Below are positions 1 through 64,000 of a stretch of DNA of 64,000 bases, in pieces. A program made the position numbers and the translations under genes. A model generated the notes under the pieces. That model was not told the DNA's origin. It saw only the letters and a program-made list of their open reading frames with translations, and did not search any database. The DNA is from Acidobacteria bacterium Mor1 (lineage in GTDB: Bacteria; Acidobacteriota; Polarisedimenticolia; Polarisedimenticolales; Polarisedimenticolaceae), in contig CP011806.1 in assembly GCA_001664505.1 (NCBI GenBank), positions 1,579,528 through 1,643,527 on the forward strand, in the 5' to 3' direction. The stretch's first letter is position 1. The number at the start of each line of letters is the position of its first letter.

Positions 1-2622
1 GGATCAATCGTCTACCTCGGCGACGAATCCGGGATCTTCAACGTGCGGCGCCGCGCTGCCGACGGCACGACGACGGCGCTGACCGAGTTCGACCGCCACG
101 CGGTGCGTTTCCTCAGCCGTGCGGACAACGGCACGTTGTGCTTCGGATTCCACGGCGGCATCTACACCCTGGCCCCCGGCGGCAAGCCGCAGCAGGTCAA
201 CATCGAGATTCGCACCGACCCGGCAGGAGTCGCGCCACGGGACATTCGCCAGCAGGGAGGAGCCCGCGAGGTCGCGCTATCACCCAACGGCAAGGAGATC
301 GCGTTCATCGTGCGGGGAGAGGTGTTCGCCACCTCCCTCGAAACCGACGTGACCAAGCGAGTTACCGACACCCCCGAGCAGGAACGCTCCATCGACTGGA
401 GCCCCGACGGCCGCTCAATCGTCTACGCGTCGGAGCGGGACGGCAGCTGGAACCTCTACCGCACCAAGCTGGCCCGGGACGAGGAGAAGTATTTCTTCCG
501 CGCCACGGTGCTGGAGGAAGAACCGGTCCTGGTAAGCGATGCCGACACCTTCCAACCCCGCTACTCCCCGACCGGCGACCACATCGCCTACCTCGAGTCC
601 CGCACCACCTTGAAGGTACTCGACACGAAGAGCGGTGAAAGCGTGGTGGCGCTTGCCGGTGACCGCAACGTCTCCTACGCCGACGGCGATTTCGGCTACG
701 CCTGGGCCCCCGACGGCCGTTGGCTGCTGACCCAGTTCCTCTACCCCGGCTACTGGATCAGCGAGATCGGGCTGGTCTCCGCCGACGGCAAGGGAGAGGT
801 CAAGAACCTGACCGAGAGCGGCTACTTCGACGTCAGCCCCCGCTGGTCGCTCAAGGGCAAGGCGTTCACCTGGCTCTCCAACCGGGACGGCCTGCAGGGT
901 CACGCCAAGACCGGGCCCTCGGAGTACGACGTCTACGCGGCCTTCCTCGACCGTGAGGCCTGGGATCGCTTCCGCCTGACCGAAGAGGAATGGGAGCTGC
1001 TGCAGGAGGCCGAGAAAGAAGAGGAGAGCGAAGAGGGCGAAAGCGACGGGGAGATCGACGACAAGGACTCGAAGAAGAGCAAGAAGTCCAAGAAGAAAAA
1101 GGACGCCGAGAAGTCCGGCGAAGACAAGGACGAGAAGGACAAGAAGAAAGAGATCAAGCCGCTGAAGCTGGACCTCGACGACCTGCGGGAGCGCCGGGTT
1201 CGCCTGACCATCCACAGCTCGCGCCTCTCCGACGCCGCGATGACGCCCGACGGCGAGAAACTCCTGTATCTGACCCGTTTCGAACAGGGCTACAACCTGT
1301 GGGTCACCGAACTGCGCACCCGGGAAACGAAGATCCTGACGCCGCTCGGAAGCCGCGGCGGCGGCGGTATCATCCTCGACGAGAAGGGCAAGTTCGCCAT
1401 CGTCAACGCCGGCGGCGCGATCCACAAGATCGACATCGACTCGGGCAAGTCCAAGCGGGTTTCCTTCCGCGGCCTGATGGAGCTGGATCCCATCGCCGAG
1501 CGGCGGGCAATCTTTGCTCACGCCTGGCGTCAGGTGCGCGAGAAGTTCTACAAGCCGGACCTGCATGGCGCCGACTGGGACCGGCTGCGCGAGGAGTACG
1601 AGCCCTTCCTCGGGAGCATCACCCGGGACCGGGACTTCGCTGAACTGCTCGGCGAGATGCTCGGTGAACTGAACGCTTCCCACACCGGCGCCCGCTACCG
1701 CCCGATGGGAGGGGACGGAGACGCCACTGCGTCGCTGGGTGTGTTCTTCGATCGGGACTACAGCGGGTCCGGGCTACGCATTGCCGAGGTGATGCGCCAC
1801 AACCCGATCGCCAGCGGCGAGTCCAAGCTGGCGCCGGGCGTGATCCTGGAGAAGATCGACGGCGTGCCTGTCGGTGCGGGCATCCCGCTGGCTCCCCTGC
1901 TCAATCGCCGGGCCGGCGAGTACACGCTGCTCTCCCTGCGCTCAGGCGATGAGAGCTGGGAGGAACGGATCAAGCCGCTGAGCCGCGGCCGCGAGCGGGA
2001 GCTACTCTACCGCCGCTGGGTCGAATCCCGCCGCCAGGAAACCGAACGGCTCTCGGGAGGACGGGTCGGCTACGTCCACGTCCGCGGGATGAACGACAGC
2101 AGTTACCGCACGGTTCAGGAAGAAGTCCTGGGCCGCCTGGCGACCAAGGAGGCGGTGATCGTCGATACCCGTTTCAACGGCGGCGGCGACCTGGTGGACG
2201 ACCTGAGCATCTTCCTCAGCGGCAAGCAATACATGGACTTCGTGCACCCCGACGGCCGGGTCTTCGGCATGGAGCCGTCGCGGCGCTGGACCAAACCGTC
2301 GATCGTGATCGCAGGCGAGGGTAACTACTCCGACGCCCATTGTTTCCCCTGGGCCTACCGGGAACTGCAGATCGGCAAGATCGTGGGCATGCCGGTGCCC
2401 GGAACCTGCACCTTTGTCTGGTGGGAACGCCAGATCAACGGCAGCGTGGTCTTCGGCGTGCCCAACCTGGGCATCAAGGGTGAAGACGGCCGCTTTCTGG
2501 AGAACCTGCAGCTCGAACCGGACATCCGGGTGGAGAACGCCCCTGCCGACGTGCTCGCCGGAAAGGACGCCCAGCTCGAGCGGGCGGTCTCGGAGCTGCT
2601 GCAGGAACTCGGAGGCTCCTGA
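1..2622 (+). CDS. Tricorn-like S41 protease, 5' end missing
   Basis: The reading frame is open from base 1, so the gene enters from the left and the visible 873 residues are its C-terminal part. The visible order is WD40-like/TolB-type propeller blades (repeats such as LSPNGKEIAF, WSPDGRSIVYAS), a second propeller, a Tricorn C1 region, a PDZ-like stretch and an S41 peptidase domain. Tricorn catalytic elements are present: a Ser-His pair in NASHTG (Ser560, His561 counted from base 1) and the nucleophile in GNYSDAH (Ser777). Tricorn proteases degrade peptides, here probably in the periplasm or at the cell surface. A Lys/Glu-rich insertion (bases about 1000-1160) interrupts the propellers. The next gene starts 82 bases downstream on the same strand. 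The family call is firm; substrate and location are inferred. Confidence 0.9.
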   Translation, partial: GSIVYLGDESGIFNVRRRAADGTTTALTEFDRHAVRFLSRADNGTLCFGFHGGIYTLAPGGKPQQVNIEIRTDPAGVAPRDIRQQGGAREVALSPNGKEIAFIVRGEVFATSLETDVTKRVTDTPEQERSIDWSPDGRSIVYASERDGSWNLYRTKLARDEEKYFFRATVLEEEPVLVSDADTFQPRYSPTGDHIAYLESRTTLKVLDTKSGESVVALAGDRNVSYADGDFGYAWAPDGRWLLTQFLYPGYWISEIGLVSADGKGEVKNLTESGYFDVSPRWSLKGKAFTWLSNRDGLQGHAKTGPSEYDVYAAFLDREAWDRFRLTEEEWELLQEAEKEEESEEGESDGEIDDKDSKKSKKSKKKKDAEKSGEDKDEKDKKKEIKPLKLDLDDLRERRVRLTIHSSRLSDAAMTPDGEKLLYLTRFEQGYNLWVTELRTRETKILTPLGSRGGGGIILDEKGKFAIVNAGGAIHKIDIDSGKSKRVSFRGLMELDPIAERRAIFAHAWRQVREKFYKPDLHGADWDRLREEYEPFLGSITRDRDFAELLGEMLGELNASHTGARYRPMGGDGDATASLGVFFDRDYSGSGLRIAEVMRHNPIASGESKLAPGVILEKIDGVPVGAGIPLAPLLNRRAGEYTLLSLRSGDESWEERIKPLSRGRERELLYRRWVESRRQETERLSGGRVGYVHVRGMNDSSYRTVQEEVLGRLATKEAVIVDTRFNGGGDLVDDLSIFLSGKQYMDFVHPDGRVFGMEPSRRWTKPSIVIAGEGNYSDAHCFPWAYRELQIGKIVGMPVPGTCTFVWWERQINGSVVFGVPNLGIKGEDGRFLENLQLEPDIRVENAPADVLAGKDAQLERAVSELLQELGGS
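1000..1160 (+). repeat. Lys/Glu-rich low-complexity insert inside the Tricorn-like protease
   Basis: About 53 codons encode almost only Glu, Lys, Asp and Ser, first acidic (EKEEESEEGES) and then basic and mixed (SKKSKKSKKKKDAEK). The run is purine-rich on the plus strand and lies between two propeller segments. It is probably a flexible, surface-exposed charged loop. Confidence 0.7.
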
Positions 2623-2624
2623 AG

Positions 2625-2647
2625 CGTCGACAGCCGGCCTGTCGACG
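2625..2647. terminator. Short inverted repeat after the Tricorn gene
   Basis: CGTCGAC at 2625-2631 and GTCGACG at 2641-2647 form a 7-base-pair stem with a 9-base loop just after the stop codon. No T-run follows, so it may be a weak terminator, an mRNA-stabilising hairpin or nothing. Confidence 0.3.
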
Positions 2648-2704
2648 GCACTGAAACCGTCGGGCATCGTAGGGCGTTCCGGTTCGGTGAGGAGGAGGCA
2701 ACCG

Positions 2705-3934
2705 ATGTTCCGTACGAGCTGTCTGCTGTTGATCGTGATGACTGCCGGGATCCTGCCGGCGCAGGCTCAGGAGTCCGCGCCGGATCCCCTGACCCGGCTG
2801 ATCGAGTCCGGGCATCGAGGGCTGCGCTTCGGCGAGGCGGGCCCTCAAGGTCCCGGAGCCGAGTTCCTGGTGGAATCCGGCGCCGCTGCGCATTTCTTCC
2901 TGATCGGCGAGAGCCACGGCAACCCGGAGACGCCGGCGCTGTCCTCCTGGCTCGCCGGCCGGCTCAACGCCCACGGCTACCGGACACTGGCCGTCGAGAC
3001 CGGCCCGGTGGCAGCACAACGGATGAAACGCCTGGCCGCGGAGCCGCAGCCGATGGAGGCCTTCCAGCAGTTCCATCAGCGTTGGCCACTCTCCATCGCC
3101 TTCTTCTTCTGGAAGGAGGAGGTGCAGATGCTGCTCGAGGTGCGGGAACTGGGATGGGATGTCGTCGGGCTCGATCAGGAGTTCGTCGGCGCCGGGCGCT
3201 ACCTCCTCGATGAGCTCCACGGCCTGGTGCAGGCTCCCCAAGAGCGGGCTCAGGTCGAGAAGTGGCAACAGCAGGCCGCTGCCGGCATGCAGAAGTTCAT
3301 GGAAACCGGGGATACAGGCGCGGGGTTCCTCAACTCGATCGACACCGAGAGCCTCGACGGGTTTGCGGCGGCCCTACCCGCCGACGCGCGCCAGGCCCGC
3401 CGGATCGTCCAGGAACTCAGCGCATCGGCCACGGTCTACCAGCACTACCAGAACAAGCGCTACTACCTGAACAACTACGACCGCATCCAGCTGATGAAGC
3501 GGCATCTCGCCGAGTACATCGCCGAAGCGGGCGGCCTGGAATCCGCGCCGAAGATGCTGTTCAAATTCGGGTCGGCCCACATGGGACGGGGCTACAGCCC
3601 CTTCCACCAGCTTGACCTGGGTAACGCGGCGGCGGAGCTCGCCGTCGCCCGTCTCTCCGATTCCTTTCACCTGGACGTCACCGCGCTGGCCAGCGTGCGC
3701 AACGGCGAGGAACGGGATTGGACGGCGGAGAGCCCCTACCTGGCGCGCTTTGCCGCAGCGATGGGCGAGAACGCCTGGGGCGTGTTCGACCTGCGTCCGT
3801 TGCGCCCCTTCTTCGCCGCCGGGAAGAACCGGGAAGCCCACCCTGAACTGGCGGAGCTGGTGTACCGCTTTGACGCCCTGGCGGTGGCCCCGAAGTTTCA
3901 CGAAGTCGAGGCGATGATCCCGCTGCCGTTCTAA
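2705..3934 (+). CDS. Secreted EreA/ChaN-like (TIKI superfamily) protein
   Basis: This 409-residue protein starts at an ATG preceded by GAGGAGG; the frame is open further upstream, but without a ribosome site and overlapping the previous gene. It has a signal peptide (about residues 1-22, ending AQA). The motif LIGESHGNPET near residue 65, followed by AVETGP, resembles the conserved Glu-His region of erythromycin esterase-like and ChaN-like proteins, and GSAHMGRG near residue 285 fits the second conserved His. Members include hydrolases and haem-binding proteins, so the reaction cannot be assigned. The gene follows the Tricorn-like gene on the same strand and its stop overlaps the stop of valS on the other strand. 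Confidence 0.6.
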   Translation: MFRTSCLLLIVMTAGILPAQAQESAPDPLTRLIESGHRGLRFGEAGPQGPGAEFLVESGAAAHFFLIGESHGNPETPALSSWLAGRLNAHGYRTLAVETGPVAAQRMKRLAAEPQPMEAFQQFHQRWPLSIAFFFWKEEVQMLLEVRELGWDVVGLDQEFVGAGRYLLDELHGLVQAPQERAQVEKWQQQAAAGMQKFMETGDTGAGFLNSIDTESLDGFAAALPADARQARRIVQELSASATVYQHYQNKRYYLNNYDRIQLMKRHLAEYIAEAGGLESAPKMLFKFGSAHMGRGYSPFHQLDLGNAAAELAVARLSDSFHLDVTALASVRNGEERDWTAESPYLARFAAAMGENAWGVFDLRPLRPFFAAGKNREAHPELAELVYRFDALAVAPKFHEVEAMIPLPF

Positions 3935-6792
3935 CCCCGAGCGGCCTTGAGATCATCGATGGTCGTTTCGAGCTTGGTGATCTTCTCCCGCTCGGATTCG
4001 GCTGCCGCCTTGGCCTCGGCAACCTTCTCGGCCGGAGCCCGCTCGATGAAGTTGGCGTTGCCCAGCTTCTTTTCCATGGCGTCCAACAGCTTCCGCGACT
4101 TGTCCGCCGCCTTGCCCAGGCGCTCCAGCTCCTCGTCGAGATCGACGTACTTGCCGAGGTCGATGTAGAGCTCGAAGGCCTTGTCGAAGTGGGAGATCAT
4201 TCCCGGCGATCGCTCGTCGACGAACTCGATGGTGTCCAGCCGGGCCAGGAAGCAGAGCGGCTCCTGGGACTGCTCGATGATTTGCCGCGCCTCGTCGGCC
4301 AGCGGCTTGACCTGCACGGTGATCGAGAGGTTGTCCTTCACGTTGCTCGACGCCCGGAGCTGACGCACCGCGACCACCAGGCGCTGGAGGATGGCGAAGC
4401 GCTCCTGGATCGCGGCGTCGGGGGCGGCGCCGGTAGCCGGGAAGCGATCGAGAGCCAGCATCTCGCGGGGCTCGTCCCCCTCCCAGAGGCCCAGACCGCT
4501 CATCGCCGGACGCAGCCTCAGCCAGAGTTCCTCGGTGACGAAGGGCACCACCGGGTGCAGCATCCGCAGGGTGTCGGCCAACACCCGGCCCAGCACCTGT
4601 AGCGTTCCCCTACGCTCCGCCGCGTCGTCGGAGGCCAGCCGCGGCTTGCTCAGTTCCAACGCCCAGGAACAGAAGTCGTCCCAGACGAAGTGGTACAGCT
4701 CCGAGGCCATATGGCCGAAGTCGTAGCGATCCAGCCCCTTGCGGGTCTCGACCAGGGCGTGGTCCCGCCGCGCCATCAGCCAGCGATCCCGGTCGGTGGG
4801 TTCGGCAGGCGCGGCCTGTTCTCCGCGCTCGAGCTCTTCTTCGAGGGCGGTGATCACCCGGCCGGCACCGTTCCACAGCTTGGTGATGAAGTTGCGGCCT
4901 TCGGTGAAGCGGGCGAAGGAAAGCCGCACCCGCTCCCCTTCGGTGATCGAGTAGACCAGGGTCCAGCGCATGGCGTCGGCCCCCACCCCGGGGAATCCGT
5001 CGGGGAAGTTCTTCTCGATCCGCTTGAGCAGCTCCTTCATGTTGGTCGGCCGGGCTTCCATCACCGGCCGCTTGAGGTCCTCGACCGATGCGCCGTCGAT
5101 CACCGTCAGCGGGTCGATCCCGTTGCCCTTGGATTTGGACATGGTGATTCCGCGATCGTCGGTGACCGTCGAGTGCAGGTAGACGTCGTGGTACGGCAGC
5201 TTGTCCTCGAACAGGAGCCCGGCGAAGTTCATCCGCGCGACCCAGAAGAACAGGATGTCCTTGGCGGTCGAGAGCACCGACGTCGGGTAGTAGCGCTTGA
5301 AGTCGTCGGTCTGCTCGGGCCAGCCCAGGGTCGACAGCGGCCACAGCCACGAGGAGAACCAGGTATCGAGCACATCCGACTCCTGGTGCCAGGCGCCGGG
5401 CTCGGCGGCGACCCGCTCGGGGGTCTCCATCGCCACCAGCGTCTCGCCGGTCTCGCTGTGGTACCAGGCAGGGATCCGGTGCCCCCACCAGATCTGGCGG
5501 CTGATGCACCAATCACGAATGTTCGAGAGCCAGTGGACGTAGACCTTCTCGTGATGCTGGGGGTGGAAGCCGATTCCGGACTCGCCGGCCCCTCGCACCC
5601 ATTCGCCGTCGCGCAGCTCGTAGCCGCTGGCCTCCAGTGCCTTCCTGGCCAGGGGCTCCATCTTGACGAACCACTGATCCGACAGACGGAACTCGATCGG
5701 CACTTTGCTGCGGTAGCTCTTGCCCACCGCCATGCGGTGATCACGCACGTCCGCCAGGAGCCCTTTTTCCTCGAGCTCCTCCAGCGCCTTCTTGCGGGCG
5801 GCGTAGCGCTCGAGGCCGCGATAGCGCTCGGGCACCACGTCGTTCATCGTGGCGTCCTCGTGCATCACGTTGATGCCCTCGAGACCGGCACGCTGGCCGA
5901 CCTCGAAGTCGTTGGGGTCGTGAGCCGGAGTGATCTTCACGCAGCCGGTGCCCAGCTCCGGATCAGCGTGTTCATCGGTAATCACCGGGATGCGCCGTTC
6001 CTGAAGCGGCAGGATCAGCGTCTTGCCGACGAAGTCCTTGTAGCGCTCGTCGTCGGGATGGACCGCCACCGCCACGTCACCGAACAGGGTCTCCGGCCGG
6101 GTCGTGCTGACGGTGACGAACTTGGACGGATCCTCTTCCAGCGGGTAGCGGATGTCGTACATCTTGCCCGGCGCGTCTTCCTTCTCGACCTCGTCGTCGG
6201 AGAGCGCCGTACGATCGACGGGACACCAGTTGACGATCCGCTTACCCCGATAGATCAGCCCCTGCTCGTAGAGCGAGACGAAGGCGTGGCGCACCGCCAG
6301 ATTGAGCCCCTCGTCCATGGTGAAACGGGTGCGGGTCCAGTCGCAGGAGCAGCCGATTCGCTGGAGCTGCTTGAGGATCTCGTCGCCGTACTCGTGCTTC
6401 CATTCCCAGATACGCTTGACCGTCTCCTCCCGGCCGAGCTCCCGGTAGTCGATGCCCTGGGCGTCGAGCTGCTTCTTGACCACGGTCTGGGTCGCGATGC
6501 CGGCGTGGTCGGTGCCGGGCACCCACAGCGCGTCGAAGCCGTCCATCCGCTTGTAGCGGATCAGCACGTCCTGGATCGTGTTGTTCAGCGCATGGCCCAT
6601 GTGGAGCCGCCCGGTGACGTTCGGCGGCGGAATCACGATCACGTAGGGCTGGGCGTCCTTGCGCTCGGGATGCAGCAGCGCACCGTCGGCCCCGTAGGCC
6701 GGCTGGAAGGCGTGGGCGTCACGCCACCGCTGGTAGAGCCGGTCCTCGGCCTCTTTGTAGTCGAAGCGTTTGGGGAATGCGCGGTCGGACAC
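3931..6792 (-). CDS. valS: Valyl-tRNA synthetase
   Basis: This cytosolic class I synthetase charges tRNA-Val. The frame stays open to 7083, but the upstream residues do not resemble the family. The GTG at 6792 gives 953 residues, the usual bacterial length, and has GGGAG about 8 bases upstream. The HIGH motif is HMGH at residues 64-67 and the KMSKS motif is MSKSK at residues 551-555. An editing domain lies between them, followed by an anticodon-binding domain and a C-terminal coiled coil rich in Glu, Lys and Ala (about residues 885-950) typical of ValRS. It converges on the EreA-like gene, with overlapping stop codons. Long open frames on the plus strand across this gene are composition artefacts. 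Confidence 0.97.
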   Translation of the reverse strand: MSDRAFPKRFDYKEAEDRLYQRWRDAHAFQPAYGADGALLHPERKDAQPYVIVIPPPNVTGRLHMGHALNNTIQDVLIRYKRMDGFDALWVPGTDHAGIATQTVVKKQLDAQGIDYRELGREETVKRIWEWKHEYGDEILKQLQRIGCSCDWTRTRFTMDEGLNLAVRHAFVSLYEQGLIYRGKRIVNWCPVDRTALSDDEVEKEDAPGKMYDIRYPLEEDPSKFVTVSTTRPETLFGDVAVAVHPDDERYKDFVGKTLILPLQERRIPVITDEHADPELGTGCVKITPAHDPNDFEVGQRAGLEGINVMHEDATMNDVVPERYRGLERYAARKKALEELEEKGLLADVRDHRMAVGKSYRSKVPIEFRLSDQWFVKMEPLARKALEASGYELRDGEWVRGAGESGIGFHPQHHEKVYVHWLSNIRDWCISRQIWWGHRIPAWYHSETGETLVAMETPERVAAEPGAWHQESDVLDTWFSSWLWPLSTLGWPEQTDDFKRYYPTSVLSTAKDILFFWVARMNFAGLLFEDKLPYHDVYLHSTVTDDRGITMSKSKGNGIDPLTVIDGASVEDLKRPVMEARPTNMKELLKRIEKNFPDGFPGVGADAMRWTLVYSITEGERVRLSFARFTEGRNFITKLWNGAGRVITALEEELERGEQAAPAEPTDRDRWLMARRDHALVETRKGLDRYDFGHMASELYHFVWDDFCSWALELSKPRLASDDAAERRGTLQVLGRVLADTLRMLHPVVPFVTEELWLRLRPAMSGLGLWEGDEPREMLALDRFPATGAAPDAAIQERFAILQRLVVAVRQLRASSNVKDNLSITVQVKPLADEARQIIEQSQEPLCFLARLDTIEFVDERSPGMISHFDKAFELYIDLGKYVDLDEELERLGKAADKSRKLLDAMEKKLGNANFIERAPAEKVAEAKAAAESEREKITKLETTIDDLKAARG

Positions 6793-6922
6793 GATCGAAT
6801 CTCCCGGGGCGCCGCCGGCTCCGGCGGCGGCCGGTCCGCACGGGGCGCAAGATGCCGCAATGTACCAGTTCACCGGGCAAAGCCCAACGGCGCCGCCGGC
6901 CCCGCGAATGGAAGTCTCCGGA

Positions 6923-6928
6923 TATAAT
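6923..6928 (+). promoter_or_regulatory. -10 element TATAAT of a probable leaderless promoter
   Basis: A perfect TATAAT ends 7 positions before the ATG at 6935, so a normally placed start site falls on the A of the ATG. No Shine-Dalgarno sequence lies between (CGCGGG only) and no good -35 box is visible. Confidence 0.5.
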
Positions 6929-6934
6929 CGCGGG

Positions 6935-8338
6935 ATGACCAAGACGATGAAGACGATTTCGACCCTGCTGGCCGTCGCCTGCCTGTTGGCCACGGCCCCC
7001 CTCTTTGCCCAGACCGACGCCGAGCGGGAGGTGGCCGCCAGGCTGGCAGGCGGCGCCCTGATCGACGGTAAGGCCTGGGACAAACTGGCCTACCTGACCG
7101 ACCGCATCGGCCACCGGCTGAGCGGATCCGAGGGGCTGGCCAAGGCGGTGACCTGGACCGCCGAGGAGTTCAAGCGCGACGGAATTCCGAAGGTCTGGAC
7201 CGAAGAGGTGATGGTCCCCCACTGGGTCCGGGGCAAGGAAGCGGCCCGCATCGTCGCCCCGGTAGAGTGGGACCTGGCGCTGCTGGCCCTGGGCGGAAGC
7301 GTCGGCACCCCCGAGGGGGGCATCACCGCCGAGGTCATCGAGGTCGACAGCCTCGAGCAACTCAACGAGCGCAAGGATGAGGTCAAAGGCAAGATCGTGC
7401 TGTTCAACAAGGCGATCGAGGCCGGCTTCGACGCCAAGTACGGCTACGGCTCGGCGGTACCGATGCGGGTCGTCGGCCCCTCCCGGGCCGCGCGCCACGG
7501 CGCCGTGGGCATGCTGATCCGCTCCCTGGGCACCGCCGACTTCCGGCTGCCCCACACCGGCACCCTGCGCTACGAGGACGGGCTGCCCAAGATTCCCTCG
7601 GCCGCCATCGCATCCGAAGGTGCGGAGCTGATTCACCGACTGCTGGCCTCGGGAGACCCGGTCAAGGTCCACATGGAGCTCGGCGCCAAGACCCTGCCCG
7701 ATGCGCTGTCCCACAATGTGATCGCCGACATTCCCGGCCGGGAGAAGCCCGAAGAGATCGTGCTGATCGGCGGCCACCTCGACTCCTGGGATGTGGGCCA
7801 GGGCGCCCATGACGACGGCGCCGGCTGCGCCATCGTGATGGAGGTCATGCGGCTGATCCAGAAATCGGGAATGAAACCCCGGCGGACCATCCGCGCGGTG
7901 CTGTTCACCAACGAAGAGAACGGCCTGCGAGGCGGGCGCGACTACGAGAAACGCCACGGCCACGAGACCCACGTCGCCGCCATCGAGAGTGACAGCGGCG
8001 GCGCCGAGCCGGTCGGCTTCGGCGTGAGTGCCGGCGAGGGAGGCGTGGCGATGATCGAGGAGATCGCCTCGATGCTGGAGTTCATCGACGCCCACCGAGT
8101 CGCCTCCCGGGGCGGCGGCGCCGACATCTCTCCCCTGCGGGTCCACGGCGTGCCGCTGATGAACCTGCGCCAGCAGTCCTTCAACTACTTCGACTACCAC
8201 CACACCGAGGCGGACACCCTGGACAAGATCAACCGGCAGAATCTCAACAAGAACGTCGCCGCCCTGGCGGTGATGACCTGGCTGCTCGCCGAGCGGGAAG
8301 AGACCCTGCCGCGCAACGAGCCTCAAGAGGGCGATTGA
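6935..8338 (+). CDS. Secreted M28 family metallopeptidase
   Basis: This 467-residue exported dizinc aminopeptidase or carboxypeptidase has a signal peptide (about residues 1-23, ending LFAQ), an inserted PA-like region (about 110-260) and an M28 catalytic domain. Zinc ligands are visible in order: His281 in GGHLDSWD, Asp293/294 in HDDGAG, Glu327/328 in TNEENG, Asp353 in SDSGG and His422/423 in DYHHTEADT. These are a complete set, so the enzyme should be active on peptides in the periplasm or outside the cell. The chosen ATG is the first codon giving a signal peptide and follows a TATAAT closely enough to suggest a leaderless mRNA. It overlaps the next gene by four bases (TTGA), implying translational coupling. 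Confidence 0.92.
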   Translation: MTKTMKTISTLLAVACLLATAPLFAQTDAEREVAARLAGGALIDGKAWDKLAYLTDRIGHRLSGSEGLAKAVTWTAEEFKRDGIPKVWTEEVMVPHWVRGKEAARIVAPVEWDLALLALGGSVGTPEGGITAEVIEVDSLEQLNERKDEVKGKIVLFNKAIEAGFDAKYGYGSAVPMRVVGPSRAARHGAVGMLIRSLGTADFRLPHTGTLRYEDGLPKIPSAAIASEGAELIHRLLASGDPVKVHMELGAKTLPDALSHNVIADIPGREKPEEIVLIGGHLDSWDVGQGAHDDGAGCAIVMEVMRLIQKSGMKPRRTIRAVLFTNEENGLRGGRDYEKRHGHETHVAAIESDSGGAEPVGFGVSAGEGGVAMIEEIASMLEFIDAHRVASRGGGADISPLRVHGVPLMNLRQQSFNYFDYHHTEADTLDKINRQNLNKNVAALAVMTWLLAEREETLPRNEPQEGD

Positions 8339-9300
8339 CCCGAGAGCGGGCAAAGGGGGCGCCCTGGTGGCTGCGCCTGGTGCGCATCCCGGCGCTACTG
8401 GTGTGCGTGCTGACCGTGGCCGGGTTCCTGGGCCGCTACTGGTGGCGCTTCGACCTGGCCTCGCACTTCCGGGTGCAGTACGCGCTGGCGCTTGCCCCGG
8501 TGGTGCTGTTGATGCTGGCGACCAGGCGATGGCGCCATGCCGCGGGGTTCGGCCTCTTCCTGGCGGTCAACCTGGCGTTGATCGCGCCGCTCTTCTACTC
8601 CTACAGCCCGATCATGAAGGGTGGTACGCACCTCACGACGCTGGCGCTCAACGTGGAACATCCCAACGAGCGGAGCGACCTGGTGCTGGCCGAGCTGGCT
8701 CGCACCGAACCGGATATCGTTGTCCTTCAGGAGGTCGGCCGCCGCTGGCTCTCCGAGCTGACTCCGTTCCGCGAGCGATACGCCTACAAGGTAGAGCTAC
8801 CGCGCAGCGACTACTTCGGGATCGCGCTCTACAGCAAGTATCCGATCCTCGACCACCGGGAACTGCACTACGGGATCGTGCAGGTGCCCTCGATCGTGGC
8901 CCGTCTCGACGTCCAGGGACAGGCCCTGACGGTGGTCGGCACCCACCCGCTTCCGCCGGTCAGTGCCTTTCACTCCGAAGAACGGAATCTCCAGCTCCAG
9001 GGGCTCGCCGAGATTGTCGCCGACGTCGAGGGCCCGGTGCTGCTGCTGGGCGACCTCAACGCGACCCGCTGGTCCCACCACTTTCAGCGGCTGACCGAGG
9101 AGTCCGGATTGCGGGCGCCCCACGGCCGCTACCGGCCGACCTGGCCGGTGGGCAAACCCTGGTTCTGGATCCAGATCGATCACGGGCTGGTGCGGGGTCT
9201 CGCGGTGACCGGCTCCAGCACGGGTAGCGATGTGGGCTCGGACCACTACCCCCTGTATCTGGACGTCCACATCCCCGGAATGTCCCCGCGAACTCCGTAG
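8335..9300 (+). CDS. Membrane-anchored endonuclease/exonuclease/phosphatase (EEP) family protein
   Basis: The 321-residue product starts at TTG inside the stop of the M28 gene. Residues about 10-90 contain three hydrophobic segments, followed by an EEP (DNase I-like) domain facing the periplasm. Its motifs are LNVEHPNE near residue 103, the metal-binding VVLQEV, VVGTHPLPP, LLLGDLNATRW and the terminal GSDHYPL, all in family order. EEP proteins hydrolyse phosphodiester or phosphomonoester bonds in nucleic acids, lipids or sugar phosphates; the substrate cannot be told. Homologues with N-terminal helices are often annotated as endonucleases. Coupling to the M28 peptidase hints at a shared nutrient-scavenging role. 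Confidence 0.85.
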   Translation: MTRERAKGAPWWLRLVRIPALLVCVLTVAGFLGRYWWRFDLASHFRVQYALALAPVVLLMLATRRWRHAAGFGLFLAVNLALIAPLFYSYSPIMKGGTHLTTLALNVEHPNERSDLVLAELARTEPDIVVLQEVGRRWLSELTPFRERYAYKVELPRSDYFGIALYSKYPILDHRELHYGIVQVPSIVARLDVQGQALTVVGTHPLPPVSAFHSEERNLQLQGLAEIVADVEGPVLLLGDLNATRWSHHFQRLTEESGLRAPHGRYRPTWPVGKPWFWIQIDHGLVRGLAVTGSSTGSDVGSDHYPLYLDVHIPGMSPRTP

Positions 9301-9454
9301 CTTCCCCTCCGACCCCGTTCCGTGATTAAATCTCGCCTTTTGCAGGGCTTGGGTGCTGCCGTACTGCCGCACCCCGGGGGCCGCCGGGAGGCCGGGGCGA
9401 GGAAATCGCCGTAGGTTCGACCCGGCGGGGGGCCCGCGAACCGAGGAGAGTTGC

Positions 9455-11437
9455 ATGAGTCAGCCGAGAGAGCAGACCCTGTTCGGACACCCGACAGGGC
9501 TGTACACGCTGTTCTTCGCCGAGATGTGGGAGCGCTTCTCCTACTACGGCATGCGCGCCCTGCTGGTCTTCTACATGACCAAGGGCTTCCTCGGCTACGG
9601 CGACTCCGACGCATACGGGGTCTACGGCGCCTACACCGCGCTGGTGTACATGACGCCGTTCTTCGGCGGCATGATCGCCGACCGTATCCTCGGGCCCCGC
9701 AAGGCGGTGATCCTCGGTGGCCTGCTGATGGCGGCCGGCCACCTGGTGATGACCTTCGAGAACGAGATCCTATTCTTCACGGCCCTGGCGCTGTTGATCG
9801 CGGGCAACGGCTTCTTCAAGCCCAACATCTCGACGATGGTCGGCTCGCTCTACCGTCCCGAAGAGAAAAACAAGAAGGACGGCGGGTTCACGATCTTCTA
9901 CATCGGGATCAACCTGGGTGCGGCGCTGGCTCCCCTGCTCTGCGGTTACGTCGGCGAGACCTATGGCTGGCACTGGGGCTTCGGCCTGGCGACCCTGGGC
10001 ATGCTGATCGGGGTGGCGATCTTCGTCGCGCCGACGGTAATCACCCAGGCATTGATCGGTGGCGGCGCCCTCGCCACTTCGATAGCACTGATCTACTTCA
10101 GCCCGGACAACCCCTACGCCACCGCCTTCAACTGGTTCATCGCCATCGCCCTGGTAATCTCCGGCGCCATCGCCACCATGGCCCTCCAGCGAGGCGGCCT
10201 GCCCCGGGACATCGGCCTTCCGCCGGATCCGGAAGGGCTCAAGGCGCCCTCGCTCGGCGGCCTCAGCCGAGAACTCACGGTCTACGTCGGTTCGCTGCTG
10301 TCGGTTCCGGTGTTCCTGCTGCTGGTCTCGGGGTTCTCTCCCTTCACCGGCGACGGCGAATCACTGCGAATCATTCCCGAGTCCACCGTGGCCAACCTGC
10401 AGGCTTCTTCCAGCGCCCTGACCCAGGTGCTCGCGGTGTTCGTCGGCGAGATCGCCAAACCGGCGGGCTTGATCCTGACCCTGTCGGGACTGATCGCCTT
10501 CGTCTACCTGATGGGGCAGGCCTTCAAGCAGCCGCGGGTCTCCCGCAACCGCATGTTCGTGGCCATGACCCTGATTTTCTTCTCCGTGCTGTTCTGGTCG
10601 TTCTTCGAGCAGGCCGGCAGCTCGCTGAACAACTTCGCAGACCGCAACGTCGACCGCGTGGCGGCCGAGCGGGTGATCGGCGAGAGCGAGGTCGGGCAGA
10701 CGATCCGCATCCAGCCGACCCAGGCCCAGCTCGGGTATCAGAACGGCGGCGTGGTGTTCACCATGGATACGCTGACCGAGCTACGCGAGGACAACGAGGC
10801 TCCGGACTTCGAGATCGACTGGACCGTATCCGCCGACAACGTCGGCATGATGATCGCCGAGCGGAACAGCGAGATTCCGGCGAGTATCTTCCAGGCGGTC
10901 AACCCGACCTTCATCCTGCTCTACGGCCTGTTCTTCACCGCCGTCTGGGCCTTCCTGGCCAGGATGAACATGGAGCCGAGCACCCCCTACAAGTTCGCCC
11001 TGGGTCTCCTGCAGCTTGCCCTCGGCTTCGCGGCGTTGTGGTACGGCGCCCAGCAGGCGGACGAGCGAGGCATGGTCGGCGTGATGTGGCTCGTGCTCGG
11101 TTACATGCTGCACACCACCGGAGAGCTCTGCCTGTCCCCGGTCGGCCTGTCGATGATCACCAAGCTCTCGCCCAGGGTGTTGGTCAGCACCCTGATGGGC
11201 ACCTGGTTCCTCGCCACCGCGTTCGCCCAGTATCTGGCCGCGATCATCAGCCAGTTCACCGGCGTCTCAGAAGGAGGCGAGGAAGCGGGCATTCCGGTCC
11301 CCATCGAGACGGTTAATGTCTACGGGGACGTGTTCGGCCAGATCGCCATCGTCGGAATCGTTTCGGCGGTGATCTGCTTCATCCTGGCGCCGCTGCTCAG
11401 CCGCGGCATGCACCAGGACGACCCCACCGAGTACTAG
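9455..11437 (+). CDS. POT/PTR family proton-dependent oligopeptide transporter
   Basis: This 660-residue major facilitator protein imports di- or tripeptides with protons. The signature ExxERFxYYG is complete (EMWERFSYYG, residues 23-32) and GNGFFKPNIS provides the second POT signature. About 12-14 membrane helices are visible. A long extramembrane insertion (bases about 10640-10880) follows the FEQAGSSLNNFADR motif; similar loops occur in POT transporters of Acidobacteriota and Bacteroidetes. The ATG at 9455 has GAGGAGAG about 5 bases upstream and places the signature at the usual position. With two peptidases just upstream, it fits a peptide-scavenging theme. Confidence 0.95.
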   Translation: MSQPREQTLFGHPTGLYTLFFAEMWERFSYYGMRALLVFYMTKGFLGYGDSDAYGVYGAYTALVYMTPFFGGMIADRILGPRKAVILGGLLMAAGHLVMTFENEILFFTALALLIAGNGFFKPNISTMVGSLYRPEEKNKKDGGFTIFYIGINLGAALAPLLCGYVGETYGWHWGFGLATLGMLIGVAIFVAPTVITQALIGGGALATSIALIYFSPDNPYATAFNWFIAIALVISGAIATMALQRGGLPRDIGLPPDPEGLKAPSLGGLSRELTVYVGSLLSVPVFLLLVSGFSPFTGDGESLRIIPESTVANLQASSSALTQVLAVFVGEIAKPAGLILTLSGLIAFVYLMGQAFKQPRVSRNRMFVAMTLIFFSVLFWSFFEQAGSSLNNFADRNVDRVAAERVIGESEVGQTIRIQPTQAQLGYQNGGVVFTMDTLTELREDNEAPDFEIDWTVSADNVGMMIAERNSEIPASIFQAVNPTFILLYGLFFTAVWAFLARMNMEPSTPYKFALGLLQLALGFAALWYGAQQADERGMVGVMWLVLGYMLHTTGELCLSPVGLSMITKLSPRVLVSTLMGTWFLATAFAQYLAAIISQFTGVSEGGEEAGIPVPIETVNVYGDVFGQIAIVGIVSAVICFILAPLLSRGMHQDDPTEY

Positions 11438-11464
11438 GGCCCGAGACCCGGAAAACCAAGAAAA

Positions 11465-11502
11465 CGGAAGGGAGCCCGGCTTCCCGGCCCGGCCCCCTTC
11501 CG
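11465..11502 (+). terminator. Hairpin terminator after the POT transporter gene
   Basis: CGGAAGGGAGCC (11465-11476) pairs with GGCCCCCTTCCG (11491-11502) with one mismatch around a 14-base loop, and GCGGTTCTT follows. It lies 28 bases after the stop codon. The T-run is poor, as is common in high-GC genomes. Confidence 0.55.
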
Positions 11503-11607
11503 GCGGTTCTTGACGGCGGCCGCTCGTCAAATTCTGCCCACTTTGTCGGGGCCCGGGCTCCAGGGTTCAAAAACAAGGGCAAACTTTTCTCCGAGGGGGT
11601 CGAAACC

Positions 11608-11613
11608 TATATT
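11608..11613 (+). promoter_or_regulatory. -10 element TATATT upstream of wecB
   Basis: TATATT ends 8 bases before the wecB ATG, giving an expected start site about two bases before the start codon. A Shine-Dalgarno motif is absent, so the mRNA is probably leaderless or nearly so. The candidate -35 (TTTTCT at 11585-11590, spacer 17) is weak. Confidence 0.4.
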
Positions 11614-11621
11614 CGGCCTGG

Positions 11622-12749
11622 ATGAACCCCCTCATCCTGACCGTCTTCGGGACCCGCCCCGAACTGATCAAGCTCGCCCCGGTCATCCGGGAGCTCGAGG
11701 CCCATCCGGGCCTGGGCTCGATGGCCGTCTCCACCTCCCAGCACACCGACCTGCTGGAGCCCTTTCTGCGCACCTTCGAGATCGGGGTCGACCACGATCT
11801 CCAGGTGATGACCCCGGGGCAGAGCCCCGCCCAGGTCACCGCCCGGGTGCTCGAGCGGCTCTCGGCGCTGCTGACCCGGGTCCGCCCGGCGATGATGCTG
11901 GTCCAGGGAGACACCGCCTCGGCCATGGCCGCGGCCCTCGCAGGCTTCTACGCCGGCGTACCGGTCGGGCATGTCGAAGCCGGACTGCGCACCGAGGAAC
12001 TGCACAACCCCTTCCCCGAAGAGATGCACCGGCGGGTGGTCGGCCGGGTGGCCGCGCTGCACTTCGCCGCGACCAAGGGGAATCGGGACAACCTGCTGGC
12101 CGAGGGCATCGAGCCCCAGCAGATCCACCTGACCGGCAACCCGGTGGTGGACGCCCTCAAGACGACCCTGGCGACCCACTCCCCCAGCAGCAGCCTGGCC
12201 CGGCTGCTTCAGGAGGTGGGCGACCGCAGGCTACTGGTCTTGACCACGCACCGCCGCGAGTCCTTCGGCGACACCATGCGCCGCAATCTCGAGGTGCTGC
12301 GAGACACCCTCGACCGGCGGGACGACATCGGCCTGGTCTTTCCGGTGCATCCCAACCCGGCGGTCCAGACCGTTTCCCGGGAAATCCTGGGCGAGCGGAC
12401 CGACACCTGGCTCGTTCCGCCGATGGACTACCCGGATTTCGTGCACCTGCTGTCCCGAGCCTGGATGGTGCTGTCGGATTCCGGCGGCATCCAGGAAGAG
12501 GTCCCGAGCCTTGGGCGGCCGCTGCTGATCCTGCGCTCGAACACCGAACGCCCCGAGGTGGTGAATTCCGGCTTCGGCCGGCTGGTCGGCGACGACCCGG
12601 CTCACCTGGCCCGGGCGCTCCAGATGCATCTGGATGATTCCTCCTGGGTCGACTCGGTCGCCCAGGCCCGGAACCCCTTCGGCGACGGCCGCGCGGCCGA
12701 ACGCATCGCCGGCCTGATCGCCGAACACCTGGAGCGTCTCGCCGCATGA
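11622..12749 (+). CDS. wecB: UDP-N-acetylglucosamine 2-epimerase (non-hydrolysing)
   Basis: The 375-residue cytosolic enzyme interconverts UDP-GlcNAc and UDP-ManNAc for polysaccharide synthesis. The N-terminus FGTRPELIKLAP is diagnostic. The conserved acidic residues of the family are seen as Asp97 (QGDT), Glu119 (HVEAGLR) and Glu134 (FPEEMHRR). LTTHRRE carries the conserved His, and DSGGIQEE binds UDP. The length matches the family. Its stop overlaps the start of the polysaccharide deacetylase gene (ATGA), so the two are translationally coupled and probably serve one cell-surface glycan pathway, although no glycosyltransferases are nearby. Confidence 0.95.
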   Translation: MNPLILTVFGTRPELIKLAPVIRELEAHPGLGSMAVSTSQHTDLLEPFLRTFEIGVDHDLQVMTPGQSPAQVTARVLERLSALLTRVRPAMMLVQGDTASAMAAALAGFYAGVPVGHVEAGLRTEELHNPFPEEMHRRVVGRVAALHFAATKGNRDNLLAEGIEPQQIHLTGNPVVDALKTTLATHSPSSSLARLLQEVGDRRLLVLTTHRRESFGDTMRRNLEVLRDTLDRRDDIGLVFPVHPNPAVQTVSREILGERTDTWLVPPMDYPDFVHLLSRAWMVLSDSGGIQEEVPSLGRPLLILRSNTERPEVVNSGFGRLVGDDPAHLARALQMHLDDSSWVDSVAQARNPFGDGRAAERIAGLIAEHLERLAA

Positions 12750-13750
12750 ACACCGCAAGCCTCTCCCTGGACCTGGATAACCTGTGGTCCTACATGAAGA
12801 CCCACGGGGACGCCGGCTGGGAACGCTACCCGAGCTACCTGGATCGGATGGTGCCGCTGGCGCTGCGCTGCCTGGAAGAACGGGACCTTCAGATCACCTT
12901 CTTCATCGTCGGCCTCGACGCCAGCCTGGCGCAGAACCATCAGGCGCTGCGCTCGATCGTCGAGGCGGGCCACGAGGTGGGGAACCACTCGTTCCATCAC
13001 GAGCCGTGGCTTCATCTCTACGACGACAGCCGCCTCGAAGATGAACTCTCGCGAGCCGAGAACGCCATCGTCACCGCCACCGGCGTTCGGCCCGACGGTT
13101 TCCGCGGACCGGGGTTCTCGCTTTCGGAGACGACCCTGCGGGTACTGGCCCGCCGGGGCTACCGCTACGACGCCAGCACCTTCCCGACTTACCTCGGTCC
13201 CCTGGCCCGGGCCTATTACTTCTGGACCGCCAAGCTGGACGCCGAGGAGAAGAAGCGCCGGGCCAAGTTGTTCGGCTCGGTGAAAGACGGCCTGCGGCCG
13301 CTCAAGCCCTATCGCTGGGAGCTGGGCGAACGGCGCATGCTCGAGATCCCGGTGACGACCATGCCGGTCAGCAAGGCACCGTTTCACGTCAGCTACCTGC
13401 TGTTCCTCTCGATGCGCTCGCATCTTGCCGCCTGCGCCTACTTCCGGCTGGCTCTCGGCATGTGCAGGCTGACCGGGGTGCAGCCGTCGCTGTTGCTGCA
13501 CCCCCTGGACTTCCTCGGCGGCGACGATTGCCCGGAGCTGGCGTTCTTCCCGGCGATGGGGGTCGACGGCGAGGCCAAGCGGCGCTGGACCGGCGACTAC
13601 CTGGACATCTACCGCAAGGCGTTCCACGTGGTCCCGATGGGTAAACACGCAGACCTGCTGGCGGACGCCAGCCTGCCGCTGCGCAAACCGGACTTTCCCC
13701 GGGAAGACGAGACCGCCACCCCGCCGACGGAGCCGGCGCCGCAAACCTGA
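12746..13750 (+). CDS. Polysaccharide deacetylase family protein
   Basis: This 334-residue protein has a NodB-type domain, which removes acetyl groups from N-acetylated sugars. The first motif is LDLDN (Asp9, Asp11) rather than the classic FDDG, as in the DVxD-type subgroup. The second, HSFHH (His81, His85), fits HSxxH, and GFRGPGFS near residue 115 carries the motif-3 Arg. ITFFIVG and YRYDAST are further landmarks. The C-terminal half has a partner-like extension ending in a Pro/Thr-rich tail. There is no signal peptide, so it probably acts in the cytosol or on lipid-linked or nucleotide sugars, which fits its coupling to wecB. Confidence 0.87.
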   Translation: MNTASLSLDLDNLWSYMKTHGDAGWERYPSYLDRMVPLALRCLEERDLQITFFIVGLDASLAQNHQALRSIVEAGHEVGNHSFHHEPWLHLYDDSRLEDELSRAENAIVTATGVRPDGFRGPGFSLSETTLRVLARRGYRYDASTFPTYLGPLARAYYFWTAKLDAEEKKRRAKLFGSVKDGLRPLKPYRWELGERRMLEIPVTTMPVSKAPFHVSYLLFLSMRSHLAACAYFRLALGMCRLTGVQPSLLLHPLDFLGGDDCPELAFFPAMGVDGEAKRRWTGDYLDIYRKAFHVVPMGKHADLLADASLPLRKPDFPREDETATPPTEPAPQT

Positions 13751-13785
13751 CTTGTGGGGAGGCGGCAACGACCGCCGGACCTGGA

Positions 13786-14229
13786 TCAGCCGCCGTGGCG
13801 GCCCTTGCCGTTCTGGATGCGGTAGAAGAGCCCGGTCGGATCGTCTTCCAGAAGTTCGAGCTTGCCCACTACCGTGACCCGGCCGGCGCTGTACTCCAGC
13901 GCGCCGTCGAGCTTGATCTCGACCACCGACTCCGGACCGAAATCCACGCAGAAGGTGCAGCCGGCCATCGGGATCCCGGTCAGCAGGAAGTGACTCTGGT
14001 TTTCCGAGGCCTCGTCCAGAGGAAACATGAACCCGGTGATGGTGACCGTGGTGTCCTTGAGGGCCAGCGCCTCTTCGGGCCAGGCGATCTCGTACTCATC
14101 GCCGCCGTCGCCGACAGGCACCCACTGCACCGACGTAAGCGAATCCCAGGGGACCTTGTCGCCGGCCACGGCGGGGACCGCCGCGAACAGCAGGCAGAGG
14201 GTCAGCAGCAGGGAAACAGCTCGGGACAT
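13786..14229 (-). CDS. DUF3299 secreted protein, last gene of the zinc ABC operon
   Basis: The 147-residue protein starts at an ATG with GGAGG just upstream and has a signal peptide (about residues 1-22, ending AVA). The sequence GFMFPLDEASENQSHFLLT, then a Cys-x2-Cys pair (Cys91 and Cys94 in AGCTFCVDFGP), is characteristic of DUF3299. The two Cys and the mature N-terminus suggest a periplasmic metal-binding or redox protein. Family function is not established. As I recall, DUF3299 proteins lie beside a LolD/FtsX-type ABC transporter in the zinc-regulated PA4063-PA4066 region of Pseudomonas aeruginosa, which matches the order here. The gene is last in the zur-znuA-ABC operon, 32 bases after the permease. 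Confidence 0.75.
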   Translation of the reverse strand: MSRAVSLLLTLCLLFAAVPAVAGDKVPWDSLTSVQWVPVGDGGDEYEIAWPEEALALKDTTVTITGFMFPLDEASENQSHFLLTGIPMAGCTFCVDFGPESVVEIKLDGALEYSAGRVTVVGKLELLEDDPTGLFYRIQNGKGRHGG

Positions 14230-14230
14230 C

Positions 14231-14257
14231 CGGGTACCTCCACGCAAGGGGTACCCG
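14231..14257 (-). promoter_or_regulatory. Intercistronic hairpin overlapping the DUF3299 ribosome site
   Basis: CGGGTACC (14231-14238) and GGTACCCG (14250-14257) form a perfect 8-base-pair stem with an 11-base loop. The GGAGG ribosome site of the DUF3299 gene (plus 14237-14241, read on minus) lies partly in the stem. The hairpin could lower or regulate translation of the last gene, or protect the mRNA end. Confidence 0.5.
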
Positions 14258-14261
14258 AACC

Positions 14262-15485
14262 TTAACCTCGGGTCAGAGTTCGCGCAATATCGGTGCGGTA
14301 GGCCTGGATCGCGGGGATCAGCGCCGCGACCACACCGACCGCCGGCGCCAGCAGCACCAGCCACAGCTCCCGCGGGACCCAGAGCGCCCCGGTCAGCTCC
14401 ATTTGCCGGGCTTCCCGGGTCCAGCCGCCGAGGATCTCGGTGGCCAGGTGGCCCAGGGCCATACCCAAGAGGGTCCCCGCCAGGGCCAGGAGCAACCCCT
14501 CGAGCAGCACGTGGATCATCAGCCTGGCCCGGGAGGCGCCGAGGGTGCGCATGATCGCCAGGTCGTAGCGCCGGGAGCGCAGGGCGTTGTAGAGCGAGAT
14601 GAACAGGCTGAGCGCCGCGGTCAGGATCAGGATGCCGCCGAAGGCGCGGATCGCATCGAGGCCGACGCCGAGCAGCGAGAACATCCGCACCGTCTCCTTG
14701 GCCGGCGAGGCCGCCTGCATCGAGGTGTTGTTGTTGACGTAGGGGGGCAGCATCGCGGCGGCCAGAGGCGAGTCGGCGATCAGCAGCGCCGTCAGCTCCC
14801 TTCCTGGGGCCTTCATCTTCGGCATCTTCGTGCCCGGCTTCAGCTGGATCTTCGGTTTCTTCTCTTCGGGCTTCTCGTGGACCGCCCAGACCGTTTCCAC
14901 CGAGGTCAGCAGCACCCGGTCGATCACGCTGCCGGTCGGCTTCAGGATGCCGACGATGCGCAGGTGTTTGTGATCATGGTGATCCCCCTCGCCATGGAGG
15001 CCGTGGGCGCTGAAGATCTCGTCGCCGATCCCCAGGCCGGTCTCGGCGGCGACCCTGGAGCCGAGGACGATCTGCTCGATGCCGTCCCAGAACCCGCCCT
15101 CCGCCAGCTCGGCGCCGTAGAGATCCGCGTAGCCCGGTTCGGTGCCGACGATGCGGAACCCGCGGTAGCTGTCTCCCAGCGCCATGGGCACCGAGGTGAT
15201 CACCCCGTGCATCTCTCGGATCTTCTCCGCCTCTTCCAACGGGATGTTCCCGGTGGGCGTGTCCATGTGGTAGACCGCCGAGAGAATCAGCTGGATCGGG
15301 CTGCCCTTGGCGCCGATGACCACGTTGACCCCACCGGAGTTGCGCTCGAGGTTCTGGCGGAACTGGTGGCTGAACAGCAGCAGCACCACGATGGTGGCCA
15401 CGCCCAGCGCCAGCAGCAGCGTGTTGAGCAGCGTCTCCAGCGGACGGCGCCGGATGTACGAGAAGCTGAGTTCGGCCAGGTTCAT
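14262..15485 (-). CDS. FtsX/MacB-like ABC permease with a His-rich loop
   Basis: The 407-residue protein has one N-terminal membrane helix (about 17-39), a large periplasmic domain (40-275) and three C-terminal helices (about 280-305, 325-350, 370-400), the layout of FtsX-type permeases in LolCDE and MacB systems. LRSRRYDLAIMRTLGASR before the last helices is a family hallmark. Residues 161-174 (HGLHGEGDHHDHKH) in the periplasmic domain hold seven His and suggest metal binding. Such permeases do not pump substrate through a channel but drive periplasmic proteins or lipid transfer. Its start overlaps the ATPase stop (ATGA). The neighbours ZnuA and Zur imply a role under zinc limitation. Confidence 0.85.
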   Translation of the reverse strand: MNLAELSFSYIRRRPLETLLNTLLLALGVATIVVLLLFSHQFRQNLERNSGGVNVVIGAKGSPIQLILSAVYHMDTPTGNIPLEEAEKIREMHGVITSVPMALGDSYRGFRIVGTEPGYADLYGAELAEGGFWDGIEQIVLGSRVAAETGLGIGDEIFSAHGLHGEGDHHDHKHLRIVGILKPTGSVIDRVLLTSVETVWAVHEKPEEKKPKIQLKPGTKMPKMKAPGRELTALLIADSPLAAAMLPPYVNNNTSMQAASPAKETVRMFSLLGVGLDAIRAFGGILILTAALSLFISLYNALRSRRYDLAIMRTLGASRARLMIHVLLEGLLLALAGTLLGMALGHLATEILGGWTREARQMELTGALWVPRELWLVLLAPAVGVVAALIPAIQAYRTDIARTLTRG

Positions 15486-16111
15486 CCCAGATTCACCCGG
15501 CGCTCGAAGCGCTCCTTGACCCGGGTGTCGTGGGTCGCCACCACCAGGGTCGCGCCGCAGGCCTCGGCCTGGCCGAACAGCAGATCCAGCACCTGGCCGC
15601 TGCGCACGTCGTCGAGGCTCGCCGTCGGCTCGTCGGCCAGGATCAGCTTCGGTTCGTTGATCACCGCCCGGGCCAGGGTGACCCGCTGCTGCTCACCGAC
15701 CGAGAGTTCGCTCGGGTAGCGCCCCGCCTTGTCCCGCAGATCGAGCCGGGCGAGCACCGCGTCGGCGACGGCGCCGTCCTGAGACATCCCGGCCATGTAG
15801 CGGGCCAGGAGCAGGTTCTGCTTCACGGTGAGAGTCGCCAGCAGGTGCATCTGCTGGAATACGATTCCGATGTGGCGGCCACGGAAACGGTCGATCTCGC
15901 CGGCACCGATGGAGAGCAGGTCCCGGCCGGCAATCTCGACCTTGCCGGCACTGGGTCGCAGCAACGCCCCGAGAATGTGGAGCAGGGTCGTCTTGCCGCT
16001 GCCCGACAGGCCGAGCACCAGCAGATGCTCCCCCTGCCGCGCCTCGAGAGCGTCCAGCTGCAGCACCGCCTGTCCGTCGTAGCGATGTTCGATCTGACTC
16101 AGGGCAAACAA
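15482..16111 (-). CDS. LolD/MacB-type ABC transporter ATPase
   Basis: This 209-residue nucleotide-binding subunit powers the adjacent permease at the inner membrane. Walker A is GLSGSGKTT (34-42), the signature is LSVGEQQR (136-143) and Walker B with catalytic Glu is LILADEPT (156-163); the switch His is in VVATHD. The start is TTG with AGGAG about 10 bases upstream. The length is typical of LolD-like ATPases, somewhat short. It lies 13 bases after znuA and overlaps the permease gene by four bases. Confidence 0.92.
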   Translation of the reverse strand: MFALSQIEHRYDGQAVLQLDALEARQGEHLLVLGLSGSGKTTLLHILGALLRPSAGKVEIAGRDLLSIGAGEIDRFRGRHIGIVFQQMHLLATLTVKQNLLLARYMAGMSQDGAVADAVLARLDLRDKAGRYPSELSVGEQQRVTLARAVINEPKLILADEPTASLDDVRSGQVLDLLFGQAEACGATLVVATHDTRVKERFERRVNLG

Positions 16112-16124
16112 GGCTGCGCGGCTC

Positions 16125-16982
16125 CTAGAAGGACTCGATCAGGCGGTCGACCACCTGGGGCAGGTTTTCACTCCAGTCCCGGGCCAGCGGGTCGATGGCC
16201 ACCACCTCGCCACCGATATCCTGGGCCACGACCCGCGCGCTGTGTTCGACCATCTGAGGCTGTACGAACACCGTGCGCAGTTGTTCGCTGCGGGCCAACT
16301 CCACCAGTTCCGCAAGCTGCTTGGGGCTGGGCTCCTTCTCCCCTTCCTCGATGGCGGTCTGGATCAGACCGTAGCGGTCGGCCAGATAGCCCCAGGCGGG
16401 GTGGAAGACCAGGAAGCGGCGGCCACGATAGGGCTCGAGTTTGGCCTCGAGCTCTCGGTCGAGGCGGTCGATCTCTTCTAGTACGGCTTCGAGGTTGGTC
16501 GTGAACTCGTCGGCGTGTTCGGGCAAGGCCCGCATCAACGCGTCGCCGCTGCGCCTGGCCAGGGTTGCCGCCGCCCGGGGCGAGACCCACACATGGGGAT
16601 CGTGGTGGTGAAACTCCACCCCTTGGCAGCCGGTGACGATCTCCATGTCGGGATTGGCCGCGACGAAGCGATCATGCCAATCCCCCTCGAAGACCAGGTC
16701 GGGATGGCCGATCTTGATCCAGGCGACCGCCGCCGAGACTTCCTTCATCTGCGCCATGCTCGGCTCGAAGGTGTGGGGGTTCCCCCCAGGCGGGATCATT
16801 ACCTCCACGTCGACCCGGTCGCCGGCGATGCGCTCGACGAAGAACGCCTGGGGTTCGACGGAGACGACGACCACCGGCCGGGTCTCGACGCTGCCGCAGC
16901 CGGCGAGCAGGAGCGCCGCAAACACCGCGGCCACGGTGAGGCACGCCCTGGTGCTGAAGCGCTCAGCCTGCACAGCGATCAC
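16125..16982 (-). CDS. znuA: Zinc/manganese ABC transporter substrate-binding lipoprotein
   Basis: The 285-residue cluster A-I binding protein captures Zn(II), or Mn(II), in the periplasm. A lipobox LLAGC with Cys29 indicates lipid anchoring. Likely ligands are His70 (NPHTFEPS), His130 (HDPHVWVSP), His194 (FHPAWGY) and Asp264 (AIDPLARDW). A three-His patch at 125-127 precedes the second ligand, but the long His-rich loop of many ZnuA proteins is missing. The start is GTG 16982, overlapping the end of the Fur-family gene by 20 bases; GTG 16973 is an alternative. No ZnuB or ZnuC lies beside it, but both are about 7 kb away on the same strand. Confidence 0.9.
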   Translation of the reverse strand: MIAVQAERFSTRACLTVAAVFAALLLAGCGSVETRPVVVVSVEPQAFFVERIAGDRVDVEVMIPPGGNPHTFEPSMAQMKEVSAAVAWIKIGHPDLVFEGDWHDRFVAANPDMEIVTGCQGVEFHHHDPHVWVSPRAAATLARRSGDALMRALPEHADEFTTNLEAVLEEIDRLDRELEAKLEPYRGRRFLVFHPAWGYLADRYGLIQTAIEEGEKEPSPKQLAELVELARSEQLRTVFVQPQMVEHSARVVAQDIGGEVVAIDPLARDWSENLPQVVDRLIESF

Positions 16983-17334
16983 ACCGGCCGTAGAGCACGA
17001 TCTCGTGGGACTCGAGCTCGAAGCCTTCGGGAGACAATTTGCCGATGGCCCCGGGACAGGCGTCGACGTCGTACACCCGGTCGCAACTGCGGCAATGAAA
17101 ATGATGATGGTGCTGCTTGCCGGCCCGCTCGTAGCGGGCCGGGGCGCCGGGCAGCTCCACCGGGCTCAGGAAGCCGCTGGTCGTCAGGGTCTTGACCGCG
17201 CGGTAGACGGTGGCGATGCCCAGGCCGGGGACCTCCCGGCGGGCCTCACGCAGGATTTCCTGGGGGCTCAGGGGCCGAGCGCTGGCCTCGAAGACCCTTC
17301 GGATCGCATCACGCTGGTTGGTCTGCCGCTGCAT
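16963..17334 (-). CDS. zur: Fur family metalloregulator, probably Zur
   Basis: The 123-residue DNA-binding repressor has a winged helix (recognition region about 38-55, GIATVYRAVKTL) and a dimerisation domain. Metal-site residues are obvious: HHHHFHC (75-81), Cys84, and the pair Cys118 and Cys121, the structural zinc site of many Fur and Zur proteins. It is shorter than typical Fur (about 140-150 residues). It leads the operon zur-znuA-ATPase-permease-DUF3299, so it probably represses zinc acquisition when zinc is sufficient. A near-palindromic box lies nine bases upstream of its ATG, suggesting autoregulation. A Fe or Mn sensor is possible, but the context favours zinc. Confidence 0.85.
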   Translation of the reverse strand: MQRQTNQRDAIRRVFEASARPLSPQEILREARREVPGLGIATVYRAVKTLTTSGFLSPVELPGAPARYERAGKQHHHHFHCRSCDRVYDVDACPGAIGKLSPEGFELESHEIVLYGRCDRCAG

Positions 17335-17342
17335 CGACGGAA

Positions 17343-17358
17343 TGATAATCGATTCTCA
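17343..17358. promoter_or_regulatory. Near-palindromic Fur/Zur-like box upstream of zur
   Basis: TGATAATCGATTCTCA reads as TGANAATCGATTNTCA on both strands, so 14 of 16 positions are symmetric. It resembles Fur-family boxes (TGATAAT arms) and sits nine bases upstream of the zur start, inside the expected promoter. Confidence 0.6.
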
Positions 17359-17382
17359 ATACCGAATCCAGAGCCTCCGGCC

Positions 17383-17428
17383 CCAAAAAAGACGGCGCCC
17401 GGATGGAAGCCGATTCCATCCGGGCGCC
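17383..17428 (-). terminator. Rho-independent terminator after mscS
   Basis: GGCGCCCGGATGGAA (17394-17408) and its exact complement (17414-17428) form a 15-base-pair stem with a 5-base loop. On the minus strand GTC and six T follow (plus 17385-17390 is AAAAAA). It lies 32 bases after the mscS stop and separates it from the zur operon downstream. Confidence 0.92.
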
Positions 17429-17459
17429 TCGGGCCAACGGGGGGTTGACCGATGTTCGC

Positions 17460-18287
17460 CTAGCTGTTTTCGCGGAACAGGTGGACATCCCGCTGCGGGA
17501 ACGGAATGGTCACGCCGGCCTGGTCCAGGCCTTCCTTGATCTTCTGGTACATATCGAAGCGCAGATCCCAGTAATGCTCCGGCTTGCAGTAGGGGCCGAC
17601 CAGCAGATCCACCGAGGAATCGCCGAGGCCGGAGACCGCGATCAGCGGCGCCGGGTCCTGCAGCACCCGGTCGTCGGCCTTGAGCACGTCGGAGATCACC
17701 TGACGGGCCTTGTTGATGTCGTCGCCGTAGGAGATGCCGATGGCGAGATCGTTGCGCCGGTTGGGATGATCGGTGTAGTTGCGGATCTTGGCGCCCCAGA
17801 TCGCGGCGTTGGGCAGCACGATGGTGACGTTGTCCAGGGTCAGCAGGGTCGAGGCGAAGACGCCGACCTGCCGCACCTCACCTTCGTCTCCACCGGCCTC
17901 GACGTAGTCGCCGACCCGGAACGGGCGGAAGAACAGCAGCATCACGCCGGCGGCGAAGTTCGAGAGGGTGCCCTGCAGCGCGAGGCCGACGGCCAGGCCG
18001 GCGGCACCGAGGACCGCGATGAACGACGTGGTCGGAATGCCGAACAGGCCCAGGACGGCGATGCCGACGAAGGCCAGAACCATGTAGTAGACCAGGTTGG
18101 ACAGGAACGGGATCAGCGTCTCGTCCATCTTGGCCCGGCGCAGCATGCCCCTCACCGAGCTGCGAACGATCTTCGCGATCACCAGGCCGAGAATCAGGAC
18201 GACGATCGCCCCGACCACCTGGAGCCCCCAGGTCGACACCAGCTCGGTCATCTGCTGGGTCAGTTTCGACAAATCAAAATCCGACAT
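17460..18287 (-). CDS. mscS: Small-conductance mechanosensitive channel
   Basis: This 275-residue inner-membrane channel releases solutes on osmotic downshock. Three N-terminal helices (about 20-45, 62-85, 90-125) precede the pore-lining helix, whose Ala/Gly-rich face is AVLGAAGLAVGLALQGTLSNFAAG. The beta domain begins at FRPFRVGDYVE, and the cytoplasmic alpha/beta domain follows. The length is close to E. coli MscS (286). A strong terminator follows. A short hairpin (GCACCC 18315-18320 with GGGTGC 18325-18330) lies in its leader. Confidence 0.95.
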   Translation of the reverse strand: MSDFDLSKLTQQMTELVSTWGLQVVGAIVVLILGLVIAKIVRSSVRGMLRRAKMDETLIPFLSNLVYYMVLAFVGIAVLGLFGIPTTSFIAVLGAAGLAVGLALQGTLSNFAAGVMLLFFRPFRVGDYVEAGGDEGEVRQVGVFASTLLTLDNVTIVLPNAAIWGAKIRNYTDHPNRRNDLAIGISYGDDINKARQVISDVLKADDRVLQDPAPLIAVSGLGDSSVDLLVGPYCKPEHYWDLRFDMYQKIKEGLDQAGVTIPFPQRDVHLFRENS

Positions 18288-18499
18288 CGTCTCCTCCGTG
18301 TTTCCTTACGTCACGCACCCACCGGGGTGCCGGCGACGCAAGTATGGACCGCCCGAGGCCCCGGAAGTCACACGGATCGCCAGGATCGTCAGGGTCGTGA
18401 GAGACTGACCGGCCAGGGAACCGGGAAGCACCCTCCGGCGTTCCACCGGATGCTCGCGCCGGAAGCGTGGGCCAGCCCCCGTTCGCCTGAGGAGAGGCC

Positions 18500-19498
18500 T
18501 TGACCGAATCGAATCCCAACTACTCCGGCTCCGCCCGGATCTCGGTGCTGGATCCGCTGTCCCAGGCCCTGGACTGGACCGTGCGGGTGCTCTTCGGGCC
18601 GATCGACCCGGTCAAATGGCTGACCCTGGGCTTCTGCGCCTGGCTGGCCTGGCTGGGCCGTGGCGGCGGCTTCAGCACGGGCACTCGCTACACCCGAGAC
18701 GATGGTGACTGGAGCTTCGCCCGCGGATGGGACAGCTTCATGTCCGAGTACGGAGTCCTGTTCGTCACCTTCATCGCGATCATCGTCTTCATCGCGGTGT
18801 GCGTCTCCATTCTGCTGCTGTACCTCTCGAGCCGCGGCATGTTCATGTTCATCGACGGCGTGCGACACAACCGCGGGGATGTCGTCGCCCCCTGGCGCCG
18901 TTTCGGCTCTGCGGCCCTGTCCCTGTTTCTGTTCCGCCTCTGCATCGTCCTGGCAGGGGTCGCTCTCTTCAGCGCGCTGGGCATGACCCTCCTGCTCGGC
19001 GGGGTGGGAGCCTCCGCCCTGGGCGCCGAGGACCCCGAACCGGCCTGGCTGATGCTGCTGGTCCTGTGGCTCCCGGTGGTGCTGATCGCCGCGGTTGTCT
19101 GGCTGGTGTTGTCCGTGGTGATCAACGACTTCGTCGCGCCGCTGATGTGGCTTCGGAACTGCCGGGCGCTCGAGGCCTGGGGAGCGCTGCTCGGGCTGGT
19201 ACGGATTGCACCGGGGAGCTTCCTGCTCTACCTGCTGCTGAAGATGTTCATCTTCGTCGCGCTGACCCTGATCGGCTGCATGCTGGTCTGCGTGACCTGC
19301 TGCATCGCCGCCCTCCCCTACATCGGAACGGTGCTGATGCTGCCGCTGTTCGTCTTCCGCCGGGCGTACTCGCTGTACTTCCTCAGCCAGTTCGGCGGGG
19401 ACCTTGCGGAACTGGCGCCGCGGGAAGACCTCCCCGCGCCTCCCCCTCCGGCACCTCCCGCAGCCGGTGGACCGGGTGCGGCGGAGGCGACCGCGTGA
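18500..19498 (+). CDS. Multi-pass membrane protein, DUF7544-like
   Basis: The 332-residue protein starts at TTG with GGAGAGG seven bases upstream. It has about six hydrophobic segments (near 45-55, 88-112, 138-165, 180-208, 240-275, 278-300) and a Pro/Ala-rich C-terminal tail. SARISVLDPLSQALDWTVRVLFGPIDPVKWLTLG at the N-terminus recalls glycerophosphodiester-phosphodiesterase-type membrane domains and DUF7544 proteins. No catalytic motif is visible and no function is assigned. Its stop overlaps the GTG of the next gene by four bases, so the two are coupled. Confidence 0.65.
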   Translation: MTESNPNYSGSARISVLDPLSQALDWTVRVLFGPIDPVKWLTLGFCAWLAWLGRGGGFSTGTRYTRDDGDWSFARGWDSFMSEYGVLFVTFIAIIVFIAVCVSILLLYLSSRGMFMFIDGVRHNRGDVVAPWRRFGSAALSLFLFRLCIVLAGVALFSALGMTLLLGGVGASALGAEDPEPAWLMLLVLWLPVVLIAAVVWLVLSVVINDFVAPLMWLRNCRALEAWGALLGLVRIAPGSFLLYLLLKMFIFVALTLIGCMLVCVTCCIAALPYIGTVLMLPLFVFRRAYSLYFLSQFGGDLAELAPREDLPAPPPPAPPAAGGPGAAEATA

Positions 19499-19908
19499 AG
19501 CTGGTCCGCCGCCGGCCCGGCGAAGCGACCACCGGGTTCCTGATGGCTCTGGGCGTCGCGGTGGTTGTCGCCGCGGTGGGCGCGACGGCGTGGGTCGCTC
19601 TCGGACTACCGCTCCCCGGCTGCCGTTTTCGCGAGGCCACCGGGATTCCCTGTGCCGGTTGTGGGACCACGCGGATGTTCCGGGCGCTGGGAAGCGGCGA
19701 GTTGGGTGCGGCGTTGCGCCTCAACCCGCTGGCCTTCAGCGTGCTCAGCGGCGGCATCGGGCTGGCGCTGATCGAAGGCCTCCGCCGCATCGTCGGGCAC
19801 CCGGGGTGGCGGCTGGTCTGGCACCGGCTGGACTGGATCTGGATCGCCATCGGCGTCTTCGGCCTGCTGGGAGCCAACTGGGCGTACCTGATCCGCGCGG
19901 GGATCTAG
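19495..19908 (+). CDS. DUF2752 small membrane protein
   Basis: The GTG at 19495 overlaps the previous stop (GTGA) and gives 137 residues. CRFREATGIPCAGCGTTR (residues about 42-59) matches the DUF2752 signature CxFxxxTGxPCPGCGxTR, with Cys residues that could bind metal or form disulfides. Three hydrophobic segments are visible. Function is unknown. Coupling to the membrane protein upstream is typical of this family, whose members often sit beside other membrane proteins. Confidence 0.8.
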   Translation: MKLVRRRPGEATTGFLMALGVAVVVAAVGATAWVALGLPLPGCRFREATGIPCAGCGTTRMFRALGSGELGAALRLNPLAFSVLSGGIGLALIEGLRRIVGHPGWRLVWHRLDWIWIAIGVFGLLGANWAYLIRAGI

Positions 19909-20021
19909 CGGCACCAGACCGACTTCGGCTCGCACCTCGACCATTACAGGCACCCTGTAGTCCGCAAGACGCCGTATGATACGGGCAGCCTGATCACCAT
20001 CGTGAACGGCATCACGACGCT

Positions 20022-20084
20022 ATGAACGCGCTGAAGGACTACGTACGGGAACAGCTCTGCGATGAGGGCGACGAGGACGAGTAG
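20022..20084 (+). CDS. Possible 20-residue micro-ORF, acidic C-terminus
   Basis: ATG at 20022 encodes MNALKDYVREQLCDEGDEDE and stops at 20082-20084. The 207-base spacer around it holds nothing else recognisable. It could be a leader peptide, the remnant of a longer gene lost at the island edge, or chance. No clear ribosome site is visible. Confidence 0.2.
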   Translation: MNALKDYVREQLCDEGDEDE

Positions 20085-20115
20085 TCCCTGAGCGACCAGA
20101 GCCCACGGGAGCGCT

Positions 20116-20772
20116 ATGGGTCACACAATGCACAAGTTCCCTCGAACACTGGTGTGGGTCGGCCTCACGGCAACCGCCATGACCTGCGCGCTGGGAACAG
20201 CCGTCGACGGTGCAAGTTCCAACGACCCATGGCACGTGCCAGTACCACGGTCCGCCGACCTGCGGGTGTTGCCCCGTCATGAGATCCACGCCTCGCGCAT
20301 CCTTGCCGTGCTGCCGGCGCAGCGAAAGGAGGCCATCGCCCTCCTGAAGGCATCACCGTTTGTTCTGATCGACCGAGACACCGCTGCACGCCTGCTCGAG
20401 CGTCCTGAGCTGAGCGCGGACGCGCAGCTGTACGAGGCGGCCGCAAGGGCAACCGAACGCGCCGACCGGCTTCAGCGCATAGCCCTGACCAAGGCCGGCG
20501 AAGAGCAAGAAAAATGGTTGCGGCGCGAGGACGAAGAGAGACGCACCGTCGAGCGTGCCCTCACCCTGCGCGGCAGGCTCGAGCCCTACCTCGCCCGAGC
20601 GGTTGCGTACCGGCGCTATGGGATTCACGGGGCCTACTGGCTGGGCGACGACCTCGTCATCGGCAACAGCGCGCTCGGAGGCACCCTCGGCGAAACCCTG
20701 CGCGATCCGGTTGTGATCTTCCTGGAACGAGAGCCCCGCCGGCTCTACACTGAGGCCAGCCTCGCCGAGTAG
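20116..20772 (+). CDS. Secreted protein of unknown function
   Basis: The 218-residue protein has a signal peptide (hydrophobic to about residue 30) and a predicted helical, charged middle (about 100-160, rich in Glu, Arg and Ala, coiled-coil-like). The C-terminal part contains GIHGAYWLGDDLVIGNSALGG. I do not recognise the family. The ATG at 20116 has GGGAG four bases upstream; ATG 20128 is an alternative. It is the first substantial gene of the accessory block. Confidence 0.6.
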   Translation: MGHTMHKFPRTLVWVGLTATAMTCALGTAVDGASSNDPWHVPVPRSADLRVLPRHEIHASRILAVLPAQRKEAIALLKASPFVLIDRDTAARLLERPELSADAQLYEAAARATERADRLQRIALTKAGEEQEKWLRREDEERRTVERALTLRGRLEPYLARAVAYRRYGIHGAYWLGDDLVIGNSALGGTLGETLRDPVVIFLEREPRRLYTEASLAE

Positions 20773-20894
20773 GGAACTTCTAGGCCCTATCTATCCACTC
20801 AGGGGACCCAGGTTGAACACATCCGAGACGATCAGCCTTGTAAAGCGCTGGCCTGAGTCCAGGCTGCCGTGACAACGAAAGAACAACCCTACGC

Positions 20895-21416
20895 ATGACC
20901 CGCAGCGGCTCCTGTCAAGGCTACGAATGGGCCGTACTGCAAACCGAGCCTCCTGATTGGGCGACGATAGCCCGCGATCAACACATCGGACTTCACTGCG
21001 TAGTCACTTCCTTTGACAGTGGACCACTCCGACCGGACAGGGACGAGACCGCAGCAGGGTGGCGATCCGTGGGCGAACTCATGATCAGCCCGCCGCTCAC
21101 CAGGTCGATCGAACTCCCTTTCGAGCAGTACGACGAGTGGTACTTCGTCGATTCTGCAGAGTTCCCGATCCCCGCGCCGGAGGTCTTCGTCAACTACATC
21201 GGCTTCAGCCTCGTACCGGCTCGAGATATCCACCGCCGTGAGCACCTTGCTCGAGAACGTAGCCAACGGGACGCGCTGGAGCAGATGCAGGGTCGGTTCT
21301 GGGATCAACTCGCTCGCATCTCCCCGGTCACCTACGTTGCGTCCGGTGAGCTGTTCTTCATCGCAACCCGCGACAACGGGTTGATGGGCGCTGTTTGTGG
21401 AAGCTCGAAGCCATGA
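20895..21416 (+). CDS. Hypothetical protein, immunity-like
   Basis: The 173-residue soluble protein has no signal peptide or membrane segment. The pattern AAGWRSVGELMISPPL, then LPFEQYDEWYFV, recalls small cytosolic proteins scattered in Actinobacteria and Myxobacteria that I believe are unclassified. A compact acidic-aromatic fold and its company of immunity-like genes suggest an immunity protein, which is inference. There is no clear ribosome site. Between it and the previous gene is a 122-base spacer with a small inverted repeat (GCCTG at 20851-20855, CAGGC at 20860-20864). Confidence 0.55.
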   Translation: MTRSGSCQGYEWAVLQTEPPDWATIARDQHIGLHCVVTSFDSGPLRPDRDETAAGWRSVGELMISPPLTRSIELPFEQYDEWYFVDSAEFPIPAPEVFVNYIGFSLVPARDIHRREHLARERSQRDALEQMQGRFWDQLARISPVTYVASGELFFIATRDNGLMGAVCGSSKP

Positions 21417-21504
21417 AAGCCCCGCACGGGCCCACGGATCTGACCAGCCGAGCCGGCGTTCCCAGTTGACAACCCGCCGACTACCCGATTCAGACTGCTC
21501 GCCG

Positions 21505-21510
21505 TATAAT
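21505..21510 (+). promoter_or_regulatory. -10 element TATAAT of the antitoxin-like/macrodomain operon
   Basis: A perfect TATAAT lies 26 bases before the GTG of the small antitoxin-like gene, and AGGAG lies between them. A TTGACA at 21469-21474 is too far away (33 bases) to be its -35 box. It probably drives the four downstream genes, which are tightly spaced. Confidence 0.55.
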
Positions 21511-21536
21511 TTCTCAGGTCCCAACGAGGAGCTACT

Positions 21537-21764
21537 GTGCAAACGAAGCAGACCGTGCAGGAGTTGCTGGATCGACTCCCCGACGATTGCACCATCGACG
21601 AGGTGCTCTACCACCTCTACGTTCTCAGGTCCGTCCAGCAAGGACGGCTAGAGATCGAGGCGGGCAACGGCATCCCCCACGCCCAGGTCGTCGAGGAGCT
21701 CCGTCGCGAATGGCTGACGCCCGGCGGAAAAGGAGGCCGAAACGAATCGCGTTCTCCTGATTAG
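21537..21764 (+). CDS. Small antitoxin-like protein
   Basis: The 75-residue protein starts at GTG with AGGAG seven bases upstream. VQELLDRLPDDCTIDEVLYHLYVLRSVQQG resembles the helical N-terminal part of short ParD/RelB-type antitoxin-like proteins (LLDxLPxDxTxDDVxYHLYV...). IPHAQVVEELRREW forms the toxin-contact-like tail. In most relatives a RelE/ParE toxin follows; here a macrodomain gene follows after eight bases. The assignment rests on pattern recognition alone. Confidence 0.6.
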   Translation: MQTKQTVQELLDRLPDDCTIDEVLYHLYVLRSVQQGRLEIEAGNGIPHAQVVEELRREWLTPGGKGGRNESRSPD

Positions 21765-21772
21765 GCTAGAAG

Positions 21773-22312
21773 GTGACTGACAAACAGCTTCTCGAACGAC
21801 TGAACCTGCTCCAGGGGGATATCACGACGCTTGGCGTCGATGCCGTGGTCAACGCGGCCAACTCCGCATTGAGTGGTGGCGGCGGAGTGGATGGTGCCAT
21901 TCACAGAGCGGCGGGACCGCAACTTCTCGACGCCTGTCGAACCCTTGGTCGCTGCCCTCCCGGAGAGGCTGTCGTAACCGATGGCTTCCAACTACCTGCC
22001 CGCTGGGTGATCCACTCGGTCGGGCCGGTCTGGTATGGCGGCTCCCGCAATGAAACGGGACTACTGTTCCGCACCTATTCCTCGGCGATGGCGCGGGCCA
22101 GAGAGATCGAGGCCAGGAGCATCGCGTTCCCCGCCATCAGCTGTGGTGCGTATCGCTTCCCCGTCTCACTCGCCGCCGAGATCGCCCTTGCCGCGTTGAT
22201 CGAGGAGCTCCGAAATCATCCCGTTCCCGAGTCGATCACGCTATGCAACTACAACCCGGCCGTCCACCGCGCATACCAGAAGGCGCTCGCGGCACACCAG
22301 GAATCCAAGTAG
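21773..22312 (+). CDS. Macrodomain O-acetyl-ADP-ribose deacetylase / ADP-ribosyl hydrolase
   Basis: The 179-residue single macrodomain is of the YmdB/TARG type. It is expected to remove ADP-ribose from proteins or nucleic acids, or to deacetylate O-acetyl-ADP-ribose, in the cytosol. GDITTL (15-20), VVNAANSAL (25-33), the Gly-rich loop GGGGVDGAIHRAAG (35-48) and ISCGAYRFP near residue 122 are all present, so the binding pocket and catalytic Asn/Asp are intact. The GTG start lies eight bases after the antitoxin-like gene, and the stop is immediately followed by the ATG of the next gene. It may antagonise an ADP-ribosylating toxin; none is in the window. Confidence 0.9.
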   Translation: MTDKQLLERLNLLQGDITTLGVDAVVNAANSALSGGGGVDGAIHRAAGPQLLDACRTLGRCPPGEAVVTDGFQLPARWVIHSVGPVWYGGSRNETGLLFRTYSSAMARAREIEARSIAFPAISCGAYRFPVSLAAEIALAALIEELRNHPVPESITLCNYNPAVHRAYQKALAAHQESK

Positions 22313-23107
22313 ATGCTCCCCCTCGATTCACACCGCTGGGGTGAGCTCCGACATGCGTACGGAGGAGCCTCCGACGCGCCGGACATGATTCGCCGGCTAG
22401 TCCAGGCATCGTCCGACGAAGCGTGGGACGAGCTTTTTGGTTACCTGCTCCACCAGGGCGACACCTACACGGCGACCTACGCTGCCGTTCCTCATCTACT
22501 CCAAGCCGCGCGCGAACAGTCGGCAGGCAAACAGGTCCTGTACTGGTCCTTCGTTGGCGGCGTGGCAGTACATGAAGCGCCTACGGAGCTTGCCGCTGAC
22601 ATCCGCACGGCTTACCACCAAGCGCTCGAGGTTGGCCGGGAGTCGCTCCGGCAACTGCTCGAGAGCCATCGCTTCCCGACAATCGAGGCCTTCTATCTGC
22701 TCGAAGCGGCCGCGGCACTTCACGGCCGTAGGGAGATCGCCTGGGCCCTCGGGGGGCTCGCGAACGAGGAGATCGAGTTGGAGTGCCCGTCCTGTGCCGT
22801 GGGGCTCTCTATCGGACCGGACCGAACGGGCCTGAGATACCGAGTCCGGGGGTTGGACATCGCTGGCGCGCCAAGCGTTCCACCAACTCGCATCGAAGTC
22901 GCTCCGACGCACATCGCGCCGACAAAGAGTGCATGCAGTGACTACCGCTGGCTGTTTGGCCTGGCATCTAGCCAGGGCGATGCGAGAGTTCTCCACGGGG
23001 TCCGCGCGCTGTTTGGCAAGGGACCATGCCCTCACTGCAATGCAGCGATCGACATCAATAAAGCGATCGACGAGCCGAGAACGAGAGGTACGAGACTTGA
23101 GCGATGA
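22313..23107 (+). CDS. Immunity-like protein with CPSC and CPHC motifs
   Basis: The 264-residue cytosolic protein starts directly after the macrodomain stop. Its N-terminus LPLDSHRWGELRHAYGGASDAPDMIRRL and HQGDTYTATYAAVPHLL match a helical repeat-like family often found near polymorphic-toxin immunity genes and in clusters of orphan immunity proteins. CPSC (about residues 163-166) and CPHC (about 243-246) could form one four-Cys zinc site, perhaps closing the fold. No enzyme motif is visible. It overlaps the next gene by 11 bases. Confidence 0.6.
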   Translation: MLPLDSHRWGELRHAYGGASDAPDMIRRLVQASSDEAWDELFGYLLHQGDTYTATYAAVPHLLQAAREQSAGKQVLYWSFVGGVAVHEAPTELAADIRTAYHQALEVGRESLRQLLESHRFPTIEAFYLLEAAAALHGRREIAWALGGLANEEIELECPSCAVGLSIGPDRTGLRYRVRGLDIAGAPSVPPTRIEVAPTHIAPTKSACSDYRWLFGLASSQGDARVLHGVRALFGKGPCPHCNAAIDINKAIDEPRTRGTRLER

Positions 23108-23681
23108 AGGGCACCCCAGCAGCGCTTCCGGGCCGGAGAGCACCTTCGATCTCCTCGACCGGGTCCGCGCGCGGCCGCACATGTTCGTTCGACAGGGGCG
23201 ATTGGAGGAACTCGAGGCAATGCTCTGGGGGTTCGAGTATGCATTGCTTACACGTGGAATCGTTAACCCCTTGCCGTCGATGATGCAATCGGGTTTTTCG
23301 CAATGGCTGCGACTCAAGTACCGCTGGAGCCTCTCTGCAGGTTGGGCCTACGCAATCCAAGCCCATGCAGCACCAGGACAGTCATCTATCGACTTGTTCT
23401 TCGAGCTCTTCGCCCAGTATCGTGAGCTCAGCAAGACCGTCGAGCTTGAGCTTACCCTCTCTCCCCACCACCAACCCTCTGACGAGATGGACCGCCCGGA
23501 AAAGGTCCAGGTCCTGCGCTATCGACCTGAGCCACTACACATAATCCGTCTGTTCTATCCGCACCGAATCGAAGAGACGTGCGTCAGCGGACCAAATGCG
23601 GAAGAGGCAACGAAACTGCGCGACGCAATCGATTGGCTCACCAGGCGGCTCGGCATCCAAGAACAGGATTTCGAGGACTAG
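23097..23681 (+). CDS. Immunity-like protein with an RPxMF motif
   Basis: TTG at 23097 with GAGAGG just upstream gives 194 residues, overlapping the previous gene by 11 bases. LLDRVRARPHMFVRQGRLEELEAMLWGFEYAL resembles the RPxMYLG-type N-terminus of small proteins common in immunity clusters. An aromatic-rich middle and an acidic C-terminus follow. Overlap with the preceding gene argues that the two products work together. No signal peptide or membrane helix is present. Function is inferred from context. Confidence 0.6.
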   Translation: MSDEGHPSSASGPESTFDLLDRVRARPHMFVRQGRLEELEAMLWGFEYALLTRGIVNPLPSMMQSGFSQWLRLKYRWSLSAGWAYAIQAHAAPGQSSIDLFFELFAQYRELSKTVELELTLSPHHQPSDEMDRPEKVQVLRYRPEPLHIIRLFYPHRIEETCVSGPNAEEATKLRDAIDWLTRRLGIQEQDFED

Positions 23682-23728
23682 TCAGCGCGCGCTACACACG
23701 CCGGACAGGGGCTGGCGCGCCCATTGGT

Positions 23729-24544
23729 TCAACGCTGACGGACGGCCTTCGCACCGCTGCTCAACCCGTACAGCACCGCCGCGATCAGGATGATCAGCGG
23801 CCCGGTGGGCACGTTAACCTCGGACAGCGCGTACGCCGCGAACAAGCCCGTCGTGCAGCAGAAGGCGCCGATCAACGTCGCCAGCAGCATCATGCCGCCG
23901 ATGTTGCGCGCCCACTGGCGGGCGATCGAGGCAGGGATGGTCAGCAAGGCGATCACCAGGATCACCCCGACCACGCGGATCAGCGTCACCACCGCAAGGG
24001 ACGTCAGTAGGTAGAGGAGCTGACGGATGAAGGTCACCGGCACACCGGCGACCCGGGCGTGATCCTCGTCGAAGGCGACGGCCAGCAACTCCTTGCGGAA
24101 CAGGCCGACGACGCAGACCACGAACACATCCAGCGCGCCGACGAAGGTCAGGTAACCCTCGGGCACGAACAGGATGCTGCCGAACAGGTAGCTCATCAGG
24201 TCCGGGGCGTAGCCCGGCGACAGCGAGATGAACAGCATGCCCAGGGCCATGCCCACCGACCAGACCATGGCGATCAGGGTGTCCACTCCGGTGCGCAGCC
24301 GCTGCTCCAGCACGCCGATACCGAAACCCGAGGCGATGGCAAAGACCGCGGCACCCGCCATCGGCTGCACGCCCATCAGATAGCCGAGCCCGACCCCGCC
24401 GAAGGCCGCGTGGGACAGCCCCCCGGAGATCGACGCCATCCGCTTGACCACCACGTAGGTACCGACCACGCCACAGGCCACACTTGCCAGCAGCCCTGCC
24501 GTCAACGCACGCTGGAAGAACGGGTACTGGAGCGCTTCGAGCAC
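23729..24544 (-). CDS. znuB: Zinc/manganese ABC transporter permease
   Basis: The 271-residue inner-membrane subunit of a cluster A-I metal importer has seven to eight hydrophobic segments. VKRMASISGGLSHAAFGGVGLGYL (about 34-57) is the family hallmark, and the ATPase-coupling loop is near DEDHARVAGVPV. It starts at GTG immediately after the znuC stop and is the last gene of the five-gene operon. It must pair with ZnuC next door, and most plausibly with the ZnuA encoded at 16125-16982. The metal could also be manganese or iron; Zn is favoured by the neighbours. Confidence 0.92.
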   Translation of the reverse strand: MLEALQYPFFQRALTAGLLASVACGVVGTYVVVKRMASISGGLSHAAFGGVGLGYLMGVQPMAGAAVFAIASGFGIGVLEQRLRTGVDTLIAMVWSVGMALGMLFISLSPGYAPDLMSYLFGSILFVPEGYLTFVGALDVFVVCVVGLFRKELLAVAFDEDHARVAGVPVTFIRQLLYLLTSLAVVTLIRVVGVILVIALLTIPASIARQWARNIGGMMLLATLIGAFCCTTGLFAAYALSEVNVPTGPLIILIAAVLYGLSSGAKAVRQR

Positions 24545-25306
24545 CTAGCCCTCCGCCTCGGCCGAGGCGCCATCCCGGGACGTCGAGGGCGCTGCGGCGT
24601 AGCCGTAGACATGCTCCAGCATCTCAGGGGTCACCCCGCCTGCCGGATGGAAGTGCACTCGCCTGTTGAGACACGCGATGCTGTCGACGTACTGCGACAC
24701 CAGCGCCACATCATGGGCCACCAGCACCACGGTCATGGTCTCGCTCAGTTCTTTCAACAGCGGGTAGAGCCGGCCGCCGAAATGCGAATCCAACGCGGCA
24801 TTGGGTTCGTCCAGCATCAGGATCCGGGCGTCCATGGCCAGGGCCCGGGCGATCAGCACCCGCTGGAGCTGGCCTCCCGAGAGCCGGCCGATCTGCCGGT
24901 CGGCGAAGGGAGAAACTTCCATCCGCTCCATGGCCTCGGCGGCCCGGGCACGATCGGCATCATCGTATCGGCGGGTCAGGCCTCGGTTGCCCAGACGGCC
25001 CATCAGCACCACGTCGCACACGGTGATCGGGAAGCTGCGGTCGAAGCTCGATTGCTGAGGCAGGTAGGCCACATCCCCCCGAGCGCGCTCGGGAGGCTCT
25101 CCATAGATCGCAACGGAACCACGGTCCGGCTTCCACAGACCCAACATCACCCGCAGCAGCACACTCTTGCCGCCGCCGTTGGGACCGATGATGCCGAGGA
25201 AACTCCCCTCGGCTACGGTGAAGCTGACCTCCTCGAGTACAGGCGTGCGAGCGATGGAAAGCGAGACGTCGCGGACCTCGATGGCCGGGCGGTCAGCGGC
25301 CGCCAT
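24545..25306 (-). CDS. znuC: Zinc/manganese ABC transporter ATPase
   Basis: The 253-residue ATPase powers ZnuB. Walker A is GPNGGGKSV, the signature is LSGGQLQRV, Walker B with catalytic Glu is ILMLDEPNAALD, and the switch His is in VLVAHDVALV. LPQQSSFDRSFPITVCDVVLMGR is typical of this subfamily. I choose ATG 25306, which has AGGA eight bases upstream; GTG 25321 in frame is an alternative. Either start overlaps the upstream HflK-like gene, implying coupled translation. The C-terminal region has a short tail (HFHPAGG) that could bind metal. Confidence 0.92.
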   Translation of the reverse strand: MAAADRPAIEVRDVSLSIARTPVLEEVSFTVAEGSFLGIIGPNGGGKSVLLRVMLGLWKPDRGSVAIYGEPPERARGDVAYLPQQSSFDRSFPITVCDVVLMGRLGNRGLTRRYDDADRARAAEAMERMEVSPFADRQIGRLSGGQLQRVLIARALAMDARILMLDEPNAALDSHFGGRLYPLLKELSETMTVVLVAHDVALVSQYVDSIACLNRRVHFHPAGGVTPEMLEHVYGYAAAPSTSRDGASAEAEG

Positions 25307-26330
25307 CGTTCCGGTCCTCACGGGGCGTCAGCCCGAATAGCCCCGAGGAGGGAACTCTGAGGGGCGCCTCCTCGGCCGGGGCCGGGCGTGGCTGGGTCAG
25401 GTTGACCTCGATGTCCGGTTTCTGTCCCGGCGCCAACAGCACCACCCGGGCCCGCGGAAGCACCGTGCGCACCATGTCCAGGAACAGATCATTGCGGGCC
25501 TGGCCCGGAATCGCCCGGTTGCGGGCCAGCACGCTACGGAAGCGTTGGGCAGCGCCGCGAGCGCTCTCGGTCCGTGCCTTGGCCGCGGCGTTGGCCTCCG
25601 AAAGCAGGCGCCCGGCCTCACCCCGTGCCAGCGACACGGTTCGTCCACGCTCACTCTCGGCGTCGTTGATCAACCGCGCGGCCTCGGCCCGGGCATCGCT
25701 GACGCTGCGGAAGGCGGTCGCGGCTTCCACCGGCGGGCTGACCGACTGCAGGTTGAGGGAGACGACGGTGATGCCGGCGTCGTAGCGGTCCATCGCCTCC
25801 TGGGCGTGGCGCCGCACCTCGTTTTCGATCTCCGCCTTGCCGGCAGTCAGCACGTCGTCGATCTGCATTCCGGCGACCCGCTCCACCAACCCGGCGCGAA
25901 CCGCCTGAGCCAGGAGCGCGGACGCGTCGTCCACCCCGAACAGGTATCGTCCGAGGCCGGTGATCTTGTACTGGGCTACCAGCCGCACATCGATCACGTT
26001 CTCGTCGCCGGTCAGCAGGGACAGCTCCGGCAACTGGTCGCCGCGAATCTCGAGGCTCTGCACCTCGCCGGTGGGCGCTCGCTCGACCCGGTAGATCGGA
26101 CCCAGCGCCAGCCCCCAACCCGGCTCGACGGCGTCGTCGACCAGCTTGCCCATCCGCAGGAGCGCCCCGCTCTCGGACACGCCCACGGTGTAGAACCCGG
26201 ACATCGCCCAGACGGCGAGCACCACCCCGAGCAAGCCGATCCCGGCGACGCCGCGATGGCGCCCCAGGAATTCCGCCGCGCCCCGAATCAGGCGCACGCT
26301 CAGCGGAGAGTTTGCCGGCTCACTTGCCAC
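25293..26330 (-). CDS. hflK: HflK-like SPFH/band 7 protein
   Basis: The 345-residue protein has a single membrane helix (about 26-47) and a periplasmic SPFH domain with the HflK hallmark LTGDENVIDVRLVAQYKI. A long Ala/Arg/Glu-rich helix follows (about 215-275). A Pro-rich C-terminus overlaps znuC. HflK and HflC form a cage around the FtsH protease in other bacteria; no ftsH is in this window. It starts at GTG, overlapping the hflC gene end by 11 bases. Its position between hflC and znuC links this scaffold to metal uptake here. Confidence 0.85.
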   Translation of the reverse strand: MASEPANSPLSVRLIRGAAEFLGRHRGVAGIGLLGVVLAVWAMSGFYTVGVSESGALLRMGKLVDDAVEPGWGLALGPIYRVERAPTGEVQSLEIRGDQLPELSLLTGDENVIDVRLVAQYKITGLGRYLFGVDDASALLAQAVRAGLVERVAGMQIDDVLTAGKAEIENEVRRHAQEAMDRYDAGITVVSLNLQSVSPPVEAATAFRSVSDARAEAARLINDAESERGRTVSLARGEAGRLLSEANAAAKARTESARGAAQRFRSVLARNRAIPGQARNDLFLDMVRTVLPRARVVLLAPGQKPDIEVNLTQPRPAPAEEAPLRVPSSGLFGLTPREDRNDGGR

Positions 26331-27192
26331 TCAACACCTTCATCAAGCGGGAATCGGATTCGAGGAAGATCGTGGTCTGGTCGTCGATGATCTTGTCGTA
26401 GCTCTCGAGAGTGCGCAGGAAGCGGTAGAACTCCGGATCCTTGGCGTAGGCCTCACCCAGCTCGGCGAGCGCCGCGGCCTCCCCTTCGCCGCGGATCACC
26501 TCGGCCTCGGCACGAGCGGTGGCCAGGGTTTCCTCACGTTCCTTGGCCGCTTCTGCCTCGATCTTGAGCGCTTCTTCCTCACCCTCACTGCGGTACTTGG
26601 TAGCGATGCGGGCGCGCTCGGCGCGCATGCGGTCGATCACGCTGGCCCGGTTCTGGGCGGGCAGGTTGAAGCCGTTGATCTGCAGGTCGACCACCTCGAG
26701 GCCGAAATCCTTACGGGCGACCTCGTCGACCTCGCGGGCGACGCGGGCGGCCAGGTCCCGCAACCGCACTTTGCCCGGCTCGACGTTGATGAAGCCCTCC
26801 ATCGGTTCGCTACCGACGGCGGCGCCGAGCTTGGCCTGGGAGACATCGAGCAGCCGCGCTTCAGCCTGGCTGCGCGTCTTGACCGTCCGGGCGAAGTGCA
26901 GCGGATCGGCGACCCGCCAGCAGAGGAACGTGTCGACCAGGACGTTCTTCTTGTCCAGGGTCAGGAACTCCATCGGTTCGTTGTCGAAGACCAGGAGCCG
27001 GGAGTCGAGACGCATCACCCGGTCGACCGGCCAGGGCGCCTTGAAGTGCAGGCCCGGGCCCGAAGCCTCCTCGGCCGGTTTACCGAAACGGGTCACGATG
27101 GCCAACTCGGTCTCGTCCACGGTAAAGACCGCGGTCCGCACCCAGAGCAGCACCAGCGCCGCGACGATCAACAATGCCCAGTTGAAGCGCAT
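26320..27192 (-). CDS. hflC: HflC-like SPFH/band 7 protein
   Basis: The 290-residue protein has an N-terminal membrane helix (about 5-22) and an SPFH domain with ETELAIVTRFGKP and GPGLHFKAPWPVD. The signature helix VIDRMRAERARIATKYRSEG and the end DPEFYRFLRTLESYDKI are diagnostic for HflC. It lies 11 bases after the permease-SPFH fusion and overlaps the HflK gene. In E. coli HflC partners HflK; here there are two HflK-like partners, one of them fused to a transporter. Confidence 0.9.
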   Translation of the reverse strand: MRFNWALLIVAALVLLWVRTAVFTVDETELAIVTRFGKPAEEASGPGLHFKAPWPVDRVMRLDSRLLVFDNEPMEFLTLDKKNVLVDTFLCWRVADPLHFARTVKTRSQAEARLLDVSQAKLGAAVGSEPMEGFINVEPGKVRLRDLAARVAREVDEVARKDFGLEVVDLQINGFNLPAQNRASVIDRMRAERARIATKYRSEGEEEALKIEAEAAKEREETLATARAEAEVIRGEGEAAALAELGEAYAKDPEFYRFLRTLESYDKIIDDQTTIFLESDSRLMKVLSGK

Positions 27193-27203
27193 AGCTTCCT
27201 CGC

Positions 27204-29414
27204 TCAGTTCTCGTTGTCCGGCGGGAGCGCGGGGCTGTCGCGCCAGAGTACGACCCCCTTGCCCGCCGACCCCGAGGGCAGAATGAACTTTTCCTTGTCG
27301 GCCAACACCCGTTCCGATGTCTCGAGCCAGAGCAGGTCCTTGAGAATGCGCCGATGCCTGGCGTAGACCTCGGCCTGGCGCATGAACCCGCGAGCCTCGC
27401 CGGCCGCGACCTCGGTGGCGGAGTCCGCCTCCGCCCGGGCCCGGGCGATCTCCCGGACCGCCTCGCCCCGCGCCCGGGGTACCACGCCGGCCTGCTGCCG
27501 GCGGGCCTCGTGGATGCGGGTCTCGCGATCCTCCTTGGCGCTCGATACGTCACGGAAGGCGTAGACCGCCTCCTGCGGCGGATGCACGTCGACCACGTGA
27601 ACCGCGTCGATCCGCACCCCGGCGCCCAGCTCCTTGAGCCGGAGACCGGCGTCATCTCGGATGAACGCTTCCAGCTCCGGACGTTTCGACGTCAAAAGCT
27701 GATCCAGGGTGTGCCCGGCGACGAACTCCCGGGCCGATGCCATGGCATAGAGCCGTACGAGATCGGCGCGCTTGCCGACCTTGTAGAAGAAGGCGTAGGG
27801 GTCGTCGAGCCCCCAGTGCACGGTGAAACTCAGCTCGAGCAGCTTCTCGTCGCCGGCGATGTAGCCGGTCTCGTCGGGCTGGGCGTTCATGGCGGCGACG
27901 GGACTGTGCCACTGACTCGGGTCAGCCGACAACCGGAGCTGACGGCGCCGCTCGACCAGGGTCAGGTCGGTGCGGAAGCCGGCGTCGCTCTTGCGCGGGT
28001 AGTCCACGCGGCGCATGGTGAAGCTGCCGAAGGGGGCCGGCGGCACCCAGTGCATGCCCGGGCCGAGGTCCTTCCACGTCACCTTGCCGAACAGCTGACC
28101 GTAGCCGGCGTGGCCCGGCGGCACGATCTGGACACCGCTGGCGGCGTAGATCACCGCGGCGACAACCAAGACCAGGCCCAGCTGACGGGCGCGGCCGCCG
28201 CTGGCAGCCGAGCGGAAGCTCGCCGGCAGCACGGCGGTCAGCGAGTCACGCACCGTGGCCCAACCCTCCCGGGCCACGCCGTGGCGGAAACGCCAGAGCA
28301 CCAGCCCGCCGAGGATCACCCCCGAGAGAATCTCGATCCAGGAATAGCCGTGCTCCATCGCCATCGAGAACCGATCGAGCACCTGCCATCCGGTGACGGC
28401 GATCAGCGCATCGAGAGCCAGGCCGCAGGCCAGCGACCCGAGGATGATGCCGAACAGGAAGGCGCGGACGAAGCCCCGGCCGAAGTTGCGGGTCAGGATC
28501 ACGATCGCCGCAGCGTTGGTCGCCGGTCCGGCCATCAGCATCACCAACGCCGCGCCGGGACTGATCCCCTTGGCGATCAACGCGGCCGCGACCGGAGTCG
28601 AGGCGGAGGCGCAGATGTACATCGGGACCGAAGCCACCAGGATCAGCAGCATCGGCACGATGCCCGAACCGAGGCCCCAAACCGAGAGGTCGTCGGGGAA
28701 CAGCGCCGTGATCAGCGCCGTCAACCCGATGCCGATCACGAGCCAGAAGGCGATATCGTCGAGGAGTTCGGTGAAGGCGTAGCGCCCGGCCCGGCGTACG
28801 ATGGAGCCCAACGCCGGCGGCTCCGGCTGACCTTCGACCACCGGCGGGCGGCGGCCGGTGAAGCCGTACCACAGCGCCTTGAGGAAGGTCCCGACTCCGA
28901 CACTCTCCCCGTCGTCATGATCGTGGTCGTGCCCCGCGTGGGAATCCTCGCCGCTCTTGCAGCAATGGTCCGGCTCCTCGACCTCCTGGGCGCGGGCCGC
29001 CTCCCCGGGCCAGGCGATGGCCAGGATGCTGGCCCCGATGGCGGTGACCAGACTGGCCACCGGGCGGACGATGGCCATCAGCGGACCCATCAGGCCCCAG
29101 GTCAACAGGATCGAGTCGGCTCCCGACTCGGGCGTCGTGATCAGGAAGGAGAGGGAGGCCGGCTTGCTGGCGCCCTTCTTCTTGAGCTCGATGGCCAGGG
29201 GCACCACGCCGCAGCTACAGATCGGTAGCGGCACGCCGAACACCGCAGCCCGGGCTGCCGAGAGCAGCCCCTCGCCTCCCATCCAGCGTTGGATCGCCTG
29301 CCGCGGCAGCAAGACGTGCAGGAACCCGGCGGCGGTCAGGCCGAGCAAGACGTACGGCGCCGCCAGAAGAAAGACGTTCAACGCGGCGGCCAGGATGGTC
29401 CAGACGAGCTGCAA
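27204..29414 (-). CDS. SO_0444-type Cu/Zn efflux permease fused to an HflK-like SPFH domain
   Basis: One 736-residue frame holds two domains. Residues 1-380 are a DUF318/YraQ-type permease of the SO_0444 Cu/Zn efflux type: two helical bundles, PLPICSCG (64-71, Cys66 and Cys68), FLITTPESGADSIL, and the second-half motif MYICASASTPVAAALI (265-280). The cytosolic or periplasmic linker between bundles carries Cys151, Cys152 and a His/Asp run HAGHDHDHDD (159-168). After a helix at 411-427, residues 430-640 form an SPFH domain with GPGMHWVPPAPFG and ARGEAVREIARARAEADSAT-like helix. The start is TTG. It is first in an operon with hflC, hflK, znuC and znuB. The predicted role is metal export anchored to an SPFH microdomain. 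Confidence 0.85.
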   Translation of the reverse strand: MQLVWTILAAALNVFLLAAPYVLLGLTAAGFLHVLLPRQAIQRWMGGEGLLSAARAAVFGVPLPICSCGVVPLAIELKKKGASKPASLSFLITTPESGADSILLTWGLMGPLMAIVRPVASLVTAIGASILAIAWPGEAARAQEVEEPDHCCKSGEDSHAGHDHDHDDGESVGVGTFLKALWYGFTGRRPPVVEGQPEPPALGSIVRRAGRYAFTELLDDIAFWLVIGIGLTALITALFPDDLSVWGLGSGIVPMLLILVASVPMYICASASTPVAAALIAKGISPGAALVMLMAGPATNAAAIVILTRNFGRGFVRAFLFGIILGSLACGLALDALIAVTGWQVLDRFSMAMEHGYSWIEILSGVILGGLVLWRFRHGVAREGWATVRDSLTAVLPASFRSAASGGRARQLGLVLVVAAVIYAASGVQIVPPGHAGYGQLFGKVTWKDLGPGMHWVPPAPFGSFTMRRVDYPRKSDAGFRTDLTLVERRRQLRLSADPSQWHSPVAAMNAQPDETGYIAGDEKLLELSFTVHWGLDDPYAFFYKVGKRADLVRLYAMASAREFVAGHTLDQLLTSKRPELEAFIRDDAGLRLKELGAGVRIDAVHVVDVHPPQEAVYAFRDVSSAKEDRETRIHEARRQQAGVVPRARGEAVREIARARAEADSATEVAAGEARGFMRQAEVYARHRRILKDLLWLETSERVLADKEKFILPSGSAGKGVVLWRDSPALPPDNEN

Positions 29415-29535
29415 GCGACTTTGCCTATCTGCCGTAAATCAAGAGAGCAAAGGAGTTTATAACATGTGCCCCAGCAGCGCGCGATGCACGCCTCGGCCCC
29501 TAGGCGCCCCGCCTGCCGAAAAAGTTCCAATCCCG

Positions 29536-29567
29536 GAGAACAGGACCCCGCCGGCCGGGGTTCTCCC
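29536..29567. other. Inverted repeat in the znu/spondin intergenic region
   Basis: GGAGAAC (29536-29542) pairs with GTTCTCC (29561-29567), and an inner CCCC/GGGG can extend the hairpin. It lies between the minus-strand fusion gene and the plus-strand spondin-like gene. The role is unknown; an operator or a transcript hairpin is possible. Confidence 0.35.
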
Positions 29568-29590
29568 CGCCCGACACGGCAATGAAAAAC

Positions 29591-29604
29591 GGGAGCGCGC
29601 TCCC
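29591..29604. promoter_or_regulatory. Perfect 14-base palindrome upstream of the spondin-like gene
   Basis: GGGAGCGCGCTCCC is fully symmetric and ends 25 bases before the ATG at 29630. It may be an operator or, in the mRNA, a hairpin near the ribosome site. Confidence 0.35.
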
Positions 29605-29629
29605 CCTATGCACCCTAGGAGAGATTCCG

Positions 29630-30304
29630 ATGAACCGAGGAATAAAGGTCGCGATCGTGGCGTTCGCTTTGATGGTTGGATTCAGCGCCATGGCGGCGGA
29701 GTTCGAGGTCGAGATCACCAACATCACCCGAGGACAGACCTTCACGCCGATCCTGGTCGTGGCCCACGACCCGGATATCGCCCTGTTCAAAGTCGGTGAG
29801 CCCGCGCTTCCGGAGCTCGCCGAACTGGCCGAGTCCGGCGCCACCGGCCCCCTCGACGCTTTGCTGAACACCCTGCCCCAGGTCGGCGCCACCGCCGCGG
29901 GCACCGGGCTGCTCGGCCCCGGCGAGACCACCACCATCGTCGTCGACGCCGGCGGCAAGTTCAACCAGATCAGCTTCGCCGGCATGCTGATCCCGACCAA
30001 CGACACCTTCGTCGCCATCGACAGCGTGCGCATCCCTCAGGGGAACCAGCGCAAGGAGGTGTACGCCATCGCCTACGACGCCGGCAGTGAAGCCAACGAC
30101 CAGGATTGCGTCAACATGCCGGGCCCCCGCTGCCCCGGTGGACAGGGCTCGTCGGAGCCGGCCGACAGCGATGAAGGCTATGTCTATGTCGGCAACGGTT
30201 TCCACACCCTGCCGCAAAACGAAGGCGAGACGATTCTCGGGCCGCTGGTCTACGACTGGAGAAACCCGGTCGCCCGCGTGAAGATCAGCCGCGTCCGCAA
30301 GTAA
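29630..30304 (+). CDS. Secreted spondin_N-domain protein
   Basis: The ATG at 29630 follows AGGAGAG and gives 224 residues with a clean signal peptide (about 1-22, AMA-AE). An in-frame ATG at 29582 has no ribosome site. FEVEITNITRGQTFTPILVVAHDPDIALF and the Leu/Ala-rich LPELAELAESGATGPL match bacterial spondin N-terminal domain proteins, which are exported and may bind calcium or the cell surface. The C-terminal part has a Cys pair (DCVNMPGPRC). It is followed by an ECF sigma/anti-sigma pair 70 bases downstream on the same strand. Confidence 0.8.
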   Translation: MNRGIKVAIVAFALMVGFSAMAAEFEVEITNITRGQTFTPILVVAHDPDIALFKVGEPALPELAELAESGATGPLDALLNTLPQVGATAAGTGLLGPGETTTIVVDAGGKFNQISFAGMLIPTNDTFVAIDSVRIPQGNQRKEVYAIAYDAGSEANDQDCVNMPGPRCPGGQGSSEPADSDEGYVYVGNGFHTLPQNEGETILGPLVYDWRNPVARVKISRVRK

Positions 30305-30374
30305 GTAGTTTTTGAAACGCCCGGCGGCGCGAATCCGTGCCGCCGGGTTCGACCGATCTAGAGGGGATACCGGC

Positions 30375-30920
30375 TTGGCCACAGCGGCCGAAATGCGAAC
30401 CGACTTCGAGCGCACGGCCATGCCGTGCGTCCCGTCGTTGGCGCGGGCCGCTCGACGCTTCAGCCCCGGCGGAGACCCCGATGATCTGGTCCAGGAGACG
30501 CTGCTCAAGGCCTTCCGCACCTACGGAAACTTCAAGCACGGTACGAATTGCAAGGCCTGGCTCTTCTCCATCCTGCGCTCGGTGGTTCTGAATCAGAAGC
30601 GCAGTCACGTCCGCAAGCCTCCGATGGAGTCGATCGGCGGCCCGGACGAAAAGGAGGCGGTGATGCCCCTTGCTTCCAACGAAGGTCGCGGCGAAGATCG
30701 TCGTCGCGACGAGGTCCGCGAGGCCTTCTCGCGGCTCGATGCCGACCTGCGCTGGATCCTGCTGCTGGTCGATGTCGAAGAGTTTTCCTACGCGGAGGTC
30801 GGCCGCATTCTCGACTGCCCCGTCGGAACGGTTTCATCCAGGGTCTACCGGGCCCGCCAGTCCCTGCAGGACCAACTGCAGTCGCTGGGCGGCCCGCGAC
30901 CCCAGGTACATCCTCGATGA
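30375..30920 (+). CDS. ECF RNA polymerase sigma factor
   Basis: I choose TTG 30375 (GAGGGG eight bases upstream), giving 181 residues; an upstream TTG at 30312 or the ATG at 30393 are alternatives. Region 2 is DPDDLVQETLLKAFRTYGNF, and region 4 with its helix-turn-helix is YAEVGRILDCPVGTVSSRVYRAR. The linker between them is long and charged. It directs transcription of a stress or envelope regulon. Its stop overlaps the ATG of the anti-sigma gene (ATGA), the usual co-translated pair. Confidence 0.9.
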   Translation: MATAAEMRTDFERTAMPCVPSLARAARRFSPGGDPDDLVQETLLKAFRTYGNFKHGTNCKAWLFSILRSVVLNQKRSHVRKPPMESIGGPDEKEAVMPLASNEGRGEDRRRDEVREAFSRLDADLRWILLLVDVEEFSYAEVGRILDCPVGTVSSRVYRARQSLQDQLQSLGGPRPQVHPR

Positions 30921-31828
30921 CGCCGTTGACCGAACAGGAGCGCATGCTGCTCCACCAGTACGCCGATGGCGAGCTGAGCGGCGCCGAGCTCCAGCAGGCC
31001 GAGGCCTTGCTCGCCGAGCGCGAGGAGGCTCGCGCCGAGCTCGAAGCGATTCGAAGCTCCAAGGCCGGCCTGCGTAGCGCGCTCACCGACGAACCGGTCG
31101 ACACCACCTCGCTTGAAACGAGGATTCGCGCAGCGCTGGACGACGAGGTCGCCGCCCTCGACGACGCCGAGGCCCTGGCCGACTCCGGCCTGGGCGCTGC
31201 ACCGATCCCCATGCCGGCACCGCAGCCGACGTCGAGCACCTCGAGCTGGACGGTGCCAGCGCTCCTTGCCGCCGGCCTGGCCGCCGTGGCGATGCTGGTG
31301 TTCTGGCCGGGGAGCCAGGATGGCACCGATGCTCCCGTGCAACCGCCAACCATCGAGGCTCCTGCGCCGATTCGCCTGGCGCTCGCCGAGGAGGTCGCCC
31401 GCGACGTCCAGGGGCTGGTGGGCGGCGATTGGCAGCTGGCCATCGACTCCGCCGACGGGCCGGAGATCGAAGCCTGGTTCGAGGAAGAGGGCATCGCCTT
31501 CGAGACCCGGGTGTTCGACCTGGCGATGATGCAGTTCGGCCTCGAAGGGGGCAGCCGCAAGACGCTGGCCGGTCACCCGTCGGCCGCCTTCGCCTACCGC
31601 GGCCCCGACGGCAACCTGGTGCTCTGCCAGATGTTCCCCGGCGACGAGTCGGAACTGCCCGACGGCGTGACCATCACCGAGAAGGACGGCATCACGTTCT
31701 ACTCGTACCAGGTCGGCGAGATCTCGATGACCTTCTGGCGGGAAGGCCAACTGCTCTGTGTGCTGGCCTCGATGCTCGACGCCGATCAGGTGCTCGGCCT
31801 GGCCCAGGCCAAGGCGATGAAGGTCTGA
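30917..31828 (+). CDS. Membrane anti-sigma factor lacking zinc ligands
   Basis: The 303-residue protein has a cytosolic anti-sigma-like N-terminus (LLHQYADGELSGAELQQAEALLAEREEARAELEA), one membrane helix (about 115-133, LLAAGLAAVAMLVFW) and a periplasmic C-terminal domain. The zinc anti-sigma motif HxxxCxxC is absent: the expected Cys positions are occupied by Glu and Ala. The periplasmic part includes GHPSAAFAYRGPDGNLVLCQMF, seen in transmembrane anti-sigma factors. It overlaps the sigma gene by four bases and presumably sequesters it. Confidence 0.8.
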   Translation: MTPLTEQERMLLHQYADGELSGAELQQAEALLAEREEARAELEAIRSSKAGLRSALTDEPVDTTSLETRIRAALDDEVAALDDAEALADSGLGAAPIPMPAPQPTSSTSSWTVPALLAAGLAAVAMLVFWPGSQDGTDAPVQPPTIEAPAPIRLALAEEVARDVQGLVGGDWQLAIDSADGPEIEAWFEEEGIAFETRVFDLAMMQFGLEGGSRKTLAGHPSAAFAYRGPDGNLVLCQMFPGDESELPDGVTITEKDGITFYSYQVGEISMTFWREGQLLCVLASMLDADQVLGLAQAKAMKV

Positions 31829-31940
31829 CCGCACCGATCTCCCGGTGAGTCCCGTTCCTAGGGATAGACGCGAGTGCGCGTGTCTTCGTATCAAGCGACA
31901 TGGACACGCGGCCCCACACCGCCATCACGAAGGAGACTCG

Positions 31941-32549
31941 ATGCAACGTCCCCTCACCCTCTCCGGACTCGCCATTTGCCTGATCGTCGCCGGATGGACC
32001 GGCAGCTTCGCCGCCGATTGCGACCAACCGATCCTGGACACGCTGGCACAGCGCCAGATCTCCTGCCTTGCCGAGTACGGAACCGCGGATCGGGCCAGAC
32101 GGCTCACCTCGGACACCTGTCTGGACGGCATGGGAATCCTCGCTCAGGTCTGCGCGCAACGACACGGCAACGAGGCCCTGGGCATGCCCGAAGACTTCGA
32201 GGCCGGAAAACTGGTGATGCTCCACCGCGAGGGCACGTTGTCGACCTTGATGGAGACCGACGAACACCTCGAAACGATCAGAGAGCTGAACCAGCCGGCC
32301 GGAAACTACCTGTTGGTGCTGGTCAACGGCGCCAGGGATGAAGACCGTTTCGTCGGTCGTGTGCGCGGCAGCATCTCGCTGAACGGCAGCCCGTTGGTCG
32401 ATACCGAGACCCTGGAACAAGCGGCGACGCCGTTGGTCGTGCCGTTGGAGCTTCACGGCAAGGATCAACTGGCCTTCTCGCTGGAGCCGGCAGCGGACAG
32501 CGTCTCCCCCGGCTGGCTTCAGATGCTGCTGCTCGAGGACACCGAGTAG
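31941..32549 (+). CDS. Secreted protein of unknown function
   Basis: The ATG at 31941 follows AAGGAG and gives 202 residues with a signal peptide (about 1-24, SFA-AD). The mature part has four Cys in the first 65 residues (DCDQ, SCLAE, TCLDG, QVCAQ), probably two disulfides, then a beta-rich C-terminus. I do not recognise the family. It follows the anti-sigma gene after 112 bases and may belong to the same regulon. Confidence 0.6.
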   Translation: MQRPLTLSGLAICLIVAGWTGSFAADCDQPILDTLAQRQISCLAEYGTADRARRLTSDTCLDGMGILAQVCAQRHGNEALGMPEDFEAGKLVMLHREGTLSTLMETDEHLETIRELNQPAGNYLLVLVNGARDEDRFVGRVRGSISLNGSPLVDTETLEQAATPLVVPLELHGKDQLAFSLEPAADSVSPGWLQMLLLEDTE

Positions 32550-32551
32550 GC

Positions 32552-33403
32552 TCAGCGGGCTCCAGGATCACCCGGGGCGCGGTGCGCAGCAAGCAGGCCG
32601 AGCACCGCGTCCAGCAGGTCCTCTCCGCCGATCATGGCGTAGTCGTTGTGGTCGGCCCCTTCGATCAGCAGGTACTGCTTGGGTTCGGCAGCCGCGTCGT
32701 AAAGCCGGCGGCTCTGAGCCTCGGGCACGATGGCGTCTCGATCACCTGCGACGATCAACAGCGGACAGGCGATGCTGCCGATGCGATCCAGGTTCGGGTA
32801 GCGGTCCTTCAACAGCGGCCGCACCGGCAGGAACGGATAGTGCCCCGCCGCAACGTCGGTCATCGAGGTGAAAGGCGAGCGTAGAATCAAGACCGCCGGC
32901 GGCCGCTCGACCGCCAGCGCCGTGGCGACGCCGCTCCCCAGGGATTCACCGAAGTAGGCGATCCTTGAGGGCCGCGGCTCGGCGTCGTTCTCCAGCCAAT
33001 CCACGGCGGCGCGGGCGTCGGCGAGGAGCCCCGCCTCGGTCGGCTTCCCCGGGTTGCCCGCATAGCCCCGGTAGTCGGTGAGCAGCACCGCGTGCCCTGC
33101 GTTGGCCAGGGCGTCGGCCAACGGCGTCATGCCGGCGCGGCTCCCCGCGTTGCCGTGGAACAGCACCACCGCCATTCCCGTCGGCTCTCCCCGCCCCGGC
33201 AGATACCAGGCGCTCAGGCGCAGCCCGTCCGCGGTCTCGAACTGAACGTCACGCGCCCCCGGGAGAAGTGACTGCACCTCGGGAACCGCTGCGGGCGGGA
33301 TGTAGATCAGGCTGCGCTGGAACCGCCACGCCAGGAAAACGAGAAGCCCCCAGAGGGCCGTGACGCCGATCAGGATCTTCAGCAACATGCGTAGGCGGCT
33401 CAT
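32552..33403 (-). CDS. Membrane-anchored alpha/beta hydrolase (ABHD13/17-like)
   Basis: The 283-residue protein has an N-terminal anchor (about 8-26) and an alpha/beta hydrolase domain. The catalytic triad is Ser154 in GESLGSG, Asp223 in AGDRDAIVP and His252 in GADHND, and the oxyanion region is FHGNAGSR. The family includes esterases and depalmitoylases; bacterial members are mostly uncharacterised. The gene converges with the secreted protein at 31941-32549, leaving two bases between the stops. Confidence 0.88.
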   Translation of the reverse strand: MSRLRMLLKILIGVTALWGLLVFLAWRFQRSLIYIPPAAVPEVQSLLPGARDVQFETADGLRLSAWYLPGRGEPTGMAVVLFHGNAGSRAGMTPLADALANAGHAVLLTDYRGYAGNPGKPTEAGLLADARAAVDWLENDAEPRPSRIAYFGESLGSGVATALAVERPPAVLILRSPFTSMTDVAAGHYPFLPVRPLLKDRYPNLDRIGSIACPLLIVAGDRDAIVPEAQSRRLYDAAAEPKQYLLIEGADHNDYAMIGGEDLLDAVLGLLAAHRAPGDPGAR

Positions 33404-33465
33404 GAACGGTTCCGATGGTCTCGATACCGGGCCATTCTAAGGGCTGTGGCACAGTCGCGGTCCCG

Positions 33466-33471
33466 TATACT
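33466..33471 (+). promoter_or_regulatory. -10 element TATACT upstream of the DUF1579-like gene
   Basis: TATACT lies 46 bases before the ATG at 33518, and a GGGAGGG ribosome site is close to the ATG. No convincing -35 box is visible. Confidence 0.35.
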
Positions 33472-33517
33472 TCGCGCGAGGGGCTCCACGTCCGCGCAGC
33501 GGACGGGAGGGATTGTC

Positions 33518-34534
33518 ATGCGCCGCACCATTTCGCCGCTCCTTTCCGTACTTACCCTCGGGTGTCTCGCCCTCGCACTCGGCAACCGGCCCTCCGCAGA
33601 CGTGGGAGACCACGATGTCGCCCCCGAAGGCGCTTCCCCGCCGCTGGCGCTTGGTGAGCGAGTCACCATGCCCGACACTCCCACCGCTCAGTTCGACTTC
33701 TGGCTCGGAAGCTGGGAGGTCCAGAACCGCCACCTCCGCGATGGCCAGTGGCACGACAGCGGAACCGCTCGCGCGACGATCCGGTCGGTGGCCGGCGGGC
33801 GCGCCGTCCTCGAGCAGTGGAACGGCACCGTCGGCGGTCAACCCCTGATCGGTTTCAGCCTGAGGGCCTGGGACGGAGAGGCCTGGCCCACCTGGCTCTA
33901 CTGGCATGGCGGCACCCTCGGCGCCTGGGGGCAGATGATCGGTACCCGGGAGGGTCGCACCATGGTGCTCACGCCGCCCGGAGGCGAATCCCCCCGCTAC
34001 ACCTTCTCCGATGCCTATGGCGACAGCGCCCGCTGGTCGGAATCGCGCAAGGGAGAGGACGGAAGCTGGACCACCAGCTGGATCATGGATTTCCGCCGCG
34101 ACGAACCGCCGGTAGCTCTCGACGCTGCAAGCGCGGAGGTACGCGAACTCGGTAACTCCGCGCAGTTCCTGCCCAACCGTGAGCAGGTCCAGCGCCTGGT
34201 CGGCTCCTTCTCGACCTCGGGCGAGATTCGCCCGGCAGGCAAGGCACCCCGCACAGTCACCGTACGCACCACGGCGACGTCGATGACCGACGGAGCGGGG
34301 CTGCTGCTGTTCGTCGACTATGAGAAGCACCATTCGGCGACGGCTGTGGCCTTTGACGGGCGAACCAAGCAATGGGGCGCGATACGTGCGGACAGTGATC
34401 GAGCAGGCATGACCCGCCCCGCCGTTCGTTGGAGCGAAGACGGGCTCGAACTCGGCCTCGACGGCGGCTGGGTTGAACGCTGGAGCTGCGCAAACGAGAG
34501 TTGCCGCTGGAGCCGCGAGCAGACCTCGGGCTGA
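33518..34534 (+). CDS. Secreted DUF1579-like protein
   Basis: The ATG at 33518 has GGGAGGG upstream and gives 338 residues with a signal peptide (about 1-28). FDFWLGSWEVQNRHL near residue 62 is the DUF1579-type beta-barrel start, followed by alternating aromatic strands (WPTWLYWHGG, RWSESRKGEDGSWTTSW). The C-terminal third repeats similar strands, suggesting two lipocalin-like barrels. Function is unknown. It converges on the outer-membrane barrel gene, 17 bases apart. Confidence 0.65.
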   Translation: MRRTISPLLSVLTLGCLALALGNRPSADVGDHDVAPEGASPPLALGERVTMPDTPTAQFDFWLGSWEVQNRHLRDGQWHDSGTARATIRSVAGGRAVLEQWNGTVGGQPLIGFSLRAWDGEAWPTWLYWHGGTLGAWGQMIGTREGRTMVLTPPGGESPRYTFSDAYGDSARWSESRKGEDGSWTTSWIMDFRRDEPPVALDAASAEVRELGNSAQFLPNREQVQRLVGSFSTSGEIRPAGKAPRTVTVRTTATSMTDGAGLLLFVDYEKHHSATAVAFDGRTKQWGAIRADSDRAGMTRPAVRWSEDGLELGLDGGWVERWSCANESCRWSREQTSG

Positions 34535-34551
34535 CGCCGCGCGGCGAAACG

Positions 34552-35973
34552 CTAGAACAACCAGCTGAGCTGCAGGTACCCGAAGAGGGTCCGAGGCTCT
34601 TCCGGCGACCCGGGCGCCTGGCGGGCGAAGCGGCGGGTGTAGAGCGCCGAAAACCCGAGTTCCCCCTTGAGGGTGCCCGGGATCAGCCAGTAGCGGGCCA
34701 TCCCGTCGAGCTGGTGACCGATGAAGCGGCCGGAAGCGCCGCTCGGGTCCCGCAGTCGAGGGACGATCCAGACGTCGCGGGCCGAGGCCAGACGGGCCGA
34801 CTTGTAGGCCAGCCGGGCGAAGAGCCGTTTCGAGGGGCGCAGCTCGAAGTGGGCCCCCGGCGCGTCGAGGTTGGACCAGGCAATGGCGGCGTAGATATCG
34901 GTGGCGCCCAGATCCCGGCGGCGAGGACCGTAGAAAGTCTCCCAGCGCTCGAAGTCGCCGTTCTCGGGGTCGTCGTCGCCGCTGGCCCGGTCGTAGTCCA
35001 GGGCGACGCGAGGCGACCAGGGGTGACCGAAGGTGTAGCCGACCTCGACGTGCACCCGGTGGGCCCGAACGTCCACATCCCGGGTATCCAGCGGGTCGCT
35101 TGTCAGGCGCTGTTCGCCGAAGCGGATCATGGCGTCGACGTCCAGATCGAACGCCCCACGCGCCGGCACGAAGCGGGCGCGGAACCCGGGCCAGATCAGC
35201 CGGCGGTTCGGGGTCTGCAGATCGGAACGATCCCGCTCGTGCTGGCCGTAGATGTAGTACTCGGGCTTGAAGCGTCCCGGCGTCTCCGCAGCCGTGAAGT
35301 GGGCACCCCAGAAGTGAACGCCCCAGCTCTCCTCGTCGGCGGAGATGTCGTTGTCGACCAGACCGCTCTTGTCGAAGGGCAGGCGGCGCACCGGAACGAC
35401 GTAGAAGACCTGAAGCTCCTGCCCCTCCTGCCAGTCGATCTGGAAGTGGGCGCCGGTGAAGGCGTTGATCGTGTTGCGAAACACGTTGCGCCCGACGACC
35501 CGGCGGCTCCCGGTGCCGATGGTTTGCCGGCCGAGGGTGAGCACCTTGCGCGGTCCGCCACCGTCGGCATCGGAGAGATCGATCCGGGCATAGGCTTGAA
35601 GCAGGTCCGCGGCGTCGACGACGGTGGTGCTGAGGGCCGAGCCGATGTCCCCGCCGTAGGTGCGCGCATCGATGGCCTCGAGGCCAAAGGTGGCGCGGCC
35701 GGTCCAGTAGCGGGCGTGAAGCAGCGTGCGTGAGAGCGCGATGTCGTCGGAACGGGCGAGCCCGGGACGGAACTGCCCGTCCAGGACCTGGTAGCCCAGG
35801 CGGATCTCACCGTCGAAACGGAACGCGGGCTCTTCCGCTTCGCCCGCCCCTTCGCCGGCGGCGACGAGGGTCGCGGCCAGGAGGGTCAGCAAGGCGACGG
35901 CCCATCTACCGAGAGCGTCCCTCCCGCCGAAGCGGGCCAGGTTCCGGCCGACCTTGGTTCCAGCGCGGTGCAT
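34552..35973 (-). CDS. Outer-membrane beta-barrel, alginate-export/AlgE-like
   Basis: The 473-residue protein has a signal sequence (hydrophobic about 24-40), then alternating amphipathic strands through to a C-terminal Phe (LQLSWLF), the outer-membrane assembly signal. TLGRQTIGTGSRRVVG and FDLDVDAMIRFGEQ match the alginate export domain family, broad enough to include other porins. No alginate biosynthesis genes are nearby, so the substrate is open. It begins 15 bases before the Trm112-like gene end on the same strand and may be co-transcribed with it. Confidence 0.78.
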   Translation of the reverse strand: MHRAGTKVGRNLARFGGRDALGRWAVALLTLLAATLVAAGEGAGEAEEPAFRFDGEIRLGYQVLDGQFRPGLARSDDIALSRTLLHARYWTGRATFGLEAIDARTYGGDIGSALSTTVVDAADLLQAYARIDLSDADGGGPRKVLTLGRQTIGTGSRRVVGRNVFRNTINAFTGAHFQIDWQEGQELQVFYVVPVRRLPFDKSGLVDNDISADEESWGVHFWGAHFTAAETPGRFKPEYYIYGQHERDRSDLQTPNRRLIWPGFRARFVPARGAFDLDVDAMIRFGEQRLTSDPLDTRDVDVRAHRVHVEVGYTFGHPWSPRVALDYDRASGDDDPENGDFERWETFYGPRRRDLGATDIYAAIAWSNLDAPGAHFELRPSKRLFARLAYKSARLASARDVWIVPRLRDPSGASGRFIGHQLDGMARYWLIPGTLKGELGFSALYTRRFARQAPGSPEEPRTLFGYLQLSWLF

Positions 35974-35988
35974 GAACCGGCTTCGCCG

Positions 35989-36240
35989 TCAGTCCAGCGG
36001 GATGCCGCGCTCGGCCAGCATCATCGGGATGTCGTCGTCGATGCGATAGACCCGCAGGCCGTCGACTCGCATCAAGCCCTCGCCTACCGGCGCATCGACC
36101 GGCGAACCGTCGACGTGGCGCAGCTCCTGTCGGTCGATCCGCTCATTGAGTGCCTGGCGCTCCTCCTCGGTCAGCGGACGCAGCTCCTGACCGCTTTCAG
36201 GGCAGCGCAACATGGCGCGCAGGCGTTCATCGATCGGCAT
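35989..36240 (-). CDS. Trm112-like protein
   Basis: The 83-residue protein has LRCPESGQELRPL at the N-terminus and LRVYRIDDDIPMMLAERGIPLD at the C-terminus, the two halves of the Trm112/YcaR fold. Only one Cys remains of the usual zinc-binding set. Trm112 activates methyltransferases in eukaryotes; the bacterial role is unclear. It is upstream of, and co-oriented with, the outer-membrane barrel gene. Confidence 0.8.
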   Translation of the reverse strand: MPIDERLRAMLRCPESGQELRPLTEEERQALNERIDRQELRHVDGSPVDAPVGEGLMRVDGLRVYRIDDDIPMMLAERGIPLD

Positions 36241-36275
36241 CTCGGCTCTCCCTGTTGCGGGTCGGTTCGGGCTGC

Positions 36276-36281
36276 TATGCT
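36276..36281 (+). promoter_or_regulatory. -10 element TATGCT upstream of the S9 peptidase
   Basis: TATGCT lies 44 bases before the GTG at 36326 in the divergent region with the Trm112-like gene. A weak -35 (TTGCGG at 36255-36260, spacer 15) precedes it. AGGAGGAGG is the ribosome site. Confidence 0.35.
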
Positions 36282-36325
36282 AGTGCCCCCGGCAGCGGCT
36301 GCGCTACCGGCAGGAGGAGGAAACC

Positions 36326-38500
36326 GTGAAGATGCCGTCCGCCGCTCGACTCTCCCTGGTGGCCCTGGGCCTGATGCTGCTGGTCCCGGCAGGCTCCGCC
36401 GCCGCCGACAAGCGCCCCTTCACCATCGAGGACTACTACAAGGTCAGGAACCCGGGCTCGATCTCGCTGTCACACGACGAGTCTTCCCTGGTCTACTCCA
36501 TTCGGGAGACCGACCTGCCGAGGGGCAAGGCCCAGAGCGACCTCTGGCGGGTTCCTACCAGCGGCGGCGATCCGGTGCGGCTGACATGGACCGACGACGT
36601 CAGCGAGAGCTCCCCGGCCTACTCCCCCGACGGCAAATACATCTCGTTCCTGGCCAAGCGGGGCGATCAGGAGTCCTCCCAGATCTGGCTGCTGCCCACC
36701 GGAGGGGGTGAGGCCCGAGCGCTCACGTCGCTTTCCACCAGCATCGCCATGCCGGTCTGGTCTCCCGACGGCAAGTACATCGCCTTCACCAGCCGGGTGT
36801 ACCCCGAGTGCACCGGAGACGATGCCTGCAACAAGAAGCGCGCCGATGCCCGCAAGGGGGGGCCGAGCACGGCTTACGTCTCCGATGAGCTGCTCTACCG
36901 CCACTGGGACTTCTGGGCCGACGGCACCGTGCAGCACGTCCTGGTGGTCGAGGTCGAGAGCGGCGAGGTACGGGACATGACACCCGGGGACTCCGACGCA
37001 CCGGTTTTCACCCTGTCGTTCGCGCCCCACTACGACTTCTCTCCCGACAGCAAGGAACTCTGCTTCACCCGCAACGGCGACCCCACGCCGGAGCACGCCT
37101 GGTCGACTAATGCCGACCTATGGGTCGTGCCGCTGGCGCCCGACGCCGACGGCAACACACGGGCCGCACGCAACATCACCGCCGCCAACAAGGGCTGGGA
37201 CGGCCAGCCCAAGTACTCCCCCGACGGCAGGTTCATCGCTTTCCGCCGCCAGCTGCGCGCCGGCTACGAGGCGGACATGCTGCGGCTGATGGTCTATGAA
37301 CGGGAAAGTGGAGCGATTCGGGAGCTGACCGCAGGGTTCGACAACTGGGTCGAGGACATCGTCTGGCGCAGCGACAGTTCGGGGCTCTTCTTCGCCGCAC
37401 CCGACCAGGGCAACCACTCGGTCTACACGGTTCCGCTTGCCGGCACGGCCGGGCGCCCCGGAGATGGCGTGCAGCGGGTCGCCGAGTTCGCCTCGATCGA
37501 CGAGTTCGTCCCCACCGCCGACGGCACCCGGCTGTACGTGGCGCGGCGCGCGGTCGGTGCCCCCAAGGAGCTCTGGGCGCTGTCGCTGCGGGATCGCCGC
37601 GGCCCCCGACGCCTGACCCGGCACAACCGGGAACTCGAAGAGACCGTTGACATCCGCCCCGCCGAAACCATGTGGGTCGACGGCGCCAACGGCCGCAAGA
37701 TCCATGTGTTCCTGATCAAGCCCCACGGCTTCGATCCGTCGAAGAAGTATCCGACCATCCTCAACGTCCACGGCGGGCCCCAGGGCATGTGGTCCGACGC
37801 CTTCCGCGGCGACTGGCAGGTCTACCCCGGCGCCGGCTACGTGGTCGCCTTCGCCAACCCACACGGCTCCACCGGCTACGGCCAGGCGCTGACCGAACAG
37901 ATCTCCGGCGACTGGGGCGGCGCGGTGTTCGAGGACCTGATGAAGGTCAGCGACGCCCTGGAGAAGCTGGACTACGTCGATGCGGACCGCATGGGCGCCA
38001 TGGGCTGGTCCTACGGCGGCTACATGATGAACTGGTTCCAGGGGCACACCGACCGCTTCAAATGCCTGGCCGACATGATGGGGCTGTTCGACCTGCGCTC
38101 GTTCTACTACGCCACCGAAGAGCTGTGGTTCCCAGAATGGGACCTGGGCGGCCCGGAGTGGAAATCCAAGCTCTACGAGAAGTGGAGCCCCTCGGCCCAC
38201 GTCGACAAGTGGAAGACGCCGATGCTGGTGGTCACCGGCCAACTCGACTTCCGCGTGCCCTACACCCAGGGGCTGATGTCGCACACCGCACTGCGGCGCA
38301 AGGGCATCCCGTCGCGGTTGGTGGTGATGCCCGAGGCCGGCCACTGGCCCGGCTGGTACGACATGGCGCTCTACTACACCGCTCACCTGGACTGGTTCCA
38401 CCGGTACCTGGGCGGCGACCCGGCACCCTGGTCGGTCGAGGACTTCGTAGGCAACCGGGTCTTCGACAAGGACACCGGCGAACGGATCGACGAGGAATAG
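36326..38500 (+). CDS. Secreted S9 family (prolyl oligopeptidase/DPP-like) peptidase
   Basis: The 724-residue serine peptidase starts at GTG with AGGAGGAGG upstream. It has a signal peptide (about 1-27, SAAA), a WD40-like propeller (about 50-420; repeats YSPDGKYISF, WSPDGKYIAF, YSPDGRFIAF) and a C-terminal alpha/beta hydrolase domain. The triad is Ser562 in GWSYGGY, Asp641 in GQLDFRVP and His673 in EAGHWPGW. It cleaves short peptides, often after Pro or Ala, outside the cytosol. The next gene starts one base after its stop. Confidence 0.95.
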   Translation: MKMPSAARLSLVALGLMLLVPAGSAAADKRPFTIEDYYKVRNPGSISLSHDESSLVYSIRETDLPRGKAQSDLWRVPTSGGDPVRLTWTDDVSESSPAYSPDGKYISFLAKRGDQESSQIWLLPTGGGEARALTSLSTSIAMPVWSPDGKYIAFTSRVYPECTGDDACNKKRADARKGGPSTAYVSDELLYRHWDFWADGTVQHVLVVEVESGEVRDMTPGDSDAPVFTLSFAPHYDFSPDSKELCFTRNGDPTPEHAWSTNADLWVVPLAPDADGNTRAARNITAANKGWDGQPKYSPDGRFIAFRRQLRAGYEADMLRLMVYERESGAIRELTAGFDNWVEDIVWRSDSSGLFFAAPDQGNHSVYTVPLAGTAGRPGDGVQRVAEFASIDEFVPTADGTRLYVARRAVGAPKELWALSLRDRRGPRRLTRHNRELEETVDIRPAETMWVDGANGRKIHVFLIKPHGFDPSKKYPTILNVHGGPQGMWSDAFRGDWQVYPGAGYVVAFANPHGSTGYGQALTEQISGDWGGAVFEDLMKVSDALEKLDYVDADRMGAMGWSYGGYMMNWFQGHTDRFKCLADMMGLFDLRSFYYATEELWFPEWDLGGPEWKSKLYEKWSPSAHVDKWKTPMLVVTGQLDFRVPYTQGLMSHTALRRKGIPSRLVVMPEAGHWPGWYDMALYYTAHLDWFHRYLGGDPAPWSVEDFVGNRVFDKDTGERIDEE

Positions 38501-38501
38501 G

Positions 38502-39218
38502 ATGACCGGCTTTCTCATGCTCGGCCTGCTGCTGGGCCTCCGTCACGCGCTGGATGCGGACCACCTGGCGGCGGTAGGGGCCCTGGCCAGCGGCCGCAGC
38601 GACGTAAAGGAAATCTCCCGGCTGGGCCTCTTCTGGGGTGTCGGCCACGCGCTGGTGCTGGGTCTGGTCGGCGGAAGCGCGCTACTCCTGGGGCGGGTCA
38701 TCGACGAGGGGTTGGCCTCGACCCTGGAACTGGGCGTCGGCCTGATGCTGCTCTGGCTCGGCGGCCAGGTGATCTGGCGGCTGTGGCGCGACCGGGTGCA
38801 CTTCCACGCCCACCGCCATGGAGACGACGCCCCGCACTTCCACGCTCACAGCCACCGGGGCGAAGGGGCTCACGCTCAGAGCGACCATGCCCACAGCCAC
38901 GCCCGCGGGATCACCGTGCGGGCGCTGCTGGTCGGCATGATGCACGGCATGGCCGGCTCCGCTGCAGTCGTGGTGCTCTCCGGCGGACAGGCGCCCTCGG
39001 CACTGGCCGGCCTGGCCTACCTGTTGCTCTTCGGCGCCGGATCGATCGTCGGGATGACCGCCCTCAGCGCGATCATCGCCGTGCCTCTGAACCGTGCGGC
39101 ACGGCGCCTGACCTGGAGCTACCGGTTGCTTCAGGCCGCCGTCGGCGTCTTCACCCTGGCGGTCGGCATCCAGGTCGTCCGCGAAACCTTCCCCGGCGCC
39201 GCGGAGTTCCTCGGCTGA
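38502..39218 (+). CDS. NiCoT-like nickel/cobalt transporter
   Basis: The 238-residue membrane protein carries the family signature HAxxADH at RHALDADHLAA (His15, Asp20, His21: HX4DH). About six helices are visible, and a cytoplasmic or periplasmic loop (100-133) contains 12 His in alternating HxH pattern, likely a metal sensor or chaperone site. It probably moves Ni(II) or Co(II); some short relatives act as exporters. No urease, hydrogenase or cobalamin gene is in the window. It starts one base after the S9 peptidase stop, an unexpected partner. Confidence 0.85.
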   Translation: MTGFLMLGLLLGLRHALDADHLAAVGALASGRSDVKEISRLGLFWGVGHALVLGLVGGSALLLGRVIDEGLASTLELGVGLMLLWLGGQVIWRLWRDRVHFHAHRHGDDAPHFHAHSHRGEGAHAQSDHAHSHARGITVRALLVGMMHGMAGSAAVVVLSGGQAPSALAGLAYLLLFGAGSIVGMTALSAIIAVPLNRAARRLTWSYRLLQAAVGVFTLAVGIQVVRETFPGAAEFLG

Positions 39219-39260
39219 ACCTGCGCTCGAGGCCGGCCCAGATGCCGCTCGGTAGCTCGA

Positions 39261-42200
39261 TCATGGACAGACCTCGATGTTCCGCTCGGCTCCGGTGGAG
39301 TCCTGCCCCCAGCTTCCCACCCCTGCAGGGCACCCGTTGCGGGCTCGGCTCAGGTAGATGAACAGGTCCCCGGCCGCCGGCAGACTCGGATCGGCGATAT
39401 CCCGCCCGGCCTGTTCCGACGCCAGACATGTGCCTGTGGCGCCTGGATCTGCGGGAGAGTCCGAGCGAGTTACGTCGTAGCGCAGCGATGAGCTGAAGCC
39501 TCCGAGATCTGCCGGCGGATCCCATGCCATGGACACCGGATCCAGCCAAACCATACCGCCGGTCTCACCGGGAGTCCCCCAGATCGTCGAGTCGGCGTCG
39601 TGACAGTCGCCGGCGCAACTCGAGATCCCGTCGCCGTCTCCATCGGACTCGTTGGTCCCGTACAGTGCCGGCCAGGCGTAGTGGCCGCAATCGTTGTTCA
39701 GGCCGTCGCAGACCTGCGCGGCGCCGGGATGGATCGTAGGGTCGCTGTCGTCGCAATCCACCTCAAAGCCGCCGGGGCAGCTCGGATTGGCCAGATCGGC
39801 GAACCCGTCGGCGTCCTGATCGACGCATGGGCCCAGCTCTTCGAAAGCGCCGACATCGCAACGTCCCGCCACCCCGCCCCGGGAAGCGCCGCGTTGATCC
39901 TGGCGCAGGAGCGTATCCGATGCCGCCAGGCACCCGCTCGGCGTTCCGCCGTCGATCAGCGGGCTCCCCGGCTGGGGCGCATGGGTCGGCGTCGGCCCGC
40001 CGTGGTCCGTGAGCGGCCCGAGCTGCGGGTCCGTGGAAACCTGATCGTCGACATCCAGCCGGCACGTATCCCTGTTCTCCACGTTGTAGCCGAAAGTCAA
40101 GATCGTGCCGCTCGCCGAGCAGTTTCGCTGACCGGTGGTCCTTAGTGCGGTATTGGCCAGGAGCAAGGTCACGTCGTCGTCGACGTAGAGCGTGTCGTCG
40201 CCCGTACCGGAAGTATTGTCGAAGAACGTCGAGTTCCAGATCCAAACGATGTGCCCGTTGGCCGAGAACGCGTTCGCGTAGAGCCCGCCACCCTCGTCGT
40301 CGGCGTGATTGTGCGACACTGTCGTGTTGATCAGGTGCGCTTCACCCGGACCGATGTAGAGCCCACCGCCCCCGTCGCCGGAAGTGTTGTGATGGAAGCT
40401 GCTGCCGACCACCTTCAGCCAACCGTTGCTCTCCTGGTAGATGCCGCCGCCCGGCCAGTTCTGTTGGAACGCCGAAGTGTTTCCGTCGACTTCGCTGTCG
40501 ATGATCACGGCGTCACCGCGCATGTAGATACCGCCGCCGCCGATCCCCGCGGTGTTGTTGCGAATGCGGCTACGGCGCACGACGTTCAGGGCTCCGCCCT
40601 GGTTCCAGAAGCGTAGACCGCCCCCGTGGCTGGTGGTCGTATTGTCCTCGATCAAGCAGTCGTTCAGCTCCGAGTACTGCCCCGTCGAATAGAAGCCGGC
40701 CCCCGTGCCCGTTGACGAGACGCTCCCGTTACCCGCCATGCGCACCCGTTCGAGAACCGCCACACCCCGGTTGATCACCCCCTGACTGACTCCGCCCTGG
40801 AACGTCAGATCGGAGACAAAGACCCGCCCCCCTTCCTCGCCCGGATCGAGGTCGGCCACGAACTGGGAGCCTCCGGCATCGACGATCGTCAGGTCCCGCC
40901 CCGCCCCCAACACCCGGGTTTGTTCGATGGGCAGCGGGCCGCCGCCGTCGAACTCCCGGAACAGCACGTAGGTGCCGGCAGGAACCGCAACCGACATCTC
41001 GCCTCCCAGCGCCCCGGCTTCCTGGACCGCGGCCCTTAGCGAGCAGGTGCCCTGGTTGGTGGTGCAGATACCGTCGCCGATCGAGGCATCGTTGCGGTCT
41101 TCGGTGGTGTCGACCAGGAAGCCTCGGGTTTGCACTTCGTGGGAAGCCGCCCCCTCCGACGAGCCCTCCGAGCTCGTGACCACCGCGTAGTACGTCCGAT
41201 CGGGGGGCAGTCCCGTCGCCGCAAACGGCGACTGAACGCCGAGGTAGCGCCGGCCGCCGGTCAGGCTGTTGACGTTGTGCGGCGTTACACCCGGCTCCTC
41301 GGCCAGATAGACGTTGTAGTGGGTCGCTCCCAAGACCCGGGACCAGCGGAGCGCCACCCGGTCGGGACCGAGATCCGCCTGGATCCAGATCGGGGGCGCC
41401 GTTCCTGTGGGCGCGGCAGGTGCGGGAGCATCGTGAAGGAAGATCTCATGGTCCTTGACGATGGCCGGCTCGCCGTACCAGGCGATCTTTCCTCGAGAAA
41501 CCTGGGGATTGATCACCGAGGAGGCGGCGCTGGTATCGACCAGCTCGCGCCGGCCGTCTGCGTATCGCAGCAGCCGTCCGTCGGGTGTCACCCAGGTCAC
41601 CTGGCCGTGCTCCAGCCAGATACCGAAGCGTCCGGCCCGCACGGCGCGATCGTCGCGATGGCGCACGAGCGGCATCTCCCCCAGAAGAGCGATCTCGACC
41701 GCTCCCTCGGCGTTCAACTCGCCCCAGGCGACGTGCTGCCCGTCGGTCACCGGGCTCACCTTGCGCCGGTGCTCGCCGAAAGAGAGCTGCACGATCTCCA
41801 CCGACGGCTGGTTCAAGTCGATGAGGAATACCTGGGGCGTCCCCAGCACCTCCTTCACGTAGAGAATCCGGCCGTCCTCGAAGAACAGATCGCTGGTGCT
41901 GAGCGGCCCCGCGTCGAGCACCGTCGTGGTCACGCCGTCGAAGTAGTGCAGCTCCGGCAACCGCTGGGTGAACACATCGTCGCTGGGATTCCAGAGCCAG
42001 ACCGCCTGGCAATTGCTGGTCCGAACCGCCAGGGCTCCCTCGGCCCGGCCGTTCCCGGACACCGACGTCGGCGCCCCGGTGGCCGGGTCCACCTGGAACA
42101 CGTGGATGATCACCAACCCGTTGTCCACCGCCTGCATCGGCATGAACAGGCATCCGTCTGCGATCGCCACCCCTTCGGGATTGGCGGCCACCGGGTTCTG

Positions 42201-42587
42201 CTCGTCATCGAACTGATTTGCCGCGACGGTGTCGACCGGCACCGGCGACTGCCCGGGGGTCCAGACCCATGCGTGGTCCGCGCCTCGCCTCCACGCCCCG
42301 ATCACCTCCCCGGGGCCGGCGCCGCTGCCCAGCCCGAAGGAGAACTTGGCCACGAGGTCCAACGCAGGGTCACCGGGGTCGAAGGCCTGCACCAGGCTCT
42401 CCTGGGTGCCGTCGTAGAACATCACGTCCTCGTCGTCGGCGACCCAGAGGATCCGCCCGTCGACGTGGGCCCCGTGATTGGCCCCATAGGAGTCCTCCCG
42501 GTTGTTGTCGGTGATCTGCAGCGCGGCATGGGCCGAGACGGCGAAAAGCAGCAGGAAAACGGCGGTCAGCGCGGATCGGATCTTCAT
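39261..42587 (-). CDS. Giant secreted protein: propeller, FN3, beta-helix, MopE-like Ca/metal motif
   Basis: The 1108-residue protein has a signal peptide (1-22). Residues about 25-390 look like a beta-propeller, followed by a fibronectin type III domain (about 398-490, VALRWSRVLGATHYNVYLAEE). A CSLREA-type element (CSLRAAVQEAG, about 508-520) leads into a right-handed parallel beta-helix (550-870, repeated GGGLxF and GGGIY turns). A metal-binding repeat DCDDSDPTIHPGAAQVCDG (about 941-960) and a second DGDGDGISSC...DCHDAD follow, as in MopE-like proteins. It is probably a surface adhesin or polysaccharide-binding protein. Divergent from the next gene. Confidence 0.82.
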   Translation of the reverse strand: MKIRSALTAVFLLLFAVSAHAALQITDNNREDSYGANHGAHVDGRILWVADDEDVMFYDGTQESLVQAFDPGDPALDLVAKFSFGLGSGAGPGEVIGAWRRGADHAWVWTPGQSPVPVDTVAANQFDDEQNPVAANPEGVAIADGCLFMPMQAVDNGLVIIHVFQVDPATGAPTSVSGNGRAEGALAVRTSNCQAVWLWNPSDDVFTQRLPELHYFDGVTTTVLDAGPLSTSDLFFEDGRILYVKEVLGTPQVFLIDLNQPSVEIVQLSFGEHRRKVSPVTDGQHVAWGELNAEGAVEIALLGEMPLVRHRDDRAVRAGRFGIWLEHGQVTWVTPDGRLLRYADGRRELVDTSAASSVINPQVSRGKIAWYGEPAIVKDHEIFLHDAPAPAAPTGTAPPIWIQADLGPDRVALRWSRVLGATHYNVYLAEEPGVTPHNVNSLTGGRRYLGVQSPFAATGLPPDRTYYAVVTSSEGSSEGAASHEVQTRGFLVDTTEDRNDASIGDGICTTNQGTCSLRAAVQEAGALGGEMSVAVPAGTYVLFREFDGGGPLPIEQTRVLGAGRDLTIVDAGGSQFVADLDPGEEGGRVFVSDLTFQGGVSQGVINRGVAVLERVRMAGNGSVSSTGTGAGFYSTGQYSELNDCLIEDNTTTSHGGGLRFWNQGGALNVVRRSRIRNNTAGIGGGGIYMRGDAVIIDSEVDGNTSAFQQNWPGGGIYQESNGWLKVVGSSFHHNTSGDGGGGLYIGPGEAHLINTTVSHNHADDEGGGLYANAFSANGHIVWIWNSTFFDNTSGTGDDTLYVDDDVTLLLANTALRTTGQRNCSASGTILTFGYNVENRDTCRLDVDDQVSTDPQLGPLTDHGGPTPTHAPQPGSPLIDGGTPSGCLAASDTLLRQDQRGASRGGVAGRCDVGAFEELGPCVDQDADGFADLANPSCPGGFEVDCDDSDPTIHPGAAQVCDGLNNDCGHYAWPALYGTNESDGDGDGISSCAGDCHDADSTIWGTPGETGGMVWLDPVSMAWDPPADLGGFSSSLRYDVTRSDSPADPGATGTCLASEQAGRDIADPSLPAAGDLFIYLSRARNGCPAGVGSWGQDSTGAERNIEVCP

Positions 42588-42635
42588 CGGGCACCTCCAG
42601 GACGGGCGCCGATTGCGGACGCCTCACTCGGGGAA

Positions 42636-42661
42636 GCCCGAACAATCCGGATAGGTTACGG
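42636..42661 (+). promoter_or_regulatory. 26-base element shared with the ECF sigma upstream region (copy 1)
   Basis: GCCCGAA, four bases, CCGGA, one base, then AGGTTACGG. The same arrangement with identical fixed parts occurs at 48654-48679 (21 of 26 identical). It lies in the 171-base divergent region between the two giant secreted protein genes, 98 bases before ATG 42759. Confidence 0.5.
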
Positions 42662-42758
42662 CTCGGCCGAAGATTCCTCGGCGCGCCCTCGTGTAACTTC
42701 CCACCGCAACCCGGGCCGTACTCCCTGACGCCGATGGACGGCGACAAGGGAGATGAAC

Positions 42759-45700
42759 ATGAGAAGACACGCTTTTCCGGCCGGACGGCTCGCACTGGCC
42801 TGGGTCGCCATCGTCTGGTCCACCACGATCTGGGCCGCGCCCCAGCCGGTGGAGTTGATCAAGGACATCAACACCGAACCCCTGCCCCGAGGCTCGACCC
42901 CGACAGCCCTGACTCCGTTCGACGGCCGGCTGTATTTCACCGCCACCAGCGACCAGGGCCGCGACATCTGGAGCACCGACGGAACCCAAGCGGGGACGGA
43001 GCTGCTGCGTGATCTCGAGTTGCGTAGCGATCTGGGCGGGCCCCTGGACCCGGCGGTGTGCGGCGCGGCCGGCGACACGCTGTTTCTAACCGCGGGAGAC
43101 GTCACCGGCTACGAGCTGTGGCGCAGCGATGGAACGGCCGAAGGGACGTTCCAGCTCAAGGACATCGACCCTCGGATCAACCGGGTTCGCAGCGGCACCT
43201 TCGGCACCTGCATCGAACTGGGCGGCCGGCTGTTGTTCGGCGCCCAGGACGAGGAGCACGGGAGCGAACTGTGGCGCTCGGACGGCACCGAGGAAGGAAC
43301 GGTGCTGGTTCGGGACATCGTGCCGGGCCCCGATAGCGGCGGCGCGGGGTTCCTGATGCGCTCGGGCGACACCGCGTATTTCCGCGCCCGGGTCTCGGGC
43401 AGCTCTTTTGTCACGGAACTCTGGAAGAGCGACGGCACCGAAGCGGGCACGGTCCGCGTCGCCGATATCAACCCCACAGGCAACGCCAGCCCGAACTTCT
43501 TGACCGACATCGGGGGCACCCTCTACTTCGCCGCCAACGAAGGAGACGGGCCGGAACTGTGGAGGACCGACGGCACCGAGGAAGGAACGGTCAAGTTCGA
43601 CATCGACCCTGCCGGATTCGGCTCCAATCCCCAGAACATGCTCGATGTTGATGGAATGGTCTATTTCGACGCTCAGTCGGGGACGGACCCTCGGGGCCTA
43701 TGGCGTCACGATCCGGCTACCGGCCTTAGCGAGCGGGTTTCCGAGCGTTGGCCCAACGTCGGCCTGAGCGCGGCGTCCCGCCGCATGGCCTATTTCGACG
43801 GAGCGGTCTACTTCCCTTCCGACGACGGGATCCACGGCGACGAGCTGTGGCGCTACGTCATCGCGACCGGAGCCACCGAGTTGATCGACATCTTCGATGG
43901 GGGTTCCTCGTTCCCCCGGGAACTGACCGTGATCGGAGATTCCCTGTTCTTCGTGGCGAGCGGCCAGGTGCTCGGACGCGATCTCTGGCGCGTTGCAGCC
44001 GGATCGGCCTCAGCATCCCGCATTGAACTCAACCCCGGTGGTTTCTCCTCCCCGTTCGGCCTGACGAGCTTCCAGGGAGACCTGTTCTGCGCGGCCAGCG
44101 ACGCCGAGGACGGCTACGAGCTGTGGCGCGTGGGGCCGAACGGCACCTCACGCTCCAAGATCGTGGTCGCACCCGACGCGACCCACCCGGCCCGGCCGCG
44201 GCCCGGCATCGTGGTCGACGGAATACTCTACTTTTCCGCCAACGACGGCCTCGTGGATCCCGAAGACGGCACCCCGCAGAACCGCGAGCTATGGAAATCC
44301 GACGGTTCCGGGACCGGAACCGTGCTCGTAGCCGACCTACATCCCGAGGGAGGTTCGAACCCGAGGGAAATGGTGACTCTCGGAGGGTCGATCTACTTCA
44401 CCGCGGACGACGGCAGCGCCGGCCGGGAGCTCTGGAAGCACGATCCCGGCGACGGGTCGACGACACGAGTCACCGACCTGAACCCCGGTGGCGGCAGCGC
44501 CTTCGAGCCCTTCTCGAGCTACGGATACGCCCTCACACCGGCGAACGGCCTGCTGTTCCTCCGCGCCCGAGACGCGTCGGGCGAGGGGCTGTGGAGCCAC
44601 GATCCCGCCGGTGGTCTGACCGAGCGGGTGCTCGAATCGCCGGTGCAGGAGATGGCGGAACTGAGCGGCGTTCTGTATTTCGTGACCCAGGGCGAGCTCT
44701 GGAGCCACGACCCTGACGGCGGTGCGACGCTGCAGGTGTCCGAGATCAACCCCGCCGGCTCATCGGACCCCAGAACCCTCACGGCTTTCGAAGGAATGTT
44801 GTACTTCTCGGCCGACGACGGCACCGTGGGACGTGAGCTCTGGCGCCACGACCCGCTGGCCGGGGTGACCGAGCGTCTCACCGCGATCAACCCGAACGGA
44901 AGCGCCATCCAGATCCCTCGGGTCGATTCGCGGACCGGGCAGGCCACTCCGTTCGCCTCGCTGGGAGATGCGCTGATCTTCTCGGCCAACGACGGCGACA
45001 CCGGCTGGGAGCCCTGGCGCTACGACATCACCCACGGAATGGCGGAACCCGTAGCCGACCTCAACCCCGAGGCCAACTCGTTCCCGCGGCTGTTCAAGCG
45101 GCTCGGCGGTGCGCTGCTGTTCTTTGCGGGGAACGCCGAGCAGGGCGAGATGCTGTGGAAACTCAGCTCTCCCGGGGCCGAGCCGGAGCTCGTGGTCGAC
45201 CCGGATCCCAGGGACAACTCTTCCAGAGCGGCCGATCAGGCACGTGTCGTCGGGGACCGGCTCTACTTCACCGCGCCCCGGAGCTTCTTCCTGCTGCAGA
45301 ACGACCTGTGGCGCAGCGACGGTACGGCGGAAGGGACCGAAGCGGTCGAGATCGAGCCGGGCCGCCCGCTCGGCATCTCGAACCTGATCGACCTCGACGG
45401 CCGCCTGCTGTTCAACGTGGAGCGTTTCAGCCGCCCGGGAGAGCTCTACGGTTTTGCCGACGAGGAGGACGAGCGGACGGTCAGGATCGACATCAAACCC
45501 AGAACATCAACCAATTGCCTGCACATCGACGGCGAAGGGGTCGTACCGGTCGCGGTCCTCGGCGGCCCGGACTTCGACGTCGATCTTGTCGATATCCCGA
45601 GCCTGCGCTTCGAGGGCCTTGGTGTGGGAACCTGCTGCGGCGGCAAACTCAACTGCCGCAAGAAGAAGGTCGACGAAGACGCCTACCTCGATCTCGCCTG

Positions 45701-45818
45701 CCAGTTCACCGACGACCTCGATCGGTGGACCGGGAGCGCTCCAACCGGCAACTTGAGCGGAGCGCTAGCGGATGGAACCCGGTTCCGCGGCAGCGACGCA
45801 CTCTGTCTGGTGGATTGA
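42759..45818 (+). CDS. Giant secreted ELWxSDGTxxGT repeat protein
   Basis: AAGGGAG lies six bases before ATG 42759, which I choose over ATG 42753 (no spacing). The 1019-residue protein has a signal peptide (about 1-27), then about 17 copies of a propeller-like repeat whose core is ELWRSDGTEEGT, becoming ELWxHDPxxG in the second half. The C-terminal 110 residues (VRIDIKP...VVPVAVLGGPDFDV) form a separate beta-sandwich domain often found at the end of secreted bacterial proteins, with a Cys-rich stretch (CCGGKLNC). Function is unknown, probably cell-surface. A shared 26-base element lies upstream. Confidence 0.8.
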   Translation: MRRHAFPAGRLALAWVAIVWSTTIWAAPQPVELIKDINTEPLPRGSTPTALTPFDGRLYFTATSDQGRDIWSTDGTQAGTELLRDLELRSDLGGPLDPAVCGAAGDTLFLTAGDVTGYELWRSDGTAEGTFQLKDIDPRINRVRSGTFGTCIELGGRLLFGAQDEEHGSELWRSDGTEEGTVLVRDIVPGPDSGGAGFLMRSGDTAYFRARVSGSSFVTELWKSDGTEAGTVRVADINPTGNASPNFLTDIGGTLYFAANEGDGPELWRTDGTEEGTVKFDIDPAGFGSNPQNMLDVDGMVYFDAQSGTDPRGLWRHDPATGLSERVSERWPNVGLSAASRRMAYFDGAVYFPSDDGIHGDELWRYVIATGATELIDIFDGGSSFPRELTVIGDSLFFVASGQVLGRDLWRVAAGSASASRIELNPGGFSSPFGLTSFQGDLFCAASDAEDGYELWRVGPNGTSRSKIVVAPDATHPARPRPGIVVDGILYFSANDGLVDPEDGTPQNRELWKSDGSGTGTVLVADLHPEGGSNPREMVTLGGSIYFTADDGSAGRELWKHDPGDGSTTRVTDLNPGGGSAFEPFSSYGYALTPANGLLFLRARDASGEGLWSHDPAGGLTERVLESPVQEMAELSGVLYFVTQGELWSHDPDGGATLQVSEINPAGSSDPRTLTAFEGMLYFSADDGTVGRELWRHDPLAGVTERLTAINPNGSAIQIPRVDSRTGQATPFASLGDALIFSANDGDTGWEPWRYDITHGMAEPVADLNPEANSFPRLFKRLGGALLFFAGNAEQGEMLWKLSSPGAEPELVVDPDPRDNSSRAADQARVVGDRLYFTAPRSFFLLQNDLWRSDGTAEGTEAVEIEPGRPLGISNLIDLDGRLLFNVERFSRPGELYGFADEEDERTVRIDIKPRTSTNCLHIDGEGVVPVAVLGGPDFDVDLVDIPSLRFEGLGVGTCCGGKLNCRKKKVDEDAYLDLACQFTDDLDRWTGSAPTGNLSGALADGTRFRGSDALCLVD

Positions 45819-45831
45819 GCGGACCGACCCG

Positions 45832-45861
45832 GCCCCGGCTCGAGTCTTCTCGGGCCGGGGC
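45832..45861. terminator. Convergent-gene hairpin terminator
   Basis: GCCCCGGCTCGAG (45832-45844) pairs with CTCGGGCCGGGGC (45849-45861) over 13 base pairs (one G-U) around a TCTT tetraloop. It fills the 51-base gap between the ELW-repeat gene and the kinase gene end, so it can serve both strands. No T-run is present. Confidence 0.65.
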
Positions 45862-45869
45862 ACCCGGAG

Positions 45870-48539
45870 CTAGCGCTGCCCCCCGCCCTTCTCGGCCAGC
45901 TCCTCCAGGGCGCGCTCCAGGTCGCCACGGAACGGGTGCGCATCATGTACCAGGCTGAGCGCCCTGCGAAGCTCCTCGGCCGCCGCGGCCGGATCCCCGG
46001 ACCGTTCCAGCGCCGTCGCCAGAGTGGCCCGGGCGTAGGGGTCCTTGGGAGTGTCGGCGACCGCTCGCCGTGCCAGGTCAAGAGCGTCGGACACGATCGC
46101 CGAATCGGGAGACGCATCGGGCGTGCAGGTCAACATCGCCCAGGCGAGGTTGTTCCATTCCTCGGCACTCGAGTTCGGCTCCGCGACCTGTTCTCGCAGC
46201 GAGGCGACCAGTCGCGGGCACGGCCGCGCCAGCCCCACGGCGTCCGCTCGCCGCAGGTAGAGCTCGACCAATCCTCCCGCGCAGAAACTGAACTGCCGAT
46301 GGCCGCGCCCGTGGGCCGCTTCGACCCGTTCCATCGCGTCGTCATAGACCCGGATCGCCTCGTCGTCCCGCCCCCCGTCGCGCAGGGCGTCGCCGAGGAC
46401 GCACTGCACGTCCAGCGTGTTCAGATGATCGGCGCCCAACGCCCGGCCAAAGCCCTCCAGGGCTGCCCGGTATGCGTCGACGGCGCCCTCGTAGTCGCCG
46501 CGATCAACCAGGAGACGGCCCAGATTGCGAGTCAACATCAAGGTCGTCGGGTGTTCCAGGCCGACCACCTCCCGGGCCAGTTCCAGGGCGTCCCGGTAGG
46601 TCTGTTCTGCCGCGCCGTAGTCACCGCTATCGGCGTAGGCGTTGGCCAGCATGTTCAATGCGCCGATGGTCCGGGGGTGCTTCTCACCGAGCACCTGACG
46701 GAAGCGCTCGACGGAGTCGACCAGAGTCGCCCGGGCAGCATCGTGCTCACCCATCCAGTTCAAGACCACACCCAGATTCGCCGCGGCGTCCATGGCGACC
46801 CTGTCGGTGACCCCGTGACGCTCGGTGCGATCACGGATAAGCCGCTCCCAGATCGCGCGGGCCTCGCCGTAGCGGCCGAGGTTCCGTAGCGCCATCGCAT
46901 GGACATTCTGCATTCGCTGAGCGTTCTCCTGCTGGAGCTCACCCTCTCCCGAGTAGCCCTCGACCAGGGCTTCGAGGATCGGGAGCGCCTCGGCGTTGCG
47001 CCGCAGCTGGACCAGCAGCAGCGCGAGTTGCGACATCGACTGCAAGGTATCCAGATCCCGCTCACCGAACTCGGCCCGCCGAGTATCCAGCGCTTCCCGG
47101 ATCAGTTTCTCGGCCGGCGCGTACAGACCCAGGTTCTGGTAGACCTCGGCCATCTTGGTCAACAGACGAGTGCGCACCCGGGGTTCGTCGTGGAGCCGGT
47201 CGGCGATCCGCTCGACGCCCTGATCCAGCACTTCACGGGCCGTCAGCGTCTCGCCGAGGTTCTCGCCGGGACTCGACTTGCCGAACATCTCGACCATGAA
47301 CTGCAGGGATCTATTGGCCGTCAGCGCTTCGCTACGGGCATCCGCCTCGGCGGTGCGGGCACGCAGCAGGCCGTAGCTCGTCCCGACGAGTCCGGTCAAC
47401 AACCCCACCAAGGCCAACCCGGCCAGTGCGACCGGCAAACGGTGCCGCCGCACGAACTTGCCGACCCTGTAGGAAAGGCTCGGTGGGCCGGCCTGCACCG
47501 GGCGGTCTTCGAGTGCCGCCATCAGGTCGTCGGCCAGTTCCCGGGCCGAACCATAGCGACGGTCCCGGTCCTTCTCCAACGCCTTCATCGCGATCCAATC
47601 CAGGTCCCCGCCGAGAGACCGGCGCAACCGGCCGGGGTCGGTCCCACGCCTCGATGCGATCTCGTCGAGGCGGCCCTCCAGGGTGCTGAGGCGCTCGCTG
47701 GGACGCGGGGGCGGGTCCTCCTGAATCACGCGCAACATCTCGGCCAGCCCCGCTCCCCGCAGAGTCGCCGCGTCGAAGGGAAGCTCACCCACCAGCAGTT
47801 CGTAGAGAATCACCCCCAGGGAGTAGACGTCGGTGCGGGTGTCGATATCGGCGCTGCCCCTGGCCTGTTCAGGACTCATGGTTTCGGGGGTACCGACCAC
47901 GGCGCCGGTCTGGGTCTGCATCACCGATTCGAGGAACGGGTCTCCCGTGGACTTGGCCACGCCGAAATCGATGATCTTCGGTCGTGGAACACCCTCTTCC
48001 TCGGCGACCAGGACGTTGCTCGACTTGAGGTCCCGGTGGATCAGCGCCTTCTGGTGAGCGTGCTGCACTCCGTCACACACCTGAATCAGAAGTTCCAGCC
48101 GCTGCCGGGCGTCCAGCCGCTTGCGATCGGCGTAGCGGTTGATCGGTTCACCGTCGACGAACTCCATGGCGAAATAGGGCCGCGCATCGGGGCCGATTCC
48201 GGCGTCGTAGATGCGCGCAATCGCCGGGTGGTCCATCCGAGCAAGGGCCTGGCGCTCCGCCTCGAACCGCAGCAGCACCGTTTCGCTCTCGAAGCCGGGA
48301 CGGATTACCTTGAGCGCGACCTGGCGACGAATGGGCTCGACCTGTTCGGCGAGCCAGACCTCCCCCATGCCCCCGGCGCCGATCTTGCGGAGAAGCCGGT
48401 AGGGGCCGATCTCCTGGGCTTCTTCCAGCGACGACGACACCGTGAGCGCCAGAGTCAATGCACACCGCGGGCACACCTGCCCCGGCGCCGATGGATCGAG
48501 CCGCGCATCGCACTCTCTACATCTCTTACGGTCGGACAT
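45870..48539 (-). CDS. Membrane Ser/Thr protein kinase with TPR domain
   Basis: The 889-residue protein starts at ATG 48539; the frame extends upstream without family similarity. It has an N-terminal zinc ribbon (Cys7, Cys10, Cys23, Cys26), then a Hanks-type kinase domain: GAGGMGEVW (54-62), Lys77, HRDLKSSN (168-175) and DFGVAK (191-196). A membrane helix follows (about 385-405). The C-terminal half is helical TPR repeats (about 440-850, LARSQ- and LGLYAPAEKLIREAL-type). Such kinases link signals to ECF sigma factors in Acidobacteriota and Planctomycetes; the ECF gene lies divergently 156 bases away. Confidence 0.93.
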   Translation of the reverse strand: MSDRKRCRECDARLDPSAPGQVCPRCALTLALTVSSSLEEAQEIGPYRLLRKIGAGGMGEVWLAEQVEPIRRQVALKVIRPGFESETVLLRFEAERQALARMDHPAIARIYDAGIGPDARPYFAMEFVDGEPINRYADRKRLDARQRLELLIQVCDGVQHAHQKALIHRDLKSSNVLVAEEEGVPRPKIIDFGVAKSTGDPFLESVMQTQTGAVVGTPETMSPEQARGSADIDTRTDVYSLGVILYELLVGELPFDAATLRGAGLAEMLRVIQEDPPPRPSERLSTLEGRLDEIASRRGTDPGRLRRSLGGDLDWIAMKALEKDRDRRYGSARELADDLMAALEDRPVQAGPPSLSYRVGKFVRRHRLPVALAGLALVGLLTGLVGTSYGLLRARTAEADARSEALTANRSLQFMVEMFGKSSPGENLGETLTAREVLDQGVERIADRLHDEPRVRTRLLTKMAEVYQNLGLYAPAEKLIREALDTRRAEFGERDLDTLQSMSQLALLLVQLRRNAEALPILEALVEGYSGEGELQQENAQRMQNVHAMALRNLGRYGEARAIWERLIRDRTERHGVTDRVAMDAAANLGVVLNWMGEHDAARATLVDSVERFRQVLGEKHPRTIGALNMLANAYADSGDYGAAEQTYRDALELAREVVGLEHPTTLMLTRNLGRLLVDRGDYEGAVDAYRAALEGFGRALGADHLNTLDVQCVLGDALRDGGRDDEAIRVYDDAMERVEAAHGRGHRQFSFCAGGLVELYLRRADAVGLARPCPRLVASLREQVAEPNSSAEEWNNLAWAMLTCTPDASPDSAIVSDALDLARRAVADTPKDPYARATLATALERSGDPAAAAEELRRALSLVHDAHPFRGDLERALEELAEKGGGQR

Positions 48540-48605
48540 GCCCGTGCCCTCGCTACCTAATCGTACCTCGGTACCGCGTCGCCCCTTTGCAGGAAACCGC
48601 GACGG

Positions 48606-48611
48606 TATACT
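48606..48611 (+). promoter_or_regulatory. -10 element TATACT upstream of the kinase-linked ECF sigma
   Basis: TATACT on the plus strand lies 84 bases before ATG 48696. No good -35 box at the right distance was found. The region is divergent and could also hold a promoter for the kinase. Confidence 0.3.
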
Positions 48612-48625
48612 GAGCCGGCTCGGCA

Positions 48626-48638
48626 CCGACCTATCCGG
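48626..48638 (-). promoter_or_regulatory. Inverted partial copy of the shared element facing the kinase gene
   Basis: On the minus strand CCGGATAGGTCGG matches the first ten bases of CCGGATAGGTTACGG at 42647-42661. It points toward the kinase gene (start 48539), opposite to the copy at 48654-48679, which points toward the sigma gene. Confidence 0.4.
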
Positions 48639-48653
48639 CCTACACCGGGTCAG

Positions 48654-48679
48654 GCCCGAATCGGCCGGAGAGGTTACGG
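48654..48679 (+). promoter_or_regulatory. 26-base shared element (copy 2) before the ECF sigma gene
   Basis: GCCCGAA, TCGG, CCGGA, G, AGGTTACGG. It ends 16 bases before ATG 48696, so it lies in the leader or promoter. It may be a target of a shared regulator or of the ECF sigma itself. Confidence 0.5.
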
Positions 48680-48695
48680 ACGGGCCCGGAATCTG

Positions 48696-49409
48696 ATGCA
48701 CAAGCCCTTCGACACCACACGCTGGAGCCTGGTGCTGCGCGCCGCCGGGGACAGCCCCGACGCCCGCGAAGCTCTGGACCTGCTGCTCCGCGCCTACTGG
48801 TACCCGATCTATGGCTTCGTGCGGCGGGAGGTCCGCGACGCCGAGAAGGCACGTGACCTGACCCAGGCCTTCTTCCTTCACCTGATGGAGAAGGAACTGC
48901 TCAAACGGCCGGATCCGGCAGGACGTTTTCGAGCGTTTCTACTGGTCGCGCTCAAACACTTTCTGGCCCACGAACGCGCCCGGGAGCAGGCGCTCAAACG
49001 CCGGGCCGACGACCCTCGCCGTGCCATGCCCCTCGACGACGCCGAGGAGCGCTGGCTGGCCGATCGTACCGACCTGAACCCCGAGCAGGCCTTCGACCGG
49101 CGGTGGGCTGCGACGGTGATCGGTAACGGCCTCGAGCAGCTTCAACGCTCCTACGTCGAGGACGGCAAGGGGGATGTGTTCACCGCCCTGCAGGGCCATC
49201 TCACGGGCGCCGGAGATCCGCCCCCCTACGCCGTGGCCGCGCAACGGTTGGGCCTCAGTGAGGGGGCGATCAAGGTGGCGGTGCACCGCATGCGGCGACG
49301 GCTGGGGATCGCCATGCGTGAGGAGGTCGCTCAGACCGTAGCCGATCCCGGCGATGTCGACGGAGAGCTGCGCTATCTGCTGTCGATCCTGGGTGACGAT
49401 GCGGACTAG
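48696..49409 (+). CDS. ECF sigma factor paired with a Ser/Thr kinase
   Basis: The 237-residue sigma factor starts FDTTRWSLVLRAAGD, the hallmark of the Ser/Thr-kinase-linked ECF group of Planctomycetes and Acidobacteriota. Region 2 includes DAEKARDLTQAFFLHLMEKE, and region 4 has YAVAAQRLGLSEGAIKVAVHRMRRRL. The linker is long. It lies divergent from the TPR kinase. The kinase probably controls its activity by phosphorylation, rather than an anti-sigma factor, because none is adjacent. Confidence 0.92.
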   Translation: MHKPFDTTRWSLVLRAAGDSPDAREALDLLLRAYWYPIYGFVRREVRDAEKARDLTQAFFLHLMEKELLKRPDPAGRFRAFLLVALKHFLAHERAREQALKRRADDPRRAMPLDDAEERWLADRTDLNPEQAFDRRWAATVIGNGLEQLQRSYVEDGKGDVFTALQGHLTGAGDPPPYAVAAQRLGLSEGAIKVAVHRMRRRLGIAMREEVAQTVADPGDVDGELRYLLSILGDDAD

Positions 49410-49449
49410 CCGGTGCCGCGCGGCCGCAGAGGGCCGGACCTGCGAGCGA

Positions 49450-50136
49450 TCAGGCGCCGTCGTAGCGGTAGCCCGCGCCGTAGACCGTGCGGATGATTCG
49501 AGGCTCCCCGGGGTCGAGCTCGATGCGCTTGCGTAGCTGCGAGATCTGCTGGTCCAGGGTGCGGCTGTTGGGCACGTGGTGCAGGCCCCAGCAGACCTCG
49601 AACAGCCGCGCTCGATCGACCACCTCACCCTTCATCTGATGCAGCAGACGCAGGATGCTCATGTCGCGCAGGCTGACGTCGATCAGCGTCTCCCCCCGGC
49701 GCACTCGAAGCTGGGTCGGCAGCACCTCCAGATCGCCCATGGCAAAGGGCCGGTCGTCGCTGCGGGCGGATCGCTGGATACAGCGGCGGGTGACGGCGCG
49801 AATGCGAGCGATCACTTCACGGACGCCGAAGGGCTTCATGATGTAGTCGTCGGCCCCGAGTTCCAGGCCCAGCACCTTGTCGACCTCCTCGGAGCGGGCG
49901 CTGATGAAAATCACCGGTACATCTTCATTGGACCGGCGGATTCGCCGGCAAACCTCGTAGCCGTCGAGACCGGGCATCATGATGTCGAGGCAGACGAAGT
50001 CGGGCGCCTCCCGCTCGAATAGACTCCACGCCGCCTCGCCGCTGGGGGCGGTGACCGTCTCGTAGCCCTCGTCACGCAGGATCTGGTCGAGGCCCGCGAG
50101 AATATCCGGATCATCTTCGGCGATCAGTACCTTCAC
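49450..50136 (-). CDS. OmpR/PhoB family response regulator
   Basis: The 228-residue regulator has a receiver domain (EDDPD at 7-11, phosphoacceptor Asp51 in VCLDIMMPG, Lys101 in MKPFG) and a winged helix DNA-binding domain (about 130-228, ending TVYGAGYRYDG). It acts with the histidine kinase encoded 25 bases upstream in the same operon. Tandem 11-base repeats before the first gene of the operon (53247-53268) are a plausible binding site, giving autoregulation. Confidence 0.95.
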   Translation of the reverse strand: MKVLIAEDDPDILAGLDQILRDEGYETVTAPSGEAAWSLFEREAPDFVCLDIMMPGLDGYEVCRRIRRSNEDVPVIFISARSEEVDKVLGLELGADDYIMKPFGVREVIARIRAVTRRCIQRSARSDDRPFAMGDLEVLPTQLRVRRGETLIDVSLRDMSILRLLHQMKGEVVDRARLFEVCWGLHHVPNSRTLDQQISQLRKRIELDPGEPRIIRTVYGAGYRYDGA

Positions 50137-50161
50137 CTGAGGCTCCTCGGGTTTGCCGGCC

Positions 50162-51769
50162 CTATCCGTCGCCTGCCCGGGGACAGTGCAGGGTCAATCG
50201 GAAGGTGGCGCCGGCGTCAGATGGGATCAACTCCAGATCGCCCCCATGAAGCCGGGCCAGATCCCGCGCCAGCGCCAGACCGATCCCGGTCCCGGCGACT
50301 CCTTCGGTCAGGCCATCCGAGAGTCGCACGAAGGGCTCGAACACCCGCTCCCGGTCCTTGGCGGGGATGCCCGGGCCGGCGTCGGCCACTTCCAGGGTTA
50401 CGCGATCTCCGTCCTGCGCCGTCGAGACCGCCACGGAGCCTCCCGTCGACGCGTACTTCTCGACGTTGTTCAGCAGGTTGCCGACGATCTGCTCGAGTAC
50501 ATCCCGATCGATGGATGCCGCGCCCGAGGCAGAAAGCCGCAGTTCGGGAGTGACCCCGGCCCGGCGCAGCGCGGGGGCAAAGCCCTGCACGACGTCTGCG
50601 ACCACCTCATCGACGACCCCGGAGGCGCGGTGCAGCTTCAGCCCCTGGCGTTGCCCGCGGCCGAAGGTCAGCACGTTGCCGATCAGTCGGCTGAGGCGCC
50701 GGCTCTCGGAGACGATCACCTCCACGTTGTGGCGCCCCCGTTCGGACTCTTCCAGGTCTTGCTCCAGGAGCTCGGCATACATCCGAATGTTGGTCAGCGG
50801 GGTCTTGAGCTCATGGGACACCTGATTGACGAAGCTGACCCGCTGAGTCGCTTCCCGCATGGCCCGGGACTGCTCCCGGTAGAACCAGACCGCCATCGCC
50901 GCCAGAGCCAGACCGAGCAGCACCAGACCCAGCATCAGATTCGCCAGCAAACCCTCTCCCCCGCGTAGCGCCGAGGGTGCGAAGTACTGCAGGCTCCATG
51001 CGCCGAGGGGAGCGGACAGGTTCGACTGGAAGTCCGGAAGCGCGTCCTCGGCCGGCTCGAAGGCGCCCCATTGGTAGATCGTTCGGCCGCTGCGATCCAG
51101 CAGCCGAATCCGGCCTCCGGCGATATCCGGCTCCACCATCTCGGTCTCCGGCAGCACCGCGATCAGCTCGGCGATCAAGCGGGAGCGATTCAGTTCCGCG
51201 GCGAAGACCCGGTCGCCGTCCCGTCGCCAGAACATCAACTCCAGGCCGCGGCTGGCGTACCATGGATGCCACCCCTGATTCGAGGGCCCGGCTCCTGCAC
51301 GGGCGGGCAGACCCCGTTGCTCGATGGAGCTCGTTGCGTCCGTCTGTGCTGCTCGCTGCTCGGCAGTGGCGGCAGCGGCGAACACCGCCCCTTCCTCCCA
51401 GAGTGCACGGGTACGTTCCAGGCTTCGGCGCTCTTGCTCGGTCACCGCCCTGAGCGGGGGGAAGATCAACCGCCCGTCCCGATCCAGGATGTAGTACTGA
51501 TCGCAGAGAGGCGAGGTCCGCAGAAGATCGCGAAACGCATCCGGCCCACCGATCGGCCCGGAGGTCTCCTCCACGATCGTCTGCCCGACGGCGGCCAGGG
51601 CTCCTTCGAGCTCGAGCTCAACGGCGCGGAACTGCCCCGCGACCAGCTTGCGGAACTGGCTCTCGAGGACAGCCTGCTCCCCCCGAACGACACGCACCCC
51701 CAGCCATCCCAGGATGACCAGGGGTACGACCACGATCGTGGCAAGCACGATGATCAGTCTTGGCTTCAA
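50162..51769 (-). CDS. Membrane sensor histidine kinase
   Basis: The 535-residue kinase starts at TTG overlapping the VWA gene stop (TTGA). It has two membrane helices (about 6-28 and 278-297) enclosing a 250-residue periplasmic sensor, then a HisKA domain with phospho-acceptor His319 in VSHELKTPL and an HATPase domain (NLLNNVEKYA, DAGPGIP, GTGIGLALA). It phosphorylates the adjacent response regulator. The signal is unknown; co-transcription with a secreted VWA protein suggests an envelope or surface cue. Confidence 0.94.
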   Translation of the reverse strand: MKPRLIIVLATIVVVPLVILGWLGVRVVRGEQAVLESQFRKLVAGQFRAVELELEGALAAVGQTIVEETSGPIGGPDAFRDLLRTSPLCDQYYILDRDGRLIFPPLRAVTEQERRSLERTRALWEEGAVFAAAATAEQRAAQTDATSSIEQRGLPARAGAGPSNQGWHPWYASRGLELMFWRRDGDRVFAAELNRSRLIAELIAVLPETEMVEPDIAGGRIRLLDRSGRTIYQWGAFEPAEDALPDFQSNLSAPLGAWSLQYFAPSALRGGEGLLANLMLGLVLLGLALAAMAVWFYREQSRAMREATQRVSFVNQVSHELKTPLTNIRMYAELLEQDLEESERGRHNVEVIVSESRRLSRLIGNVLTFGRGQRQGLKLHRASGVVDEVVADVVQGFAPALRRAGVTPELRLSASGAASIDRDVLEQIVGNLLNNVEKYASTGGSVAVSTAQDGDRVTLEVADAGPGIPAKDRERVFEPFVRLSDGLTEGVAGTGIGLALARDLARLHGGDLELIPSDAGATFRLTLHCPRAGDG

Positions 51770-53157
51770 TCGTCCTTCTTCGACTTCTTCGTTTCTTTCT
51801 TCTTGTCGTCTTCCCGCAGGATCGGGGCACGCTGGGTAGCGCCCTTCATCTGCAGCTGGACCTGGACCTTTCGCTCGCGCTTCCAGGCCTCCCCTTCCAG
51901 ATTCTCGCCTGCGATTACGTTCGCGGTTGCCTCTTGATCCAGCTGAACCGATCCAAGCTCCACAGCGTTCTTCAGCAGGTATTCACTGTTCGAGTTGTAC
52001 GCCGCCCGGGACTCCTCGATCTTGCCCTGGTCGCGCAACGCCATGGCCAGTTCGTTGTTGGCCCGGCCAATCTGGCTGACCACGTCGATCATCACGTCCC
52101 GGTTGGTCCGCTGTTCGACCAGTGCCGAATCGCGAGTGAAGGCCACGGAGGCATGGGCATTGGTTTGCGTCGAACGGCCCGTTGCCAGGTCCCGGTACTG
52201 AACCTGCACGTCCCCTACCCGGCGAGACTGTCCTGCGTAGCCCGGGGCCAGCTCGACCTCGAGCAGCAGGTAGCGGGTCTGGTCGCGGAATACCTGGTTG
52301 AGGCTTGCGAAGACCTTGGAACCCTGAATCTGCGCCTTGCGGCCGAGCACCCGCACCGGGCGGACACCCGGGGGACACTCGATCCGAATCGTCACACCCT
52401 GGGCGACGGTAGAGAGCGCATCGCCGAACTCGGTGGCGAAGGCATATTCCAGATCGGAAGACTCCTCGACGAAGAAGTGGTTGCCGTCGCTGGACATCGC
52501 CAGGCGGGTCATCAGGTCTTCGTTGTAGCTCAGCCCCAGGCCCACTGTGGTGACCGCGATCCCTTCGCGGGCCAGGGAGCTGCCGAGATCCGCCAGTTCG
52601 CCCGGAGATTGCGGGCCCACGTTGGCCAGGCCGTCGGAGAGCAGGATCAGGGTGTTGACCCGGCCTGCGTCGAGGAACTTGCGAAGTTCCGCGGCCCCCT
52701 TGCTGACGCCGGCAAAGAGCGCCGTGTTTCCACCGGTCCCGATCGAGCGAATACGCGCGTAGATCGACTGCCGGTCGGCCAACTTGGTCGCCGGCACCAA
52801 CACATCGACGGTGTTGTTGTAGGTCACGACGGAGACGATGTCTTCCGGCCCCAAGCGGTCCAGCGCCGCGATGGCGCCCCGCTTGGCTTCCTCGATCTTC
52901 TCACCGGACATCGAACCCGAGCGATCGAGCACGATCGCCACGTTGACCGGCGCCCGGCGCCCGCGGCCGCGATCGACTCCGGTCAAGCCGACTCGCAGAT
53001 ACGCGGTCTGGGAAGGCCCGGCCAGGGCGTAGGGGGCCGCCAGGCGAACGTCGAGGTCGACGGCGGGCCGGGTCGTTGCCGACCAGGATGGGAAACCGGC
53101 GGCGAGGCCGAACAGCACGGCGAACAACGTGAAAGCGACGGCTCGAGTGATCTTCAT
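51766..53157 (-). CDS. Secreted VWA-domain protein heading a two-component operon
   Basis: I choose ATG 53157, with AGGAGAG six bases upstream (ATG 53175 in frame lacks it). The 463-residue protein has a signal peptide (about 1-27) and a von Willebrand A domain (about 70-250) with a complete MIDAS motif DRSGSMS (Asp78, Ser80, Ser82) and later Thr/Asp. The C-terminal part resembles vault/inter-alpha-trypsin-type beta domains (RYLLLEVELAPGYAG) and ends in a Lys/Asp-rich tail. It may be a periplasmic adaptor or ligand-binding partner of the kinase. Confidence 0.9.
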   Translation of the reverse strand: MKITRAVAFTLFAVLFGLAAGFPSWSATTRPAVDLDVRLAAPYALAGPSQTAYLRVGLTGVDRGRGRRAPVNVAIVLDRSGSMSGEKIEEAKRGAIAALDRLGPEDIVSVVTYNNTVDVLVPATKLADRQSIYARIRSIGTGGNTALFAGVSKGAAELRKFLDAGRVNTLILLSDGLANVGPQSPGELADLGSSLAREGIAVTTVGLGLSYNEDLMTRLAMSSDGNHFFVEESSDLEYAFATEFGDALSTVAQGVTIRIECPPGVRPVRVLGRKAQIQGSKVFASLNQVFRDQTRYLLLEVELAPGYAGQSRRVGDVQVQYRDLATGRSTQTNAHASVAFTRDSALVEQRTNRDVMIDVVSQIGRANNELAMALRDQGKIEESRAAYNSNSEYLLKNAVELGSVQLDQEATANVIAGENLEGEAWKRERKVQVQLQMKGATQRAPILREDDKKKETKKSKKDD

Positions 53158-53246
53158 GGGCGTCTCTCCTTGCATGTAACCACATCTTCGGGTGACTGCA
53201 AAAAGCGTACGCCTCGGCCGGATTCGCCGGGTCAGCCAGGGGCAAG

Positions 53247-53268
53247 AACAATGTCAGAAGATTGTCAG
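53247..53268 (-). promoter_or_regulatory. Tandem 11-base repeats, candidate OmpR-type operator
   Basis: On the minus strand CTGACAATCTT and CTGACATTGTT follow each other directly (9 of 11 identical). Direct repeats with 11-base period are the typical target of OmpR/PhoB regulators. The site lies 90 bases upstream of the VWA gene start in the operon that encodes such a regulator. Confidence 0.6.
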
Positions 53269-53281
53269 TCGAGGTGGCGAC

Positions 53282-53893
53282 CTACTCCCCGTCGGGGTCC
53301 TCGTCGAAGATCGCCTCGTCGACCGGAATCCAACCACTAAGCATGAGTAGCAGGCGCGCGGCCTGATCGTCCTCTTCGAGGAACACCAGCAGACGCTTGA
53401 TTGCGGCGTCGGCGTGAACCTCCTTGACGAACTCCTCGGCGCTATCCAGGAGATCCGGCCCGGCAGCCTCGGCGACCACTCCCAGCGATGCAACACACCC
53501 GGCGAACATCACGAGCCCGGGCATATGGTCTTCCGGCTCCCAACTCCCCTGCCCATGCTCCGCTTCCAGGATCTCGCCGCTCTGCCGCGAATAGATGAAC
53601 GGATCGGCTCCTTGATCGGCGAGGACCAACCAATCGTCGTCCCACCCGTCGATCAGATCGGCCGGGTCTTCCCGGAAGCGGTAACCTCGTTGGTGCTTCC
53701 AGAGGTTGGCCAGGGACGGAAAGAAGATGTCGTTGCCCAGCGCCGGCACATGGGTGTCGACGGGGCCGATCCGGTCGTAGAACTCGGCCAGCTCCTGGGG
53801 TAGCGCAAACGAGCCTGTCCAGTCGCTGCTCGGCTGGGACCGGACGGTACCGAGCTGTTCAAAGAGCTTCCGGGCTTCTTCGTGCAGATCCAC
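53282..53893 (-). CDS. SMI1/KNR4 (SUKH) family protein
   Basis: The 203-residue cytosolic protein matches the SUKH fold: FALPQELAEFYDRIGPVDTH, then the DxW-type DWLVLADQGADPFIYS and a helical end. SUKH proteins are frequent immunity proteins of polymorphic toxins; others have housekeeping roles. No toxin is nearby. It is a single gene between the VWA operon and the MFS gene. Confidence 0.8.
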   Translation of the reverse strand: MDLHEEARKLFEQLGTVRSQPSSDWTGSFALPQELAEFYDRIGPVDTHVPALGNDIFFPSLANLWKHQRGYRFREDPADLIDGWDDDWLVLADQGADPFIYSRQSGEILEAEHGQGSWEPEDHMPGLVMFAGCVASLGVVAEAAGPDLLDSAEEFVKEVHADAAIKRLLVFLEEDDQAARLLLMLSGWIPVDEAIFDEDPDGE

Positions 53894-53973
53894 GTGACCT
53901 CCCGCGGTTGCGTTCGGGAGGAGGGTAGCACCGAACTACACGGGCCTTGGCAGGGGCCGGCCAGACCCTCAGC

Positions 53974-55245
53974 TCATGCGCTGGGGTTGACGGCGGTGTC
54001 CACCGGGGCCGGATCGACGGCAACGTCCTCCCGCTTCTCCACCCCGCGCACCACCGGCGCCGCCAAAGCGATCATGGCGACCACCACGCACACCGCACCT
54101 CCGGCCAGGTACATGGCGCGGACACCGGTGACCTCGGCGACCGGTCCCGCCACCGCGAGACCCAGCGGCGCCATGCCCGCCGCAATCGAGCCCCAGAGCG
54201 CGAACACGCGTCCCTGGAAATCGGCGGGCACCACCGCCTGCATCAGCGCCATCAACGGACCGTTGATCACCGTCACCGTCACGCCCACCAGCGCCATGGC
54301 GGCGAAGGCGAGGATCGGCGCCGAAGCGGGCACGATGCCGAGGAGCGCCACCGCCCCTCCCAGGCCGATCAACCCCGCAAGGGCGGTGAACACCTTGCCG
54401 CGGAAACCACCCCAGACACCGAGCACGATGCCGCCGGCGATCAGGCCGATGCCCATGGTCGACTGCAGGCTGCCCAGCATCAACACCCCGCCGTTCAGAT
54501 CCTGCTTGACGAACAGCGGCAGCAACGAGAATGCCGGGGCCAGCAGCAGGTTGACCCAGGACATCAGCGCCACGAGCACCAACATGCCCGGGTTCTGCAG
54601 CAAGTAGCTGAAGCCGGCCCGGGTGTCCGCCAGGAAACCCGCCTCGGCGTCACCGCTGCGCTGGGGCTGGGGCACCTTCACGAAGAGCAGCGGCACGATG
54701 GCGACCAGGGCGCTCAGCACATCGACCCACATCACCGAGGACATCGACAAGGCCGCGACCAGCAGCGCCCCCAGGGGCGCGCCGATGATCACGAGACCGC
54801 CCTGGAGCGCCTGGTTCAGGCCCTGGATGCGGGTCAGATGTTCTTCCGGAACCATCAGCGAGGTCGACGCGGTCATCGCCGGCTGATGGATCGCCGTGCC
54901 GAGTCCGCGGACCAGCAGGGCCGCGAACACCCAGCTCAGGCGTACATCTCCCATGGCGAACGCCAGGGCCAGCACCGCGGATACGACGGCGATCATCCCG
55001 TCGGCCAGCAGCATCAGGCTCTTGCGGTTCGACCGGTCGACCAGGGTCCCGAGCAGGGGCCCCAGCAGGACCGCCGGTGCCAGGCCCAACAATCCCGCCA
55101 CCGCCACCATCGAGGCGGACTCGGTCTCGAGGGTGACCCACCAGATCAGGGCGAACTGGACGGCGTAGCTGCCGACCAGGGAGATCGCCTGGCCGGTCCA
55201 GATGACGAAGAACGGGCGGAGACGGGGATCGGGGCTCTGGGACAT
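53974..55245 (-). CDS. MFS efflux transporter
   Basis: The 423-residue protein has about 12 helices and the MFS motif GTLVDRSNRKSLMLLADG (about 65-82). It resembles the MFS_3/enterobactin-exporter or macrolide-efflux (Mef-like) group (WTGQAISLVGSYAVQFALIWW). It probably exports a drug or lipophilic compound. It is divergent from the HTH regulator gene with overlapping promoters, the usual arrangement of a repressor and its efflux target. Confidence 0.9.
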   Translation of the reverse strand: MSQSPDPRLRPFFVIWTGQAISLVGSYAVQFALIWWVTLETESASMVAVAGLLGLAPAVLLGPLLGTLVDRSNRKSLMLLADGMIAVVSAVLALAFAMGDVRLSWVFAALLVRGLGTAIHQPAMTASTSLMVPEEHLTRIQGLNQALQGGLVIIGAPLGALLVAALSMSSVMWVDVLSALVAIVPLLFVKVPQPQRSGDAEAGFLADTRAGFSYLLQNPGMLVLVALMSWVNLLLAPAFSLLPLFVKQDLNGGVLMLGSLQSTMGIGLIAGGIVLGVWGGFRGKVFTALAGLIGLGGAVALLGIVPASAPILAFAAMALVGVTVTVINGPLMALMQAVVPADFQGRVFALWGSIAAGMAPLGLAVAGPVAEVTGVRAMYLAGGAVCVVVAMIALAAPVVRGVEKREDVAVDPAPVDTAVNPSA

Positions 55246-55286
55246 CGGGCACCTCTCGACAGAGTTCCAATAAACGACTCCATGTG

Positions 55287-55310
55287 ATTATTCGACTGAT
55301 TTTGAATAAT
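55287..55310. promoter_or_regulatory. Inverted repeat operator between MFS and HTH genes
   Basis: ATTATTC (55287-55293) and GAATAAT (55304-55310) are perfect complements with a 10-base spacer. The repeat overlaps the -10 of the MFS promoter and the -35 of the regulator promoter, so one bound dimer could block both. Confidence 0.65.
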
Positions 55311-55315
55311 GGCAA
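55287..55315 (-). promoter_or_regulatory. Promoter of the MFS gene
   Basis: On the minus strand TTGCCA (plus 55310-55315), 17 bases, then AATAAT (plus 55287-55292). The -10 differs from TATAAT at one position. Confidence 0.6.
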
Positions 55316-55330
55316 GCCTGCTAATATATT
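55302..55330 (+). promoter_or_regulatory. Promoter of the HTH regulator gene
   Basis: TTGAAT (55302-55307), 17-base spacer, TATATT (55325-55330). It is followed by GAAGGGAG and the TTG start at 55360. Confidence 0.65.
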
Positions 55331-55359
55331 TTTCTCGCAAGTACTGAAGGGAGTACGAC

Positions 55360-56001
55360 TTGAGCCCGACCCGAAAATCTCCACCACCAGGCGACGAACC
55401 CGCCGGCGAGGGATTCGAGCCCGCCGATCTCCAGACGATCACCGACCTGGAGACGATCCGCACGATGTCCGATCCCCTGCGGATCCGGATCCTCGAGGCG
55501 TTCATCGAGTCGGAGTGCACGACCAAGCAGGCGGCCGAGGCCATGGGAGAGAAACCGACGCGGCTCTACCACCACGTCGACGCGCTGGAGAAAGCGGGGT
55601 TGATCCGGCTGACCCGCACCCGCCAGAACCGGGGAACCCTGGAGAAGTACTACCGGGCGGTGGCCAAGCTGTTCCGGGCCGACGAGAGCCTGTTCGGCCA
55701 GAACCCCGAGCCGGAGCAGATGCTCGAGAACGCCAAGGGCATGCTGGACGTGGTGCGCGGCCTGACCGCCACGGCGACCCAGGAACTGGAGGATCTGGTG
55801 GCCCGCGGGGAGGCCAGCGGCCTGGCCGAACGGGCCATGCTGAGCTTTCTCGAACTGCGCGGCAGCGAGGAGGATCTCAAGAAGATCGAGCGCCGGCTCA
55901 AGCGGCTGATCCGGGACCTGGCCAAGCTGGCGGAGAATCCCCCCACCGAGGGGGACAAGCGGCTACGGCTGATGCTCGCCTTCTACCCGCTGGATTCCTG
56001 A
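55360..56001 (+). CDS. ArsR-type winged-helix transcriptional regulator
   Basis: The 213-residue protein starts at TTG with GAAGGGAG upstream. The winged helix is TMSDPLRIRILEAFIESECTTKQAAEAMGEKPTRLYHHVDALEKAGLI (about 35-80). A long C-terminal helical region (150-205) probably dimerises. No metal Cys motif is present, so it is a ligand-type ArsR/MarR relative rather than a metal sensor. It probably represses the divergent MFS exporter. Its stop is two bases from the end of the convergent CRTAC1-like gene. Confidence 0.88.
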   Translation: MSPTRKSPPPGDEPAGEGFEPADLQTITDLETIRTMSDPLRIRILEAFIESECTTKQAAEAMGEKPTRLYHHVDALEKAGLIRLTRTRQNRGTLEKYYRAVAKLFRADESLFGQNPEPEQMLENAKGMLDVVRGLTATATQELEDLVARGEASGLAERAMLSFLELRGSEEDLKKIERRLKRLIRDLAKLAENPPTEGDKRLRLMLAFYPLDS

Positions 56002-56002
56002 C

Positions 56003-58528
56003 CTAGTGACTCGAGTGGCCGCCGTGGTCCATACCCGCATGGCCGGCGTTGCCCTCTTGCCCGTGGCCCTCGTGACCGCTCTCACCACCGTGCCCCGGGT
56101 GGCCGGCGTGACCGGCGGGCTTCTCGGCCAGATTGCTCAGGTCGATCCGCGGGCGCTCCAGTTCCACCGGCGCCCCCTCCCCTTCCACGATGCGGAAGAA
56201 CTTGCCTGCGGGCAGATCGCGGAAGGTCTGGGTCTCGCCGGTCACCGGCCAGTGCAGCCGCAGCTCGTCGACCTGGGCGGCCTGCCCCAGCCCGATCTCC
56301 TGGCGTAGGGACGAGGCGCCGAAGCTGCCCCCGGAGCTGACCACACCGTAGACCGTGCGGCGCACGTCCCCTTCGGTGATGTCCAACTCCAGTTCGACCC
56401 CGATGGCGGAGCGGTTGCTCTTGCGCCCCTCGATCTCGAGGGCGATCCAGCTGTTGCGCGGCTCACCCTCGTTGAGGAAGAAGGCGTTGGAGAAGGCGTC
56501 GTCGGGGTAACCGCCTCCCATCTGGGCGAAGATGTCCTGGTCGCCGTCGTGGTCCAGATCGGCAAACGCGACGCCGTGCCCCTTCTGCAGATGCCCCACC
56601 CCGGCGGCCACCGTCTCGTCGACGTAGCCGGCACCGGCGAGGTTGCGGTACAGCACGTTAGGCACCAGATGGTCGAAGGCGGGCCGCCCTGTTCCCAGGT
56701 AGATGTCGGGGTAGCCGTCGTTGTCGACATCGCCGAAGTTGGCGCCCATCGGCGTACGGATGCCGTCGAGGCCCCATTCCGCGCTGACATCCTTGAACTT
56801 GCCCTCGGCGCTGCCGAGGTAGAGCGTCACCGGCTCTGACTGGACATCGTTGCCGAAGTAGTCCCCGGCGACCTCTTTCAGGCTGCCGCCGTAGCCGCCG
56901 ACGAAGATATCGAGGAAGCCGTCGTTGTTGGCATCGAAGAACCAGCCGGAGAAGGTGCGCTCCTTGCTGCCCAGCCGGGCGATGCCCGCTTCCTCGGCCA
57001 CGTCGGTGAAGGTCTCGTCGCCGTTGTTGCGATAGAGCCGGTTGGGCTGGCCGTAGTTGGAGACGAACAGGTCGGCGTCGCCGTCCTTGTCGTAGTCCCC
57101 CCACGAGACCGCCTTGACGTGCCCCATGTTCTCGACGCCCGCCGGCCCGGCGATGTCGGTGAAGGTGCCGTCGCCGTTGTTGCGATAGAGATTGCTCTCG
57201 ATCATCTCGTTGCCGGCGTAGAGATCGACGTGGCCGTCGTTGTTGAAGTCTCCCCAACTTGCGGCCAGCGACGGCCAGGCATCCATCAGGCCGGCGGCCT
57301 CGCTGACATCCTCGAACTTGCCGGGCGCCACCTGGCGCAGCAGCGAGTTGCGTTGGCGGCCGTACCACAGACCCATCCAACCGCCGCGGATCACGTAGAA
57401 ATCGAGCTTGCCGTCGTTGTCGTAGTCCGCCTGGATCAGATTGAAGGCGGCATGCTGGTCGTCGAAGTCGCCGGCCTCGGCGGTCAGATCGGTGAACGTG
57501 CCGTCCCCCTCGTTGCGATAGAACAGCAGCGGCTCGTCGGTGCAGGGATCGCAGGTCGAGGTGACGATGTCGAGTAGGCCGTCGCCGGTGAAGTCGTCGA
57601 CGATCGAACCGCCGACCAGGTTGAAGGCGTCGACGCCGAGCCGCGGAGCGATGTTGCGGAAACGGGCCGCCGGCTCCTCGCCGGTCAGGATGCCGATCGG
57701 CATGCGGTACATCTCGGGCACACCGTCGGGATAGTTGTCCGCCGCCATGTGGGCGACGTTGAGCAGCCAGCGCACTCCCATGTCGCTGTCGTCGTCGGCG
57801 AGGAAGGCGTCGAACACCTCGATCGCCTCGTGGGCCGAGGAGGGGTCGACCCACAGGCCGCCGCCGTCGAGGGGGAACAGGCAGGACTCTTCGTTGTAGG
57901 CAGCCTGGCAGTTGGCCACCTCACCCCGGCGCATCAGTGCGATGCCAAGGCGGCGGCGCATGCGGTTCACGATCTTGACCGGCTGCTCGCTCTCCAGCGC
58001 CTCATCGAGGCCGGTGCGAAGCTGGTGGATCGAGTCCTCGACCCTTCCGATCTTCAGCAGATCCGAGGCGAGCTGGCTACGCGCTACCAAGAGCTCCCGA
58101 CTGACACCCAGGGCCTCGGCGCTGGCCACGGCCTGCTGGAGCTGGCGCATCCGCTCCTGGCCGTAGTACTGGGCGTCTCCCTCGGAGAGCCACTCACAGA
58201 GTTCCGGAAGCGGGGTCGGCTCCCAGGCTGCGCGCTGGGCGCTGCCGAAGCCGCCGAAGGCAGCCGCGCCGCCGGCCAGCAGCATCAGCCCCGCGGCGAG
58301 AAAGCCGGGCAGGCGCGGGCCGGGGGCCAGCAGCAAGAACAACCCGACCACCAGGCAGAGCCCGCGCAGGACGTTGATGATCATGATCTGCTGGGGGTCG
58401 CCCAGAATCTTGTCCGGCGTCAGCAGCCAGCCCACCGATCCGGCGTTGACCAGCAGGGCGGTCACGATCAGCAGCAGCCCAGCCAGCCGCTGCATCCATC
58501 CGGCCCTACGGCCACTGTCACTTGCCAC
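56003..58528 (-). CDS. CRTAC1-type FG-GAP/VCBS repeat protein with His-rich tail
   Basis: The 841-residue protein starts at GTG and has two to three N-terminal helices (about 14-90), so it is membrane-anchored. A helical linker (100-250) precedes a seven-bladed FG-GAP beta-propeller (about 285-690) with Ca-binding loops (DFTGDGLLD, DYDNDGKLDF, DFNNDGHVDLY, DYDKDGDADLF, DANNDGFLDIF, DVDNDGYPDIY, DLDHDGDQDIF). An ASPIC/UnbV domain follows (about 715-795). The last 35 residues hold twelve His in a Gly/His run (GHAGHPGHGGESGHEGHG and onward), a probable metal-binding tail. CRTAC1 family members are common in Acidobacteriota; function is unknown. Confidence 0.9.
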   Translation of the reverse strand: MASDSGRRAGWMQRLAGLLLIVTALLVNAGSVGWLLTPDKILGDPQQIMIINVLRGLCLVVGLFLLLAPGPRLPGFLAAGLMLLAGGAAAFGGFGSAQRAAWEPTPLPELCEWLSEGDAQYYGQERMRQLQQAVASAEALGVSRELLVARSQLASDLLKIGRVEDSIHQLRTGLDEALESEQPVKIVNRMRRRLGIALMRRGEVANCQAAYNEESCLFPLDGGGLWVDPSSAHEAIEVFDAFLADDDSDMGVRWLLNVAHMAADNYPDGVPEMYRMPIGILTGEEPAARFRNIAPRLGVDAFNLVGGSIVDDFTGDGLLDIVTSTCDPCTDEPLLFYRNEGDGTFTDLTAEAGDFDDQHAAFNLIQADYDNDGKLDFYVIRGGWMGLWYGRQRNSLLRQVAPGKFEDVSEAAGLMDAWPSLAASWGDFNNDGHVDLYAGNEMIESNLYRNNGDGTFTDIAGPAGVENMGHVKAVSWGDYDKDGDADLFVSNYGQPNRLYRNNGDETFTDVAEEAGIARLGSKERTFSGWFFDANNDGFLDIFVGGYGGSLKEVAGDYFGNDVQSEPVTLYLGSAEGKFKDVSAEWGLDGIRTPMGANFGDVDNDGYPDIYLGTGRPAFDHLVPNVLYRNLAGAGYVDETVAAGVGHLQKGHGVAFADLDHDGDQDIFAQMGGGYPDDAFSNAFFLNEGEPRNSWIALEIEGRKSNRSAIGVELELDITEGDVRRTVYGVVSSGGSFGASSLRQEIGLGQAAQVDELRLHWPVTGETQTFRDLPAGKFFRIVEGEGAPVELERPRIDLSNLAEKPAGHAGHPGHGGESGHEGHGQEGNAGHAGMDHGGHSSH

Positions 58529-58622
58529 GTCGGAACTCCGTGCGCGTTCGAGCCCACACTCCCCCTTCGCAATCTAGACGATGGGACGCGGACTGCCCAG
58601 CCGCAGAGGAGACCGGCCCGGT

Positions 58623-59231
58623 TCAGGCCAAAAGGTCGAGAAACCGGGAGGATTCGGAGCTGCGGCTGCCGATGGCGTAGGGGGTGGCTTCGGCCGGCGC
58701 CTCCGCCGGCCGCCCGAGCTCCTCCGCTTCTTCGGCCTTGTCCTTGGCCAGCTCGATCCGGGCCTTGGCCGCCATCTGCCGGGCACGGGCGGCGACCTGG
58801 CGATCCTTTCCCGAGGGTTCCGCCGGGGCCAGGGCGGCCCGCACGATCCGCTCGGCCTTCTCGATGGTGGCCTGGGGGTCCCCCGGCACCGGCGAGGTAT
58901 CGATCTTGACCTCACCCCCCACCGCGTAGAGCTTGCCGTCGGGGCCGCGCTCGAACTCGTAGGAGACCCCCTGGGCCAGATCCCCTGCCGCCGCCTGATG
59001 GGCCGCCTCGTGGGCCCGGACCTCCCGGTCTCGAGCCTGCAGCTCCCGCACCTTCTTGCGATCGGCCTCGGAGAGTTCGCCGGGGCGAGTGCCCTCTTCG
59101 TCGGAGCCCAGGGGCGGCGATGACCCGGGCGCCGGCGCACCGGCCCCGGACAGACCGGGGTCCGCTGGAGCGAGACCGGTCGCCGCCGCCGCAGTGGCGG
59201 CCGCCAGGCTGGTGTCGAGGGCGATGGACAT
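58623..59231 (-). CDS. Putative metalloprotease, CJM1_0395/SprA-related family
   Basis: The 202-residue protein has RELQARDREVRAHEAAHQAAAGD with HExxH (His74, Glu75, His78), the family hallmark. The N-terminus is low-complexity (Ala/Pro/Gly), and the C-terminal third is helical and charged. The HExxH implies zinc hydrolase activity, but the third ligand is not obvious. No signal peptide is evident; many relatives also lack one. It stands alone between the CRTAC1-like gene and an unknown gene. Confidence 0.8.
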   Translation of the reverse strand: MSIALDTSLAAATAAAATGLAPADPGLSGAGAPAPGSSPPLGSDEEGTRPGELSEADRKKVRELQARDREVRAHEAAHQAAAGDLAQGVSYEFERGPDGKLYAVGGEVKIDTSPVPGDPQATIEKAERIVRAALAPAEPSGKDRQVAARARQMAAKARIELAKDKAEEAEELGRPAEAPAEATPYAIGSRSSESSRFLDLLA

Positions 59232-59275
59232 GGTTCACGACGGCTATCGGCCGGGGCGAACCGGAACTTTAGCCC

Positions 59276-60367
59276 CTAGCGCCGGCGCAGCACCCGGCGG
59301 CGGAACTCCCGGACCACCGGCAGCCGGTCGAGCCAGGGCCGGGCGTCCGCCCGGGTCGAGTCGAACTCCGCAGGGGGTCCGACGAAGCCCGGCGGGATCT
59401 GGCTGACCCAGCGGGGCGGATCCTCGTCATCCTCCAGGTAGTGGTATTCGAACCCGGGCACGAACAGGTCGTCGTCGGCATGCACGTCGACCACCCGCAC
59501 CCCGAAACTCGAAAGCTCCTGTGAGGTCGCCTGGGGCGGCACGACCCAGACGTGCCGCGGCGCCGCCATGAACAGGTACTGGATGCGCCGATTGGTCGAG
59601 AGGATCCGGTAGCGGTCGATCACGCCGCCGTAAAGCTGGCTGCTTGAAGCGGTCCGTTCGACCACGGCGCCGAAATCCGGCTCGTAGCCCGCGGCGAAGC
59701 GCAGCGACTCGGGAACGTTGCGGCGGCCGAACACCGCGACCCGCCGCCCCCCGTAGATCCGCTCACCTCGAAGCGCCGCAGCCTCACGGGCCGCGGTGAA
59801 ATCCCGGTAGGGCGCGATACGCCCCGGCGGTCCGTTGCGCAGCACCAGGAACAGCGGCCGCTCGTCCTGGACCACCTTCTTCTGGCTGCGATTGATGTCC
59901 TCGATGGCGCCCTGAATCTCCAGGGGCAGGTCGGTGGTGGACTCCACCGACTCTTCCACCTCGTAGCCCCGCTCGTTGCGGTAGTGCACCGCTCCCTTGC
60001 CGATCCAGAACTCATCGTCGTTGGCCACCAGGTGCGAGGCCGCCCGCCAGACCAGCGAGAGATCCTTGTAGAAGATGCGGGGATAGATCGCGCCCCGGCC
60101 GTTGGCCCCGGCCAGGTAGGCGATGAAGTAGCGCACGGAGGGGTTCTTCCGCGGCCGCGACAGGTAGAAGCGTTTGCCGAACAGGTCGACCCGGTAGGCC
60201 GGGGCGTAACGTGGCTGCAGCAGTAGGCCGGGGTCCCCCTTGGCCTCCCCCGCCGGAGCCAGGCGCGCGCCGGCATGCAGCAGCTCGCGAAACTCCCGGG
60301 CGATGGCCGCAGGCGGCCGCGGATCCGGCCTTACATCGGTGACGATCGGGTCGGGCTTGCGGTTCAA
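59276..60367 (-). CDS. Protein of unknown function
   Basis: TTG 60367 with GAGGAG five bases upstream gives 363 residues; ATG 60394 in frame lacks a ribosome site. No signal peptide or membrane helix is present. The middle includes YRVDLFGKRFYLSRPRKNPSVRYFIAYL and the C-terminus QIPPGFVGPPAEFDS. I do not recognise a family and see no catalytic motif. It is a single-gene unit near the DacB-like gene. Confidence 0.6.
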   Translation of the reverse strand: MNRKPDPIVTDVRPDPRPPAAIAREFRELLHAGARLAPAGEAKGDPGLLLQPRYAPAYRVDLFGKRFYLSRPRKNPSVRYFIAYLAGANGRGAIYPRIFYKDLSLVWRAASHLVANDDEFWIGKGAVHYRNERGYEVEESVESTTDLPLEIQGAIEDINRSQKKVVQDERPLFLVLRNGPPGRIAPYRDFTAAREAAALRGERIYGGRRVAVFGRRNVPESLRFAAGYEPDFGAVVERTASSSQLYGGVIDRYRILSTNRRIQYLFMAAPRHVWVVPPQATSQELSSFGVRVVDVHADDDLFVPGFEYHYLEDDEDPPRWVSQIPPGFVGPPAEFDSTRADARPWLDRLPVVREFRRRVLRRR

Positions 60368-60486
60368 CGTCGCTCCTCGGACCGTATCCGGCATCGAAGC
60401 GCCGGCTGCGGGAGCGGCATTATGCCTCGCGGCGCGCTATCCGGTGGAGTGAATCTCGATGGATTCCCGAGACGACGGCGCGGAGT

Positions 60487-61722
60487 TCAGGGACGGCCGA
60501 CCGCGGCGCCGGTGTAAGAGAGCCAGGACTCGCTGCACTGATCCGATGCGCGGGGCTTCCAGCCCCGCATACGGGAGTCGAGCCAGCGCACCTGGGCATC
60601 CCGGCCGAGGTCCTTGCGCGCGCCGGTCCCCGGCGCCGCCACGAAGAACCGCACCGGGCCGGCGGCCGCGTCGATCACACCGGCCAACGCCACCACGCCG
60701 CCGTCGGTCTTGACCAACGTTCCGGTCTTGCCGGTCAGGCTGCCGGCGGGAAATGCCAGCCCCGGATAGTTGCGCAGGGTGGTCCTGCCGCAGCCGATCA
60801 CCGGCAGCAGATCCCCCAGCGTCAGCTCCGCCTTCGTCGCGGCCTCTTCGAGTTCCTTCAGCAGCCGAATCACCTGACGGGGCGTCATGCGGTTCCGGTC
60901 GAGCCCCGACAGCGACGCGAAGCTAGGCTCCTCACCCGCCCAGCGTTTGCGGAAGTAGGCGGTCATCGCCTCGGCATCGCCGAGATGATGTCCCAGCCGC
61001 TCGATATCGTTGTTGGAGTAGTCGTTGAATCGCTTGAGCATCCGCTTGAGCGGATTGGAGCGATGTTCGACCAGCGGCGCCACCTCGAGCCCTTCGGGAG
61101 GCAGGCCGGCGACCGCGCCCACCGGCAGCTCCAGGAACTGCACCTGCTCGGGCCGCTCCTTGCGCAGCGCCTCCATCGCCCGGCGCATGCCCTTACTCCA
61201 CTCCGCCGGTTGCCACGCCTTGGACAGACGCGCGGCCATCTTCTCCGCCCGGGCCTGCGGGTCCTCCAGGGTGCCCTCGGAGCCCCCCTCCCAGCCGATC
61301 CAGAAGGCATCGTCAACATAGAGGGTGCCCTCGACCCGCCGGACCCCCGCCCGGCGAAGTTCGGCGACGACCAGCTGGGCGTTTTCCAGGTGAAAGTCCG
61401 GATCGCCTCCGCCGAGAACCACCAGATCCCCCCGGACCACTCCTTGCTCCAACGGACCGCTCGTGGCGAACCGGGTCGTGAAGCGATGCTCGGCGCCCAG
61501 TTCCTCCAGGGCCCACAGGCTCGTGGCCAGCTTGACCACCGAGGCGGGGTTCATCAGGCGGTCGGCGTGACGGGAATCTTCCCGGTCGCCCTGTTGCCAG
61601 TGCCAGACCAGCTCGACCGATCTGGAGGACGCGGCCGGAGCGGCTGCCGAGGAAAGAGCGGCAACGGCGAAAAGGATCGGCAGGAGGCGGCGAACGCGGC
61701 GGCGAGGGGTGCGATCGAACAT
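60487..61722 (-). CDS. dacB: D-alanyl-D-alanine carboxypeptidase/endopeptidase (PBP4, S13 family)
   Basis: The 411-residue periplasmic enzyme trims peptidoglycan peptides. It has a signal sequence (about 12-33). Penicillin-binding motifs are SVVK (Ser61-Lys64), SNN (236-238) and KTG (332-334), and LSGLDRNRMTPRQVIRLL is the S13 hallmark. The insert between motifs 1 and 2 is the S13 type. It is divergent from the small membrane protein gene. Confidence 0.92.
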   Translation of the reverse strand: MFDRTPRRRVRRLLPILFAVAALSSAAAPAASSRSVELVWHWQQGDREDSRHADRLMNPASVVKLATSLWALEELGAEHRFTTRFATSGPLEQGVVRGDLVVLGGGDPDFHLENAQLVVAELRRAGVRRVEGTLYVDDAFWIGWEGGSEGTLEDPQARAEKMAARLSKAWQPAEWSKGMRRAMEALRKERPEQVQFLELPVGAVAGLPPEGLEVAPLVEHRSNPLKRMLKRFNDYSNNDIERLGHHLGDAEAMTAYFRKRWAGEEPSFASLSGLDRNRMTPRQVIRLLKELEEAATKAELTLGDLLPVIGCGRTTLRNYPGLAFPAGSLTGKTGTLVKTDGGVVALAGVIDAAAGPVRFFVAAPGTGARKDLGRDAQVRWLDSRMRGWKPRASDQCSESWLSYTGAAVGRP

Positions 61723-61810
61723 GGCTTCGAGATTACCAGCGTCCGGCCGGTCGCGCTTCTCATCTCCTGGCGATGCATCCCCCGAACCGGGCAGATTCGG
61801 GGCCAGTGGC

Positions 61811-61816
61811 TATACT
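61811..61816 (+). promoter_or_regulatory. -10 element TATACT before the small membrane protein gene
   Basis: TATACT lies 41 bases before ATG 61858. No clear -35 box is visible. Confidence 0.35.
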
Positions 61817-61857
61817 CCTGGTTCACCCGGACTGCCGTCCGCTAGCGAGGGCCCGAG

Positions 61858-62397
61858 ATGAAGCTGTTCGTACCGATCCTTTTCGCGATCCTGACCGCTT
61901 GCTGCTGGGGGCTCTACGGGCCGACCATCGGCAATGCCCAGACGCGCATGCCTCCCCCGGACGGCTGGTCGCCGTTCAAACCCTACGTCTTCATCGGCAT
62001 CGCCTACCTGGTGCTGGCCATCGGCGGCGGACTGCTCGCGATGTGGTTCAAGGGGGACAGCTTCAGCTACAGCGGCGAGCACTTCATCCCGGGCAAGTGG
62101 GGCTTCCTCGCCGGCAGCCTCGGCGCCCTCGGCGCGCTGTTCCTGACCACCGCGATGATGACCAGCAAGGGCAACGCGTTGCTGGTCATGCCGATCGTGT
62201 TCGGCGGCGCGGTATCGGTCACGGCACTGTTCTCGGCGTGGCGGCTTGCCGGCAAGACCGAGATCAAGCCGCTGATGTGGGTCGGAATGGCGTTGGTGGC
62301 GCTCGGTGTGGTGCTGGTCGCCAACAACACGCCCCACGCGCACCCTCCGGCGAAGCCGGCGGGCCAGGCGGGCTCGGCGTCAGACGGCGGGCACTAG
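61858..62397 (+). CDS. Small four-helix membrane protein, EamA/DMT-like
   Basis: The 179-residue protein has four to five hydrophobic segments and CCWGLYGP near the N-terminus, which recalls EamA/DMT-type half transporters. The C-terminus is a His/Pro/Ala tail (PHAHPPAKPAG). It could be a half-size transporter working as a dimer. Substrate unknown. Confidence 0.65.
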   Translation: MKLFVPILFAILTACCWGLYGPTIGNAQTRMPPPDGWSPFKPYVFIGIAYLVLAIGGGLLAMWFKGDSFSYSGEHFIPGKWGFLAGSLGALGALFLTTAMMTSKGNALLVMPIVFGGAVSVTALFSAWRLAGKTEIKPLMWVGMALVALGVVLVANNTPHAHPPAKPAGQAGSASDGGH

Positions 62398-62405
62398 CCC
62401 TCGAT

Positions 62406-63182
62406 TCAGCGGACCCGGTAGAGCAGCTGCCGGGTGCCGTCGCCGGTGGTCAACATCAGCTTGCCCGGCTCGGTGTAATAGCGGGCAAAGGGCACCCAGG
62501 GTTGATCCGCCGTGCCGCGGATGTGGATCACCTGGCCTTCGGCCTTCCACAGCCCCCTCTCCTCGACGCCGCCACTGCCCGTGTCGCCGCCCCAGCCGGC
62601 GCCCCCCCCGGCCACCCGGGAGCCTCCGAGGACAAAGCGACCGTCGGCGGTCAGCTCGAGGTAGGACTCGGTAGCCAGGGAAGCGTCGCCGCTGGTCATC
62701 GAGTCGGACATACGCCACAGCCCGACCAACTGCTGCGGCACACTCCCCGCGTTCCCAGCGGTGCCGGTGGCGCCGCCGCCGGACCCCGGCGCACCGGCTC
62801 GGAAGACCAACGGGATGTAGTTCTTCTCTCCACTCATCGGGTTGGTTCCGACCAACACCAACCGCAGCCCTTCCTTGTTGCGGGATACCTCGAAGGGGAT
62901 CTGACCGCCGGCCTGGGGATCGACCAGCACACCGGCGGCACGGCCGTCGGTCACGCTGCCGGTGACCATGTAGCGATAGCCCTGGGCGTCGATTTCCCCG
63001 GAAAGGAAGCCGTCGGCGGAATGCTCGAGGGTCAGGGTCGCGGGCACTCCCTGGAGCTCACCGTGCCAGGTTCCCGAGAGGTTGCCTGCCGCCGCCGCGG
63101 ACGTCGCCGCGAGCGCAACGATGACGACGAGGGCAGCCCGGATCGCCGAGTGGTGAGACATCGAGGGTCGTCGTTCGGTCAT
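62406..63182 (-). CDS. Secreted lipocalin-like protein of unknown function
   Basis: ATG 63182 with GGAGG four bases upstream gives 258 residues. A signal peptide (hydrophobic about 14-31, SAAAA-GN) precedes a beta-rich N-terminal domain (GTWHGELQGVPATLTLEH) with a Gly/Ser linker in the middle (AGAPGSGGGATGTAGNAG). A second beta domain (LVGLWRMSDSM, YLELTADGRFVLGG) follows. Two barrels joined by a linker resemble cell-envelope binding proteins. It converges with the small membrane protein, eight bases apart. Confidence 0.65.
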   Translation of the reverse strand: MTERRPSMSHHSAIRAALVVIVALAATSAAAAGNLSGTWHGELQGVPATLTLEHSADGFLSGEIDAQGYRYMVTGSVTDGRAAGVLVDPQAGGQIPFEVSRNKEGLRLVLVGTNPMSGEKNYIPLVFRAGAPGSGGGATGTAGNAGSVPQQLVGLWRMSDSMTSGDASLATESYLELTADGRFVLGGSRVAGGGAGWGGDTGSGGVEERGLWKAEGQVIHIRGTADQPWVPFARYYTEPGKLMLTTGDGTRQLLYRVR

Positions 63183-63311
63183 GGTTCCTCCGCGCCGCTT
63201 GCCTGCGGTGACACAGGAGGGACGCCGCCGACCAGCATAGGTCCTCACCGGTAGCCGGTCCAACCGGGATTTCGATGCTAGGCTCAGGCCAATCAATCCC
63301 GGAGGAGTTCG

Positions 63312-64000
63312 ATGCGCAAACTGCTCATGAGCCTGCTGTTGGCCCTGCTGGCGACCCCGGGAATCCCGGCCCAGAGCGATGCCGACGCCTCACCCGGCGA
63401 CCGTCCCCCGCGGGATTCGGAGATCGTCGAGGAAACCGGGAGCTCCCTGCTGCAGCTTGACGTCACCGTCGACGGGCCGGAGGAGTTGATCAAGGGGCTG
63501 ACCAGCGGCGACTTCATCCTGAGCATCGCCGGCCGGCCGATTCATGAGTTCACCGTGGACCGCTTTTGCGCCGACCCCGCCGCCGCGCGGCGGGCGGCGG
63601 CCGCGACACAGGATCCGGAAGCATCGACGCCGAACGCCGAAATACCCGTCGCCAAACCGAGCTACGTCTTTTTCTTCGAGCAGGGATTGACCACCATGCG
63701 CGGCCGGCAGCAGGGGTACCACGTCGCCTCGGACATGATCGACGCCCTGATCGGTGACGGCGCCCGGGTCTCCATCGTCTCCAGCGGAAAGCGCTTCAAG
63801 AAGTTCGGCGAGTTCACCGACGACCCGATCAAAGCAAGGCAGGCGCTGGAGGCGATGATGGATGACCATCGCCACTGGGATCCCTACCTGGCCGAGGAGC
63901 GCGCGCGGCAGGGCCGGGTCAAGAGCACCCCCTGCCCGATGAAGCTCAGCCTGGCCAGCATGTACGCCCGGGAAGAGCAGGCGCGGGTCGAGCGGGGAGC
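63312..64000 (+). CDS. VWFA-related acidobacterial domain protein, 3' end missing
   Basis: ATG 63312 with GGAGGAG seven bases upstream opens a frame that runs off the right edge, so at least 229 residues are missing their C-terminus. It has a signal peptide (about 1-20, PAQS). LLQLDVTVDGPEELIKGLTSGDFILSIAGRPI and YVFFFEQGLTTMRGRQ match the VWFA-related domain specific to Acidobacteriota and relatives. Function unknown. It is a taxonomic pointer. Confidence 0.85.
   Translation, partial: MRKLLMSLLLALLATPGIPAQSDADASPGDRPPRDSEIVEETGSSLLQLDVTVDGPEELIKGLTSGDFILSIAGRPIHEFTVDRFCADPAAARRAAAATQDPEASTPNAEIPVAKPSYVFFFEQGLTTMRGRQQGYHVASDMIDALIGDGARVSIVSSGKRFKKFGEFTDDPIKARQALEAMMDDHRHWDPYLAEERARQGRVKSTPCPMKLSLASMYAREEQARVERG

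Follow-up and report, generated by a model that had tools for sequence, protein, structure and literature searches.

Operon structure and the exporter-SPFH fusion

Why would a bacterium encode metal import, metal export and a set of SPFH membrane proteins in a single run of genes? The question is raised by five nearly gapless minus-strand genes of Acidobacteria bacterium Mor1, at 23729-29414 of the window (the whole 64,000-nucleotide stretch that was analysed). From the list of open reading frames and profile searches, these read in the following order:

29414-27204, minus: exporter-SPFH fusion, 736 aa, TTG start (single open frame)
27192-26320, minus: HflC-like SPFH protein, 290 aa (TIGR01932)
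26330-25293, minus: HflK-like SPFH protein, 345 aa (TIGR01933)
25321-24545, minus: ZnuC/AztA-like ABC ATPase, 258 aa (ABC_tran)
24544-23729, minus: ZnuB/AztB-like ABC-3 permease, 271 aa (PF00950)

Successive junctions are a gap of 11, an overlap of 11, an overlap of 29 (shortened to 14 should the ZnuC-like gene really begin at the ATG at 25306) and a gap of 0, so that the tight five-gene arrangement described in an earlier note on this DNA is borne out by the coordinates. That note had also listed efflux and three SPFH proteins; all are present, in three genes in total, because efflux and the first SPFH domain share one polypeptide. A scan of 23000-30400 for sigma-70-like promoters found 0 (0.4 expected), which carries little weight in a phylum with other promoters.

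Evaluating the first gene against profile models, we found a permease of SO_0444/ArsP_1 type followed by a transmembrane anchor, an HflK-like SPFH domain and a long C-terminal helix. Both halves exceed Pfam cut-offs (ArsP_1, PF03773, 113 bits, residues 14-333; Band_7, 60.7 bits, residues 430-640), and residues 12-373 pass the curated cut-off of NF033936, the SO_0444 family Cu/Zn efflux transporter (356.5 bits; cut-off 300), a family whose Cu/Zn export is taken here from its name alone. Usual members of that family stop after the permease (L045, 389 aa; L049, 382 aa), whereas the window fusion carries about 330 SPFH residues more. Since the fused SPFH domain scores 115.2 bits against TIGR01933 (hflK), under the cut-off of 159.4, we file it as HflK-like rather than HflK. 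Its features are:

28416..29375, minus: ArsP_1 permease part, residues 14-333, with the CSC motif C66-S67-C68 (Pfam)
28903..28970, minus: His/Cys-rich loop mid-permease, residues about 149-171 (read from the translation)
27495..28127, minus: SPFH (Band_7) domain, residues 430-640, presumably periplasmic (Pfam)
27906..27911, minus: W502-H503, within an insertion peculiar to SPFH domains that are fused to an exporter (alignment)
27582..27584, minus: H611 of an 'HPP' motif (alignment)

C66, S67, C68 and C268 are invariant in an alignment of 16 ArsP-type fusions; at the permease site of the His/Cys-rich loop, longer His-rich loops are found in L087, L108 and L109.

The two partner genes pass the respective models: gene 2 scores 195.9 bits against TIGR01932 hflC (cut-off 134.4) and gene 3 scores 168.4 bits against TIGR01933 hflK (cut-off 159.4). 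Gene 2 is closer to the HflC of other exporter trios (213-357 bits) than to the canonical HflC of its own genome (155 bits).

The exporter-SPFH trio is widespread

We propose to define the trio as an exporter fused N-terminally to SPFH, followed on the same strand by an HflC-like and an HflK-like gene, the arrangement seen in the window. Its recurrence was assessed with an HflC-like alignment lacking any exporter sequence, keeping the best 80 of 464 relatives as loci; as the alignment was built from exporter-fused loci, the sample is drawn around the exporter-fused clade. Seven of the 80 are truncated on the upstream side by a contig end and were excluded (L125, L145, L161, L164, L168, L170, L173). 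Among the 73 informative loci left of these best 80, the SPFH gene upstream of HflC is fused to a metal exporter in 71, a count that includes five loci identical in record to query-alignment loci (L123, L132, L139, L157, L162; removed from the 78-row tree below). The exporters belong to three unrelated families (P1B ATPase in 33 loci, CDF in 25, ArsP_1 in 13), and exporter-SPFH loci span at least ten phyla. The trio is thus widespread, with its first SPFH protein covalently joined to an exporter. In each of the 61 members scanned, Pfam recognises the exporter as well as the SPFH half (16 of 16 ArsP, 27 of 27 CDF and 18 of 18 P-ATPase). The locus was first noticed in a single genome, as a chance neighbourhood or a gene-calling artefact might be; the recurrence across phyla leads us to reject the chance neighbourhood, and together with the Pfam result it refutes this pair of explanations for the fusion and makes them extremely improbable overall.

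Individual loci depart from the pattern. L177 was kept as an exception, with an in-frame stop between a partial P-type ATPase frame and the SPFH frame. L107 (G419), with HflC and HflK and no exporter beside them, was considered as another and rejected, being a split trio whose ArsP-SPFH fusion lies on a different contig of the same genome. In L189 the trio SPFH is joined to an unrecognised membrane domain and the P-type ATPase is a separate gene, which we count against our preferred explanation; L187, L189 and L190 were picked up by deliberately examining genomes in which a trio had been found before. Searching plasmids with the fusion gave 66 records; none of these spans 80% of the fusion, and the matches listed are separate permeases or HflK. 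No description of an exporter-SPFH trio was found in the literature searched.

Phylogenetic analysis indicated that the three SPFH positions (exporter-fused or 'a', C and K) cluster as separate lineages common to all exporter types (257-row tree). There the C group forms one side of a branch, with a weak support of 49, and groups a and K each need two changes, since two canonical HflK rows place next to a, and no single branch separates K from the rest. Exporter type requires only 2 changes on the 78-row trio tree. As these trees reconstruct it, exporters of three unrelated families have replaced one another on the same SPFH lineages.

A predicted exporter-based SPFH cage

We interpret the five genes as a zinc-homeostasis unit based on the exporter-SPFH trio, with an SPFH cage built on the metal exporter, a reading that we consider about evenly balanced between right and wrong. 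Its first element is topology. P-ATPase fusions retain the CPC, DKTGT and GDGxND motifs, and, a whole-exporter hydropathy count being too coarse, hydrophobic segments were counted from GDGxND to SPFH: three in 23 of 32 fusions, four in eight and two in one (L144 was skipped). Because three segments separate SPFH from the cytoplasmic GDGxND motif, SPFH is placed in the periplasm, and carrying this topology over from the P-type ATPase homologues would make the window's SPFH domain periplasmic as well. In the CDF-type fusions, SPFH sits where we would expect the CDF cytoplasmic domain.

The second element is structure. The AlphaFold model of the fusion, a moderate one (pLDDT 70.8, pTM 0.48; insertion residues 492-524 under 50), has an anchor helix at 407-425, SPFH at 428-611 and a helix at 614-686, and the best Foldseek matches of the fused SPFH are E. 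coli HflK/C. Excerpts of PMC12048511 describe E. coli HflKC as a 24-subunit periplasmic chamber that cages FtsH. By homology, the three SPFH subunits may come together as a dome resembling that of HflKC, on the periplasmic side of the inner membrane, where each 'a' subunit, carrying an exporter, would hold its pump at the dome, and ions released on the periplasmic side would enter or traverse the cage.

The likeness to HflK-HflC (SPFH3 subfamily, FtsH modulators) extends to two of the three trio genes passing HflC or HflK models and to the shared N-terminal anchor, SPFH and long-helix plan. It also suggests a role in quality control or turnover, in which the trio brings FtsH to the pump or shields the pump from it, and metal status decides whether the exporter and ZnuB are broken down or spared, as HflKC does with substrates of FtsH. 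FtsH-mediated turnover had already been suggested in the earlier note. For this reading speak the HflC- and HflK-like genes themselves and the caging of FtsH by HflKC. However, no ftsH was recognised by eye among the trio-neighbour sequences inspected. The window genome retains separate canonical hflKC genes (genome search) and most trio genomes checked have further hflC-type genes, so the trio is an addition; moreover, fusing a pump to SPFH would be an odd route for presenting a substrate. We therefore regard turnover as doubtful, and treat the rapid switching between import and export that the note also suggested as conjecture. The trio further differs from HflK-HflC in having three SPFH lineages rather than two, with their own places in the SPFH tree and the first fused to a pump, and in its gene order (exporter-SPFH, HflC, HflK, as opposed to HflK then HflC in the exporter-free pairs L186, L191 and L193).

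A third element is a pair of histidines peculiar to the fused SPFH domains, which may receive or gate the metal. W-H or W-xxx-H occurs in 70 of 84 fused SPFH rows, versus 0 of 83 HflK-like trio rows and 0 of 6 canonical HflK rows, and a histidine at the H611 position in 76 of 84 fused rows versus 2 of 83 HflK-like trio rows. Counted against a cage are the absence of the W-H insertion from eight ArsP-type and six CDF-type rows and that of H611 from 8 of the 84 fused rows. These histidines also bear on a plainer explanation, that the trio is a membrane scaffold that clusters the exporters (and importer) laterally or stabilises them in a particular lipid patch, with neither an ion compartment nor metal handling by SPFH. 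SPFH proteins are generally regarded as membrane organisers (excerpt of PMC12005517), and a fusion guarantees placement; yet a scaffold leaves unexplained both the fused-SPFH histidines and why all three recruitments were of metal exporters, and we judge it unlikely.

Zinc as the probable metal, and zinc importers beside the trio

Evaluating the last two genes, we found that gene 5 matches the ABC-3 family (PF00950, 253.4 bits) as the only such permease in the 6-Mb genome, and that gene 4 matches ABC_tran (102.7 bits) with AztA/ZnuC-like proteins as best subfamilies, below the NCBIfam cut-off for each of the 25 families listed. The pair's scores against cut-offs are AztA 182.8/220, AztB 174/280, ZnuC 114.4/306 and ZnuB 124.1/284, none being reached; for the ATPase, we counted these low scores against assigning the operon to zinc. 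Elements outside the operon genes are:

16125..16982, minus: ZnuA-like substrate-binding protein (PF01297, 207 bits; one match in the whole genome)
16963..17334, minus: candidate Zur of the Fur family, its gene sharing bases with the start of znuA (PF01475, 77.3 bits)
29415..29581: intergenic leader of the operon, containing the window's only ATGTTATA (29458-29465, minus)

The sole ZnuA of the genome lies behind the Fur-family gene about 7 kb from the operon, in the same window rather than inside the exporter-SPFH operon, and is likely the partner of the operon's ZnuBC pair. Like ZnuABC and AztABC systems, then, the locus has an ABC-3 permease with a matching ATPase and a nearby ZnuA; it differs from them in placing permease and ATPase in an exporter-SPFH operon, away from znuA. 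The ATGTTATA match, which we take to resemble a Zur half-site, is a weak signal spotted after the fact (1 match in the window, 0.04 expected) and did not recur in the inspected upstream stretches of related operons. A full E. coli-type Zur palindrome is absent from the window, and a Fur/Zur-like palindrome at 17342-17361 stands before the fur-like gene and was not found before the operon. That no Zur box was found for the operon we also counted against a zinc unit.

Zinc importers (ZnuABC or ZIP) adjoin the trio in several phyla. In L087 (from a different family of Acidobacteriota), L183 (Eisenbacteria) and L187 (Binatia), ZnuABC is the immediate neighbour of a trio of the ArsP type, in each case with the substrate-binding protein inside the operon, unlike in the window, and a ZIP-family importer lies downstream of the trio in L165 and L145 (two candidates tested, both confirmed, in a search that was not systematic). 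The earlier note's combination of zinc import and export with HflK/C-like genes in one operon is thus recurrent, and the order is not restricted to one genome, the outcome that the note had said would refute it. The note had called HflK/C next to ZnuBC unusual; that adjacency is real, and the main feature proves instead to be the covalent exporter-SPFH fusion, found with exporters of three unrelated families. ZnuABC accompanies only a minority of loci (4 of 21 distinct ArsP-type loci and 0 of 58 CDF or P-ATPase loci), which we count against a zinc unit.

Another reading is a general metal module (Cu, Ni, Co, Cd), with ZnuBC as a loose regulon partner of a mainly detoxifying operon; such a module would share the cage and differ in metal and purpose. 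The permease family bears Cu/Zn in its name, the P-ATPase fusions score with Cd as well as Cu subfamily models, P-ATPase loci often have a NicO-like gene nearby, and CbiM neighbours occur too. The clustering of neighbour families used a crude gene finder, and several of its clusters are probably spurious frames. Because a NicO-like gene often takes the place of a zinc importer at these loci, the metal may differ by exporter type. Against a general module, importer genes make little sense in a detoxification operon, three phyla have ZnuABC next to the trio and two loci have ZIP, and CDF fusions retain HxxxD in both metal-site helices, a pair that we take to signify zinc. We rate the module as possible, though rather less probable than not.

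Returning to the zinc-homeostasis unit, the metal in this organism would most likely be zinc, imported by ZnuABC, with the ArsP-type pump as its way out. Joint production of the importer and the caged exporter could keep exported zinc from ZnuA and so avoid a futile cycle; alternatively, the caged exporter might pass zinc to periplasmic or outer-membrane recipients. A more speculative and, in our estimate, improbable extension makes the trio a protein metal-loading compartment, in which zinc from ZnuABC or ZIP would be pumped into a closed periplasmic SPFH dome where exported apo-proteins are metallated, or from which the metal is passed on.

Relation to known cages and exporters

The fused versions keep the catalytic and metal-site motifs of P1B-type ATPases and CDF exporters and differ from these in carrying a C-terminal SPFH domain. 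Integral membrane proteins within SPFH cages have precedents, FtsH in HflKC (excerpts of PMC12048511) and aquaporin-1 in a stomatin cage (title of PDB entry 9zd2); in both the link is non-covalent, whereas the trio, known from sequences and with its cage predicted, has a covalent link and a metal exporter as guest.

According to an excerpt of PMC12005517, the function of most bacterial SPFH complexes is an open question. Here the cargo of one SPFH lineage is specified, being metal exporters from three unrelated families, and SPFH function thereby becomes directly testable. If the cage receives exported metal, this would be a new mode of metal handling in the bacterial periplasm, and, should the metal-loading extension hold, the trio would be an all-protein bacterial counterpart of zinc loading in the eukaryotic secretory pathway, with three unrelated exporters recruited as its engine.

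A metal exporter fused to an SPFH protein in a putative zinc operon

Evaluating the minus strand from 29414 to 23729, we found five genes that are tightly packed, the largest overlap being 29 bases and the widest gap 11. The earlier note had read here a near-gapless operon of ZnuBC, efflux and three SPFH proteins, and both the ORFs and the family matches across 23729-29414 agree with this arrangement; the gene content also held up, except that the efflux protein and the first SPFH protein are one polypeptide.

Genes of the operon, 29414 to 23729
Gene 1, minus strand: exporter-SPFH fusion, 736 residues, with ArsP_1 permease at residues 14-333 and SPFH/Band_7 at residues 430-640
Gene 2, minus strand: HflC-like, scoring above the NCBIfam cut-off
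Gene 3, minus strand: HflK-like, scoring above the NCBIfam cut-off
Gene 4, minus strand: ZnuC/AztA-like ATPase
Gene 5, minus strand: ABC-3 permease

The permease part of gene 1 exceeds the cut-off of the SO_0444 Cu/Zn efflux family, gene 5 is the sole ABC-3 match across the whole genome (one contig, 5.985 Mb), and the canonical hflK/hflC-like genes lie at a separate site near 3.08 Mb. An AlphaFold model of the fusion, of moderate confidence (pLDDT 70.8), displays the permease, an anchor helix, the SPFH domain and a long helix, with E. coli HflK/C being its first Foldseek match (E 1.7e-9).

The genome's only ZnuA gene (16125-16982) is inside the same window, preceded by a Fur-family gene (123 residues) whose end overlaps the znuA start, and followed by an ABC ATPase and then a MacB/FtsX-type permease. 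These four genes, together with a small protein without Pfam match, form a single minus-strand run at 13786-17334. Elsewhere in the window is an ORF at 21773-22312 that, from its motif, we take to resemble a macro-domain protein. The genes at 29582-30920 point away from the operon and encode a spondin-domain protein and an ECF-type sigma factor.

Recurrence of the fusion and its partners

Titles and abstract openings, in a literature coverage largely excluding subscription papers and preprints, yielded no description of exporter-SPFH fusions, and the words ‘transporter’, ‘permease’, ‘P-type’ and ‘fused’ do not occur in the accessible part of a prokaryotic SPFH survey (PMC2636767).

The SO_0444 family is present in 27 of 60 relatives, with the permease lacking an SPFH match in 13 of the 14 regions fetched from them; the remaining region, from a distant relative (L042, genome G051), carries the same fusion with HflC and HflK and without Znu. 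Within the phylum, a search of 396 genomes with the window fusion revealed such fusions in at least 28 among the matches listed, counted by a frame of at least 528 aa across the SPFH part; 11 of these 28, not including the window, were read at sequence level. Of the further fusions fetched and annotated from this search, some carry ArsP_1, others a P1B-type ATPase (P-ATPase, ~1,050 aa), and one a 600-aa CDF protein.

As a marker that avoids searching for exporters, we used 13 HflC-like sequences against the whole genome_contigs collection, and annotated the best 80 of 464 relatives with exporter, SPFH, ABC and ZnuA queries. Among these best 80, the exporter was fused in 71 of 73 informative loci (33 P-ATPase, 25 CDF and 13 ArsP_1 fusions), seven more being cut at a contig edge. 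The two others were L177, where a stop separates exporter from SPFH, and L107, an HflC/HflK-like pair without exporter at the locus, in a genome (G419) whose ArsP-SPFH fusion (L202) is on a different contig. Pfam found both halves in all fused proteins scanned (ArsP 16/16, CDF 27/27, and 18/18 selected from the P-type set).

In every case but one, which is doubtful, the SPFH partner is a metal exporter. At L189:2755-8330 (G399, the genome of L110) what precedes the first SPFH in the fusion is an unrecognised ~280-residue membrane domain without Pfam match, followed by HflC-like and HflK-like genes and, ~50 bases beyond the latter, a separate P-type ATPase gene; this genome also holds an ArsP-type (L188) and a CDF-type trio (L190).

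By record taxonomy, ArsP types occur in Acidobacteriota, Myxococcota, Binatota, Spirochaetota, Zixiibacteriota and Eiseniibacteriota; CDF types in Eiseniibacteriota, Zixiibacteriota, Chloroflexota, Methylomirabilota, Effluviviacota, Actinomycetota, Pseudomonadota, Deferribacterota and Myxococcota; and P-ATPase types mostly in Acidobacteriota (31/33), also in Armatimonadota and Pseudomonadota. Single placements in any of these groups may be wrong, since all 80 record titles denote MAGs.

Across these lineages the exporter has been exchanged within a conserved trio of fusion (position a), HflC-like (C) and HflK-like (K) genes on one strand. In an SPFH tree of 257 rows, the three positions group separately regardless of exporter type, requiring 2 (a), 1 (C) and 2 (K) changes vs ~71 when shuffled, and in a 78-row tree of the concatenated trio, built by a quick method and with several long branches, two changes suffice for the exporter label. 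Most simply, this reads as an ancient trio that swapped its exporter domain twice.

Membrane topology and metal-site residues

P-type ATPases have their catalytic part in the cytoplasm, and the periplasm is the side where these pumps release metal. Of 32 P-ATPase fusions, 23 have three hydrophobic segments between GDGxND and SPFH, 8 have an additional, weak fourth segment and a single fusion has two; with GDGxND cytoplasmic, three segments place the SPFH domain in the periplasm. HflK/C is also periplasmic (PMC2636767). The P-ATPase fusions retain CPC, DKTGT and GDGxND, with CPC in the sixth helix and an invariant His-Gln in the eighth (e.g., L097:3203-6247). This combination is not known to us from any standard P1B subgroup. 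CDF fusions retain HxxxD in both metal-site helices, a pattern we take to be zinc-type. A W-H or W-xxx-H insertion (H503 in the window fusion) marks 70/84 fused SPFH domains, 0/83 HflK-like partners and 0/6 canonical HflK, and an HPP histidine (H611) is found in 76/84 fused SPFH vs 2/83 partners.

Linkage to zinc import

Among 21 distinct loci of ArsP type, some of which are truncated at a contig end, four have Znu genes adjoining the trio (the 21 being the window, L042/L157, L086, L087, L090, L091, L099, L106, L108, L109, L110, L112, L114, L121, L165, L166, L179, L183, L184, L187, L202).

Gene order at the Znu-linked loci
Window: trio-ZnuC-ZnuB
L087: trio-ZnuA-ZnuC-ZnuB
L187, Binatia bin genome: trio-ZnuA-ZnuC-ZnuB
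L183, Eisenbacteria bin: ZnuA-ZnuC-ZnuB-trio

Given that genomes carry roughly one strong ABC-3 gene each, 4/21 is far above random placement, though the loci are not fully independent. The 58 CDF or P-ATPase loci showed neither a Znu permease nor ZnuA next to the trio. A ZIP gene directly follows the trio at the ArsP-type locus L165 and at L145, whose exporter is lost at the contig edge.

Other neighbors were observed as well. A ~250-residue membrane protein lies directly upstream of many P-ATPase-SPFH fusions, including L134:6005-6760 (no Pfam match) and L147:6091-6840 (weak match to NicO, nickel transport; 29.8 bits, cut-off 27.7). Some CDF-SPFH fusions have a PpiC-type periplasmic foldase directly upstream (L178:5930-8086, L172:591-2153), and at 14 loci, 13 of P-ATPase type, the gene after the HflK-like one encodes a ~160-residue protein with a hydrophobic segment at its N-terminus (e.g., L132:11793-12284, L170:2449-2961), with a Pfam match in 0 of 2 tested.

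Proposed function

In E. coli, 24 HflK and HflC subunits alternate to form a chamber in the periplasm that encloses FtsH (PMC12048511). By homology, the trio should form an HflKC-like dome, in which three subunits at eight copies each would give 24, and since one subunit carries the pump, the guest would be the exporter rather than FtsH, such that exported zinc would exit into or through the cage. That this organism makes ZnuBC together with the trio may serve either to release zinc at the place of need or to couple controlled zinc uptake and release such that re-binding by ZnuA would be avoided.

Follow-up and report, generated by a model that had tools for sequence, protein, structure and literature searches.

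An SO_0444-type permease fused to an HflK-type SPFH domain heads a three-gene cassette beside zinc-uptake genes in an acidobacterium

The window analysed here, a stretch of 64,000 nucleotides from Acidobacteria bacterium Mor1, contains one unbroken 736-codon frame on the minus strand (29414-27204; 744 codons from stop to stop), whose Pfam and NCBIfam matches are those of an SO_0444-type permease fused to an HflK-type SPFH domain. Its TTG is the sole start codon downstream of the preceding stop, and the GC content by codon position (0.69/0.49/0.90) has the pattern of a minus-strand coding frame; the plus strand of 27204-29414 holds a different frame. The original prediction, made from the letters, had found this uninterrupted frame but had omitted its strand. 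The source genome is a single contig of 5.985 Mb that is 99.98% complete, and full-length relatives of the fusion, 44-50% identical to it, are present in independent assemblies, so that a chance or frameshift join fails as an explanation. An assembly or annotation artefact that joined two genes, which the prediction itself had raised along with homologues that are always split, is practically out of the question, because this complete one-contig genome has no such error and the identical junction recurs in about 30 loci of separate assemblies and phyla. The homologues, too, are not invariably split.

On sequence, the N-terminal half of the protein belongs to the SO_0444 family. Residues 12-373 (28296..29381, minus strand), delimited from NCBIfam, motifs and the AlphaFold model, score 356.5 bits on the NCBIfam SO_0444 Cu/Zn efflux model, above its curated cut-off of 300, and residues 14-333 match the Pfam ArsP_1 permease (E 1.5e-32). 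The DUF318/SO_0444-type permease that had been predicted is borne out, with PICSCG starting at residue 64 and with ICASASTPV and a CC pair also in place. PxCSC and C(A/N)xxSTP are kept across SO_0444 fusions, and C66, S67, C68, C268, S272, T273 and P274 are invariant in 28 of them. The score above the cut-off and the PxCSC and CASASTP motifs are shared with the known family (NF033936; Shewanella oneidensis SO_0444), whose members stop after the permease (~360-510 aa in most Acidobacteriota matches), whereas the fusion adds an SPFH domain and two further SPFH genes.

A loop of residues 145-170 (28905..28982, minus strand), disordered in the AlphaFold model, carries GHDHDHDD and CC, the His/Asp linker and two cysteines noted originally, and is predicted from its motifs, the model and the alternation of loop charges to lie on the cytoplasmic side; a His-rich loop is present in 16 of 29 SO_0444 fusions. 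The membrane helix ahead of the SPFH domain (residues 407-431; 28122..28196, minus strand), placed from the model and loop charge, follows a strongly positive loop (mean K+R of 7.7 versus D+E of 2.0 in 28 sequences). This charge implies that the loop is cytoplasmic and that the SPFH domain would be periplasmic, like that of HflK. The single-chain AlphaFold model (mean pLDDT 79) predicts a permease helix pattern that is repeated in two halves, the disordered His loop (residues 145-169), the membrane helix and, after it, a long coiled coil attached to the SPFH domain; the arrangement of these domains is unsure because the pTM is 0.56.

As had been anticipated, the helix leads into an SPFH domain, with a Pfam Band_7/SPFH match at residues 430-640 (E 2.4e-16). 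Together with its coiled coil, the HflK-type SPFH domain spans residues 430-715 (27270..28127, minus strand) according to Pfam, NCBIfam, a PDB profile and Foldseek. Residues 424-722 match the profile of E. coli HflK (PDB 7vhp) with E 1.6e-53, and the nearest solved structures in Foldseek are HflK chains (E 2e-12). The fusion scores 115 bits on the NCBIfam hflK model, below the cut-off of 159.4. A separate HflKC-like SPFH pair is found in the source genome (C1:3081636-3083161). The SPFH half is therefore HflK-like without being filed as hflK, as its score stays under the curated cut-off and the housekeeping copy of the genome is a different gene.

The fusion gene opens a run of five minus-strand genes separated by small or zero gaps. 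It is followed by a 290-aa HflC-like SPFH gene that scores above the curated hflC cut-off (26320..27192), a second HflK-like SPFH gene of 345 aa (25293..26330), whose start overlaps gene 2 and which at 168 bits passes the hflK cut-off of 159.4, a ZnuC/AztA-like ABC ATPase gene that overlaps gene 3 (24545..25321), and a gene for a ZnuB/AztB-like ABC-3 family metal permease (23729..24544); all four were assigned from Pfam and NCBIfam. The last two genes match ABC_tran and ABC-3, and their best curated models are the zinc/manganese transporters AztA and AztB, both under the cut-offs. The original prediction had overlooked both additional SPFH genes as well as those for zinc uptake. Divergent from this run are genes for a spondin-domain protein (29582-30304) and an ECF sigma factor (30312-30920).

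On the same strand, ~6 kb beyond the five-gene run and 8 kb from the three SPFH genes, is a gene for a 123-aa Fur-family regulator (16963..17334), a Zur candidate. The genes associated with it comprise the only ZnuA-family zinc-binding protein gene found in the genome (16125..16982), which lies on the same strand ~7 kb downstream of the ZnuC/ZnuB-like genes and in a different operon, and genes within 14262..16111 for an ABC ATPase (15482-16111, minus strand) and a MacB/FtsX-type permease (14262-15485, minus strand). A Fur-box-like inverted repeat, TGAGAATCGATTATCATT (17341..17358, minus strand), stands just upstream of the regulator gene and matches a pattern that was composed after the site was seen. 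This set resembles zinc-starvation genes and may form a zinc island with its own operon. A search of the window and related loci found no consistent Zur-type palindrome upstream of the three-gene SPFH cassettes, and the cassette promoter of the window has only a half-site-like ATGTTATAAAC. A NicO-type nickel/cobalt transporter gene lies elsewhere in the window, on the plus strand (38502-39215).

The whole fusion was absent from the other genomes of the window's class (41 genomes), and a scan of genome contigs with a single fusion protein returned no relative. By contrast, when 84,980 species genomes were scanned with the aligned SPFH heads of 12 fusions, 80 loci resulted, the best 80 of 501 candidates, so that locus counts come from a biased sample. 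Proteins with both domains of the SO_0444 fusion occupied about 30 loci and, among the matches listed, were distributed over at least nine phyla (Acidobacteriota, Myxococcota, Pseudomonadota, Latescibacterota, Verrucomicrobiota, Gemmatimonadota, Planctomycetota, Zixibacteria and LCP-89). Most SO_0444 proteins in 396 Acidobacteriota genomes are unfused, and the full fusion is present in a handful of them (G253, at 50% identity, G337, G199, G350, G051 and, in part, G086). Our search of the literature, from which subscription papers were mostly outside reach, turned up no account of a fusion between exporter and SPFH domain, in keeping with the original prediction, which knew of none. We conclude that this domain fusion is real, widespread and apparently undescribed so far. 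Plasmid hflK matches in Roseobacter and Vibrio were rejected as relatives, as they belong to two-gene hflKC pairs, some with nhaA, that have no metal exporter. Plasmids of Vibrio and Methylophaga carry additional hflK-hflC pairs (L182, 6854-10241; L184, 6902-10086) with nhaA or cation:proton antiporter genes downstream of them, possibly another link between SPFH proteins and transporters.

Two other families of exporter take the N-terminal position in the same cassette, P1B-type ATPases (PF00122) and cation diffusion facilitators (CDF; PF01545). The SPFH head stands behind a P1B-type ATPase in ~19 Acidobacteriota genomes, in frames of 930-1135 aa, and the ATPase was confirmed in the six that were read; these fusions have CPC and DKTGT motifs, several with His-rich N-termini. 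The third type, of 500-660 aa, combined Cation_efflux (CDF) with Band_7 in 9/9 proteins scanned, mostly has a zinc-type HxxxD pair, and accounted for 25 loci among the matches listed, which belong to Eisenbacteria, Zixibacteria, Spirochaetota, Alphaproteobacteria, Chloroflexota, Fidelibacterota and Actinomycetota. One carrier of the CDF form is Rhizobium metallidurans DSM 26575. Known CDF zinc exporters end in a cytoplasmic dimerisation domain, whereas in the fusions the SPFH domain stands in that place; the ~40 residues between exporter and SPFH domain imply that the usual dimerisation domain is missing. One CDF fusion is carried amid copper genes on a conjugative Aquibium plasmid. It was the sole annotated CDF fusion found, and its label, just 'FtsH protease activity modulator HflK', reveals a naming problem for exporter-SPFH fusions.

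In a tree of 82 heads of the first SPFH protein (SPFH1), whose root is not settled and in which some long branches are unsure, the SO_0444 fusions formed one clade (99/90), as did the P1B fusions (100/98) and the unfused HflKs (99/95), and the CDF fusions were scattered around these clades. This topology implies that the SPFH cassette endured while its exporters were exchanged, at least twice if the CDF fusions represent the older state. Some heads also carry a Trp-His/Asn insert, which lies at about residues 490-505 of the Mor1 fusion (QWHSPVAAMN) and reads EWN..H in P1B fusions and QWESRH in some CDF fusions. It was found in 22/62 fused heads versus 0/20 unfused heads, and its residues are suggestive of a metal site, though one that is not general among the fusions.

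The cassette has the order exporter-HflK fusion, HflC-like gene and second HflK-like gene. Among the matches listed, a third SPFH gene was present in 56/56 assessable fused loci, meaning those whose contig reaches far enough past the fusion, versus 0/16 unfused hflK loci (Fisher p ~2e-16, with related loci not being independent). Four loci scored as unfused with a third SPFH gene (L115, L140, L141 and L159) were set aside, because they start at a contig edge, which leaves their N-termini out of view. At L091 the fusion stands alone, and an HflC-like and HflK-like pair lies on another contig of that genome. Among the matches listed, a zinc importer was encoded beside 11/28 SO_0444 cassettes, not counting the window, versus 0/24 unfused loci; the importer is Znu in L090, L092 and L160 and ZIP in eight others. 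The CDF and P1B cassettes had no adjacent zinc importer in the loci read. Compared to the HflK-HflC cage that partners FtsH (PDB 7vhp, 7wi3, 9cz1, 9cz2), the SPFH domain, the preceding helix and the coiled coil are alike and gene 2 is HflC-like, but the exporter takes the place of the short cytoplasmic N-terminus, and there are three SPFH proteins instead of two. Moreover, the cassette has no ftsH nearby and coexists with ordinary hflKC: the source genome has its separate HflKC-like pair, and a separate ordinary hflK scoring > 265 bits was found in 16/20 cassette genomes, which implies that the cassette does not serve as the housekeeping partner of FtsH.

A search of Pseudomonadales returned mostly ordinary hflKC pairs. 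In two genomes only, G509 and G537 (loci L227 and L228), three SPFH genes are followed by a CPC-type P-type ATPase gene, which is the layout of PA2439-PA2435 in P. aeruginosa. The HmtA P-type ATPase operon of this species (PA2434-PA2439) resembles the cassette in its three SPFH genes and metal P-type ATPase and differs in that transporter and SPFH are separate genes and in that the N-terminus of SPFH1 is unrelated and multi-helix. In L227 (10341-12380) and L228 (6785-8923), this N-terminal domain has ~330 residues. The SPFH genes of the operon are probably those named PaFlo5-7 in PA14. Judged by gene content, the HmtA operon looks like a split form of the cassette, although orthology of SPFH1 is unproven because that of Pseudomonas is very divergent (branch of 3.7 in the SPFH1 tree). 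Both a znuA mutation and zinc depletion induce the PA2439-PA2435 operon, and its first promoter binds Zur in vitro. In one study, hmtA mRNA did not fall upon zinc addition, and a review leaves hmtA out of the Zur-bound promoters (PMC10393844). P. aeruginosa with three SPFH genes knocked out, probably those of this operon, showed normal growth under the conditions tested. The sections of the literature on the HmtA operon and P. aeruginosa SPFH proteins that we could consult mention no functional link between SPFH proteins and metal transport. The fusion cassette suggests what the SPFH genes of this zinc-regulated operon, so far without explanation, could do.

The role of SPFH rings is an open question, and most are known just by their partners, FtsH and NfeD among them. 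In this cassette, the gene itself specifies the cargo, a metal exporter that was swapped for an unrelated one, at least twice if the CDF state is the older, while the SPFH cassette stayed. We favour, with a probability of roughly 0.55, the interpretation that the fusion is a zinc (possibly Zn/Cu) exporter and a subunit of a dedicated three-component periplasmic SPFH ring that serves zinc homeostasis over simple detoxification. The permease would face the cytoplasm, where its His/Cys loop would catch metal, and its last cytoplasmic stretch would run into the HflK membrane helix and place the SPFH domain in the periplasm. There, the HflC-like and second HflK-like proteins could join the SPFH domain in an HflKC-type ring or dome, and the exporter would thus be kept at or inside a closed membrane microdomain. 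Metal would be released into, or beside, the SPFH-covered periplasmic space, as HflKC covers FtsH. In combination with the adjoining Znu-type importer, zinc may be moved to a protected periplasmic space for metallation of clients or re-import, and not merely dumped. Homeostasis is suggested by the Zn/Cu types of the exporters, the importers beside cassettes and the induction of the P. aeruginosa HmtA operon by zinc starvation. The broader proposal, that interchangeable exporters (SO_0444, CDF and P1B) are covalently built into a three-protein periplasmic SPFH dome that delivers metal to an enclosed space for metallation or recycling, is tentative. If it is true, such delivery would parallel, in bacteria, the way zinc is loaded in the secretory pathway of eukaryotes. 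The fusion makes the idea that an SPFH dome encloses transport directly testable.

The original prediction, a metal exporter that forms part of its own scaffold, holds in its structural half, since the fusion recurs and two other exporter families are joined to the same type of SPFH head; its functional half is where the alternatives lie. In plain detoxification, the SPFH proteins would only cluster exporters and substitute for the lost CDF dimerisation domain, the cassette would expel excess Zn/Cu, and the adjacent importers would be ordinary co-regulated zinc genes. All three fused families are usually taken as metal efflux and fit this explanation as well as homeostasis, growth under stress from Zn or Cu requires SO_0444 itself (PMC3219624), and the Aquibium cassette lies among copper genes. 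However, Znu or ZIP importers beside the SO_0444 cassettes and in the window are odd in an operon for detoxification, zinc starvation induces the apparent split form of Pseudomonas, and three different SPFH proteins are more than mere clustering would need. We therefore consider detoxification alone unlikely; it fits the operon context less well than zinc homeostasis does.

Still less probable is that, at low zinc, the transporter imports metal, the activity claimed for HmtA, with the SPFH ring gathering periplasmic metal for it. The zinc-depletion induction of the HmtA operon and the operons shared with Znu/ZIP importers are consistent with import, but it would require reversal in three unrelated families, and we know of no CDF or SO_0444 protein that imports. 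Overexpression of HmtA raised cell Zn/Cu and sensitivity and was taken as import, according to the review, which also states that the direction needs confirmation (PMC10393844). Similarly improbable is a specialised FtsH-type quality-control partner, in which the SPFH trio would govern turnover of the fused exporter by FtsH. The SPFH parts are HflK/HflC-like, and HflKC encloses FtsH and directs its proteolysis (PMC12048511), but the cassette lacks ftsH, most of the genomes have a separate ordinary hflK, and control of turnover leaves both the exchange among three exporter families and the zinc importers unexplained.

Other genes recur in the flanks of the cassettes. Downstream of many SO_0444 cassettes is a conserved trio encoding a Peripla_BP_6-type binding protein, a 162-aa protein without a Pfam match and a ZIP transporter (L226, 11185-13903; L097, L112, L113, L143, L151 and L157), of which the first two genes are present in L107 and L160. 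Acidobacteriota P1B cassettes have a conserved 251-aa membrane protein gene upstream (L080, 5647-6399; L081, 5403-6155) and a gene for a 157-159-aa protein downstream (L081, 11220-11696; L082, 8588-9058), both without Pfam matches. PpiC-type peptidyl-prolyl isomerase domains are common beside CDF cassettes (for example, L170, 16137-17831) and were found in 6/67 flanking genes of CDF and P1B cassettes; in the Aquibium cassette, an annotated peptidylprolyl isomerase gene lies immediately downstream.
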